From Pocillopora verrucosa (taxonomy: Eukaryota; Cnidaria; Anthozoa; Scleractinia; Pocilloporidae), in assembly GCF_036669915.1 (NCBI RefSeq), contig NC_089316.1:6426271-6490270 (forward strand): a DNA stretch of 64,000 nt, in the 5' to 3' direction. The position numbers and the translations under genes are program-made. Positions 1 through 64,000 of the stretch are shown here, piece by piece (the first letter of the stretch is position 1; every line of letters starts with the position of its first letter). The notes under the pieces are model-generated. The model worked only from the letters and a program-made list of their open reading frames with translations. It had not been told where the DNA came from and searched no databases.

Positions 1-3000
1 GAAGAAGCTCGCGATTGTTCATTCAACCGGCCATGTCTGATTTGGAGTTACGTCGCTCACCCGCTTGGTACAAATTTCTATCTCCCCCCAGTCTTCCGCT
101 GCCATTAAGATCAAATATGGCGACCTTAATTTTCATTAAGAAAATACTGCGCATTCGTTGGCCAAAATTACGCCTGCTATGCAGGCTAACTGCTTACCAG
201 CAACCCAACTAATAAGTAGGAAACTGAGCGCAAACTTGCCTCGCGCACCCGCGTTTTTCTTTTTCTCACTGGCTCTTCTTAGTATTATTCCCTTTTTGAT
301 TGGCTGTTGCGATTGATTACGTTGTCATCTTTGTTGTTGGGTTGGGCTTTGCGTTTTCCCGCGCATATACCCGCTCCCGTGTCAACACTTTGAGCTCTCA
401 TTGCCTCTCCTCAATATTTTCTTTCTTCGGATTTGCAGTAAAGATTACGCGATCTTTTGCTTCAGCCTTTTAATGGAGTGTGTGCAGCCTTTGATTTGCG
501 TGGACGTCTGCAAGTAATATGTGCCTCCAATAAAGATATCTCACTTAGATATAAATTATTAGTTTATTTTTTCTCTTTGTTTCAGGGTTATAGTCATTGT
601 GTTATGGTTTCGTATTTATTGGAATCGATGGAGAACCTGTCTGATGTTAGTTCAAGTTTACGCAGGGTGCTGAAATGTGTGGCAGATTTGTTTGTTCTTT
701 GGGGTATCGCTGAAGACTCAGGAAGTTTTCTGGAGGTACCAAACGATTTTTAAGATTAAAAACTTCATAAGTAAGAGCGATAATGTTCTGAAGCTGGTAA
801 TAGAAATGATTTTAGCTCAGATGAAACGCCTAACTACCTCGACCTTCATGCCGAGTGATAAACAAACAAGAACAAACAAGCGAATAACAAAAGTTATGAT
901 GTATCCAGCTTTAAGTAGTGTAAAAGAGAAACCTGCATGAAAAATGAAAATGAAAGATTGGAAGCCATTTTTAATATCAGTTGTATGAAGTATCCGTTGC
1001 CTTCTTTTTTTTCGCCATTTCCTGTTAGGCTGGAGTTCTTAACTGCGCTCAAACTCAAACTATACGACAACAAGTTTATGATTTGATGGACAAGCTCAGG
1101 TGAGTTGACTAAGAATAAAAATCCCTAATTCTTAAAAGGGTAATTTAGAGTTAACAACTGCGGAGTTGATAACGTAAATTGGCCACCGTAAAGAGTTTGA
1201 AAGCTGACGTTACGAGCGTTAGCCCTTTCGTCTTTCGCTCTGACGAAGGGCTCGAAAGTTCTGATATTCAAGGTTCTGATATTTAGCAGTTCTGGAAAGC
1301 TGGGTTTTTTTTATTTTTTTCAACTTTGTGAAGTGTTTGCTGTCAAGATCGAGTTTTGATAGTAATGAAATTCGAATACTAGAATCTTAAGGAAACGGAA
1401 TATAATACACTTGTCCTTTAGCAGTTCTATTGGTGAAATTTAGAAGTTTAGATATGGCTTAAGCCCCACATTTTCGAGAGTAGGGCCTGGGCCTTATATT
1501 CGACATTTTTGAACGCGAGTTAAGAAAATTGGGTCGAGTACACAAGGCCGAGGTCAGGACGGAATGGTCCTAGGAGAACTAAGGCCTTGATAATTATCTC
1601 AGTCATCGTTGTGAAACCGAATCCAAATCTATTTTAGCCCGCGCGCCCGCTTGCTTGGTTGTTCAGACTGTTTTGTCTTTTTGTTTTCGGTTTCAGGTTT
1701 TTTTTTAATGCCCCCCAAAGTAATAATGGTAATATAAGTTTTGTTCATAGGCATAATTATGGTTTGGGCTGTTCTAAGAGTCAGTTCAACCCCCTCCTAG
1801 CGGGGTTAAAATGGCTAAAATGACTGTGAGTTGGGGTCAAAACATCTTTATCCCCAAGAACATAAGCGCTGTTATTTTATGATATCGTGAACTGGTTTGA
1901 AAAACAGCAACTTGCTTGAGTTAACCCGATTTTCTTGTTTCTGTATTTCCCATCGTAAAGACCTGAAGCAGTGGCTCTGGTTGACGCCTTTGATCATTCA
2001 GATTACGTACTTAACTCTCCATTGGGACGTTTCGATGGCAACGTATATGAGGACCTTTTCAGATGGGCGCAAAGATCGGAGTTAAATGATGAACAGGTAC
2101 AGTTTATTAATTTTTGATGGATAAAGAAATGTGCAATCGAGTTTCGATACTAATCTGGGATCGCTATGCATTTGCTTTACTTTGCTTTGTGAGTGGTGCC
2201 GAAAACTCGGGTAATCCTCTCAGCCAATCAGATTCAACACTAAATGCAACCGCGTCCTGCTCACTCGTGTTTTCCCGCGCTTCAATAAATTTGCCTTAAA
2301 AAAAACTAATAAATTTGCTTTCTTTTTGGTTAATTGTGAAATTTTCTTATCCTCTGATTGGTTATCGTGATCACTTTGGTTTTTTTTTTAAACATTCATT
2401 CATAGAGGGCTCTATCATGCGGAAATATCGGTAAGAGGTATAAAAAATTTAAGGCATTACGACAAAACCGGCTCAAAGCAAGAGTTACCAAGGTTTTTGT
2501 ATTGTATCTGGGCTTGGGTTTTCCAAATCCTATGAACACCACTATAGGGTTGCCTGTGGGTCATAAAACCATTCGTTACCGTGCCAACTAAACCTGTTTT
2601 ATGATGTTTTTGTTTATTGAAGGACTTTGTTTTCATTTCAGGTGCAACCAGGCTACTACAAATACCTGCGGCCACTAATGCAAAACAACAAATCTAAACT
2701 ATAATAATATTTTAATTACGATATAGATCAACTTGAACGTGTCATTTTGGCGTGCTTAATTCGGTCTGTAATCATACGTTGAGTGATTAACAACATCAGT
2801 CGACCAAATAGCGGGAGCCCGATTTGTTTTTTAGGAGTCTTGAGATTCTCTTCCTCGAAGTCAATAACAATCTGGAAAAGTAACCCCTAACAAAATCGTT
2901 CGCGTACTTCACTTTTAAAAGGCATTTGAAGCTGTAGGTTTGATCGTGTCGTCCAATCGTCGGGGTGAGGGTACTCCTGAGAAGGGGGTAAGTTTATAAA

Positions 3001-4350
3001 GAACCTGTTGAGCTGCATCGGTGGGAGAGTATAACAGGATAATTCGCGAATTCGCTCCGACGAAGGGTTAACGCTCGAAACGTCAGCTTTAAAACTCTCT
3101 ACGGTGGCCAATGTACGTTGTCAACTCAGTTGATAATACCAAAATTGTCTTGAGAAAGACTGCTGTCGGTAATAGTGACTGATATTTCAACAACCTGAGT
3201 AGAAGTCATCATCAGGAACAACTGAATAGTTGTTGTCAGTGTAATAAGTTCAGTTCATGTGAACTACTGGTTAGTTCAGCCGTGATGGTAATGGCTCAGT
3301 TGGTGTAATTTTGTTGTGATTGGTCAGTTTCAATCCTTGGGTAATGTTACATCGTTCTGTTGGGTTTGTTTGTGGTGTATCGTAAACGTGCAGATTATTT
3401 TTCATCTTGAAAAATAAAATGCTTAAAATATAATTTGGTTCTATTTTTGCATAGTATTCCTGTCAAACATTGTTACTGACGAAGGATTCAGTAACCAAAG
3501 AACGACAGCAATTAATAAAAGCAAGATTTTACAGATTGACTTCGTCAGGTTTCGTAGTTGTTGAAAGTAGAATATACAAAACAAAATTACGCACCCATAT
3601 ACGTGAAAAATAGCCTTTTTGACACATTTTATTATAATATGATTTCACGCCTTCATGTTAAGGTGACAACGTTATTGATGTGGGGCCTCCCCCTCAAAAC
3701 TAAACAAATGAATAATCATTCAAGTTACAACTTAAGCTTATTATAAGTACTACTATTGTAGTTAAAATAGTAAAACACAGGGTGCCATTAAGGATTAAAT
3801 GTTCCTTTCAGCACTTTAAACAATTTAAACAACACAGTATCACATCTATATCATCATTTCCTGATAAAAAGCAAGGCAAATCCGGCACATTATTGCTTCC
3901 TATATCTTAACGAACATCAAAGCTAAAATATACCTTACGAATTAACAAAGAGATTTCATGCTGCCATATCTCTGTTTAGTAAGAGATAATAGATGATGTC
4001 ATAATGTAGTAAGATCCAAAAAGTGGCAAACGAGGCACAGCCACATTGTGACGTCATCTGTCTACCCGTATTTGCTATATATAATGAAAAAGCAAAAAAT
4101 TGCTAATGGTCACATCATCTATGTCTGTCCTCTAAAAGATTATAAGAATGAGCCAATCAAAATAAATGCTGCAGTAATTCAGCTTATTATGTAAACATAC
4201 CGGTTCTGGAGACACAGCTTTACCTCAATTGGGAAAGAGACGGGGGTGGGTGGGTGGGTGGGGGACAGAATCTCTTGATTTTTACCGGGCTTCAATATCT
4301 GTGACTTCTCTTATCCTTTGTCCTCTCCAACCACTCCTCTCCCATGGTTC
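1..4350. repeat. Left copy of ACOX 3'-half segmental duplication
   Basis: This whole stretch aligns with the interval starting near 13845: intron 12, exons 13-16 and the ACOX 3' flank. Differences are substitutions plus small indels, including one 'gatatggcgtaa' unit here against three at about 15247-15285 in the other copy. The alignment continues past the gene into the start of MS4A 3' flank (4200-4350, matching 33490-33640), then stops abruptly where 28S rRNA sequence begins. The part after 2704 holds no gene. It contains dispersed-repeat sequence (about 2950-3120 with a GACGAAGGG / CGAAACGTCAGCTTT signature), and the CRE-like inverted repeat at 3991-4059. Confidence 0.85.
586..2704 (+). 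CDS. ACOX1: Peroxisomal acyl-CoA oxidase 1-like, copy 1 (3' exons only)
   Basis: These are the last four coding exons of an acyl-CoA oxidase; the rest lies left of the window. Exons: 586-735, 1029-1099, 1961-2096 and 2642-2704, all with AG/GT borders and phases 0, 2, 0 that join in frame. They encode the C-terminal alpha-helical domain of the enzyme, which catalyses the first, H2O2-producing step of peroxisomal beta-oxidation. Recognisable pieces are [38 protein letters not shown] and [13 protein letters not shown]. The protein ends in NNKSKL, a PTS1 peroxisome import signal. The last three exons match copy 2 at 14863-16492 at protein level. Exon 586-735 differs at three residues (E/D, D/G, A/V relative to copy 2). 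Introns are also nearly identical, so the duplication is recent. Both copies keep open frames. Confidence 0.9.
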
Positions 4351-4983
4351 TGGCGCGAGCCGGGTGAAACGGCCCCCGGTGCAGATCTTGGTGGTAATAG
4401 CTAGCAAAATATTCAAATGAGAACTTTGAAGACCGAAGTGGAGAAAGATTCTATATGAACAGCAGTGGACATGGGTTAGTCGATCCTAAGAGATAGGGTA
4501 ATTCCGTGTCAAAGCGCCCGATGCTCGGGCCGCCTATCGAAAGGGAATCGGGTTTAACATTCCTGAACCGAAACGCGGTTATTGCCACTCGTTGGTAGGC
4601 GCGGCAACGCAACCGAACCCGGAGACGCCGGTGGGGGCCCCGGAAAGAGTTCTCTTTTCTTTTTAACAGACTTTCACCCTGAAACCTCGCGTCGGAGCCG
4701 ATCTGCGTCCGAGACAGAGTAAGGTTGGGAGTTCGGCTGGGGCGGCACATCTGTCAAATGATAACACAGGTGTCCTAAGGCGAGCTCAGCGAGAACAGAA
4801 ATCTCGCGTAGAACAAAAGGGTGAAAGCTCGCTTGATTTTGATTTTCAGTAGGAATACAAACCGCGAAAGAGTGACCTATCGATCCTTTAGTCTTTAGGA
4901 GTTTTAAGTTGGGGGTGTCAGAAAAGTTACCACTGGGATAACTGGCTTGTGGCAGCCAAGCGTTCATAGCGACATTGCGTTTA

Positions 4984-5014
<31 letters not shown>

Positions 5015-5086
5015 CGAGGCAGATTTCGCCAAGTGATGGATTGTTCACCCACCAATAGGGAGTGGGAGCTGGGTTTAGACCGTCGT
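4351..5086 (+). rRNA. Rearranged 28S rRNA fragment (non-functional)
   Basis: Large-subunit rRNA sequence in sense orientation, beginning abruptly inside MS4A-derived flank. Hallmarks are 'cagatcttggtggtaatagc', 'caaatgagaactttgaagac', 'gataactggcttgtggcagc', 'ccttcgatgtcggctcttcc' and 'gggtttagaccgtcgt'. Near 4682 the text jumps from 'tttcaccctgaaa' to the domain preceding 'gttcggctggggcggcac'. Several hundred bases that lie between them in an intact 28S gene are missing, including the region where R1/R2 elements insert. No 18S, 5.8S or ITS is present. It is a dispersed rDNA pseudogene, not a functional rRNA locus. Confidence 0.9.
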
Positions 5087-5728
5087 ATATATATATACCG
5101 GTATATATATTTTTTTTCTCGAATGTTCAACTTCTTGAAATAAAATGTTTTCGGAAATGGTTTATAGGTTTATATATATATATATCTATATAACTGCAGA
5201 CAGTACTGTTTCGGCCTTCTGGGCCTCATCAGTGCAGTGCTGATGCCAGGATGGGGGTAAGACCATATAGCCACCCCAAGTGATCTCACATATGTGGGAT
5301 CATCTAAGCCATGCCAGAGTGCTCAAACTAGAAAAACTAGTGAGCATGCATAATGCTAGCAGCAATGACTCATCCTAGTAGAGTGCTCAATTTGGACATG
5401 AAAGCAAAGCTTTGTATGCCAAAGAGCTATATAACTATATATATCTATATATATCTTTATATATATATATATATATATCTATATATATATATATATATAT
5501 ATCTATATACATATATATGTATATGTATTTTCGAATGTTCAACTTCTTGAAAGAAAGAGAGAAGCAACAGCAACAACCTGCACATTTTAAGGATGACCGA
5601 GGGAGACTAGACCGAAAATTATGGTCAGCCACTTAGCAGCGAAGTCACGTCATCCCTGGTATGAGTTGCGTAATGTTTACCTCATAAAACCATTGATCTC
5701 TGGTGGAATCTATTTGGTCTGTATCAAA
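5087..5728. repeat. TA-rich microsatellites and 5' flank of ACOX copy 2
   Basis: (TA)n tracts lie at about 5087-5110, 5173-5195 and 5430-5525. A direct repeat of about 20 bp ('cgaatgttcaacttcttgaa') occurs at 5120-5139 and again at 5532-5551, bracketing about 400 bp that may be an inserted element. A short palindrome-rich piece at 5200-5260 contains the gtgcagtgctgatgc motif. ORFs read through the TA tracts are low-complexity artefacts. Bases 5555-5728 are probably 5' UTR or promoter of ACOX copy 2, but I see no clear core promoter element. Confidence 0.55.
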
Positions 5729-8700
5729 ATGAAGCCATCGTCAGGTAAAATAAATCCCGATTTAGCCCGTGAACGAGGAAAGGCATCCTTTGACACAAGG
5801 GAACTAACTTACTTGCTTTATGGAGGCCGAGAGAGAACAGAGCGTAAGAAATTCTTAGGTGAGAATATCGATTGGTGGTTATAGCTATGAGGTTGGCATT
5901 AGCGTTAGATGGCATTTGGATAAATAATTTCTGATAATTGCTTTAATCAGGTAATTGGGGAGAACGTGGCAAACGCATCAGCATCGAACGCGATCAAATG
6001 CGAAATGGAGTGTTCGCATTGAAATCGACACTCCATGCAGTTCGAGAAATGTCACGCAAACCGAGACCCTTGCAAAGTGGACCTTAAACCTGACACACTT
6101 GAGTGACACATAACCTGCTGTCTATGTGATATTTAGACTATGAGCTCGAGATTTCTATTGCTTGACAACTGTGATGAGGGTGAAGCCCAAATTGACCATC
6201 ACGCATAGAAATCTAGAGCAAGTAGTCCTATTGTTTTTGTGTAAAACCTCAAGATCATGGTTTTTATTTTTTATATATATATATTTTTTTTTCAAGTGCA
6301 CACTTTTTGCTACTCTGTTTACTCTGCTTACCTGTCACAGAATAGATAGTGAGTACTTCAGCCAATCAGATTACAGCCCTTGTGATGGAACAGTGGTAGA
6401 CTAAGCTTGTCAAATTACTCTGCTTGTACATTCAACTTTTTCTGTTTTTTTTTCGGGTGAAGGCTCACATTTTTCTGCTATGTAATTGGTCTTTGGATAT
6501 TAACTGGTTTGAGGTTAAAGTTGTGAATCAGCAGTCATGGCTTAAGGGTTTTCAGCAGGTATAGATACAGTTACATGTATGAGAGGATGCATTGCCAAGC
6601 AATTACTGTGCTATCTGACTCTGGATCGCAAGGTCTGGGTTTAGGGTGGAGAGGGTCATTTTTTCATGTTCATGGGCTAGACATGTAACTGTTTTAGAGT
6701 CTCTCTCTACCCAGTGGTACATATAAGGACCACGTGTCTGACAGGAGAAAGGTAGAGGCAGGGTGATTGAAGGGAGGAGATGGGGGGAGGTTAGGATCAA
6801 CTGTGATGCAGTACTACATAGCTACTTTGAGGGAGTAGCACTGTAGTATTGTACCTTATTCAACTTGTAAACTGAAAGTGAGATTAGATTTGGCAAGATA
6901 TATGTGTTGACTTTTCAGTTGAATTTACCTTTTCATGGATGCATTTAATACTTATAGTGGACTTATCGCATTAAAATGGTAGTAGGAACTGCCAGAGGGA
7001 CTTTCCTCCCCTGTTTAATGACCCTGGGACATGTTTGAACCCTGATACAAGAAGACATCAACATAGGGGGGCAACCCATGCTGGGGTGGGGTCCTGGGGT
7101 GCCTGTTAAACCCCCCTCCCCCACACACGTTTGTAAGCAAACAACCTACAATATTCAGGTGACAAAAACTGGTGAAAACCCTCTATTTGACACATTGTGA
7201 CCCCCTTCCTATGAAAAATCATGTCAATGCCCCTGATGTAACCAATTGTCTGCCCTGCATGTTCAATATTTATGATAAAATCTGTTTTTAGTTAGCTTTT
7301 AATTAAAGGTTTTTGTTATAAAATATTTCTTCTTTTTCCTTTTATTCAATTGAAGAGTCATTGGTAGAGAAGGATCCTGTGTTTAGCAAAGAAGATGATT
7401 ACATCCTGGATCGCAGACGTGCTTATGAGAGAGGTTTACAGAAAGGATTAAGAATTGTAGAGCTAGTGAAAGAACATCAGATAACTGATCCTAACGAACA
7501 AAGCATTTTAGGAAGGTATAGATAGTGCATTTTAAACAAAGGAGAAAGTATGACATGACCATTACTGGTTTATAAAAAGCATGAACACTACTGATAAATG
7601 CTGTGGGCCACAATCACTTGATTTCTGCCGCTAACTGATGAGTACAGTCATTGTTTATGCCTAAGTGTGGGGTCCTTCTCAGTCAGCAACAGACTTAATG
7701 AGCATAATTGCAGGGGTAAACAGCAATTGTAAGTATCTTTTGGGCAAGCTAAGATTAAAGAACTCTCAGCTGACTATGATTACAACCTACTTGTTTTTAG
7801 CCAAGTCAATGCTTCAGTAACAGATGGGATAAAATTCAGCTACTCCTTATTAATAGGGTAGTCACCAATTTTAGAACTTTCTGACATGACTGTTTAAAAG
7901 GGATCATGGAGAAGTACTATGTTTCTGATAAGATTTCAATTCCACATGCACATGTAACTGAAAACTTGTGTAATTGTAATACAAAATATAAATCTGGTAA
8001 ATCATGATGGGATATATATACAAAATTACAGGCTATCAACTCTTTCTCTAGGAGCACACAAACCCACCTGCCACACACCTTGCATAAAGGGATGTTCATT
8101 CCTACCATAAAGGTACCTCAAATTGTTCATATTTGTTGAAAAAAGCACAAACTGACTCCAAAAAAAAATTGATACCCTTCTGAATTAGTTCATAATTCTG
8201 AAACACTCTTAAACATCTCACTTTCAGAAATTTATTTTAGTCAGAAATAGATAATAATGAAAAAGGCTGACAGCTATGAAACGCAAATGTTTCATTATGT
8301 TGCAAATGGAATGACACAACGTTCTTTCTGATAGACCTTATAATTTATCTCAAATATTTTTGTAGAGCATACCTGTAATAAGAGGTACAGCAGAGTAAGC
8401 TAAGGACTGAAAGCTAGGGGGTTGGGACAGCATGTCCTCATTCTCTGTGGAACCTGCCTCATGCTTCTTTTGTTAGTTGCTGAAAATTACAGTTATGAAC
8501 AGACTGATTATATGTACATTCTTTACTGTGAATATATGAAAATCATTATGTGAACTGCAGATTAAGAAATGAATATGAAAGCAATCTTTGCGGTAGTGAA
8601 TGCTACTTAAGCAGAAATGAAGATAAGGCCTGAAAAAATTCAGTCCTGTACAAGATTTGAACATTATTCATCACTTCACGGGTTTATTACGAAGCAAAAA

Positions 8701-11700
8701 TATGACCAGCTCCCAGTTGGCTTGTTATGTTGTTACTTCAGTTGGAAGAGTACTACACTGGTATCACATAGGTGATGGGTTCAAATCCTATACCTGAATT
8801 TTTTCAGGCATTATTTCCACTTCTGCTTAAGCAGTGTTCATTACTGCAAGAAGGCTTTTATATAAATGTACTTTCTTTCTTCTGTCAATTAAGGGACAAG
8901 GAAGTGAAGAACAAAAAGCAAAATGGCTGCCTCTTGCAGAGTCCTTTCAGATAATAGGAACATATGCCCAGACTGAAATTGGCCATGGTGAGTATGAAGG
9001 TCTATGAACAAATTCTCCTTGTCAGCATCCTATGAAATGTATAGAGAACAATATGGAGAATATACATACTGACGTTAGGGTGGAAAAGGTTAGGTATTTG
9101 GCATTTAGTAATTTGATGAATTATCTTGTGCATAAATTATATTTTCAGGAACTTTTGTGCGTGGCCTGGAGACAATAGCAACATACGATAAGACCACACA
9201 GGAGTTTATTATTCACTCGCCGACTCATTCAGCGTGTAAATGGTGGCCTGGAAATCGTATGTTCGAAATTATATTATATATGGATGCATTTTAAAGATTT
9301 GGTTAGAAAAGATACTTAAGTACCAGGTGATGAGGAGGAGTTGTGGGCGAAAAGGGATTGGGACAAGAGAGGGTGTTTCTCTACCTAGACGGCTGTTTTC
9401 GTTCAATCGCTAAATCTTGAATGACCTTATGTAAAAAAAAAAAAAATTAAAAAAAAAAAGAAAGAAAGGGAATTTGCCCCTGTAGATTCATCATTGTGGT
9501 TAAATTTGTTGCTTGAACTTTTGAACTATTGATTTAAATGTTAGTTTTGTGTTTGCTTTTTTCCCTCATGGTTGAGAGTAACTTACTTTTGTAGATTTAT
9601 GAGTGCAAATAAATTTATCGCCTAAACTCTGTCCTTTCTTAATGTTATGCTACAGTGCTTCCATTTTGAAATGTTGATTGAAAATGTTTTCTAGTGGGAA
9701 AAACTTCTAATTTTGCGACTGTGCCCGCAAGGCTGATTGTTGATGGAACTGATCATGGAATTCAGATGTTTCTAGTTCAGTTACGAGATCTAGAGACTCA
9801 TCAACCTTTGCCAGGTAAGGGATCTCTGCAAGAGAGAAAGCAAAAGAAAAAAAAGAAAAATGCAGACACTCACGTCCACTCCACAGGCCCCCCAATTCAT
9901 GGCGAAACGAACCTGAAGAGGACTTTTCCTTTTCAATAGTGTTGTAGCATAGAGATACACGTATGAGATGTAAACGCGAGCGCAAACGCAAGAAGACAAG
10001 AATGGGTATAGTTCTTTTTTCATTTCTTGCTTACACGACTGTGCCTGCGTTTGTGTGTACGTCCGCGCAGCAAATACGTGTATTTCCTTCAAGTTGCGTT
10101 TGTATTTGAACTGTATTTGCTTCGTAATGTTACCATGTTCCAACCAACAGCGTAGCTCCATTTTTACACAGATAAAACACCCACAACTCACAATTTTATC
10201 TATTCGCTCAGACGAAGGGCTAAGGCTCGGAACGCCAGCTTTAGAAACTGTTTACCATGGTCAATTCACTTAAAACACCTACAGAAACTTACCCCCTTTC
10301 AACAACCACTACAATCTGTTTGGCGCACTGTGATTTATCATGTAAGACCTTTTATTCTTCAAAAATATTCAGGTATCACGATAGGAGACATTGGAGCCAA
10401 GTTTTCTATGATGTACAACGGGAGTGACAATGGATATCTAATGTTTGACCATGTCCGTATTCCACTAGACCAGATGCTAATGGGTCTTTCAAAGGTAGTA
10501 TGAAATGGGTTGTTGTGCTCGTATATATAACTTGGCGTTAGTGCTGGCTTTTATGGCACAATGATAAGCGGTTGGACACTGAAAGGGGTGTAAACCTCAA
10601 TGTAGTTGCTTAAGTTTTTCTAATTAAAGACAAGTAATATTCAGAGTGCTCAAAATCCAACTTTCTCTCATCACAGTTTAACGTATTTTTTACTCGTGCT
10701 TAACGGTGGAATAACATAACAAATATCGCGAGTCGCTACTCGTGCGTTGTCAACCTTCCCAGGCTGGTCTGATACCAATCAAAAAACGAATTAAACCATA
10801 TAAATTAATGACGGAAAAACTCAAAACCCCTAAATGGTTTATCGCAATAAAACGTGACCTGAAATTCCTTGCTGTGATAACATTCTGTCTTCGCTCTGAG
10901 AAAAGCGTACATAACTTTCTATTAATCCCTCAGCCTGGCACTTTTCTTTTTTTTTTCCAGCTATTTTGCATTTTCCCCTACATCTATTTAAATTGATTTT
11001 GATAGGCTTCATATATTGATTTTACTCTCAATAACCAACAGTTGTCCCCTGACGGAACCTTCACAAAACCAGCCAACTCCAAACTGTTGTACGGTACCAT
11101 GAGTTTGACGCGGGCAGGCATTGTTGGCGACTCCTTCTGGGATTTATCAAAAGCGATCACTATCGCCATTCGTTACAGTGCTGTGCGTCGCCAGGGTCAG
11201 CTGAAACAAGGGTATGGAATATAAGTATATTGCTTTTAGAAACCATATTCATTCCTGTCATCCACCTGTCGACACCCAAGAGTGACTAGCATGATATTTT
11301 CTCGTTTCATTACTACCCCTGAATTAAACGTTGAGGTGACTCCTCAGAAAAAAAAAGTTATCGAACAATTTTTTTTTAACTTTCCTTAAATATATATAAT
11401 AAAAAGGATAGGTCACTGTGCTTGTTTAGGAGATACAATGGACTAGAATCGCCCCATTTATGTCTGTATTGGCACTATTCGCGCGCGTCATGTCACCAGT
11501 TCATGGTACATTTGCTGCAGCTGGAAGCAAGTGTTTTTAAGGTAACACTTGGAAAAAACTTGATAGAAAGAAAGCCTCGAGCGTTTGAAATCGCGTAAAT
11601 TCAAACGATATCGACTCAAAACGTTCCTCGAGTCGTTCCTTTCATGGTCGTTATTCGCATCCTCGAGTAACGGGCTTCGTGCACGCTTTTAGTTTATCTT

Positions 11701-12372
11701 TTTTCCCTTCGAATAATTTTTTTTAATTCCCTGAACTCAAAGGGGACAAATTGACTCTTAGATGCGCTGACTTGGGCGTTAATGAGGACTCAGTTTGTTT
11801 TTCGTTTGTTTGTTTGTTTGTTTGATTTGTTTTAACATGACGTTTTAAATTGTTTGTTGGTTTGTGTGCGTCAGGTTTTTGTTTGTTTGTTTGTTTGCCT
11901 TTCGTTTGTCATTATACGCGTTACGAGAAGGTTTGGTTGAATTAACCGTTGGTGAAACACTCGGAAACGTATATTTAGTGATTTACCCACAAGTTGTCTT
12001 TGATCTTACAACAGGGAACCCGAGACCCAGATTATCGATTACAAGACACAACAGTACAAACTGTTACCCGGGCTGGCCATGGCCTATGCCTCAAAGTTTG
12101 CGTTTGATCATGTGTGGAGATCGTTTCAGGAACGTCAAAAGAAAATTGCAGCTGGTGACTTGTCCATATTACCAGAGGTAAAGTAAAACCTTTTCGTGTT
12201 CCCAGTCTGAAAATGGTCTATGGTATATGAGTTGAGATACTATGGGTTGTTAACCAGTCAAAATTCAATGTAATATACTATCGCCAGCCCTTTTAAATAG
12301 AGGATGTCGTGTGGCAGCCATTGTAATACGAATTTTATCCTAAGTGAGAGATATTATCGACACGTAGATTTT

Positions 12373-12411
<39 letters not shown>

Positions 12412-15400
12412 CTTTGCCTAAGTTTTCCTCAAGTTTATTCTTTTTTTTCTATTTCTTATTTGTAGAGCCATGCTATCACCAGTGGTCTTAAGGCGTTTTC
12501 GACTTCAACGGCCATGCATCATGCAGAGACGTGCCGACTAGCGTGTGGTGGACATGGCTACTTACTGTACAGCGGTCTTCCTGAATTGTATACATTGTTG
12601 AATGCTGCCTGTACTTACGAAGGAGATAATGATGTCCTTTTCCTGCAAGTAGCAAGGTAAGCTTGTATACATTATTGTACTGCCTAAATGGATATAGGTG
12701 ACGTCGCCCCCACTGCATGGGTTCCCCAAGTGAAGTTCCGTCGCCCCGAAGTATGATTGCGTCGCCCTGAAGTTTTTGTGCGTCACCCCCAACTTAAAGT
12801 TGCGTCGCCCCCGACTTTTGACCTAAATGTAATTGAGGTTTTAAATTTACTTTTGTAAAAGGTTAAAAAGCTTTTAAGTTAGACGGCCCTACTATCAAAA
12901 ACGATCGCAATGTTTCGACTGCCTAGTGACCTGGTAGAAACATCCCTCGCCCAGTGGTGATGGGTTTGTGAAGTCACTTCGTACTTTGACTTTTGGCGTT
13001 TTTTTTCCTTTGAAAGGAAAAACTCATATAATTTCACCTTCATTTCTGCGCTTGGGATCGTGTTCTTCTCCCTGATCATTCGTGTATTCAGCTTCTGGCA
13101 TTAGTTGAAATTCTTCTCGCGCTGCACAACTGATTACATTTGCGGGGATTATATTTCGTTACAGGTTTCTGGTAAAAATCGCCTCTCAAGCTCAAGAGGG
13201 AAAAGCTCTACCTGTTTCACTGAGGTATTTGTCACGAAGAAATGAACAGTGTCCGGTAATCAACGGAGAAGGATTTTTGGAGCCAGGTGTACAAAGAAGA
13301 ATTTACCAGGACAGGACTGGCAGGTGAGAGAATTTAACCGTTCCCACCGCCACCCCAAAAAAATGATTTGGGAAGCCCGTAAGTAGGCTAACCTACTTTT
13401 GCGTGCCGTTATGAGGCGATCCCATTAGATACGTCAAGCGTCCTGCTTTTTCAAGCTTGAGGCGGTGTCAGGTGTCCGTCCGTTCAGTGGCCTTGTAGCT
13501 TGCATCAGTTTTAAGCATATCCATGTAGAAAAAGAAATAGGCTGTCACTAATTAGTTTAACGTTCCCTTGCGTTCCTTCAGCGAGGTGAGGGCTGTTGCA
13601 GAAAAGCTTCAAAGAAAAATTTCCTCTGGAACGGACTCCTCTGATGCTTGGAACGAGCTGTCTGTAGACTTACTACGCTGTGCTAAGGTGAGCCAAAGAG
13701 CGAGGTGACCATAACACAAGCTGTGTTGCAGAGAAATGTTCAGTTGATTGATTTTCAAAAGTAATCTGGAATTTAACTAATCTTACTCTTAAAACTGCAC
13801 GCTAGCCTACAGAGCAGGCGTCTTCTTAGGGCGAGTTAACGTGATGAAGCTCGCGATTGTTCATTCAACCGGCCATGTCTGATTTGGAGTTACGTCGCTC
13901 ACCTTCTTGGTACAAATCTCTATCTCCCCCCAGTCTTCCGCTGCCATTAAGATCAAATATGGCGACCTTAATTTTCATTAAGAAAATACTGCGCATTCGT
14001 TGGCCAAAATTACGCCTGCTATGCAGGCTAACTGCTTACCAGCAACACAACTAATAAGCAGGAAACTGAGCGCAATCTTGCCTCGCGCACCCGCGTTTTT
14101 CTTTTTCTCACTGGCTCTTCTTAGTGTTATTCCCTTTTTGATTGGCTGTTGCGATTGATTACGTTGTCATCTTTGTTGTTGGGTTGGGCGTTGCGTTTTT
14201 CCGCGCATATACCCGCTCCCGTGTCAACACTTTGAGTTCTCATTGGCTCTCCTCAATATTTTTCTTCTTCGGATTTGCAGTGATGATTACGCGATCTTTT
14301 GCTTCAGCCTTTTAATGGAGTGTGTGCAGCCTTTGATTCGCGCGGACGTCTGGAAGTAATATGTGCCTCCAATAAAGATATCTCACTTAGATATAAATTA
14401 TTAGTTTATTTTTTCTCTTTGTTTCAGGGTTATAGTCATTGTGTTATGGTTTCGTATTTATTGGATTCGATGGAGAACCTGTCTGGTGTTAGTTCAAGTT
14501 TACGCAGGGTGCTGAAATGTGTGGCAGATTTGTTTGTTCTTTGGGGTATCGTTGAAGACTCAGGAAGTTTTCTGGAGGTAACAAACGATTTTTTAGATTA
14601 AAAACTTCGTAAGCAAGAGCGATAATGTTATGAAGCTGGTAATAGAAATGATTTTAGCTCAGATGAAACGCCTTGACCTTCATGCCGAGTGATAAACAAA
14701 CAAGAACAAACAAGCGAACAACAAAAGTTATGATGTATCCAGCTTTAAGTAGTGTAGAAGAGAAACCTGCATGAAAAATGAAAATGAAAGATAGGAAGCC
14801 ATTTTTAATATCAGTTGTATGAAGTATCTGTTGCCTTCTTTTTTTTCTCCATTTCCTGTTAGGCTGGAGTTCTTAACTGCGCTCAAACTCAAACTATACG
14901 ACAACAAGTTTATGATTTGATGGACAAGCTCAGGTGAGTTGACTAAGAATAAAGATCCCTTATTCTTAAGAGGGTAATTTAGTGTTAACAACTGCGGAGT
15001 TGATAACGTAAATTGGCCACCGTAAAGAGTTTGAAAGCTGACGTTACGAGCATTAGCCCTTTCGTCTTTCGCTCTGACGAAGGGCCCGAAAGTTCTGATA
15101 TTCAAGGTTCTGATATTTAGCAGTTCTGGAAAGCCAGTTTTTTTTATTTTTCTCAACTTTGGGAATTGTTTGATGTCAAGATCGAGTTTTTGATAGTAAT
15201 GAAATTTAAATATTAGAACCTTTAAGAAACGGAATATAATAAACTGATATGGCGTAAAGATATGGCGTAAAGATATGGCGTAAGGCCTACATTTTCGAAA
15301 GTAGGGCCTGGGCCTTATATTCGACATTTTTGAACGCGAGTTAAGAAAATTGGGTCGAGTACACAAGGTCGAGGCCAGGACGGAATGGTCCTAGGAGAAC

Positions 15401-16492
15401 TAAGGCCTTGATAATTATCTTAGTCATCGTTGTGAAACCGAATCCAAATCTATTTTAGCCCGCGCGCCCGCTTGCTTGGTTGTTAAGACTGTTTTGTCAT
15501 TTTTTTTTTGGTTTCAGGTTTTTTTTCTTAATGCCCCCCAAAGTAATAATGGTAATACAGTTTATATTCATAGGCATTATTTTGTTTTGGGCTGTTCTAA
15601 AAGTCAGTTCAACCCTCTCCTAGTGGCGCGGGCTAAAGTAACTGTGAGTCAGGGTTAAAATATTTTTATGCCTAAGAACATAAGCGCTGTTGTCTTATGA
15701 TATCGTGAATGGGTTTGAAAATCAGCAACTTGTTTGAGTTAACCCGATTTTCTTGTTTCTGTATTTCTCAACGTAAAGACCTGAAGCAGTGGCTCTGGTT
15801 GACGCCTTTGATCATTCAGATTACGTACTTAACTCTCCATTGGGACGTTTCGATGGCAACGTATATGAGGACCTTTTCAGATGGGCGCAAAGATCGGAGT
15901 TAAATGATGAACAGGTAGAGTTTATTAATTTTTGGTAGATAAAGAAATGTGCAATCGAGTTTCGATACTAATCCGGGATTGCTATGCATTTGCTTTACTT
16001 TGCTTTGTGAGTGGTGCCGAAAACTCGTGTAATCCTCTCAGCCAATCTGATTCAACACTAAATGCAACCCGCGCTTCAATCAATATGCCTTAAAAAAATG
16101 AATAAATTTGCTTTCTTTTTGGTTAATTGTGAAATTTTCTTATCCTCGGATCGGCTATCGTGATCACTTTGGTTTTGTTTTTAAACATTCATTCACAGAG
16201 CGCTCTATCATGCAGAAATATCGGTAAGAGGTATAAAAAATTTAAGGCATTACGACAAAACCGGCTCAAAGCAAGAGTTACCAAGATGCGGTTGGTTTTT
16301 TGTATTGTATCTGAGCTTGGGTTTTCCAAATCCTATGAACACCACTATAGGGTTGCCTGTGGGTCATAAAACCATTCGTTACCGTGCCAACTAAACCTGT
16401 TTTATTAAAGGACTTTGTGTTCATTTCAGGTGCAACCAGGCTACTACAAATACCTGCGGCCACTAATGCAAAACAACAAATCTAAACTATAA
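5729..16492 (+). CDS. ACOX1: Peroxisomal acyl-CoA oxidase 1-like, copy 2 (complete)
   Basis: This is a full-length acyl-CoA oxidase: FAD-dependent oxidation of acyl-CoA to trans-2-enoyl-CoA with H2O2 release in peroxisomes. Coding exons: 5729-5858, 7356-7515, 8052-8112, 8894-8987, 9149-9256, 9695-9814, 10373-10494, 11042-11211, 12015-12177, 12466-12656, 13165-13323, 13582-13687, 14428-14577, 14863-14933, 15779-15914, 16430-16492. They sum to 2004 nt (667 aa; the human enzyme is 660) and every phase joins. Seen in order: N-terminal [33 protein letters not shown], the flavin-site segment [32 protein letters not shown], then CTYEGDND, whose Glu (about residue 428) aligns with the catalytic Glu421 of the mammalian enzyme. 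The C-terminus is SKL (PTS1). The start is the first ATG giving the family's N-terminus. The 61-nt third exon is easy to miss. Intron 3 holds two SINEs. Confidence 0.93.
8480..8665 (-). mobile_element. tRNA-derived SINE, inverted copy in ACOX intron 3
   Basis: Reverse-complement copy of the same family as the neighbouring element. On the - strand it reads a tRNA B-box-like 'gttcaaatcttgtacagg', then 'actgaattttttcaggcc', then 'ttctgcttaagtagcattca' and an AT-rich 3' part. It lacks the A-box half. It ends where the + strand SINE begins, giving a head-to-head pair. Confidence 0.6.
8666..8880 (+). mobile_element. tRNA-derived SINE in ACOX intron 3
   Basis: The head contains 'atgaccagctcccagttggc', a tRNA-like A-box region ('ttcagttggaagagtactac') and a B box ('gatgggttcaaatcctat'). 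The body follows with 'ctgaattttttcaggcatta' and 'ctgcttaagcagtgttcatt'. It ends a few bases before the acceptor of the exon at 8894. Position and spacing of the pol III boxes support a tRNA origin. I associate this family with anthozoan genomes, from memory only. Confidence 0.6.
12372..12406. repeat. Poly(T) tract in ACOX intron 9
   Basis: A run of more than 30 T residues upstream of the exon at 12466. It may be the tail of a retroposed element on the - strand or simple slippage. Other simple repeats of ACOX introns are GTTT-type tracts near 11803-11825 and 11878-11900. Confidence 0.8.
12695..12825 (+). repeat. Degenerate GCGTCGCCCC minisatellite in ACOX intron 10
   Basis: About five imperfect units of roughly 25 bp, each built on (g)cgtcgcccc(c/g)aagt, such as 'ccgtcgccccgaagtatgat' and 'gcgtcgccctgaagtttttg'. 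The tract is GC-rich against an AT-rich intron. No coding potential. Confidence 0.6.
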
Positions 16493-18170
16493 TAATATTT
16501 TAATTACGATATAGGTCAACTTGAACGTGTCATTTTGGCGTGCTTAATAATGGTAATAAGTGTAAGTAGAGTTCAATTCGGTCTGTAATCATACGTTGAG
16601 TGATTAACAACATCAGTCGACCAAATAGCGGGAGCCCGATTTGTTTTTTAGAAGTCTTGAGATTCTCTTCCTCGAAGTCAATAACAATCTGGAGAAGTAA
16701 CCCCTAACAAAATCGTTCGTGCATTCCACTTTAAGAAGCCATTTGAAGCTGTAGGTTTGATCGTGTCGTTCAATCGTCCTGGTAAGGGGACTCCTGAAAA
16801 GGGGGTAAGTTTATAAAGAACCTGTTGAGCTGCGTCGGTGGGAGAGTATAACAGGATAATTCGCGACTTCGCTCCGATAAAGGGCTAACGCTCGAAACGT
16901 CAGCTTTAAAACTCTTTACGGTGGCCAATTTATGTTATCAACTCCGTTGATAATACCAAAATTGTCTTGAGAAAGACTGCTGTCGGTAATAGTGACTGAT
17001 ATTTCAACAACCTGAGTAGAAGTCATCATCAGGATCAATTGAATAGTTGTTGTCAGTATAATAAGTCTGGTTTATGTGAACTGACTGGTCAGTTCAGCCC
17101 TGATGGTAATGGCTATAAGACTCAGTTGGTGTAATTCGGTTGTGATTGGTCAGTTTCAATCCGCGGGTAATGTTAGATCGTTCTGTTGTGGTGTATCGTA
17201 AACGTGCAGATTATTGTTCATCTTGAAAAATAAAATGCTTAAATATAATTTGGTTCTATTTTTGCATAGTATTCCTGTCAAACATTGTTACTGACGAAGG
17301 ATTCAGTAACCAAAGAACGACAGCAATTAATAGAAGCAAGATTTTACAGATTGACTTCTTCAGGTTTCGTAGTTGATGAAAGTAGAATATACAAAACAAA
17401 ATTCCGCACCCATATAAATGAAAAAATAGCCTTTTTAACACACTTTATTATATGATTTCACGCCTTTATGTTAAGGGGACAATGGTATTGATGTGGGGCC
17501 TCCTCCTCAAAACTAAACAAATGAATAATCATTCAAGTTACAACTTAAGCTTATTATAAGTACTACTATTATAGTTAAAATAGTAAAACGCAGGGTGCCA
17601 TTAAGGATTAAAAACCGAATTTAGCACTTTAATTTAAACAATACAGTGTCACATCTAAATCACCATTTCCTGATTAAAGGCAAATCTGGCATATCATTGC
17701 TTCCTTTACCTGTACGAACATCAAAGCTGAAATATACCTTACGAATTGACAAAGAGATTTCATGCTGCCATATCTCTGCTGAGTAAGTGATAGTAGATGA
17801 CGTCATAATGTGGCAAGCTCCAAAAAGTAGCACACGAGGCACAGCCACATTTTGATGTCATCTGTCTACCTTTATTTGCCAGGAGTCCATTAATGGGCTC
17901 CTAATTTGTTATATATAAGAAAGATGCAAAATATTGTTAAAGGTCGCACCATGTATGAATGAGCCAATCAAAATGCAGCTGTAATTCAGCTTATTATATA
18001 AGCATACATATCCTGGAGGCCAGGTTTACCTTAGTTAGGAAAGAGATGAGGGGGGGGGGGAGGGGGGGGGAAAGGGGGGGTTAGGTTAGGTGGGGGAAAG
18101 AATCCTCTTGCTTCTCACCGGGCCTCAATATCTGTGACCTCTCGCCCTTCTCTCTAACCGGGCCTCAGTA
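13845..18170. repeat. Right copy of ACOX 3'-half segmental duplication
   Basis: This is the partner of the left duplicate, running from ACOX intron 12 through the last exon and 3' flank to the poly-G/MS4A boundary. Here it continues without a break into the 3' end of MS4A copy A, so this copy preserves the ancestral ACOX-MS4A junction. The 3' flank (16493-18170) has no gene. It contains the dispersed repeat around 16760-16950, the CRE-like inverted repeat starting at 17795, and a poly-G tract near 18050. Confidence 0.85.
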
Positions 18171-18387
18171 TCTTTGACTCTTCCCCCCCTCTTCCAGTTC
18201 GCACATTTCACCCTCTCCTCTCTTATCATATTGTCCTTTTCATCTACTCCTCTCCCCTGGTTCCTATTCCTTTCCCCTTCTACTACAAGAGCTCACGAAC
18301 ACAAAACTTTTACAGCATGCCCTACAACAAATTCTACAACAAAGGTCTTCAGATGTAACTGCTGATTCATGTAGTGAATGTATGGAC

Positions 18388-21300
18388 TCATGTAGCCCTG
18401 TAATTGGGTCGCTTAAAATCCACCCTAGGCCGTGAAACCACTCGAGGCTGTGCAACAACTCCAGGCTGCACAATCACTTCAGGCTGTGCAACCACTCCAA
18501 GCTGTCAAATGAACAATGTTAAAATATTTTCAGACCTAGAACACAATTGACCTCAGACTTCTTGACAGCATATAAGGCAAGATTTTCTCCATTTTTTCAC
18601 GTGCATGGGCAAAAAAACTCTGTGTTACCCATATTGAACTAGACACTAGGCCTTTGGATTTTTTGCTCTGCCACTGAGCTATAGAGAGCTCACTCGGGTG
18701 AAATGGGCCATCAATAGCTTCATATCTGACAAACTCGAAGTTTTACTTTATTCATGCATCAAGCTAAAAAAATTTACTATACTTGTTGTATATATCACCA
18801 GCTTCAGTTGCACCATACCAGCATTTTAACCCTGTACACCAAAACATGAGTATGCATTTACTCCATTCTATCTTTGTAGAATTTATTTAACGATCGAGAG
18901 CTTCTTTAGTTGGTGACCATTTTCCTTATTCTTTTTACCTTAATGTGTGATTCAGGGGGTTATATTGTAAGGAGAGATTAGATGCAAGTCACTCTTAGAA
19001 TTTCAAATATTAATTTCCTGATATCTGAAAAGAATGCCTAATAAACACACTATAGCCTGAACAACAACACTAAGAAGACGAGGACAGAGAATATGTTAAT
19101 CTACGTGTTACGCATCTAAACGACGGCATTCATTCCTCTTTTCCCCTTTAGAACCTTTCTGAAGTATACTCTCTTGCAGTCAATGTAATCATGGATACCT
19201 TTAGACCAAAATGGAATTTCCATTGTAAACACTGCACTGCACGGAATAATAATCAATTTGTTTTCTGACAAACAAACTAAACAAGAAAAAAACATTTGAT
19301 ACACCGCCTGGAACTTTGTTTGTTCAAACTTGGATTCATTTAATTTGTATCAGTAGAAAATGTTTTATTTCTAGTTACCTGCAGGAGGACGTACGCAGGT
19401 TGCTGGCCTGTTGCTGGGTATCCCTGTGGCACCACACCATCTTCAGTCTGCATTAAAACCCCACCAGGCTGTGTCCTTGGGTTCATGTACCGAGGCTGTA
19501 CATACACCTCTTGCTGGCTGGTCCTTGTCTTAATAGTCAGAATAATTAAACATCAGAGTGATTAAATATTCATAGTCTAAAACTCATTACAAAAACGCAA
19601 CTTGCCATTTCACCAAATAAGGCTAATAGAATGAACAAAACCATTTACTAGGTAGGTTTATAACTGAGCTACTGTGAACAGGAAAACAGCGCGTTTCTAG
19701 TGAGAGGGGAGTTGACTGTACTACATTCAAAACTAAAAGTTCCAATGGTTCACAATGAATACCAATTATTTCAAATGTCACTAGCCCAGCATAAACTGTT
19801 CATCTTGATCATTATTTACACTATACAAGTGTTCACGAGAGAGATATTTGTTTAGTGAAAGTAATGTTTGTTCCACGATGCAAACAAAAAACAAAGAACA
19901 AAGCTAGACTGGACAACAGGACACATGATTTTGTGGATATTATATAAAAAATCATGTTTCTTCCTCTGTTACAGTTAATATATGCCCTTCATCTTGAATT
20001 CAAGTTTAAACGAAGGCTTTTATCGTATTGACCAAAAGGATTTGACTGATTGGGGAATATCAGTCGGGCTAGATATCCTAGGATATTCCCCAGTTTTAGC
20101 CAGGGCTTATTTGATCACGTGTTGTATTTAGAACAATTGCGCACGGGCGAAAATATTTGATGGATTACAAAATTGAATAGTTTTCAGTTTTAGCCCTACA
20201 TATCCAGTTATGTGCCACTTTTTGTGAAACGAACTGTAAGTATGCAAAAATATTTGATGCAATATATATATAAAAAATGTATTGGCAACAAATGATTTAA
20301 AGATAGCTTTAAACATTAACAACTGAACTGCGGTGGTAATTACTTACTGTGTTCCCAACTGCTACTGAGTTACAACACACTGCCTTGCAACAATAGATGG
20401 ATGACGCAAGGGCCAAGACCAACTCAACCAAGGACAAAATAAGGAGACAAGAGCCAAAACCAGCCAAGTTTTCCGCTGTAGCTCTACTAAGGCCATACCT
20501 CCCATAGCAATCATAGTCCTCGTTGGTATCATAACCGTAATCGTTGTAGTTGTTACAGTGTGTCTTCACTTCAACGTAGACTAAAAGAGTAATGCTATAG
20601 CAGATGGCCATTTGTCCTGAGAGGATACACCCTATAATGGAGAAACCCATAAAACATCCAATCTGTCGATAAAAAGACACCACACAATGGAATTAGTGGT
20701 GGGCACACACTGTAGCCACTTGAACAACAAACACTAGCATTTTAGGCTATGTAAATCGTTGTTGGATAACTTTTGGGAGGTTAACCATTTTATGCTCAGT
20801 GAATCTTTGATGATGTACTTTCATTCTAGCGTAATATATTGATGCATATTTTCTTTTAAGCGATTCAGTTTTAATTTTTGGCTCATTAATCAGTTACATG
20901 TAATCAAGGCTCTTTCATTATAATAAGGTAGTGTGTATTGAGATAGGGAAGTTATCCAAAAAACGTTTCCTTAAAATTCCTAGTAACTCACCAAACACCT
21001 GTCTGGGTAGAAATCATCTCTTGCTCCGACATATCCCAAAATTCCAGTGATAAAAACCTACAATTTACACAAGCAGAAAGATCTTTTAAATAATTCATTT
21101 CTCATTGGATTAAGAACACATTAAGTAATCTTCAAGTCCACGTGATAAAAGTTTTTACATTTTGCAGGCCTTAAATATACAATTCACATCAAAAAAAACT
21201 CAGAAGGCTCCCCAATCTGAAGTGCAGGTGGAGTTCATGAAGTTCACTAAATATAATTTTCGCGATCCCAACTTAGAAACTTTTTGTTTATTTATCTACC

Positions 21301-23059
21301 TATAAAACCTTTTACTAGGTCATCTTTGGAGAGCCATGTGACGATGCCAAAAATTGCTCACAAATTGCTCTCTGATGATGACTTCCGCTCAGGTTGTCGA
21401 AACGTCAGTCACTAGTACCGACAACAGTCCTTCTCAGGACTACACTCACCCGGACGATCAAACTACACTATTAAAATTTTCCTACCCCCAAAATCTAAAA
21501 AAAGTGCGATGAACCCCATTCTAGTAACTCTGTGGAAAATGCAACCCCATTGTAATCAATGCAGCCATAAAATTGTGACCCCATTGAGTGGCATTAGCCT
21601 ATCACAAGGCAGTACCCCATAAAATGGTGACCCCCATCCAGTGGCGCATTCCCAATTGCCTATCAAAAGGCAGACTACCCAGATCGTCCTAAAACTGAAC
21701 AATTTTCGGGCGAGTGAATGGTAGTTAAAACAGAGATAATACACATGAAAGAGAGAGACCGATACAGTTTCTGTTTATTTATGCGATAAAAGCGATTTAA
21801 AAGGCTTCCAAAGAAACTTTCAGACATTTTTTTCGCAACTATCTGTCCCAATCTGACACCTGTCAATTAGAGAGCAATTAGAATACCTCTGTAAATTGCA
21901 ATGAAAGAATCTGTAAGTAAATTCAAATGTATGTTTTAAAGTTGTGGGAGTTTGCTCAAGCGCTAGAAGAAAGCAGATTTACAACACGATTGAGTAGAAA
22001 TAGGAAACGTCCTTACAATAACGTAACTCTATGTAACACAATACTCTGTAGTTATACACAACGATAAGCCTTTTCGCCGCCATAACCGGTCTCAAACGCT
22101 CGCTCTTAAAATAAAAAAAATATGAATACCGTTGGAGAGCATTTGGTCGGAGCTTTTGATCAAAGCGACCATCCAAATCCCTGGGTAAATAAAGACTTCA
22201 GACGTGCGTCACATCCAAATCCCTGGGTAATTAAAGACTTCAGACGTGCGTCACATTTGGCCTTCTCGAAAATTGGTCTCAAGTTACTTACTTAACCACA
22301 GTGATTCCGTTTGACTTTGACAACCAACTGACATTGCGACAAATACTTCAACACATTCACAATAAAACAAATTACTTTCAACTGTGGCGGAGGGAAAAAG
22401 GAATGGCCTAACTTTTACGGAATGTTCAGTCAAAATCTGCTTATTTCTGCCGCTTTCACCGCCATAATGAACTTATCGCTACCACAATGCAACGCAATCA
22501 GAGTGCGCACACCGTCAAGGCCGAGCCCATCCTTAAATTGATTTGTTTCAAACGCCTTCTTTTTTCAGTCAGTTCCACATTCACACCAGTTTGCTTCTCA
22601 TTGATTGGTAGCTTGGTAAAATTTTCTCTTCGCCTCATACAATTGGAAAATAAATCCCCGGTCCTAAATACAACCTGTCCTTTTCGCCATTGTTTTCTTT
22701 AACCAAGAAGTGTATGCATAATAATTTTTGGGGCTGTGATTTCAGGTTTTTAGTGGAAGTAGTGCCTTCTTAAATGACCAAGTGCCAGTGAACCGTAAGC
22801 CTCATATTGAACCTGCCGCAAAAGAGTCAACTATGTAACTGCAGTCGAATAAGCGTGCAACAACATGCCTATTATCTTGACCTTTTATTCGAAAAAGCTA
22901 GACGAAACTTACCCAGACGCCAACCCAGATGCCAAAACCGACGTACGTAGTCCAGTCTGTAGTGAAGAAAAAACTTGCTATTCCAAAGACGAACATCAAA
23001 GCCCCAAATACCATCTGTGCGTTGGCCAACCCTCGCAAAGCAGTTGCTCTGTACACCAT
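18388..23059 (-). CDS. MS4A/CD20-like four-transmembrane protein, copy A
   Basis: Coding exons on the - strand: 22913-23059, 20992-21057, 20348-20662, 19379-19528, 18388-18501, all phase 0, giving 263 aa. TM1 is in LRGLANAQMVFGALMFVFGI. TM2 spans the exon 1/2 junction (GIWVGVW then VFITGILGYVGARDD). TM3 is IGCFMGFSIIGCILSGQMAI and onward. An extracellular loop rich in Asn, Tyr, Asp and Cys follows (CNNYNDYGYDTNEDYDCYGR). TM4 (GSCLLILSLVELVLALASS) ends in a Cys cluster, YCCKAVCC, a possible palmitoylation site. The cytoplasmic tail is Gln/Pro-rich (exon 4), then five degenerate PGVVAQ hexapeptides. The hydrophobic pattern and the LRGLA-x-AQ start of TM1 fit the MS4A (CD20-like) family; other tetraspan families remain possible. 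Ligand and role are unknown. The ATG chosen is the first in exon 1, giving a short cytoplasmic N-terminus. Confidence 0.7.
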
Positions 23060-23209
23060 GACTGTAATCAAATTGGTGAGAAATCGAACATTCGATCATA
23101 CGCCAAAAAATTCAAGGCTTCAAAATACTTCCTTAGCAACATAAGTATTTGACTGTATTCAGTGCCTGGGGTTGGCAAATGTGACCCTTCCCTGGCTGGG
23201 ATGGGGAAT

Positions 23210-23260
23210 TTGAACCGGAAGTGTCGATTCTCTTCAGCGGAATACACGTTTTATATTTTA
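23210..23260 (-). promoter_or_regulatory. Putative core promoter of MS4A copy A
   Basis: On the - strand a TATAAAA box (23249-23255) lies about 190 bp upstream of the copy A start codon. An ETS-type CCGGAAGT site (23215-23222, + strand text) lies about 30 bp downstream of it. Copies B, C and D keep the ETS site; copy E has changed it ('ccggcggt'). The TATA text is kept in D and altered in B, C and E. The transcription start is inferred, not shown. Confidence 0.4.
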
Positions 23261-23988
23261 GCATGGAGTTGTTCAAAGGTGCAGAGTTAATTCACTTTTG
23301 CGAGCGAATGGCTCACAAGAAAAAGGTTTACAAGGTCTAGGTTTTAAAGCTCTCAATTGGTGAATGAATAGAAATTCGCAGTCGCTGATCTTAAAAAAAG
23401 AACTAATCATCGAATCCAGCAGTGGGGAAGAGCATTTGAATACAGTTTTGGCCCCCAGGGAAGAGGGGGAAGGTAAGAAATTTTAACCGTTCAAATGTTC
23501 GGAGGGGATCTTTAAGCTTCGAATTAATCGGCGCATAATGTGGAAATCAAGCCTTCTACACAGAAGTACACACAAAGATATATGTTTTTTTTGTCATACC
23601 AAGGGCTTGTTGTTTAAATGATAAACAAAAAAGGGCTGTCTAGCCTCCTTTTACAATTTTCCAGTCATAAAATTGAGAAAGTATTCCTGACGTCAATTTA
23701 CGTGGGGGGGGGGGGGGGGGGAACTTAACTTGTGAACATTGATCTGTTACGATTCACTGAACCAAATTTACAGCCTCTCATAAGCATTACTCTGATCGTG
23801 ATTACTTTGCTTTTATTTTTGAAGACTTGTTCATAGAGCGCTCTACCATACGGAAATAGCAGAAAGAGATAGGAAACTTCACACTGGCTCAAAGCAAGAG
23901 TTAGCAATATGCGGTTGATTTTTGTACTTTATCTGGGCTTGGGTTTCCAAATCCTGTGAACACCACCATAGGTTTGCTTGTGTGTCAT

Positions 23989-24807
23989 ACATACATACAT
24001 ACATACTTTATTGACTTTCCCCAAGGGGGCTTTTCAAAGACAATGTTATAAAAATAATCCTATTACAATTAAAAAATCCTATTTACAATTAAAGATGTTT
24101 TAAAATCTGAATGTTCTAAAAGAAAAATAAAAGCATACAAATATATAAAATTACAACTCTTTGAGTAATTTGGTCCTTAAACGTTTTTTAAAAACCTTAA
24201 CGGAGTTGCACAGTTTAAAGGAATTATCCAAAGAGTTCCATAAGTTTACAGTTCTATAGAAAAATGTTCTCTGACCGCTAGCTGTTCTAAAGAATGGAAT
24301 TTGCAAAAGCTGCGAATTTCTGGTGCTACGTCGACTAACCTCGGCTCGCTTTATGAATTTTGATGAGAGGTAATCTGGAGCCTGACCAGTCATGCATCTG
24401 AAGGCCATAGTAGCGTTCCGGTAGTAAAGCTGGCTTTGAACTGAAAGCCAATTTAGTTCCTTGCGAATTGGTGTAACGTGGTCAAATTTACGCGCACCGC
24501 TAACAATGCGGCATGCGAAGTTCTGCACCGCCTGTAACTTGTCAACATTACATTTTGAGGTATTTGACCAAACATTGGAACAATAAAATAACCTGCTGAA
24601 AACTAAGGAATTAATAATCATCAAAAGTGTACGTTTGTCGAAAACATGCTTGACACGGTTTATTTGGCCGAGGCGGGACATGCACGAGGAAGCGGTCTTA
24701 ATTATGTGTTCATCGTAAGTTAAATTAGAATCCAAAATCACACCAAGGTCTTTGGCGGTGTCTGCGGGGACGATGTCCTCACCCATAATGGAAAGGGAGC
24801 GAAATTG
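23989..24807 (-). mobile_element. 5'-truncated non-LTR retrotransposon (CR1/Jockey-like) fragment
   Basis: On the - strand an open frame of about 215 codons (stop side 24151) encodes the C-terminal part of a LINE reverse transcriptase: AKDLGVILDSNLTYDEHI, then NSLVFSRLFYCSNVWS, VQNFACRIVSGARKF and the typical NLWNSLDNSFKLCNSVKVFK. The frame stays open up to the 5' truncation point. The 3' end is a (GTAT)n microsatellite, seen as acat repeats at 23989-24006. The target duplication is GTCAT (23984-23988 and 24808-24812). The sister sequence at about 49676-49685 keeps the empty site. The catalytic RT core and endonuclease are missing, so it is dead on arrival. Confidence 0.85.
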
Positions 24808-24888
24808 GTCATAAAACCATTCGTTGCCGTAGCAACTACACCTGTTTTATAACGTTTTTGTTTATTTGAGAACTTTGTTTCATTTCAG

Positions 24889-24952
24889 GTGCATATCGGG
24901 CTACAACAAATACCCGCGTCCACTAATGCAAAACGACAAATCTAAACTGTAA
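24889..24952 (+). pseudogene. Orphan ACOX1 last exon (relic 1)
   Basis: This follows an intact 'tttcag' acceptor and matches the last ACOX exon (16430-16492), with one extra base near its start (64 instead of 63 nt). Downstream of that base the ancestral frame reads YNKYPRPLMQNDKSKL and a stop, so the PTS1 tripeptide is preserved. No other ACOX exon is nearby, so it is a duplication relic. Confidence 0.75.
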
Positions 24953-26848
24953 TGATATTTTCATTACGATACGGATCAACTTAGGCATCTTGAATGTGTA
25001 ATTCAGACTAACGTTATAACATCTTCTTGTGCACAAACTTTAGGCGTGCCTAATAATGATAGGACTAGGAGGGGTTCGATTCGGTCTGTAATCATACGTT
25101 GAGTGATTAACAACATCAGTTGACCAAAAAACCGGAAGCCCGATTTTTTTTTTACAAGTCTTGAGATTCTCTTCCTCGAAGTCAATAACAATCTAGTGAA
25201 GTAACCCTCAGCAAAATCATTCGTGTACTCCACTTTAAAAAGCCATTGGAAGATGTAGGTTTGATCGTGTAGTCTAATCATTTAAGTGAGGGTAGTCCTG
25301 AGAAGCAGGGAAAGTTTCTGAAGAAACTGTTGTGCTACGTCGGTGGGAGAGTATAACATGATAATTCGCGACTTCGCTCCGATGAAGGGCTAACGCTCTT
25401 TACGGTGGCCAGTTTACGTTATCAACTCAATTGATAGTACCAAAATTGTCCTGAGAAGGACTGTTGTCAGTAATAGTGACTGATATTTCGACAACCTGCG
25501 CAGAAGTCATCATCAGAATTAATTGAATACTTGTTGTCAGTGTAATAAGTTTGATTGATGTGAACTGATTGGTTTGTTCAGCCGTGATGTTGGTGTAAGA
25601 CTCAGTTGGTGTAATTCGGTTGTGATTGGTCAGTTTCAATCCGTGGGTATGTTACATTGTTCTATTCGGTTCGTTTCTGGTGTATCGTAAACGTAGAGAG
25701 TCTTGTTCATCTTGAAAAGTAAAATGCTTAAAATATAATTTGGTTCTATTTTTGCATAGTATTCCTGTCAAACATTGTTAGTGACGAATGATTCAGTCAC
25801 CAAAGAAGGACAGCAATTAATAAAAGCAAGATTTTACAGATTGACTTCTTCAGGTTTCGTAGTTGATGAAAGTAGAATATACAAAACAAAATTACGCACC
25901 CATATACGTGAAAAATAGCCTTTTTGACACATTTTATTATAATATTTCACGCCTTCATGTTAAGGTGACAACGTTATTGATGTGGGGCCTCCCCCTTAAA
26001 ACTAAACAAATGAATAATCTTTCAAGTTACAACTTAAGCTTATTATAAGTACTACTATTATAGCTAAAATAGTAAAACACAGGGTGCCATTAAGGATTAA
26101 AAACCGAATTTAGCACTTTAATTTAAACAATATAGTGTCACATATAAATCACCATTTCCTGATAAAAGGCAAATCTGGCATATCATTGCTTCCTTTATCT
26201 TCACGAATATCAAAGCTGAAATATACCTTACGAATTGACAAAGAGATTTCATGCTGCCATATCTCTGCTTAGTAGGTAATAGTAGATGACGTCATAATGT
26301 GGTAGGCTCCAAAAAGTGGCACACAAGGCACAGCCACATTTTGACGTCATCTGTCTACCCGTAGTTGCCAGGAGTCCACTAATGGGCTTCTGATTCGCTA
26401 TATATAAGAAAGAAGCAAAATATTGTTAAAGGTCACACCATGTATGAATAAGCCAATCAAAATGCAGCAGTAATTCAGCCTATTATATAAACAGACATAT
26501 CCTGGAGGCCAGGTTTACCTTAGTTGGGAAAGAAATGGGGGGGGGGGGGGGAAGAATCTCTTGCTTCTCACCGGGCTTCAATATCTGTGACCTCTCGCCC
26601 TTCTCTCTAAGCGGGCCTCAGTATCTTTGACTCTTCCCCCCCCCCCCCACTTCCAACCCTCATTGAGTGCGCACGTTTTACCCTCTCCTCCCTTATCCTA
26701 TTGTCCTCTCCAACCACTCCTTTCCCCTGGTTCCTATTCCTTTCCCCTTCTACTATAAGAGCTCACGAACACAAAACTTTTACAGCATGCCCTAATTCTA
26801 CTAAGGTCTTCAGATATAACTGCTGATTCATGTAGTGAATGTATGGGT

Positions 26849-29800
26849 TCATGTTGCCCGGTAATTGGGTCGCTTAAACTCCACCCTAGGCTGTGAAACC
26901 ACTCGAGGCTGTGCAACAACTCCAGGCTGTAAAATCACTTCAGGCTGTGCAACCACTCCAAGCTGTCAAATGAGCAATGTTAAAATATTTTCAGACCTAG
27001 AACACAATTGACCTCAGACTTATAGGGCAAGATTTTCTCCGTTTTTTCACGTGCATGGGGCAAAAAACCTCTGAGTTACCCATATTGAACTAGACACTAG
27101 GCCTTTGGATTTTTTGCTCTGCCACTGAGCTATAGAGAGCTCACTCGGGTGAAATGGGCGATCAATAGCTTCATATCTAACAAACTCGAAGTTTTTTTTT
27201 ATTCGTGCATCAAGCTAAAAAAATTTACCATACTTATTGTATATATCACCAGCTTCAGTTGCACCATACCAGCATTTTAACCCTGTACACCAAAACATGA
27301 GTATGCATTTACTCCATTCTATCTTTGTAGAATTTATTTAACGATCGAGAGCTTCTTTAGTTGGTGACCATTTTCCTCATTCTTTTTACCTTAATGTGCG
27401 ATTCAAGGGGTTATATTGTAAGGGGAGATTAGATGCAAGTCACTCTTAGAATTTCAAATATTAATTTCCTGATATCTGAAAAAAATGCCTGATAAACACA
27501 CTATAGCCTGAACAACAACACTAAGAAGACGAGGACAGAGAATATGTTAATCTACGTGTTACACATCTAAATGACACCATTCATTCCTGTTTTCCCCTTT
27601 TAAACCTTTCTGAAGTATACTCTCTTGCAATCAATGTAGTCATGGATAACTTTAGACCAAAATGGAATTTCCATTGTAAACACCTCACTGCACGGAATAA
27701 TAATTCATTTGCTTCCTGACAAACAAACTAAACAAGAAAAAAACATTGATACACCGCCTGGAACTTTGTTTGTTCAAACTTGGATTCATTTAATTTGTAT
27801 CAGTAGAAAATGTTTTATTTCTAGTTACCTGCAGGAGGACGTACGCAGGTTGCTGGCCTGTTGCTGGGTATCCCTGTGCCACCACACCATCTTCAGTCTG
27901 CATTAAAACCCCACCAGGCTGTGTCCTTGGGTTCATGTACCGAGGCTGTACATACACCTCTTGCTGGCTGGTCCTTGTCTTAATAGTCAAAGTAAATAAA
28001 CAGTAGGGTGATTGGATATTTATAGTCTAAAACTCATTAAAAAACGCAACTTGCCATTTCACCAAATAAGGTTGATAGAATGAACAAAGCCATTTACTAG
28101 GTAGGTTTACAACTAAGCTACTGTGGACAGGAAAACAGCGTGTGTCTAGTTAGAGGGAAGTTGACTGTACTACATTCAAAACTAAAAGTCCCAATGGTTC
28201 ACGATGAATACTAATTATTTCAAATGTCACTAGCCCAGCATAAACTGTTCATCATGATCATTATTAACACTATACAAGTGTTCACTAGAGAGATAGTTGT
28301 CTTGTGAACGTAATGTTTGTTCCACGATGCAAACAAAGAACAAAGAACAAAGTTAGACTGGACAACAGGACACATGATTTTAAACTTGCAATAAGTTAAC
28401 AACAGCTTCCATCGGACACTAAAAAATATGCACCGATATTTGTCCGTGGATATTATATAAAAAATCATGTTTCTTCCTCTGTTACAGTTAATATATGCCC
28501 TTAATCTTGAATTCAAGTTTAAACGAAGGCTTTTATCGTATTGACCAAAAGGATTTGACTGATTGGGGAATATCAGTCGGGCTAGATATCCTAGGATATT
28601 CCCCAGTTTTAGCCGGGGCTTATTTGATCACATGTTGTATTTAGAACAATTGCGCGCGGGCGAAAATATTTGATGGATTACAACATTGAATAGTTTTCAG
28701 TTTTAGCCCTAAATATCCAGTTATGTGCCCCTTTTTGTGAAACGAACTGTAAGTATGCAAAAATATTTGATGCAATATATATATAAAAAGTGTATTGGCA
28801 ACAAATGATTTAAAGATAGCTTTAAACATTAACAACTGAACTGCGGTGGTAATTACTTACTGTGTTCCCAACTGCTACTGAGTTACAACACACTGCCTTG
28901 CAACAATAGATGGATGACGCAAGGGCCAAGACCAACTCAATCAAGGACAAAATAAGGAGACAAGAGCCAAAACCAGCCAAGTTTTCCGCAGTAGCTCTAC
29001 GAAGGCCATACCTCCCATAGCAATCATAGTCCTCGTTGGTATCATAACCGTAATCGTTGTAGTTGTTACAGTGTGTCCTCACTTCAGCGTAGACTAAAAG
29101 AGTAATGCTATAGCAGATGGCCATTTGTCCTGAGAGGACACACCCCATAATGGAGAAACCCATAAAACATCCAATCTGTCGATAAAAAGACACCACACAA
29201 TGGAATTAGTGGTGGGCACACACTGTAGCCACTTGAACAACAAACACTAGCATTTTAGGCTATGTAAATCGTTGTTGGATAACTTTTGGGAGGTAAACCA
29301 TTTTATGCTCAGTGAATCTTTAACGATGTACTTTCATTCTAGCGTAATATATTGATGCATATTTTCTTTTAAACGATTCGGTTTTAATTTTTGGCTCATT
29401 AATCAGTTACATGTAATCAAGGCTCTTTTATTATAATAAGGTAGTGTGTATTGAGATAGGGAAGTTATCCAAAAAACGTTTCCTTAAAATTCCTAGTAAC
29501 TCACCAAACACCTGTCTGGGTAGAAATCATCTCTTGCTCCGACGTATCCCAAAATTCCAGTGATAAAAACCTACAATTCACACAAGCAGAAAGATCTTTT
29601 AAATAATTCATTTCTCATTGTGGATTAAGAACACATTAAGTACTCTTCAAGTCCACGTAATAAACGTTTTTACGTTTTGCAGGCCTTAAATATACAATTC
29701 ACATCAAAAAAAACTCAGAAAGCTCCCCAATCTGAAGTGCAGATGGAGTTCATGAAGTTCACTAAATATAATTTTCGCGATCCCAACTTAGAAACTTTTT

Positions 29801-31473
29801 GTTTATTTATCTACCCTATAAAACCTTTTACTAGGTCATCTTTGGAGAGCCATGTGATGATGCCAAAAATTGCTCACAAATTGCTCTCTGATGATGACTT
29901 CCGCTCAGGTTGTCGAAACGTCAGTCACTAGTACCGACAACAGTCCTTCTCAGGACTACACTCACCCGGACGATCAAACTACACTATTAAAATTTTCCTA
30001 CCCCCAAAATCTCAAAAAAGTGGGATCAACCCCATTCTAGTAACTCTGAGGAAAATGCAACCCCGTTGTAATCAATCCAGCCATAAAATTGTGACCCCAT
30101 CGAGTGGCATTAGCCTATCACAAGGCAGTAATCCATAAAATGGTGACCCCCATCCAGTTGCGCATTCCCAATTGCCCATCAAAAGCAGACTACCCAGATC
30201 GTCCTAAAACTGAAAAATTTTCGGGCGAGTGAATGGTAGTTAAAACAGAGATAATACACACGAAAGAGAGAGACCGATACAGTTTTTATTTATGTAGCGA
30301 TAAAAGCGATTTAAAAGGCTTCCAAAGAAACTTTCAGACATTTTTTTCGCAACTATCTGTCCCAATCTGACACCTGTCAATTACAGAGCACGTAAGAAAG
30401 AAAGCGCATTTATACTTTTGAAAAATAATAAAAACGGTAGTGGTTTGGCAAAAAAATTCAAGTTCAGGAACTGTCATGACAATTTTTTCTTCAAAACCAT
30501 TTAAAAACCCCAATAACGGAAAGTATTATTCACTTCCAGCGATGATTAGTGTACGAAGAATACCTTTGTAAATTGCAAGGGAAGAATCTGTAAGTAAATT
30601 CAAATGTATGTTTTAAAGTTGTGGGAGTTTACTCAAGCGCTAGAAGAAAGCAGATTTACAACACGATTGAGTAGAAATAGGAAACGTCCTTACAATAACG
30701 TAACTCTATGTAACACAATACTCTGTAGTTATACACAACGATAAGCCTTTTCGCCGCCATAACCGGTCTCAAACGTTCGCTCTTAAAATAAACAAAACAC
30801 GAATACCGTTGGAGAGCATTTGGTCAGAGCTTTTGATCAAAGCGACCATCCAAATCCCTGGGTAAATAAAGACTTCAAAAAACGACGTACGTCACATTTG
30901 GCATTCTCGAAAATTGGTCTCAAGTTACTTACTTAACCACAGTGATTCCGTTTGTCTTTGACAACCAACTGACATTGCGACAAATACTTCAACACACTCA
31001 AAATAAAACAAATTACTTTCAACTGTGGTGGAGGGAAAAAGGAATGGCCTAACTTTTACGGAATGTTCAGTCAAAATCTGCTGATTTCTGCCGCTTTCAC
31101 CGCCATAATTCTTTAACCAAGAAGTGTATGCAAAATAATTTTTGGGGCTGTGATTTCAGGTTTTTAGTGGAAGTAGTGCCTTCTTAAATGACCAAGCGCC
31201 AGTGAACCGTAAGCCTCATATTGAACCTGCCGCAAAAGAGTCAACTATGTAACTGCAGTCGAATAAGCGTGCAACAACATGCCCATTATCTTGACCTTTT
31301 ATTCGAAAAAGCTAGACGAAACTTACCCAGACGCCAACCCAGATGCCAAAACCGACGTACGTAGTCCAGTCTGTAGTGAAGAAAAAACTTGTTATTCCAA
31401 AGACGAACATCAAAGCCCCAAATACCATCTGTGCGTTGGCCAACCCTCGTAAAGCAGTTGCTCTGTACACCAT
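26849..31473 (-). CDS. MS4A/CD20-like four-transmembrane protein, copy B
   Basis: Exons on the - strand: 31327-31473, 29505-29570, 28861-29175, 27829-27978, 26849-26962. All are phase 0, giving 263 aa with the same architecture as copy A. Differences from A are few: for example TGCVLSGQMAI in place of the A form in TM3, VAQ for VPQ in exon 4, and a loop beginning VRTHCNN. All splice sites are canonical. Relative to A, intron 1 lacks about 229 bp between two 'cgccat' motifs (junction near 31108) but keeps about 170 bp near 30390-30560 that A has lost. The short tail has five degenerate hexapeptides ending NYRAT. Near-identity with A over introns indicates a young duplication, so redundancy or dosage is plausible. 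Function unknown. Confidence 0.68.
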
Positions 31474-33777
31474 GACTGTAATCAAATTGGTGAGAAATCG
31501 AACATTCGATCATACGCCAAAAAATTCAAGGCTTCAGTGCCTGGGGTTGGCAAATGTGACCCTTCCCTGGCTGGGATGGGGAATTTGAACCGGAAGTGTC
31601 GATTCTCTTCAGCGGAATACACGTTTTATTTTTTAGCATGGAGTTGTTCAAAGGTGCAGAGTTAATTCACTTTTGCGAGCGAATGGCTCACAAGAAAAGG
31701 TTTACAAGGTCTAGGTTTTAAAGCTCTCATAATCAAATCAATTGCTGGTGAATGAATAGAAATTCGCAGTCGCTGATCTTAAAAAAAGAACTAATCATCG
31801 AATCCAGCAGTGGGGAAGAGCACTTGAATACAGTTTTGGCCCCCAGGGAGGAGGGTGAAGGTAAGAAATTTTAACCGTTCAAATGTTCGGAGGGGATCTT
31901 TAAGCTTCGAATTAATCGGCGCATAATGTGGAAATCAAGCCTTCTACACAGAAGTACACACAAAGATATATGTTTTTTTTTGTCATACCAAGGGCTTGTT
32001 GTTTAAATGATAAACAAAAAAGGGCTGTCTAGCTTCCTTTTTACAATTTTCCAGTCTTAAAATTGAGAAAGTATTCCTAACGTCAATTTACGTGGGAATG
32101 TGTTATTCAGACTAACGTTATAACATCTTCTTGTGCACAAACTTTAGGCGTGCCTAATAATGATAATAGGACTAGGAGGGGTTCGATTCGGTCTGTAATC
32201 ATACGTTGAGTGATTAACAACATCAGTCGACCAAAAAGCGGGAGCCCGATTTGTTTTTTATAAGTCTTGAGATTCTCTTCCTCGAAGTCAATAACAATCT
32301 AGTGAAGTAACCCTCAGCAAAATCGTTCGTGTACTCCACTTTAAAAAGCCATTTGAAGATGTAGGTTTGATCGTGTAGTCTAATCGTCTAAGTGAGGGTA
32401 GTCCTGAGAAGCTACGTCGGTGGGAGAGTATAACATGATAATTCGCGACCTCGCTCCGATGAAAGGGCTAACGTTCGAAACGTCAGCTTTAAAACTCTTT
32501 ACAGTGGCCAGTTTACGTTATCAACTCAATTGATAGTACCAAAATTGTCCTGAGAAGGACTGTTGTCAGTAATAGTGACTGATATTTCGACAACCTGCGC
32601 AGAAGTCATCATCAGAATTAATTGAATAGTTGTTGTTTGATTCATGTGAACTGATTGGTTTGTTCAGCCATAATGTTGGTATAAGACTCAGTTGGTGTAA
32701 TTCGGTTGTAATTGATCAGTTTCAATCCGTTACATTGTTCTGTTCGGTTCGTTTGTGGTGTATCGTAAACGTACAGATTCTTGTTCATCTTGAAAAGTAA
32801 AAAGCTTAAAATATGATTCGGTTCTATTTTTGCAAAGTATTCCTGTCAAACATTGTTAGTGACGGAGGATTCAGTGACCAAAGAACGGCAACAATTAATA
32901 AACGCAACATTTTACACATTGATATCTTCAGGTTTCGTAGTTAATGAAAATAGAATATACATAAACAAAATTTCGCACCCATATACATGAAAAAATTGCA
33001 TGTTTGACATACTTTATTGTAATATGAACAAATGGATAATCATTCGAGTCACAACGTTAGCTTATTATAAGTATTACTACTATAGTTAAAATTGTAAAAC
33101 ACAGGCTGCAATTAAGGATTAAAAGCCACATTCAGTTCTTCAATTTAAACAATACAGTGTCACATCTAAATCATCATTTCCTGAGAAAAGGCAAATCCGG
33201 CATATTATTCCTTCCCGTATCTTCTCAAACATTAAAGCTGAAATATACCTTACGAATTAACAAAGAGATTTCATGCTGACATATCTCTGTTTAGTAAGAG
33301 ATGATAGATGACGTCATAATGTAGTTAGATCCAAAAAGTGGCAAACGAGGCACAGCCACATTGTGACGTCATCTGTCTTCCCGTATTTGGTCACATCATC
33401 TATGTCTGTCCTCCAAAAGATTATAAGAATGAGCCAATCAAAATAAATGCAGCAGTAATTCAGTTTATTATATAAGCATACCGGTTCTGGAGACACAGCT
33501 TTACCTACATCGGGAAAGAGACGGAGGTGGGTGGGGGGGTGGGTTGGGGACAGAATCTCTTGTTTTTTACCGGGCTTCAATATCTGTGACTTCTCTTATC
33601 CTTTGTCCTCTCCAACCACTCCTCTCCCATGGTTCCTATTTCCTTCCCCTTCCACTACAAGAGCTCACGAACACAAACCTTCTAAAGCATGCCCTAATTA
33701 CACTACAAAAGTCTCCAGATGTGGCTGCTGATTCATGTAGTGAATGTATGGATTCATGTAGCCCAGTAATTGGGTTG
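31474..33777. repeat. Inter-copy spacer B/C: MS4A 5' flank and ACOX 3' flank
   Basis: To about 32095 this repeats the MS4A upstream region, including the ETS-type site at 31590-31597. From about 32100 it is ACOX 3' flank without the last exon; the junction falls in the poly-G position of the other copies. It carries the inverted CRE-like repeat at 33306-33374 and ends in the (GGGTG)-rich lead-in to copy C. No gene seen. Confidence 0.7.
33306..33374. promoter_or_regulatory. CRE-like inverted repeat conserved in ACOX/MS4A spacers
   Basis: 'agatgacgtcataatgt' at 33306-33322 is mirrored by 'acattgtgacgtcatct' at 33358-33374 (16 of 17 bases pair). Each arm holds the 8-bp palindrome TGACGTCA, the CREB/ATF site. 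Equivalent pairs occur in the other spacers (3991-4059, 17795 onward, 26285 onward, 44480 onward, 50375 onward), with some arms mutated. It may be a regulatory dyad or the ends of an old MITE. Confidence 0.4.
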
Positions 33778-36700
33778 CTAAACGGTCACCCCAGTCAGTG
33801 AAACTACCCCAGGCAGTGTAACCACTCCAGGCTGTGCAACCATCCCAGGTTGTGTAACCACTCCTGGCTGTGTAACCATTCCAGGCTGTGCAACCACCCC
33901 AGGCTGTGCAACCATCCCAGGCTGTACAACCATCCCAGGCTGTGCAACCACTCCAGGCTGTGCAACCACTGCAGGCTGTCAAATAAACAATGCCAAAATA
34001 TTTTTAGACCTAGAACGTTATTGACTTCAGACTTCTTGACAGCATATTAGGCAAGATTTTCTCCAATTTTTTCACATGCATGGGGCAAAAATCTCTGAGT
34101 TATCTGTATTGAACTAGACACCAGGCCTTTGGATTTTGTGCTCTGCCACTGAGCTACAGAGAGCTCACTCAGGTGAACTGGGCCATTAGTAGGTTCATAT
34201 CTAACAAATTCAGATTTTTTCTTTATTCACCCATCAAGCTCAAAAAATTACCATACAGAATGTATGTGTCAGTACCTATTAATAGTCTTTACACCATAAC
34301 ACGACTATGCATTTACTCCATACTGTCCTTAATATATAGTGTTTCCTAAGGCACCTGATCAGGAGAATTTGTTTAACAATCGAGAGCTTCTTCAGTTTGT
34401 TACCATTTCCCTTATTCCTTTTACCTTAATGTGTGATTCAGGGGGTTATATTGTAATGAGAAATTAGATGCTGATCACTCACTTTTATGCATCTAAATAA
34501 CAGCATTCATTCCTCTTTTCCCCTATTTAAACCTATTAAAGTATACTCTCTTGCAGTTAATGTATTCTTGGATAACTTTAGACCAAATTGAATTTCCATT
34601 GTGAACACTGCACCGCATGGAATACTAATTAATTTGTTTTCTAACAAACAAACTAAACCAAAAAAAAAAACATTTGATCACTCCAAGTTTATAGTAAACT
34701 GCCTGGAACTTTGCATGTCCAAACGTTGATATATTTACTTTGTATCAGTACATAATTATTTATATCTAATTACCTGCTGGAGGACATACACAGGTTGCTG
34801 GCTTGTTGCTGGGTAACCCTGTGGCACCACACCACCTTCAGTCTGCATTAAAACCACACCAGGCTGTGCCCTCTGCTGAGGCTGTACAAAAGTCATTTGC
34901 TGGTTGGTTGAGATAGAGAGTTTCATAAGAATAACTAAGCTGCAGCCAAAGGCTGAATTAAATAATTATTTACAATATAAAATTAGTACAATTAAAACTA
35001 GGGCTATTTACAAAGGGTCTCTATATAGCTAAAGTGCTCTGTATAATTATTGGCTACAAGCACTACAGTTTACAAAACATAGCTATTTACTCATTGGCAC
35101 AAGCAAACAATTTGCTGGTCGGTCCTTGTCTTTGTAGTCAAAATAATTAAACATCAGCCAAGGGTCCAGTTGTTCAAAGAGCGTATAACACTATCCAATG
35201 GATAAATCGCGATCCAGCTGATAGGAATTAACCCTTTAACTCCCATTAGTGACCAACACAGAATTTCTCCTCACAATATCAATACAATATCAACCAGATA
35301 AGCGATGAGAATAAAGAAAAATATCAATTTGGGGATAATTACTTGATCCAATAATTAATTCTCTGAGCTAGCATTGTAAGAATTGTATGGTTGACAGTAA
35401 GGAGAATGAAACATTTGATCTGGGAGTTAAAAGGTTAATAGAACATAATGCGCTATCCAGCGGATAGGGAGTTATCCAGTGAATAGTGTTATCCACCCTT
35501 CAAACATCTGGGGCCTGATAGATTAAATATTTAAAGTCTAATAATTCATCAAAATTGCTAACTGTCATTTCACCAAATAAGGTTAATAGAATGCACAAAA
35601 CCATTCACTTGGTAAGTTTACAACAGAGCTACTGTGGACAGGAAAAATGAGTGTGTCTGTTAGAGGGGAGATGACTGTACTACATTCAAACCCTAAAAAT
35701 TCCATTAGTTCACAATGAATAATAATTATTTTAAATGTCCATAACTCAGTATAAATTGTTCATTATGATCATTATTAATACTATACAAGTGGGATTGTGT
35801 TCAATGCAGAGATATTTGTTCCATGATGCTAACAATTTTCTCAGAACAAAGTTAGACTGGGAAACAGGACACAAGATTTTAAAATTGCAATGAATAAACA
35901 ATAGCTGCCATCGGGCACTAAAATGTGCACGGATATTTGTCCGTGGACATTAATATATCTGTTCCGAGATACGAACTGTCTTCTGAGATGCGAACAGCCT
36001 TCCGAGAGGGTTATGATGAACAAGAGAACAGATAATGTCCAAGGACAAATATAAGGGTATTTTTTTGGCGTGTATATCATCCTTCAACATACTTTTGCAA
36101 ATTGCGCGGGGAAAGTGTTTGTGAACAACTTAATTTTTGCTGGTTTAAGTTCCATTTCAGTATTCTCTGGTCCCACTTGAGCAACAACAAAAAAGTATGT
36201 TTCTTCTTTTGTAAAAGTATCTATATGCTCTTTTATCTTCAATTTAAGTTCAAATGAAGGCTTTTATCATATTGACCATAAGGATTTAACTGATTGGGGA
36301 ATATCAGTTGGGCTATACATCCTTGGATATTTCCCACTTTTAGCCAGGGCATATTTGATCACATGATGAATTTAGAACAATTTCGCGCGAGCAAAAATAT
36401 TTGATGGATGATAACACTGAATAGTTTTCGGTTTTAGCCCCACATGTCCAGTTATGTGCCCCTTTTTTTGTGAAACTAACCGTAAGTATTAAAAAATATT
36501 TGATGCAATATTTATAAAAAAATTAAAAAAAAAAGATATTGGCAACAAATGATTTCAAGATAGCTTTAAACATTAACAACCGAATTGTTGGTGGTAATTA
36601 CTTACTGTGTTCCCAACTCTTCCTGAGTTACAACACACTGCCTTGCAACAATAGATGGATGACGCAATGGCCACGACCAACTCAACCAAGGACAAAATAA

Positions 36701-38283
36701 GAAGACAAGAGCCTAAACCAGCCAAGTTTTCTGCTGTAGCTCTGAGGCCAGAGCTCCCATAGCAATTATAGTACTTGTTGGTACCATAACGGTAACTTTT
36801 GTAGCGGTATGGAGAATAAGTCTTATAACTGTCACAGTATTTCTTCATTTCAGCGTAGACTGCGAGAGTAATGCTATAGCAGATGAACATTGTACCTGAG
36901 TAGACACAACCCGTGATAGAGAAACCCATAAAACATCCAATCTGTTGATAAAGACACACCACACAATTCAATTAGAATTCAAACTGGACCATCTCCTGGT
37001 AAACGTACATAAATTAAACGTATTAAGTCTCATACCAATCTTTTTTATCAATAATAATGATAACAATTATTAGTTATAATTTAGCAGCGGACATTTCATT
37101 AAGTGGCTCTTCCTGTCCACTATCTCCAGGTTGTGGTGTTGTGGATAGAGGGAAATCGAAAGACCTGCAGAAAAACCCCTTCGGAGCAACAACGACAACT
37201 AATAAAAAACTCAACCCATGCATATGTGACTGCAGGTCCAGCAATCGAACCCCGCACATAGCAGTATGAGAGCGAGCACTCTCACCACCGCGCCATTTCT
37301 GCTCCCCATTCAATTCAATTTTCGTAAGGACTTTAAATTCTCTGAAAAACCCAAGGGAAGGAGTGAGGGGTGTTACATTCCAGGGTTTTCAGATTGGGAC
37401 TTGTTTCAGAGGGTGGGTTAATTATTCAAAACTTATAAAGGGCCAAAACGCCAGTTATTTTTCACTCAAGATTCCAGGGCTTTCAGATAGGAAATTGTTT
37501 TTGTCCATCAATATTGCCTCTTAGCTTAAAAAGAATGACATAATTTGCTGAACAGTGTATATTTTTCCCATTTAATAAAAATTTTAGTACCTATGATAGG
37601 CCATAAAATATAGGAAAGAATTACTGTTAGTGTAATTTTAACGTCTTTTAAGAGAGAAGGAGGAGATTGTGGCTTGTCAGAGAAGAGCTTGGTTGTTGGA
37701 ATTTTGACGGTGCACTCTCTCAGGTTAAAAAACTGATCTTTATTTTCATTGAAAGCCAACTGCAAATATGTCAAGTACAATTAAAATGGTCTCACAGAGC
37801 AATGGAAAAACCACCTACTCTTCATAAAATCTTAGCCTAAAAATTGGCCAGTTGCTCCTCGGATGTTTAATTCAATTTCCAATTAAAGAACTTATTCCTT
37901 GAAAAGTTACCTTAAATTTATATTTAATCAATTAGGCTTGCACAAGAGTTATTAAGGCTGAAAAGTTTCATTCAGAAAAATTCAGTTCAGGATAACTATT
38001 ATGTGTATTTTATTAACCTAAAGGTAATGTGTATTACTGATTTGCTAGTTGAGTTATTTTTGTTGTTTCTTTTTTTTCTCTCTTCCTTTCCGTCTTCATT
38101 TTTCTCTTTCTTTATTTATTAATTTATCTATTTTTGACCAATTTATCAATTGAATATTGGTCAAGAAAAATTGAAAAATGCTGTAAATGGGGCAGGAGAG
38201 GAGGAGTTCATCTTACCTCTCCCCCTTACTAAGGGTAGCCCTAGATAATCTGGGCCCTGGTTACTGGTATCTTTTTATTGTTA

Positions 38284-38317
<34 letters not shown>

Positions 38318-41300
38318 CATTTTTATAATTATCCAGACTCGCTCACTGATCCCATTTGATAAGAATATTTATATTAAAATAATATTCAAGATCCATATCA
38401 TTTTTTAATTTTTTCATCAAACAGGGCACATATGCACATAAGCACATATTAAACTTTTCAAAACTCTTAAATGTTTGAGGAAGTGCTTAACATGGCTGAA
38501 AACACAAAACAAGGCTGACATTATTCAGCTCATGTAGTTTCTAAGAGTGATGGAATTAGTGGTGGGCACACACTGTAGCCACTTGAACAACACCAGCATT
38601 TTAGGCCATGTAAATCGTTGCTGGATAACTTTAGGTGGAGGTTAACAATATATGCGCAGTGAATCTTTGAGGATGTACTTTCATTTTTACCTAATATATT
38701 GATGCATGTTTTCTTTAAAGCGTTCAGTTTTAATTTTTTGGCTCATCAATCAAATACATGTAATCGAGGCTCTTTCACTATAATAAGGTAGTTTGTATTG
38801 AAGGGGTTTCCTGAAAAAGCCCAGTAACTTACCAAACACCTGTTTGGGTAGAAATCATTTCTTGCTCCGACGTATCCCAAAATTCCGGTGATAAAAACCT
38901 ACAATTCACACAAGCAGAAAAATCAATTAAATAATTCATTTCTCATTGTGGAATAAGAACATATTAAGTATTCTTCAAGTCAAAGTGATAATTTTTTCAC
39001 GTTTTGCTTGCCATAAATATACAATTCAAATCAAACAAGCTCAGAAAGCTCCACCAACTGAAGTGCAGATGGAGTTCACTAAAATATAATTTTCGCGATC
39101 CCAACTCAGTCACTTTTTGTTTATGTATCTTCATTATATAACCTTTTAACGAGGTTATCTTTGGAGAGCTATGTGATGATGCCAAAGATTGCCCACAATT
39201 TTCCTACCCCCAAAATCCCAAAAAAGTGGCATCGACCCCATTCAAATAACTCTATGGAAAATGCAACCCAGTTGTAATCAATCCAGCCATAAAAATGTGA
39301 CCTCATCGAGTGGCACATCTCTATTGGGTTATCGCAAGGCAGTACCCCATAAAAAGGTGACCTCCACCCAGTGGCGCCCCCATTAGCCTATCACAAGGCA
39401 GTGCCCCATAAAAATGTGACCCAATCCAGTGGCACATCCCCATTAGCTTATCACAAGGCAATCTACTTAGATCCTCCTTAAACTGAAGAATTTCTGAGGG
39501 AGTAAAAGGCAGTTAAGACAGAGATAACATAAATGAAAGAGAGAGAATTCACCTAGATATTTTCTTATTTGCGTAACGATGAAGGTGATGAACTTTCAAA
39601 CATTTTTTTTACAGGTATCTGTCACAATCTGACACCCGTCAATTAGAGAGCGCGTAAGAGAAAGAAAGCATCGGTGCACTTTTGAAAAAAAATAACAATG
39701 GTACTGGTTTGGCAAACAAACTCAAGTTCAATGACTGTTACGACAATTTTTTCTCCAAAGCCATTTAATGACCTTATGGAAAATATCATTCACTTCCATC
39801 AATGTTTAACGTATGAAGAATTCCTCTGTAAATTGGAAGGAAAGAATCTGTAAGTAAACCCAAATGTATGTTTTGAAGTTGTGGGAGTTTGCGCGAGCGC
39901 TAAAAGAAAGTAGATTTTCAATACCATCGAGTATAAATAGGAAATGTCCTTACAACAACATTACGCTATGTAACGCAATACACTGTAGCTATTCACAAGG
40001 ATAGGCCTTTTCGCTGCCATAACCAGTCTCAAACGCTAGCTCTTGGGATACATAAAACACGCGGACGGTTAGGGAGCGTTTGGTCAGAGCTTTTGATCAA
40101 AGCGACCACCCAAATCTTTGGATAAATAAAGACTTCAACCAACCACGTACGTCAAATTTGACCTTCTCGAAGACTGGTCTGAAATTACATACTTAAACGC
40201 AATGATTCCTTTTGTCCTTGACAACCAACTGAAATTGCGAGATATGCGTACGGAAAATACTTTCAAAATAAATCAAATTACATTCACCAAAGGCGAAAGG
40301 AAAAAGGAATGGTCTAACTTTTACGGAATGTTCAGTCAAAATCTGCCGATTCTTTCCCTTTCACCGCCATAAAGTGGAAAATAACGAAACCACAATGCAA
40401 CGCAATCAGAGTGTGCACGCCCATCCTTAAATTGATTTGGTTCAAACGCCTGTCTTTCAATGTCTTTCTTTCGTCAATTCCCGACGAACACCAGTTTGCT
40501 TCTCAATGAAAATAGATTGGTAAGATTTTTGCTCCGCCTCATACAATTGGAAAACAAGTCCCCGGTCCTAAATACAATCTATGCTTCTCGCCATTATTTT
40601 CTTTATCCAAGAACTGTATGCGTAATAATCTATGGGGTTGTGATTTCAGATTTTAGTGGAAGGAGTGCCTTCTTAAATGACCAAGCGCCTGTGAACCGTA
40701 AGCTCATATTGAATCTGCTGCAAAAGAGCCAACTATATAACTTCAGTCGAAAAAGCGTGCAACAAAATGTCTATTACCTTAACCTTTGCCACTAAAAGCT
40801 CATTCATTCCATTCACGCAAAGGAAGACACGCATCGATTAAAAAATGAATTTCTGTTCGAAAATAGTCGCATGAGTTCATTGTCTCTTACGGCACCTTAC
40901 CTCAACTTCAGCATAACGTATATTAAGCAGCGTTGATTTCCAAAGGGAAATAAAAATAACTTGCATAACTTGCCGCCGCGGTTTCCGTTCGCAGGCGACG
41001 CAATTTTTTTTTGATTCCTCGTTGTGGTTTTGCAGAGGACAGCTATGAAATGAGCATAGTTTTAAAACGCACATGCTGGCTATTGTTCTGCCCTTTAGAT
41101 CTTTTTTTTCTGCCACGTCCTCGTTGCCGTCGCCGTCGTGCTTTTCTTAAGGTCCCTAATATTTGAACAGTGAGACGAAACTTACCCAAACGCCAACCCA
41201 GATGCCAAAACCAACGTACGAAGTCCAGTCTACAGTGGCGAAAATAGATGCTATTCCAAAGACGAACATCAAAGCCCCAAACACCATCTGTGCGATGGCC

Positions 41301-41332
41301 AATCCTCGCAAAGTAGCTGCTCTGTACACCAT
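33778..41332 (-). CDS. MS4A/CD20-like four-transmembrane protein, copy C
   Basis: Exons on the - strand: 41186-41332, 38833-38898, 36606-36941, 34774-34899 (reduced), 33778-33975. It is more diverged from A/B: the TM3-TM4 loop is longer and Tyr/Lys-rich (CDSYKTYSPYRYKSYRYGTN), so exon 3 is 336 nt. The normal acceptor side of exon 4 is split by a 202-bp insertion (34909-35110). An in-frame AG at 34900-34902, inside former coding sequence, could serve as a new acceptor and would give about 290 aa. The tail has ten PGVVAQ-type units, then TGVTV and a TAG. That TAG lies where copy E has CAG (Gln), so the stop arose by one substitution. Function depends on the altered exon 4 splicing. Confidence 0.6.
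34909..35110. mobile_element. 202-bp insertion splitting MS4A copy C exon 4
   Basis: Flanked by a 13-bp duplication, 'tttgctggttggt' (34896-34908) and 'tttgctggtcggt' (35111-35123). The other copies have a single version of this sequence inside exon 4. The insert is AT-rich and has no ORF or terminal inverted repeat that I can see. The long target duplication favours a retroposed short element. Confidence 0.7.
35162..35514. mobile_element. Palindromic MITE in MS4A copy C intron 3
   Basis: The left end 'gggtccagttgttcaaag' and right end 'cttcaaacatctggggcc' are inverted repeats. They continue inward through 'ataacactatccaatggata' and its mirror 'atccagtgaatagtgttat'. A second MITE (35228-35438) sits inside it. 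Confidence 0.65.
35228..35438. mobile_element. TTAA-flanked MITE, copy 1 (nested)
   Basis: Begins TTAACCCTTTAACTCCCA and ends GGGAGTTAAAAGGTTAA, a terminal inverted repeat bounded by TTAA. It shares its interior ('gacagtaaggagaat', 'caatatcaaccagataag') with the copy at 60910-61120. TTAA target use points to piggyBac-type mobilisation. It lies inside another MITE. Confidence 0.75.
37077..37310 (-). mobile_element. tRNA-derived SINE in MS4A copy C intron 2
   Basis: On the - strand it starts 'tggcgcggtggtgagagtgc', has a B-box-like 'ggggttcgattgctggac', and ends with a body containing 'gttgttgctccgaaggggtt'. A related SINE sits at the equivalent place in copy E (54824-55045). It is absent from A and B. 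Confidence 0.65.
38286..38322. repeat. (TTA)n microsatellite
   Basis: About ten ATT/TTA units in copy C intron 2. Copy E has a degenerate equivalent near 55700-55760. Confidence 0.85.
39220..39480. repeat. Minisatellite of about 60 bp in MS4A intron 1 (copy C)
   Basis: Three imperfect units of the form 'ccccataaaaatgtgacc' ... 'ccagtggcacatccccatt' ... 'tatcacaaggcagt'. Copies A (21580-21680), B and D have two units and E (56550-56640) about one and a half, so unit number varies among paralogues. Confidence 0.65.
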
Positions 41333-41559
41333 GGCTGTGATCAAACTGGCGACAAATCGAAGATTAGATCAGACGCCGAGATAGTCAAAGCTTCAAAATC
41401 TGTTCCCTGGCAACCCGAAGGCATTTGACTGTTGTCAGTTTCCGGTGGTTAGAAATGTGACACTTCCCTGGCTGGGATGGGGAATTTGAACCGGAAGTAT
41501 TGAGTCTTTCCAGCGGAGTGCACGTTCTATATTTTAATACGGAGTTATTCAAAGGTGCA

Positions 41560-43861
41560 CAGTTCGGGCCATAACCATTTCTGGATATCGGTTTCGAGCT
41601 TTGTGATTGGGTGAGATCAAAACCAAAACAAAGCAAATTTGGCCGAGAGGTGCTGGAAACAAGAAGAAGCTGATTTTTTTTTTTTGGTGGCGGCCATGTT
41701 GTAATGCGGTAGTAAGCTGAAAAAAAATTCGCTAATAAGGACTGGACGTAAGATACCATTAAAAATATTCGTTTATTTCAAACATTCAACATGCATGTCC
41801 TAGACATTCTCGCATTCTTTCTAGCACAAATTCTTTGTAACGCTGTGGTCCTTCCACCAAGAGCGTCACAGGAATAAAAGCTCCTCCGCCAGCCTGTTTG
41901 TATCTGGAGAACTTCAGGGTAGAGCTTGGCCTCGATGTTACTGTCCGTTCTCCGTTGATTTCCCTATTTTGGGTTACAAGAAAACCAATTAAATGAGGTT
42001 GAACCAAATAACGCGCACTGATAACAATTGGAACGAGTGAGGTGTGAGATCGCGGAATCAGGACAATTTCATTTCTCTCCAGTATAGGTCGAGGAAAGAC
42101 AATATCTTGCTTCTCTCCGATTTTAAATAGACATTATCAATTTCAGTCCATCAAGCCTTTACGAAAAAGTAACAGTAAAGCAAGAAAACAGTAACTTACC
42201 TTTCAATTCCTGGTTATTTTGCCACATCGAAGCAAAGCATGCAGCTGTATGTTTAGAAAGTGCTGAACCGTGCCGATCTGCTGCCCTTTGACATCTCCTA
42301 AAGTGTATGTCTTTCTCTGCGATCTGCTGAAAATCTGGACTTCTCGTAAAGCCTCTGGAATGCGTTCCATTTCTCGTGGAAGAAGACAAGCCAGTGCATG
42401 CGAGTCATACGTGTTGTCGTCTTCACTTTGAATAACAAGCGGTGTTCCACGTGGAGCTTTGATCTTGAAATTATGATACCTGGAAAATAAACGCCAATAA
42501 ATACATGAGTGGGATGAAATAAAATCAAGTAGTCACAATCTATATTAAGACGAATACACATGATCGAATTCAATGCAAGAGAATCATACAAGGTATTTTG
42601 CGCGCTATTGATCGATTCGCGGGAGAATCTAGGTCTCAGAACACTACAAATTCGGTCCTACAGCTTTTAGTCAGCAATAATATGTCCTTTACAATTACCC
42701 TTTGATTTGAACACCCTGTATAGAAAGTTTGTTTAGGTAATCACTGCAAAATGTGAAAGCACGAGCGGTGTTTCTAAACGAGTTTCACAATTACAAACAA
42801 GTCCCTTGTGGTTTTAGACGAAAATTTCACTCTCATCAGTTCGTGTGGTTAACCTCCAACCTTTCTTTCCGGAATGCTGTAATAGAGACACTTCGGCAAG
42901 GCTTTCCACCAATGTGATTTCTTTATTTTCATCTTCATGCCGCTCTTATCGCACATTTCCCGGATACGATACCTGAAGATGTGAGAGCTCAGTGAACGAA
43001 TACCTTTTTGTTTTATGTTTGCCCGAAGGAGAACTTACTCGCTGGATAATCACATTTACGTGTTAGATTCGTGATTTCCTGAAATTATCTTTTAGTGTGC
43101 ATTCGCCTTGGCTGAATGAATCTCTCTGATGTCAAGATCGACATTGATTTGAAATTTCATCCAGAGCTCCGATTTAAAATATTCTTTGTTTATAGCACTG
43201 ACCCAGGCCCGTGGCAGATTTGTGCCACAAAGACGACAAAGTGTCTCGAGATACTGAATGTGTTCATCCATGCTGTTGGCTTGATCTGTAATTCACAATG
43301 TAGGCTTACAAAGGTCCGATAAATAATTGTCCTTTTACTTTAAATTGGCCGGCCACAACGTATGGTTAAAATTTATCGTTTACACGATACTCCGATGGAT
43401 CTTAACAAAGGAATCCGTCTGGTAGTTTGCACACTAACAGACTTTCAACATTTGTGCACTCGAGCAAAAACCTCGTGCACTCGATTGGAATTTTGACAAA
43501 TCGGAAGCAAATTTATTCTAGTTTTTTAAAAGATTTTTTTTAGGAATCAAAAAAAATGTTGCATACCTGAAAACCTCAACTAAATAGAGGTTATTCCTCG
43601 ATCGAGCCCTTCGCAAACATGGACCTCCACCCGAATTTTCATCTGAATTTTTCCTTCACGTCATCGCGATCACCATCAGTTCTTTGCTTGTTGTGTGTAA
43701 TTGCTTGTCTTCTGTAATTTTGCAAGGTTTCATGGGATATGGGTAGGGAACTAAGTCGCTAGGGCTCGAATAAAGTAATGATTGAGTTTCCTCGATGTCC
43801 CACTACGACATCCATGTTGGTGACGTCATCAAGTATCCAGAAATGGTTATGGCCCGGACTG
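41560..43861 (-). mobile_element. 2.3-kb TIR DNA transposon with RAG1-N-like exon
   Basis: The ends form a 28-bp inverted repeat starting CAGTYCGGGCCATAACC (41560-41587 and 43834-43861, one mismatch). It is flanked by a 5-bp duplication, GTGCA at 41555-41559 and GTACA at 43862-43866. Sister copies show the empty site 'aaggtgcagagttaattc' (for example near 23277). Inside, on the - strand, are decayed exon-like pieces with splice borders: 43285 down to a stop near 43099, 42861-42972, 42200-42479, and 41786-41963 ending in a stop. Frames do not all join, so the element is probably dead. It lies just upstream of MS4A copy C. A 5-bp target duplication is typical of Transib/RAG-type transposases, but no DDE catalytic core was recognised. 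Confidence 0.75.
43099..43285 (-). pseudogene. Exon resembling RAG1 N-terminal zinc region (N-RAG-TP-like)
   Basis: After a 'ttacag' acceptor the - strand reads QANSMDEHIQYLETLCRLCG, then a basic/aromatic spacer, then WMKFQINVDLDIREIH. The pattern C-x2-C, then F-x-I-(N/D)-V-x2-D-x3-IH, matches the zinc-binding stretch near the N-terminal third of vertebrate RAG1 and the N-RAG-TP transposon proteins described from molluscs. In those families IH is followed by a second Cys pair. Here the next residues are SAKANAH, with Asn and His where I would expect Cys, then a stop. I read it as an eroded or incomplete copy. Resemblance is by eye only. Confidence 0.4.
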
Positions 43862-45063
43862 GTACAGAGTTAATTCACTTTTGCAAGCGAATGGCTCACA
43901 AGAAAAGGTCTACAAGGTCTAGGTTTTTAAAGCTCAAATAGTGAATGAAAAGAAAGTTGCGGTCGCTGATCTTTAAGAAAAAACTGATCATTTAATCCAG
44001 CAGTCGGGTAGAGTATTTGAGTACAGTTTTGGCCCACAGGTAGGATGGGGGAAGGGAAGAACTTTCACAAAGATATGTTTTTTTTTGCCATACCACGGGC
44101 TGTTGTTTAAATGATAAAAAAAGGGGCTGTTCAGCTTCCTATCACAATTTTCCTGTCTTAAACTTAAATAAATATTCTTAACGTGAATATTACGGGGGAG
44201 TCTTAAACTTGAGTAAGTATTCTTAACGTCAATTTTACGGGGAAGTAATTTAACCTGTCAACGTTGAACTGTTACGATTCTCTGAACCAAACTTACAGCC
44301 TCTCATAAATATTATTCTGATCCTGATCACTCTGATTTTATTTTTGAAGACTTGTTCCTAGAGGGCTCTAGCATGCGGAAATATTAGTAAGAGGGTAATG
44401 CTATATCGTTCTGTTGGGTTCGTTTGTGGTGTATCGTAAACGTGCAGATTATTAGCTGCTATATCTCTACTTAGTAAGAGATAGTAGATGACGTCATAAC
44501 ATGAGAAAAGGTCCAAAAAGTGGCACACGAGGCGCAGCTACATTGTGATGTCATCTGTCTACCCATATTTACCAGGAGCTCATTAAAGGGCTCCTGATTT
44601 GTTATATATAAGAAAGAAGCAAAAAAACTGTTAAAAGTCACATCATCTATGAATGAGCCAATCAAAATGCAGCAGTGATTCAGCTTATTAGATAAACATA
44701 CACATCCTGGAGGCACAGGTTTACCTTAGTTGGGAAAGAGATGGGTAGGGAGGGAAAAGGGGGAAAGAATCTCTTGCTTCTAACCGGGCTTCAATATCCG
44801 TGACTTCTCGTATCCTTGACATTTCCCCCGCACCCCTTCTTCAACCCTCGTTCAGTTCGCACTTTTCACCCTCTCCTCTCTTATCTTATTGTCCTCTTTA
44901 ACCACTCCTCTCCTATGGTTCCTATTCCTTTCCCCTTCCACTACAAGAGTTTACGAACACAAAACTTCTAAAGCATGCCCTAATTACACTACAAAGGTCT
45001 TCAGATGTAACTTCTGATTCATGTAGTGAATGTATGGATTCATGTAGCCCAGTAATTGGGTCG

Positions 45064-48000
45064 CTAGAAGTCAACCCCAGGCAGAGCAACCACCCTAGGT
45101 TGTGAAACCACGCGAGGCTCTGCAACAACTCCAGGCTGTACAATCGCTCCAAGCTGTCAAATGAACAATGTTAAAATACTTTCAGACCTAGAACACAATT
45201 GACCTCAGACTTCTTGACAGCATATACATGGGGCACGATTTTCTTCATTTTTTCAAATGCGTGGGGCAAAAAAACTCTGAGTTACCCATATTGAACTAGA
45301 CACAAGGCCTTTGGATTTTGTGCGCTGTCATTGAGCTACAGAGAGCTCACTCGGGTGAATTGGGCCATCAATAGCTTCATAACAAACTCGAATTTTTTCT
45401 TTATTCGTGCATCAAGTTAAAAAATTTACCATACTGAATGTATAGATCACCAGCTTTAGTTTCATCATACCAGCATTTTAACCCTGTACACCATAACATG
45501 AGTATACATCTACTCCATTCTATCTTTGTATAATTGGTTTAACAATCGAGAGCTTCTTTAGCTGGTGACCATTTTCCTCATACTTTTTACCTTAATGTGT
45601 GATTCAGGGGGTTATATTGTAAGGAGAGATTAGATGCAAGTCACTCTTAGAATTTCAAATATTAATTTCCTGATATCTGAAAAAAATGCCTAATAAACAC
45701 ACAATAGCCTGAACAACACTAAGAGGACGAGGACAGAGAATATGTTAATCTACGTGTTACGCATCTAAATGACACCATTCATTCCTCTTTTCCCCTTTAA
45801 ATCTTTCTGAAGTATACTCTCTTGCAGTCAATGTAGTCATGGATAACTTTAGACCAAAATTGAATTTCCATTGTAAACACCTCACTGCACGGAATAATAA
45901 TTAATTTGTTTTCTGACAAACAAACTAAATAAGAAAAAAAACATTTGATACTTTGCCTGGAACTTTGTTTTGTTCAAACTCGGATTCATTTCATTTGTAT
46001 CAGTAGAAAACGTTTTATTTCTAGTTACCTGCAGGAGGACTTACGCAGGTTGCTGGCCTGTTGCTGGGTATCCCTGTGGCACCACACCATCTTCAGTCTG
46101 CATTAAAACCACACCTAGCCGTGTCCTTGGGTTCATGTACCGAGGCTGTACATACATCTCTTGCTGGCTGGTCCTTGTCTTAATAGTCAAAGTAAATAAA
46201 CAGCAGGGTGATTAAATATTTATAGTCTAAAACTCATTAAAAAACACAACTTGCCATTTCACCAAATAAGGTTGATAGAATGAACAAAACCATTTACTAG
46301 GTAGGTTTACAACTGAGCTACTGCGGACAGGAAAACAGCGTGTGTCTAGTTAGAGGGAAGTTGACTGTACTACATTCAAAACTAAGAGTCCCAATGGTTC
46401 ACGATGAATACTAATTATTTCAAATGTCACTAGCCCAGCATAAACTGTTCATCATGATCATTATTAACACTATACAAGTGTTCACTAGAGAGATATTTGT
46501 CTAGTGAACGTAATGTTTGTTCCACGATGCAAACAAAGAACAAAGAACAAAGCTAGACTGGACAGGGCACATGATTTTAAACTTGCAATAAGTTAACAAC
46601 AGCTTCCATCGGACACTAAAAAATATGCACGGATATTTGTCCGTGGATATTATGTAAAAAATCATGTTTCTTCCTCTGTTGCAGTTAATATATGCCCTTC
46701 ATCTCGAATTCAAGTTTAAACGAAGGCTTCTATCGTATTGACCAAAAGGATTTGACTGATTGGGGAATATAAGTCGAGCTAGATATCCAAGGATATTCAC
46801 CAATTTTAGCTAGGGCTTATTTGATCACATGCTGTATTCAACATTGAATAGTTTTCAGTTTTAGCCCTACATATCCAGTTATGTGCCCCTTTTTGTGAAA
46901 CGAACTGTAAGTATGCAAAAATGATGCAATATATATATATAAAAATGATGCAATATACATATAAAAAATATATATATGCAATATATATATATATAAAAAA
47001 TGTATTGGCAACGAATGATTTAACAACAGTCCTTCTCAGGACTACACTCACCCGGACGATCAAACTACACTATTACAATTTTCCTACCCCCAAAATCTCA
47101 AAAAAGTGGGATGAACCCCATTCTAGTAACTCTGAGGAAAATGCAACCCCATTGTAATCAATCCAGCCATAAAATTGTGACCCCATCGAGTGGCATTAGC
47201 CTATCACAAGGCAGTACCCCATAAAATGGTGACCCCCATCCAGTGGCGCATTCCCAATTGCCTATCAAAAGGCAGACTACCCAGATCGTCCTAAAACTGA
47301 AAAATTTTCGGGCGAGTGAATGGTAGTTAAAACAGAGATAATGCACATGAAAGAGAGAGACCGATAAAGTTTTTATTTATGTAGCGATAAAAGCGATTTA
47401 AAAGGCTTCCAAAGAAACATTTTTTTCGCAACTATCTGTCCCAATCTGACACTTGTCAATTAGAGAGCACGTAAGAAAAAAAGCGCATGTACACTTTTGA
47501 AAAATAATAAGAATGGTACTGGTTTGGCAAAAAAACTCAAGTTCAGGAACTGTCATGACAATTTTTTCTTCAAAACCATTTAATAACCTCAATAGCGGAA
47601 AGTATTATTCACTTCCAGCGATGATTAGTGTACGAAGAATACCTCTGTAAATTTCGAGGAAAGAATCTGTGAGTAAATTCAAATGTATGTTTTAAAGTTG
47701 TGGGAGTTTGCTCAAGCGCTAGAAGAAAGCAGATTTACAACACGATTGATTAGAAATAGGAAACGTCCTTACAATAACGTAACGCTATGTAACACAATAC
47801 TCTGTAGTTATACACAACGATAAGCCTTTTCGCCGCCATAACCGGTCTCAAACGCTCGCTCTTAAAATAAACAAAACACGAATACCGTTGGAGAGCATTT
47901 GGTTAGAGCTTTTGATCAAAGCGACCATCCAAATCCCTGGATAAATAAAGACTTCAAAAAACGACGTACGATACATTTGGCATTCTCGAAAATTGGTCTC

Positions 48001-48778
48001 AAATTACTTACTTCACCACAGTGATTCCGTTTGTCCTTGACAACCAACTGACATTGCGACAAATACTTAAACACATTCAAAATAAAACAAATTACTTTCA
48101 ACAGTGGCGGAGGGAAAAAGGAATGGCCTAACTTTTACGGAATGTTCAGTCAAAATCTGCTTATTTCTGCCGCTTTCACCGCCACAATGAACTTATCGCT
48201 ACCACAATGCAACGCAATCAGAGTGCGCACACCGTCAAGGCCGAGCCCATCCTTAAATTGATTTGTTTCAAACGCCTTCTTTTTTCAGTCAGTTCCACAT
48301 TCACACCAGTTTGCTTCTCATTGATTGGTAGCTTGGTAAAATTTTCTCTTCGCCTCATACAATTGGAAAACAAATCCCCGGTCCTAAATACAACCTGTCC
48401 TTTTCGCCATTGTTTTCTTTAACCAAGAAGTGTATGCATTATAATTTTTGGGGCTGTGATTTCAGGTTTTTAGTGGAAGTAGTGCCTTCTTAAATCACCA
48501 AGCGCCAGTGAACCGTAAGCCTCATATTGAACCTGCCGCAAAAGAGTCAACTATGTAACTGCAGTCGAATAAGCGTGCAACAAAATGCCCATTATCTTGA
48601 CCTTTTATTCGAAAAAGTTAGACGAAACGACCCAGACGCCAACCCAGATGCCAAACCGACGTACGTAGTCCAGTCTGTAGTGAAGAAAAATACTTGCTAT
48701 TCCAAAGACGAACATCAAAGCCCCAAATACCATCTGTGCGTTGGCCAACCCTCGCAAAGCAGTTTCTCTGTACACCAT
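45064..48778 (-). pseudogene. MS4A/CD20-like copy D, exons 2-3 deleted
   Basis: Three parts remain: exon 1 (48632-48778), exon 4 (46029-46178) and exon 5 (45064-45153). Compared with copy A, sequence jumps from 'aatgatttaa' (47014-47023, equal to about 20296) straight to 'caacagtccttctcagg' (equal to about 21421). This removes about 1.1 kb with exons 2 and 3, hence TM3, TM4 and part of TM2. Exon 1 also has one inserted and one deleted base that cancel (the middle reads FLHYRLDYVRR) and its donor GTAAG has become GTCGT. The tail exon keeps five hexapeptides and stops at TAG. No functional tetraspan product is possible. Confidence 0.85.
46925..47000. repeat. TATA/ATGCAATATA microsatellite at the copy D deletion
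   Basis: The AT-rich stretch 'gatgcaatatatatata', single in A and B, is expanded to several units here, about 20 bp from the deletion junction. Confidence 0.7.
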
Positions 48779-50998
48779 GACTGTAATCAAATTGGTGAGA
48801 AATCGAACATTCGATCATACGCCAAAAAATTCAAGGCTTCATAATTCTTCCTTAGCAACATAAGTATTTGACTGTATTCAGTGCCTGGGGTCGGCAAATG
48901 TGACCCTTCCCTGGCTGGGATGGGGAATTTGAACCGGAAGTGTCGATTCTCTTCAGCGGAATACACGTTTTATATTTTAGCATGGAGTTGTTCAAAGGTG
49001 CAGAGTTAATTCACTTTTGCGAGCGAATGGCTCACAAGAAAAGGTTAACAAGGTCTAGGTTTTAAAGCTCTCATAATCAAATCAATTGCTGCTGATCTTA
49101 AAAAAAAAGAACTAATCATCGAATCCAGCAGTGGGGAAGAGCATTTGAATACAGTTCTGGCCCCCAGGGAGGAGGGGGAAGGTAAGAAATTTTAACCGTT
49201 CAAATGTTCGGAGGGGATCTTTAAGCTTGGAATTTATCGGCGCATAATGTGGAAATCAAGCCTTCTACACAGAAGTACACACAAAGATATATGTTTTTTT
49301 TTGTCATACCAAGGGCTTGTTGTTTAAATGATAAACAAAAAAGGGCTGTCTAGCCTCCTTTTAAAATTGAGAAAGTATTCCTAACGACAATTAACGTGGG
49401 AGGGGGGGGGGGGGTAACTTAACTTGTGAACATTGATCTGTTACGATTCACTGAACCAAATTTACAGCCTCTCATAAGCATTACTCTGATCGTGATTACT
49501 TTGCTTTTATTTTTGAAGACTTGTTCATAGAGCGCTCTACCATACGGAAATAGCAGAAAGAGATAGGAAACTTCACACTGGCTCAAAGCAAGAGTTAGCA
49601 ATATGCGGTTGATTTTTGTACTTTATCTGGGCTTGGGTTTCCAAATCCTGTGAACACCACCATAGGTTTGCCTGTGTGTCATAAAACCATTCGTTGCCGT
49701 AGCAAATTAAACCTGTTTTATAACGTTTTTTTTTTTATTAGAGAACTTTGTTTTATTTCAGGTGCATATCGGGCTACAACAAATATTCGCGTCCACTAAT
49801 GCAAAACGACAATTCTAAACTGTAATGATATTTTCATTACGATACGGATCAATTTAGGCATCTTGAATGTGTTATTTAGACTAACGTTATAACATCTTCT
49901 TGTGCGCAAACTTTAGGCGTGCCTACTAATGATAATAAGACTAGGAGGGGTTCGATTCGGTCTGTAATCATACGTTGAGTGATTAACAACATCAGTCGAC
50001 CAAAAAGCGGGAGCTCGATTTGTTTTTTACAAGTCTTGAGATTCTCTTCCTCGAGGTCAATAACAATCTAGTGAAGTAACCCTCAGCAAAATAGTTCATG
50101 TACTCCACTTTAAAAAGCCATTTGAAGATGTAGGTTTGATCGTGTAGTCTAGTCGTCTAAGTGAGGGTAGTCCTGAGAAGCAGGATGGATCAAAAGCCTC
50201 ATTCACACTTCAGTTTAAACAATACAGTGCTACATCTAAATCATCATTTCCTGATAAAAGGCAAATCTGGCACATTATTACTACCTCTATCTTCACGAAC
50301 ATCAAAGCTGAAATATACCCCTACAAATTAATAAAGAGATTGCAAGCTGTCATATCTCTGTTCAGTAAGAGATTGCAGATGACGTCATAATGTGGTAAGA
50401 TCCAAAAAGTGGCAAATGAGGCGCAGCCTAGTGTGTCATTGATGTTATTACCACTTGTGACGTCATCTCTCTACCCGTATTTGTTATTAGTAATAAAGAA
50501 GAAAAAAGTTGTCAACGGTCACATCCAAAAGTTTATAAAAATGAGCTAATCAAAATGCAGCTGTAATTCAGCTTAGTATATAAACATACATATCTTGGAG
50601 GCACAGCTTTATCTTAATCAGGAAATAGATTGGGAATGAGAAGGGTGGGGAGGAGTGGAAGAGGGTGGGGAGGAGTGGAGGAGGGTCGGGAGGAGTGAGG
50701 GAAAGAATGTCTTGCTTCTCACAGGCCTCAGCATCTTTGGCTCTTACATGTATCTCCGATTTCTCTATTGAGGATAGTTCACATTTTCACATTTCCACTC
50801 CCCCCCTCTTCCAACCCTCATTCAGCTCGCACTTTTCACCCTCTCCTCTCTTATCCTATTGTCCTCTCCAACCTCTCCTCTCCCTTGGTTCCCATTCCTT
50901 TCCCATTCTACTGCAAGAGCTCACGAACTCAAAACTTCTAAAGCATGCCCTAATAATACTCTAGATGTAACTGCTGATTCATGTACTGAAATCAGACA
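48779..50998. repeat. Inter-copy spacer D/E with ACOX relic
   Basis: MS4A upstream sequence to about 49440 (TATA and ETS-type motifs kept, poly-G at 49399-49412) is followed by ACOX last intron, last-exon relic (49762-49825) and 3' flank to about 50600. A purine-rich GGGGAGGAGTGGA repeat (50640-50700) precedes the copy E 3' UTR. This spacer lacks the LINE found in spacer A/B and so preserves its empty site. Confidence 0.7.
49762..49825 (+). pseudogene. Orphan ACOX1 last exon (relic 2)
   Basis: Same structure as the relic at 24889-24952: intact 'ttcag' acceptor, the same one-base insertion near the start, and an SKL-stop ending when read in the ancestral frame (QNDNSKL). The shared insertion shows both relics descend from one already frameshifted ancestor. 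Confidence 0.75.
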
Positions 50999-53900
50999 TT
51001 AACCATTTGGATTGGCATCCTCAGATGAGAAAGCTGGTGGTGGTACATTGCCTGACTGTTGAAATGAATATGGTGCTGGCATGTCCTCGTCTGTTACTGC
51101 TACAGGAATCTACGGAAATATTAAGCAAGACAATCGATTCTCAGAGATTCTGTTTGGAGAGTTTGCTAAGATCAAGGCTAAAGTGAACAAACAGGCCCCT
51201 TCACAACAACACTTATTTAAAAAAACATCGTAGTGTTCTCCACAAATTTCTTATGGTACTGACACACAGAATCTGTTTAACAATAAAGAGCCACTTTAGT
51301 TGACCATCATTTCACTTTTTCTCATTTCTGTTTGATCAAGGAGCCAAACTGTGAAGAGAAACTAGATTCTGGTTAGTCCTTAGGGCTGAAGGGTTAAATT
51401 AACGTATTCCAGCATAATTACCTGGACTTGCAGAGCTTGATACTGCACTTGGGGGGGAACATCTGAATAGGGTAAAGTCACTGCTCCAGCTGCGTTGGAT
51501 CCTGAGGGAACAGGCCAGTAAGTGGGTTGCTGAAATGCCACCCCAGGCTGTGCAACCACCCCAGGTTGTGCAATCCCCCCAGGTTGTGACACCACCCTGG
51601 GCTGTGCAACCACCCCAGACTGTGCGACCACCCCAGGCTGTGCAACCACCCCAGGCGTTGTAACCACCCCAGGCTGTGCAACCACTCCGGGCTGTGTAAC
51701 CACCCCTGGCTGTGCCACCACCACTGGCTGTGCCACCACCCCTGGCTGTGCCACCACCCCTGGTTGTGCCAATAGCCCTGGCTGTGCCACTACTCCCCCT
51801 GGTTGTGCAACCACCCCAGGCTGTACAACAACACCTGGCTGTGCAACCGCCCCAGGCTGTGCCACCACTCCTGGCTGTCCTACCATCCCCTGCTGAGCCA
51901 CCACCCCCGGCTGTACCACCAGCCTTGGCTGTGCCACCACCCCAGGCTGTGCAACCACTCCTGGTTGTGCAACTACCCCAGGCTGTGCAAACACTCTAGG
52001 CTGTGCAACCACTCCAGGTTGTGCAGCCGCATCAGGTTGTGCAACCACTCCAGGCTGTGCAACCACTCCAGGCTGTCAAATGAATAATGTTGAAATATTT
52101 TAGACCTAGAACATTGATAGCATCTAGGGGAAGACTTTCTACAAGTTTTCATACACATGTGGCAAAAAACTCTGAGTCACCCATGTTGAAATAGACACTA
52201 GACCTTTGGACTTTGTCCTCTGCCATTAAGTTACAAAGAGCTCACTCAGGCGAATTGGGCCAGTAATAGCTTCATATCTAACAAACTCAAATTTGTCTTT
52301 ATTTATGCATCAAGCTAAAAAATTCACCATACTGAATGTATAATTGTCAGTAGCGTTAGTTTCACCATGCAAGCATTTTATCCCTTTTCACCATAACATG
52401 AGTATGCATATAGTCCATATTGTCCTTACATAATGTTTCCCAAGGTACCTGACAGGGAGAATTTGTTTAACAATCGAGAGCTTCTTCTTTAGTTGGTGAT
52501 CATTTCCTTTATTCTTTTTACCTTAATGTTTGATCCAGGGGTTATATTGTTGGGAGAAATTAGATGCAAGTCACTCTTAGAATTTCAAATATCAAATTCC
52601 TAACATCTGAAATGCCCAAAAAAACACGATAGTAAGAACAATACTAAGACAGACCAAGAGAAAGAATAAGTAACTATGTGTTATGCATCTAAATTACAGC
52701 ATTCATTCCTCTTTTAAACCTTTCCAAAGTATACAGTCTTACAATCAATGTATTTATGGATAATTTTAGACCAAACTGAATTTCGATAGTAAACACTGCA
52801 CTGCATGGAATAATGACTAATTTCTTTTTCTGAAAAAAAAAAAAAACTAAACAAGAAAAAAAATTTGACTATTCCGAGTTTAAAGTACTCTGCCTAGAAC
52901 CTTGTTTTTTCCAAACTTGGATTCGTGTAATTTGTATCAGTATATAATTATTTATATCTAGTTACCTGCTGGAGGAAATACAAAGGTTGCTGGCCTGTTG
53001 CTGGGTACCCACCAGCATCGGTCTGCATAAAAACCCCACCCGGCTGTACCCCAGGGTACATGTATTGGGGCTGTACATACACCACTTGCTGGTTGGTCCA
53101 TGTCTTAATAGTCAAAATAGTTAAAAATCAGATAAATTAAATGTTTACAGTCTAAAATTTATTAAAAATGCTAGCTGTCATTTCACCAGATAAAGTCAAT
53201 GGAATGCACAAAACCAACCAAAGCCTGTCCACTGTGGACAGGAAAAAATAGTGTCTGTTAAAGGGGAGTTGACTGTATTAACATTCATAACTAAAAATTC
53301 CAATAGTCCGTAATATATACTAATTATTATTAATTTTCAATAACCCAGTATTAATAATTTACATTACGAGTATCTGATTGGCCGAAAACAGGTGCATTCT
53401 GGTGTAACACAAGTGCAAAGTTGTAACACAAGTGCAAATAACAATTAGGGCATTTGTGCTGCCAGTAAATATATGTCTGTCTCCAGTCTCTTTGATGTTT
53501 CTCTCATGTACATTATGAACAAGTAATAACATTATTTTTCTTGCAATTTTTCAAAGAATACAACTTGCACCAATTGCCCTACAGGCTTGTCCAACTTAGT
53601 TGTTTATGAAAATTCTACGTGTGCTTATTAACACCAAATTGCATTGAAAATCATGTTATTACCTATACAAATTGTTCATCATGATCATTATTACCACTAT
53701 ATACGTGGCATTGTGTTCACTAAAGAGATATTTGTCCAGTGAACATAATGTTTGTTCCATGATGCAAACAATTTTCTAAGAACTAATTTTCTATAACGCT
53801 AGACTGGGCAACTGGACACAAGATTTATAAATTGCAATAAATTAACAATAGCTGGCATCGGACACTAACATATGCACGAATATTTGTCCAGGGACATTAT

Positions 53901-56900
53901 ATATCTGTTCCTCGATACCAAGAGTCCTCTGAGAGGGTCGCCATGAGCTTCAAGGAAGAGATAATGCCCAAGGACAAATATAAGGGTATATCTTCGAGCA
54001 TATATCATCCTCACTGTAACAAAAATGCACTTTCAACGTGAATTGAATTCTAGACGATGGCTTTTATCGTATTGACCATAAGGATTTGTAAATTGAGGAG
54101 TATCAGTTGGGTTATATATTCTAGGATATTCCCCAGTTTTAGCCAGGGCATATTTGATCACATGATGTATTTATAACAATTGCGTGTAGGCAAAAAAAAA
54201 TTGATGGATTATAATTGAATAGTTCTCAGTTTTAGCCCCACAAAAAACCAACCGTAAGTATGCAAAAATATTTGATGCAATATAAATAAAAAAAAGTATT
54301 AACAACAAATAATATTAAGAAAACTTTTAACGTTAGCAACTGAACTGTTGGTGGTAATTACTTACTGTGTTCCCAGGTGCTGGTGATTTACAACACACTG
54401 CCCTGCAACAATAGATGGATGACGCAAGGGCCAAGAACAACTCAACCAAGGAGAAAATGAGGAGACAAGAACCTAAACCTGCCACATTTTCTGCTGTAGA
54501 TCTACGAAAGTTATACCACCGATAGCAATCATAATAAGAGTAATACTTGTAGTCGCCTCTATAATAACGGCTACATAAATTCTTCATTTCGGAGTAACTT
54601 GCAAGAGTAATGCAGTAACAGACGAACATTGCTCCTGAGAAGACACAACCTGTAATGGAGAAACCCATAAAACATCCAATCTGTTGATAAAAACACATCA
54701 CACAATTCAATTAGAATTCAAAGTCGACCATCTCCTAATAAATGTACATGAACGAAATGTGTTGAATCTCACACCAATCTTTTTTTATTAACAATAATTA
54801 TAATAAAAATAATAATAATTATGAAGCGGACATTCCACGAGGTGGCTCTTCCTGTCCACTATCTCCAGGTTGTGGTTTTGTGGAGGGCGGGAAATCGGAA
54901 GACTCAGGGAAAAAAAACCCTCGGAACAACAACGAGAACCATTAACAAACTCCACCCACATGTGACGGCAGGTCCAGGAATCAAACCCCACCCATAGCAG
55001 TATGAGGGCGAGCACTCTCACCACTGCACCATACTTGTTCCCCCATTTAATTCAATCTGTAAGAACTGTCAATTCCTTGAAAAAACCTAAGGGGAGAGGT
55101 GAGGGGTGCTCAACTCCAGGTCCTTCAGATAGGGACTTGTTATAGAGGTTGGGTTAATTATTAAAATCTTATAGAGAGCCAAAATGCCTGCCTTTTTTTA
55201 CTCAAAATTGCCTGTTAGCTTAAAAAAGAATAACATATCTTGTTAAACAGGAAAACCACGTACTCTTTTTCAAAATCTTAGTCTAAAAATTTGTCCAGTC
55301 GTTCCCCCCTCAAATTAATTTCAATCTGATAACTTATTCCTTAAACAGTTACCTTAATTTTATGTTTATTTAATAGGCTTGCACGAGAGTTATTATGGGC
55401 TGGGAAGTTTAATTCAGAAATATTCTGGATATTTATCTTGTGAATTTTGCAAACCTATAGAAAACGTATATTATTAGTTTGCTAATTTAGTCGTTTCTGT
55501 TGTTGCTTTTTTTTCCTTTCTTTCTTTCTACCTTCATGTTCGACAAATTCATCAAATTACTGTTAGTCTTTGAAGATGTCTTAGAAACATCGAAGATAAA
55601 TGCTGTAAATGGGGGCAGGGGAAGGGGAGTTCATCCCACTTCTCCACCATACTAAGGGTAGCCATAGATAATCTGGGCCTCGATTATTGGTATCTTTTAA
55701 CTGCAACAGCTATTATTATAATTATCATAATTATCATTATAAGTTGTAGTATTACTATCATTATTATCCAGATTTGCTAATCTCTGGTCTCATTTAACAA
55801 GAATATTAATATTAAAATAACTTTCAAGATCCATACCATTTTTTCCATCAGACAAAGCACACAAGTACATTAGCACATGATGCAGTTTTAAAAACTGTTG
55901 AATGTTTGAGTAAGTGTATAACATGGCTGAAAAGGCAAAACGAGGTTGACATAATTCTAAAACTAATGCAGTTTCAAAGAATGATGGAACAAGTTGTGGG
56001 CACACTGTAGCTACTTGAAACAAACTGATCTACATCAACATTTTAGACCATGTAAATCAATGTTGGATAACTTTTAGCAGAGGGTAACAGTTCGAGGATG
56101 TACCTTCCCTCTTGCCTAATGTATTGATGTTCTTTTAAGCCATTCAATTAAACTTTTGGTTCAATAATCAAATAATCGGGGTGCTTTTATGTGATAAGCT
56201 GGTGTGTATTGAAGAAAAAGATACAGAAATAACAATTAAAAAATTCCTTAAATAGTCCAGTTACTCACCAAACACTTGTTTGGCCTTGAATCATCTCTTG
56301 CTCCGATGTATCCCAAAATTCCTGTGATGAAAACCTACAATACAAACCAGCAGAAAGATCTCTCAAATAATTCCTTTCTTACTATGAAATAATAACATAT
56401 TAAGTATTCTTTTCAGTCTCAATGATAGAATTTTTCACATTTTGCTGGCCTTAAATATACGATTCACATCTATTCAAACAAGCTCAGAAAACTCCACCAA
56501 CTGAAGGGGTGGAGGTTTCGAAAATATAATTTTTCGCGACCCCATACTTGTCACGAGGCAGTACCCCATAAAAATGTGACCCCATCCAGTGGCACATCCC
56601 CATTAGCCTATTACAATGCTGACTACCCCAATGGGATTTTTACTGACAGTGACCTATATATCATATATTGGGTGTATTCTCTGTTGTGTTATTGCGCAGG
56701 GCATTTATATTCGATGTTTCGGCTTTTTTAAAAACATTTTTTGAAAAATGTTTGATTTGTTTGACTGTCTTGCAATTTTTGATGCTACAGTAACTATAGA
56801 ATATTGGCCAACGAGTCACATTAATAGTGCAAGATATATATGTTACTGGCCATATAGTGAGGTCAACATGGCTGAATATTGGCTAAGTTCCTTTTTTGCA

Positions 56901-59900
56901 TATTATGAACTGAGACGAAGTCCAGGTCCATCAAAGTCCAAACAAAATATCGGTTAATATCAAGCCATCTTAACAGAGCAAGCTTGCATAGTCAATAAAG
57001 GATTTATATAGAGCAAAAAGATTTGCTTTACAAGGAATCAAGAATAACATGTTTTAATTTTGAGGGCCAGGAAAGAAAGCCAACTGTGTTTGTAGTACAG
57101 TAAACCGACAAGACTTGTTATGATTTCTTTACTTTGACAGTCGTCTACCGCTTTTGTCTGCCAAAATTGTCCAAAAATTATGAACTTTGTAAGTACGCTC
57201 CACGCAATCATTTTCTTGCTCTAGATCTAAGTAGGCAATCCCAGCAAGCAAATGAGCCCGTTTTGCCTGCTTGGGTAGCCAAGCAGAACACAGGATTCGC
57301 TACATAGTGCCCAGTCAGAAGCTGCCAACAATGTAATAAAATTCTATATTAGATTAATCTTATCACGTAACTTTCCATTTAACTCGGTGGGGTCACAGTA
57401 TTGATATCAAAATCAAACTAAAGTGTTGGTACTGTACTTGGTATCAGATTGATTCGTTTAAACCGGATCCACCCATCCCAGGCGATGTACTCTTTCTCAT
57501 TGTGTTGCATTATGGTCGTACAAGAAAAAGTAACTCATTTGCAACCTGTTGCCGTGGAGTGAACATCTTTGATGATAACTAAAATAGCGTGATTATACCT
57601 GAATTGTAAAGGGGATTCACTGTCTGTTACAATTCCTTCGAAAGTTAAAAAGTGTTAACAGGCCTGCAAAACTCTTGTCATTCCTCTGTGATTAATTTGT
57701 TTTTGGGAGGCACATTACTGACGAGATTCGGAAAAAATCTAAATTGCAGTCTTGCCTAAGTAAAGAATCTACAGAAATGGCAGAATGCAGTTACAGTCAC
57801 AGCCGATGGCTATGTGAATAACATCAAATTCAGAAATTAGATTCCTAGACGCAGGTACTTAACAGGGAATTGACTCGTGACACATTAATGCACTACAAAG
57901 AGACAGAGACATTCTAATACACAAACTTCATCTACATGGCATCCATACAGGATTCGTAAAAGGAAGCAGTGATACGCCTGCTAAGGACAAATGTTTCACG
58001 CTCTTGTTTAATGAAAACGTATAGAATTTTAAATTATGCTTAAAGAATAGAGGATACCCAGATGACAGTTTGAGACACATATCTCGGGAGTTACTAGATA
58101 TCCTAGTGAGAGCTTAACTTTGAAGGCAGAAGATTTAAAAGGGCTAGCAAATGACAGGAGTCGCAAAGGCCCGTCAACACTTTTTAACGGTCAACAGCCT
58201 TTTTTTGCTTTCCGGCTGAGCCGGAAATCATTGAGCCCTAATCATTGGTTAAGTGACTCCTTTTATTGCTCTGATTTAACTCAACAGTTCTTCATTCAAC
58301 AATCAAAATAGTAGATTTACCATAAAATAATCGCGGTTAGTTAATTTTCTTTTACTACAGAAAGTAGATTTACAACACGACTGAGTATAGTGGATACGAA
58401 ATTTCGTTACAATAACATTATGCTATGTCACGTAAGACACTCTAGCTATACACAGTAATAGGCCTTTTCGCTGCTGTAACCGATCTCAAACACAGGCACT
58501 TAAAATACATAAAACAAGAGTACCGTGGGAGAGCGTTTGATCAGAGCTTTGATCAAAGCGACCATCCAAATCTTTGGATAAATAAAGACTTGATCAGACA
58601 ACGACGTACATCAAATTTGACCTTCTCGAAAATTGGTCTGAAATTACATACTGAGGGGGCATTAAGGCCCATTAGAAACCGCAAAACCGTAGATAAAATC
58701 ATCCAAAACCGAAAAACCGAAAAAAAAATTTGATCAAAACCGAAAACCGCATGCAAAACTGTCAAAATCGATACATTTTCACATCCCAGTTATTAAAACC
58801 CTAATCGATCCGATACATTGGTGACAAATGGAACATACAGAGTAAACTATACTAATTTCATGACAGGATTCATGAATACCATGAACCTGGCACTCGTATC
58901 TTCTAGTATCTGCTTAAATTAGTAGCTGCACTCTCGAGGACCTCGAGCGTGGTCTCTGCGGACTCAGCAGCTGGTAATAGAGCCTAATTAAATTCAGGAA
59001 ATTCGCACAAAAGTCCTCGATGGAATTACAATTTTGCAGTCGCAAAAAGCTAGAGCTCTGGAAAGTTTCATCGAATATCCTTAATCTAACATTTCTATTT
59101 GCGAACTAAGACCTGAAAGTTTGGAGATTCTATTGGAATGTTTAATCAATCAGTCACGTGTGGCCTGTAACTTTGTCTTCAACTTCGAGGTGGCGTTGAT
59201 AAAGAAACTCTGGCGATGATCCGTGCTTAGCCGTACCCTACCTGTAGCCGCACCCTCCCCTCCCCCCCACCTTAGGGGAGGGGAAGAGCACAGCAACGTG
59301 TAGGCTACCTAGGGATCCCTGCGATATTTCAATTGTAATTGTAGCGTAATTGCCGCTCAGATCGAAGAGAAACCGGAACTCAAATAGGTCTAATTGGAAA
59401 AACCGAAAACCGCATCTGATATCAAATCCTAAAACCCGTTAGTATTTTTCGCGAAAACCGAAAACCGAAAACCAAATGCTAAAAAACGGAAAATCTGCAA
59501 ACCGTAATGAACACCAAAACCGAAAAGCCCAAGTCTTTTGGCACAAAAATGGAAAACCGATCTAAAAAATAGCCAAAACCACAAAACCGAAAATCCCATT
59601 GCCCCCCTCCATACTTAAACATAGTGATTCCGTTTGTCCGACTAAATGGAGCGACTAAATATGCGACAAATGCGATTGGAAAATACTTCAACACATTCAA
59701 AATAAGTCAAATTTCATTCACCTATGGCGAAGGGAAAAGGAACAGCCTAACTTTTACGGAATGTTCAGTCAATTCCGCTTGCACGGCAATATTGAAAATA
59801 ACGCAACCACAATGCAACGTAATCAGAGTGCACACACCTATCCTTTCATTGATTTATTTTAAACGCCTTCTATTTGGTCATTTCTGCACTAAAACCAATT

Positions 59901-60698
59901 TGCTTCTCATTAATAATAGATTGGTAAGACTTCTGCACCGCCTCATTCAATTGGAAAACAAATCCCCAGTTCAAAATACAATCTATACTTCCCGCCATTA
60001 TTTTTTTTATCCTAGAACTGTTTGCATATTAATTTATGGGGCTGTGATATTAGATTTTATGGAAAGTAGTGCCATCTTAAATCATCAAGCGCTTGTGAAA
60101 CCGTAAGTTCATATTGAACCTGCTACAAAACGGTCAAATATATAACTCCAGTCGAAAGAGCGTGCAACAAAATACCTATTATCTTGATCTTTTGCCAAAA
60201 AAAAAATATACATACCCTATCATGAAAGCCACGTCGCGCGTCAGGACAGAAACGCCAAGGAAGGACGTCGATTAAAAAATGCACTTCAGCATAACGTATT
60301 TAAGCAGCTTTGAGTTCCAAATGGAAATAAATTAATTTGCCGTCGCGGTTTCCGCTTGCAGACGACGCAAATTTTTGTGATTCCACGTTGTCATTTTGCG
60401 GAGCACGGCTATGAAATGAGCATAGTTTTAAAAGGCATATGCTGGCTATTGTTCTGCCCATTAGATCTTTTGTTCTGCCACGTCCTCATTGTCGTTACCG
60501 TCTCGGTTTGCTTAAGGTCTCTATTATTCGACCAAGCTGGTCGAAACTTACCCAAACACCAACCCAGACGCCAAAAGCAATGTACGAAGTCCAGTGTTCA
60601 GCAACGAAAATACTTGTTATTCCAAATACGAACATCACAGCCCCAAACACCATCTGTGTGATGGCCAACCTTCGCAAAATAGTTCCTCTATACACCAT
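50999..60698 (-). CDS. MS4A/CD20-like protein with long PGVVAQ-repeat tail, copy E
   Basis: Exons on the - strand: 60552-60698, 56269-56334, 54366-54680, 52966-53103, 51422-52072, 50999-51109. All are phase 0, giving 475 aa. Exons 1-3 encode the four transmembrane segments as in copy A (LRRLAITQMVFGAVMFVFGI; VFITGILGYIGARDD; GCFMGFSITGCVFSGAMFVC; SCLLIFSLVELFLALASS) with a Cys-rich end, YCCRAVCC. The loop between TM3 and TM4 is Tyr-rich. Exon 5 (217 codons) holds about 30 tandem PGVVAQ-type hexapeptides, then QQPTYWPVPSGSNAAGAVTL. Exon 6 encodes an acidic, Pro-rich C-terminus (VTDEDMPAPYSFQQSGN) found in no other copy. I take this as the most complete paralogue. The tail should be cytosolic if topology follows MS4A. 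Function unknown. Confidence 0.7.
51533..52072 (-). repeat. 18-bp coding minisatellite (PGVVAQ)n in copy E
   Basis: About 30 units of 18 bp (one of 21 bp) with consensus CAGCCTGGGGTGGTTGCA on the - strand. Third-position changes and a few replacements (PDAAAQ, PRLVVQ, QGMVGQ) show age. Open frames on the opposite strand here are mirror images of the repeat. Confidence 0.9.
54824..55045 (-). mobile_element. tRNA-derived SINE in MS4A copy E intron 2
   Basis: Same family, orientation and position as the SINE at 37077-37310 in copy C: 'tggtgcagtggtgagagtgc' head, 'ggggtttgattcctggac' B-box region, 'gttgttgttccgaggg' body. Confidence 0.65.
56640..58340. repeat. Copy E-specific intron 1 insertion sequence
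   Basis: About 1.7 kb with no counterpart in intron 1 of copies A-D. It includes a stretch at 56780-57010 ('atggctgaatattggctaag' ... 'tcaataaaggatttatatag') that looks like a dispersed repeat. A short ORF there (56748-56957) gives MAEYWLSSFFAYYELRRSPG, a kind of shadow translation I associate with cnidarian repeats. No clear ends or coding gene identified. Confidence 0.4.
58653..59609. mobile_element. TIR element with subterminal AAAACCGAAAACCG repeats
   Basis: Ends are inverted: GAGGGGGCATTAAGG at the left and, reversed, GAGGGGGGCAATGGG at the right. It is flanked by CATACT at 58647-58652 and 59610-59615. Copy C has the uninterrupted 'attacatacttaaac' (40185-40200). Both subterminal zones are packed with 'aaaaccgaaaaccg'-type motifs; the centre is unique. 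No ORF, so it is non-autonomous. Confidence 0.7.
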
Positions 60699-60909
60699 GA
60701 CTGTAACCAAATTGGCGACAAATCAAACATTCAATCATACGCCGAGAAATTCAAAGCTTCAAAATCCCTTTTCGGGCAACCTGAGGGCATTTGACTGTAG
60801 TCAGTGCCCAGGGATGGCAAATGTAACCCTTGCCTGAGTGGGATGGGGAATTTGATCCGGCGGTGTTGATTCTTCCCAGCGGGATAAACGTTTTACATTT
60901 TAACGTGGT

Positions 60910-61120
60910 TTAACCTTTTAACTGCCACGAGTGATCAAGACAGAATTTCTCTTTACAATACCATCACAATATCAGTCAGATGAGCAATGAGTATAAAGTT
61001 AAACATCAATTTATTGATAATTAGTTGATCCAATACTAAATTCTCTGAACTAACACTATATGAATTGTATGGTCGACAGTAAGGAGAATTACAAATTTGA
61101 TCCGGGAGTTAAAGGGTTAA
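60910..61120. mobile_element. TTAA-flanked MITE, copy 2
   Basis: Same family as 35228-35438: it starts TTAACCTTTTAACTGCCA and ends GGGAGTTAAAGGGTTAA. It sits at the TTAA of 'gagttaattcac', still empty in copy A (about 23285), just upstream of copy E exon 1. Confidence 0.75.
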
Positions 61121-62264
61121 TTCACTTTGGCGAGCAAACAAAAAAAAAGAAACAGCATGTTTAATATTTATTGTTTTAATATGTAATTTTACATCTACAT
61201 GTTACGGCTACTAAGTTATTACTATGGGGCCAACCCTACAAAACTGAACAAATTTAAAATAATTCACAAAATTAGAAAAGTCTATTTAAACCTATAACTT
61301 AAGTATTACCATGGTCAAAATACTTAAAAACAGTTACCGATCACTTTGCCGACATATTGACTCGATAAAAACCAACTTGCATATAACAGCATTCACCTTG
61401 CCGGCAACTACTATCAACTCGCCGTCACTAATTTATTTCATTTAAAAGCACTTTGAAAACAAAAACAAATTATACCTGGGGCCTTTAATAACGAAATGAA
61501 AAGTTTTGAATGAAAACTTGCTGGCACTAAATATTATCATAATAAAGTTCAGATATAACGCGCGCTGTCATTGGTTGAATAAGCGTGCTCTATAAGAGTA
61601 TTAAAACACTCGACTAAGTCTCGTGTTTCTCACAACACTTCTTTCGTTCTCTGGTCGCATCCTGCGCAGAGCACAAACAAGGCCTCTCTATTTTTTAATT
61701 ATACTCGCTTTGATAATTGTGTAAATGTTCTTTTTGAAAAAGTAAAATCAGAGCCTGTTTGAAAAATGTGTAAAATAGGTAAATACAACATCTAAGCTAT
61801 AATAAATACTTTCGAGAACAATAAGCGAGGTTAACTTGACTCTAAGTAAACTCTGACTGAATCTCAATCTTGGATTGAGCTATCTAATCTCAAACTGTTT
61901 CTGGAAATCCTGGGACTTTGAAAACTGCCTGCTTAATTAAGGGTGACTGCTTGATACGGAGCTGCTTAAAACAGGTTCGCCTGAAAAGATTAACTCCTCA
62001 AAACTTCAACACTTTTCAGTCAAACTGAATTTTGCTCAATAGGTTTGTAGTATGTTATGTCTCAAATATTTGTGGCAAATTCGGAGCTGTTAGCACAAAT
62101 ACATCCTGAGAAATTTAAGGGGGCACCCAAATAATCATGAAAAACCCATATTTGCAGGAAATGTGATTTAAAAGGAAATGTTATGGAAACATGGGTTCAA
62201 GTTAGCTTTTACAATAAAAACACAGTGTGTTGGTAGAACTGCTTTAAAAGAAATATCCCTAAAG
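61121..62264. other. Intergenic region right of the MS4A array
   Basis: 61200-61330 resembles a decayed version of the ACOX 3' flank ('tggggccaaccctacaaaactgaacaaat', compare 17490-17530), suggesting the array once extended here. 61560-61690 contains 'gcgcgctgtcattggttgaa', probably a dispersed repeat. I see no coding exon; 62100-62264 is 3' flank of the transposase gene. Confidence 0.45.
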
Positions 62265-64000
62265 TTATTTTTTGGTCTTCTGAGTAGTTTTCCTCTTTTT
62301 GGGTCCATTACAAGGTTCTATTTCTCCAAAAGCTCCAGCTGCATAAGTTACACCCTCGCCACGAATCCTTAGATCTTCATTATGCTGTTTAGCCTGTCTC
62401 CTGGCAACTCTGTATTTCTTGTACTGATCTTGCACTCTCTTCTCTGCTTGTTTAATTCTCTCTGAATCCCTTCTCCTAGCTTCCATTTTGGCAGTATCAC
62501 TCACAGTGAGCCCAACCTTCTCCATGATAGCATGTTTCGCGGAGGCACCACCACTGAAATGTAAGGCAGCTGACAAAGCAGCCAGCTGCACTCTCCTTCT
62601 GCCATGCCACTTGTGTTTGGGACATTTGTTCCATACCAGGGAGTTGATGGACTCATTAGCATTCTGGGTATAGCCAGGCAAGCACCTTGCAAGAAGGGCA
62701 GAATCTGTGAGCCTGTCATAAATCTTGCAAAGATGTTCCTCAAACACCTTGTCAAGATGGTGTGGCTTGTTAGGGCAAGGGAGCCCTTTCTTGTATTTAC
62801 ACCATGAATTTGGTGGACAAAACTGGTGCCTTTCTTTATTGGGTAGCTTCAAGCAGTGGAACAATCCAGCCAGAATCTCAGTTTTCATAGTCTGCACAGC
62901 TTGGTCCCTCTCTTCAGTGGTTGTAATTTCTCTTTTTACATTGTCACGAATTGCCTTGCCATAATTCTTTTTCAGTTTTTCTATAGCAGCCTTTGTCAGT
63001 CTTCCATTTCTTCCATGCATTGGTTTTCCATCACTCAATTTCACTGAGGATTTTTGAAATTCATACAGTGCTTTTCCAAGTCGCTTTTGAACGTGTCCAA
63101 TGCAGTCTAATTTCATGACCCGGTCACAGCCTGCAGTTCCAGCCAGGTGATCCTCTTCCCACTTCTTAAAATCTTCTGAAGCTTTCCAGGTAATGTACTC
63201 TTGATCATTGTTTTGTAGATTTTCATAATGGTGACAAGTGTCACAGGCACCATAAATGCTCCGGTATCCGGTTAGATCGCTCCATGGTTAGATCGCTCCA
63301 AGTCAGATCGCTCCATACCGAAGTCAGATCGCTCCACTCGAAAGTTAGTTCGCTCCATCAAATAAGTTATTTCGCTCCATACATAAGTTACTTCGCTCCA
63401 TGTAGAAACCTAATACACTAACTTACTTCTGATCTACTTCTGATGATGTGTATTGCGTCTTGCGATCGGTCGAACTACCGATGTTGGAACAAGTGTTTCA
63501 GTGTGTAATGAACGTAGAAAACTAATAACCTAACTTACTTCTGATCTTTGTAGTTTATAGTTGATGATGTTGCTTGCGATCAAGTTGCTGAAATATAAAG
63601 TGATCGACGATTCGTTCACTTGAACCCACCAAAGCGAATTACCAATGATGAAATAAGTGTTTCAGTGTGTAATAAATGATGAAATTTCCCTTATCCTTCT
63701 GTCTTTTATCAACCTTCCACGTTAGTTTTCTTCATGGAGCGAAGTAACTTATGTATGGAGCGAAGTAACTTATTTGATGGAGCGAACTAACTTTCGAGTG
63801 GAGCGATCTGACTTCGGTATGGAGCGATCTGACTTGGAGCGATCTAACCATGGAGCGATCTAACCGTAAACCTAAATGCTCCATATAGAATTATATGCTT
63901 TTGAGTCCCCATCAGAAATCATCCATGTGTACCTGATAAAGCCCTGCTCACTTCTTCCCCATATCCTTTTGGCACATTCCATCTCCATACTTGAGCTGGA
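62265..64000 (-). pseudogene. Mutator-like transposase gene, split by a foldback insertion, 5' part off window
   Basis: On the - strand the frame runs from the window edge to 63883, is interrupted by a 610-bp element, and resumes at 63262 to a stop at 62265. Upstream text includes YTWMISDGDSKAYNSIW, whose Asp-rich DGDSK is a catalytic-Asp motif of this cnidarian/arthropod Mutator-like domain family. After the insertion come GACDTCHHYEN, MKLDCIGHVQKRLGKAL, and CLPGYTQNANESINSLVW, the conserved NxNES glutamate motif. A basic C-terminus (PKKRKTTQKTKK) may be a nuclear localisation signal. Apart from the insertion I find no stop or frameshift, so the interruption looks recent. It may be a once-active MULE or an intact ORF broken by its own superfamily. 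Confidence 0.8.
63263..63872. mobile_element. 610-bp foldback (MULE-type) element inside the transposase gene
   Basis: The arms at 63263-63402 and 63733-63872 are nearly perfect 140-bp inverted repeats. Each arm is seven tandem subrepeats ending in CGCTCCA, such as GGTTAGATCGCTCCA, AGTCAGATCGCTCCA and AGTTACTTCGCTCCA. The outer tips read GGTATCCGG and, reversed, GGTTTACGG. Flanks are a direct repeat TAAATGCTCC (63253-63262 and 63873-63882), i.e. a 9-10 bp target duplication as made by Mutator-type transposases. The 330-bp centre is an imperfect tandem pair, each unit with 'aacttacttctgatc' and 'aagtgtttcagtgtgtaat'. No ORF of note. Confidence 0.9.

Follow-up and report, generated by a model that had tools for sequence, protein, structure and literature searches.

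The element at positions 41560–43861 of the window, meaning the whole 64,000-nucleotide stretch of Pocillopora verrucosa DNA analysed here, is probably a copy of a non-autonomous transposon family, which would have been internally deleted from a longer transposon bearing an N-RAG domain and would be moved in trans. In the mechanism that we propose, a trans-supplied transposase would recognise ends of the form CAGT(T/C)CGGGCC, and insertion would proceed by cut-and-paste with a 5-bp stagger. The 2.3-kb family would have arisen by internal deletion of the longer transposon, whose gene would have encoded a complete RAG1 N-terminal (N-RAG/Chapa) zinc domain first and then a large protein that was probably the transposase. 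What would have survived the deletion are the terminal inverted repeats (TIRs), the 5′ end of the gene, and a 3′ portion that includes a HIRAN-like stretch; the frames still present would be relics and would not make up a working gene.

The copy is bordered by the following features.

41555–41559, no strand: left target duplication, GTGCA (empty sites read GGTGCAGAGTT)
41560–41587, plus strand: left TIR, CAGTTCGGGCCATAACCATTTCTGGATA (TIR match; both TIRs in the genome loci counted below)
43834–43861, minus strand: right TIR, beginning CAGTCCGG in the inward reading (TIR match; both TIRs in the same genome loci)
43862–43866, no strand: right target duplication, GTACA, one base off (empty-site comparison)

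A TIR transposon of about 2.3 kb had been proposed in the first-pass annotation and is confirmed: the 28-bp TIRs are complementary at 27 of 28 positions, and no third TIR match occurs in the window at up to 3 mismatches, where the chance expectation is 0. The 5-bp target duplication claimed with it likewise stands, the flanks GTGCA and GTACA being alike at four of five positions and most of the listed genome copies having an exact one. Empty sites were also found as described, in that three paralogous places read AAAGGTGCAGAGTT without an insert, the site being occupied here as GTGCA, element, GTACA. The three empty paralogues are mutually 89.7–94.1% identical over 1.0–2.1 kb and are thus not three independent witnesses; the alignment of a fourth paralogue, at ~60.9 kb, ends 22 bases before the site, so that it is silent on emptiness. 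A 6-bp duplication (GGTGCA/GGTACA) was considered and rejected: it fits the empty site, but the TIRs become unequal, and exact duplications of 6, 7, 8 or 9 bp are present in none of the 26 listed copies introduced below.

A search of the host genome (353 Mb, 52 contigs) with the element gave at least 58 matches, some of which are pieces of one copy, and the copy statistics rest on the 30 loci listed (L004–L033) from these matches. Both TIRs are present in 26 of the 30 loci; because L020 and L021 represent a single site found on two contigs, these 26 listed copies stand for 25 sites. Twenty-two of the 26 are 2266–2337 bases long (full range, 2243–2570), and pairwise identity averages 96.8%, with a minimum of 93.5%. 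The 5-bp duplication is exact in 19 of the 26 and alike at four of five positions in two, the window copy among these two; the remaining five (L006, L016, L018, L027, and L031) have no clear duplication, which we count against the explanation given above. CAGT is found at both ends in 22 of the 26 listed copies, with one variant end each in L011, L014, L016, and L025, and CA at both ends in 24; CAC is found at an end in none. At the fifth position, 24 of the 26 have T at one end and C at the other. The 19 exact targets exhibit a weak TTNAA-like preference, with T at position 2 in 13 and A at position 4 in 14. A TIR scan of viral contigs gave two exact 17-base matches, judged to be due to chance, as neither continues to match the element past 17–19 bases.

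The internal exon, read on the minus strand, and its surroundings comprise the following features.

43095–43271, minus strand: stub of the RAG1 N-terminal (N-RAG/Chapa) zinc domain, 59 codons, with ATG at 43271 and stop at 43092–43094 (PF12560, register, score control, and genome matches)
43110, minus strand: approximate breakpoint of homology to the longer relative L054, inside the domain (blastn, bases 1–752 against L054:1275–2026, 91%)
43038, minus strand: candidate 5′ splice site, CGA/GTAAGT (consensus scoring; other sites score similarly)
43566 and 42199 (donors), 42972 and 42479 (acceptors), minus strand: other candidate splice sites (consensus scoring)

The exon consists of LETLCRLCG...FQINVDLDIREIH, the frame from 43271 reading MDEHIQYLETLCRLCGTNLPRAWVSAINKEYFKSELWMKFQINVDLDIREIHSAKANAH and then a stop. 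It had been taken for the RAG1 N-terminal zinc region, and the homology stands, with the limit that the window copy has only the first half of the domain. In a Pfam search, the sole family listed was RAG1_imp_bd (PF12560; E 0.0093), at a score below the Pfam cutoff in the window copy (16 bits against 23.3). The CRLC of the stub aligns at profile positions 102–105, the same place as the CRIC of RAG1; the RAG1 stretch used for this comparison of register scores 260.9 bits with RAG1_imp_bd. When two RAG1 segments were sought in order, the stub frame scored 68, no other of the 563 window frames scored above 29, and none of 20000 shuffles reached 68. These results, together with the complete domain of L054, support homology of the window exon to the RAG1 N-terminal zinc region, as judged from sequence comparison. 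Joining the stub exon to the following frames worsened RAG1_imp_bd to E 0.32; consensus splice scoring gave no good acceptor for the last exon. The PDB matches of the window exon, led by cyclin-dependent kinases (E ~0.5), were taken as chance. The frame RYRIREMC...KALPKCLYY, considered as the missing WxxHxxxxC part, was rejected, as 1623 of 20000 shuffles score at least as high and the continuation in L054 differs.

Searched at the protein level with the stub exon, the host genome yielded 54 matches at E up to 1, one of which, L054 on contig C2, has a 380-aa open frame that contains the domain in full. L054 begins at the same TIR as the window family and has the left TIR and the 5′ end in common with it, the two being 91% identical over the 752 bases counted inwards from the right end of the window element. 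The frame of L054 is unbroken through the domain, continuing REIHPSSICTGCKRFLYRV...HVWRSHTEDNCPC, and holds all of the motifs (CRxCG, FxIxVxxDxxxIHPxxxCxxC, and WxxHxxxxC). It matches RAG1_imp_bd above the Pfam cutoff (E 4.6e-08; 33.4 bits; residues 7–162), and the three L054 exons joined give E 2.7e-05. In comparison with solved structures, the best three matches of its 161-aa start are RAG1 chains (E 0.01, 0.047, and 0.048), followed by TRIM58 at 0.93, and a phmmer search of the PDB with the 374-aa exon matched three RAG1 chains only (E 0.079 to 0.9), by the N-terminal part alone. The zf-AD family is below its cutoff in L054 (0.0036), as it is in RAG1 itself (0.0035).

The first exon of L054 is followed by frames of 114 and 362 aa, in which no family was recognised with confidence. 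More broadly, no transposase was recognised by Pfam in the scanned frames of the window element or of L054; the DDE core for which the first-pass annotation proposed to look was found neither in the 16 frames in or overlapping the window element nor in the L054 frames scanned. The 362-aa frame (L054:3815–4900) has CPVC, HVPSNH, MDGLPY, and HLEMNM motifs. It ends at an in-frame stop, which counts against the proposed explanation, and its sole match in the assembly is itself, which is few for an active parent. Its PDB matches, led by short toxins (E 1.5–2), included no transposase and were taken as chance, and a DUF6589 match in L054 (E 0.057) vanished with the joined protein. The readable C2 locus is 7.8 kb, with N from about base 1790 of L055 covering the right end of the L054 element, and the HIRAN-like and C-terminal parts are absent from these readable 7.8 kb. 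We infer that the L054 locus represents a whole transposon, the protein of which would be the transposase acting in trans.

Two further loci, L057 (contig C7) and L059 (contig C6), are deletion forms in which more of the domain is kept. Both retain the parental frame as far as CKRFLYRVR, about 42 bases beyond the point reached in the 2.3-kb family, and then pass into 2.3-kb-type sequence, as expected of forms that would be older deletions. Both TIRs are present in L059 (166–5127), with flanks TCCAC/TCCGC, four of five alike by eye, and the left TIR alone was found in L057. In the 2.3-kb family, the stub frame ends at a common stop (after KANAH, KANAQ, or KANAR) in 20 of the 26 listed copies, L031 with an additional earlier stop among them, and is broken earlier in six (L014, L020, L021, L025, L026, and L029). 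Since L057 and L059 keep the parental frame further before the 2.3-kb-type sequence, a deletion junction is the best reading of the stop after KANAH, and point mutations as the cause of the broken exon were dropped in its favour. The window family is, on this reading of the junctions, a deletion derivative in which the parental sequence stops inside the domain. An internal tandem array, with SVFGLRS repeated in one frame, lies between the N-RAG and HIRAN-like parts of L059 (L059:3901–4300).

The 3′ part of the window element contains the following features.

42206–42478, minus strand: HIRAN-like stretch, tentative (Pfam below cutoff; segment score; genome matches)
41789–42133, minus strand: C-terminal open stretch (no Pfam match; 78% protein identity to the L057 copy; no codon-position bias)
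41772–41777, minus strand: AATAAA right after the last stop codon (sequence reading)

The stretch 42206–42478 is tentatively regarded as HIRAN-like. Two of its segments resemble, in order, MVALQRDPNNPYDKNAIKV and NGNQVGHLKKELAGALAYIM of the HIRAN domain of HLTF, from which the stretch differs in being a relic of putative exon arrangement that scores below the Pfam cutoff (PF08797; E 0.051; 13.8 bits against 24.7; E 0.19 when trimmed); joined to the C-terminal part, it gave no HIRAN match in Pfam. Sought in order, the two HLTF segments scored 47 in this frame and at most 33 in other frames, and none of 20000 shuffles reached 47, the shuffle maximum being 46. For three HLTF segments taken singly, 10, 647, and 1028 of 20000 shuffles attained the score. 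The stretch has 65 matches at E up to 1 in its own genome and is present in the deletion forms; it would come from the same parent as the N-RAG part. Protein-based scans confirmed no relatives of the HIRAN-like and C-terminal parts in the viral contigs, and none of the HIRAN-like part in a genome contig collection. The PDB matches of the C-terminal part, led by Cas12f (E 1.2), were taken as chance.

As for the superfamily, our best guess, held with about as much doubt as belief, is the Chapaev/Transib side (CMCT clade). A Chapaev/CMCT transposase carries a Chapa domain, and C(2)C and H(3–4)H between the second D and the last E. CPVC, followed by HVPSNH, can be made out by eye in the third frame of L054, in which no acidic triad is assignable. 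The CMCT clade is characterised by 5′-CA..TG-3′ ends and duplications of 2–5 bp (PMC12730594), in line with which CA stands at both ends and the duplication is an exact 5 bp in most of the listed copies.

It is unlikely that the family is instead moved by a hAT5 transposase, with the N-RAG gene as a passenger from another transposon or from the host. CAG...CTG ends are common among hAT elements, which speaks for such movement. So do the 5-bp duplications, by which hAT5 is defined (PMC12730594), and the hAT5 expression reported in a study of Hydra (PMC12220107). However, the scanned frames of the window element and L054 contain no hAT domain or hAT transposase, and L054, with the same TIR start, has N-RAG as its first domain, so that the domain seems native to the longer element.

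Membership of the family in the Transib/RAGL group, which the first-pass annotation had proposed from the 5-bp duplication, is more doubtful still. The duplication itself agrees with this group, as does the N-terminal zinc region that the element has in common with RAGL, TransibSU, and ProtoRAG; N-terminal zinc motifs are conserved in most of the RAG1L proteins newly found in one study, which also reports RAG1L–RAG2L pairs from three cnidarians (PMC7204232). Yet the CAC termini of Transib/RAGL are invariant and vital for cleavage (PMC7204232), whereas the listed copies end in CAGT or a variant of it and never in CAC, and the scanned frames include no RAG1-type core and no RAG2-like frame. With hAT5 also making 5-bp duplications, the length of the duplication does not serve as a sign of Transib/RAG. 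IS481EU (parabasalids; TNT ends) was dropped.

Returning to the preferred reading, a non-autonomous family moved in trans, the differences among its copies are distributed over the three codon positions as 21, 21, and 22 in the N-RAG stub and 27, 23, and 28 in the HIRAN-like stretch; the C-terminal part (61, 56, and 34) is like a noncoding control stretch (49, 49, and 24). As there is no excess at the third codon position, the copies look like passengers moved in trans, and we conclude from these patterns that the 2.3-kb family probably supplies no protein for its own movement. Between the C7 and C2 loci, the exon differs by 5, 2, and 10, small counts as throughout this test, which hint at a past protein constraint on the exon in the longer form. 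It is very improbable that a functional short accessory protein of N-RAG/HIRAN type, such as a repressor or end-binding helper, is encoded by the 2.3-kb elements: the 66-aa and 109-aa frames are open in many copies, and splice-like sites and AATAAA are present, but the codon-position bias is absent, only the first half of the zinc domain is left, and the frame lengths are not especially unusual (of 500 random sequences, the longest frame is at least 119 aa in 127, the second at least 115 aa in 26, and the third at least 109 aa in 10).

N-RAG-TP and Chapaev have served to argue that the N-terminal part of RAG1 derives from transposons different from, or additional to, the Transib core, and the RAG1-type relic fits earlier reports of the RAG1 front end travelling on transposons. 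Chapaev makes duplications of 4 bp and Chapaev3 of 3 bp. The element resembles both in having a RAG1 N-terminal-type zinc domain in a transposon protein (PMC4411706) and ends within the 5′-CA..TG-3′, 2–5 bp range of the CMCT clade (PMC12730594), and differs from them in its 5-bp duplication, CAGT start, and the lack of a recognised Chapaev core. The same RAG1 region, under the name Chapa, has been reported on Chapaev elements from the starlet sea anemone, Chapaev being reported from lancelet as well, and the 2015 paper in question names Chapaev, Chapaev3, and TransibSU as homes of the domain and no other known elements (PMC4411706); an N-RAG-type domain on cnidarian transposons is thus not new. 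N-RAG-TP of Aplysia, compared here by description only, is likewise a transposon with RAG1 N-terminal-like sequence, of which it is composed entirely (PMC8355894).

What may be new is the combination of CAGT ends, 5-bp duplications, an N-RAG domain, a large protein, and a tentative HIRAN-like relic. Among the papers listed on N-RAG-TP, Chapa, Chapaev, and HIRAN, titles and the starts of abstracts describe no such combination; Repbase reports and most subscription papers lie outside this scope, and we make no claim that it is unpublished. It is possible, although we rather doubt it, that L054 represents an undescribed lineage, neither Transib nor known Chapaev, with CAGT ends, 5-bp duplications, and a transposase starting with a complete RAG1 N-terminal zinc domain; a transposase of such a lineage would imply that, before its acquisition by RAG1, the domain had passed between several types of transposase. 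The window copy itself moves in an ordinary way, and its moderate interest lies in where the RAG1 N-terminal domain travels. The family adds a further transposon setting for the RAG1 zinc domain, and its many similar deletion copies mark the ends exactly; the end sequence so defined can be used to look for the transposase and to examine to which core the zinc domain was first joined.

The host locus, positions 1–60900 of the window, is a tandem array of CD20/MS4A-like gene copies with segment identities of 68–97%. The MS4A label given to it earlier is fair, in that two of the 10 window frames scanned match CD20 (PF04103), and weak, in that both matches (E 3.7e-05 and 7.2e-05) are below the Pfam cutoff; the frame adjoining the insertion matches CD20 at E 0.068 to 1.8 in the Pfam scan, in which DUF308 scores higher. 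Related 18-bp minisatellites (AGGCTGTGCAACCACTCC-like), of ~4 to 30 units, occur in several copies of the array (33787–33979, 51538–52076, 26888–26971, and 18427–18505). Beyond the array, a Mutator-like transposase frame (62268–63287, minus strand) matches PF20700 above the cutoff (E 7.1e-09), and is adjoined by two 21-bp tandem arrays (63270–63401 and 63734–63865), the units of which are mutually reverse complementary.
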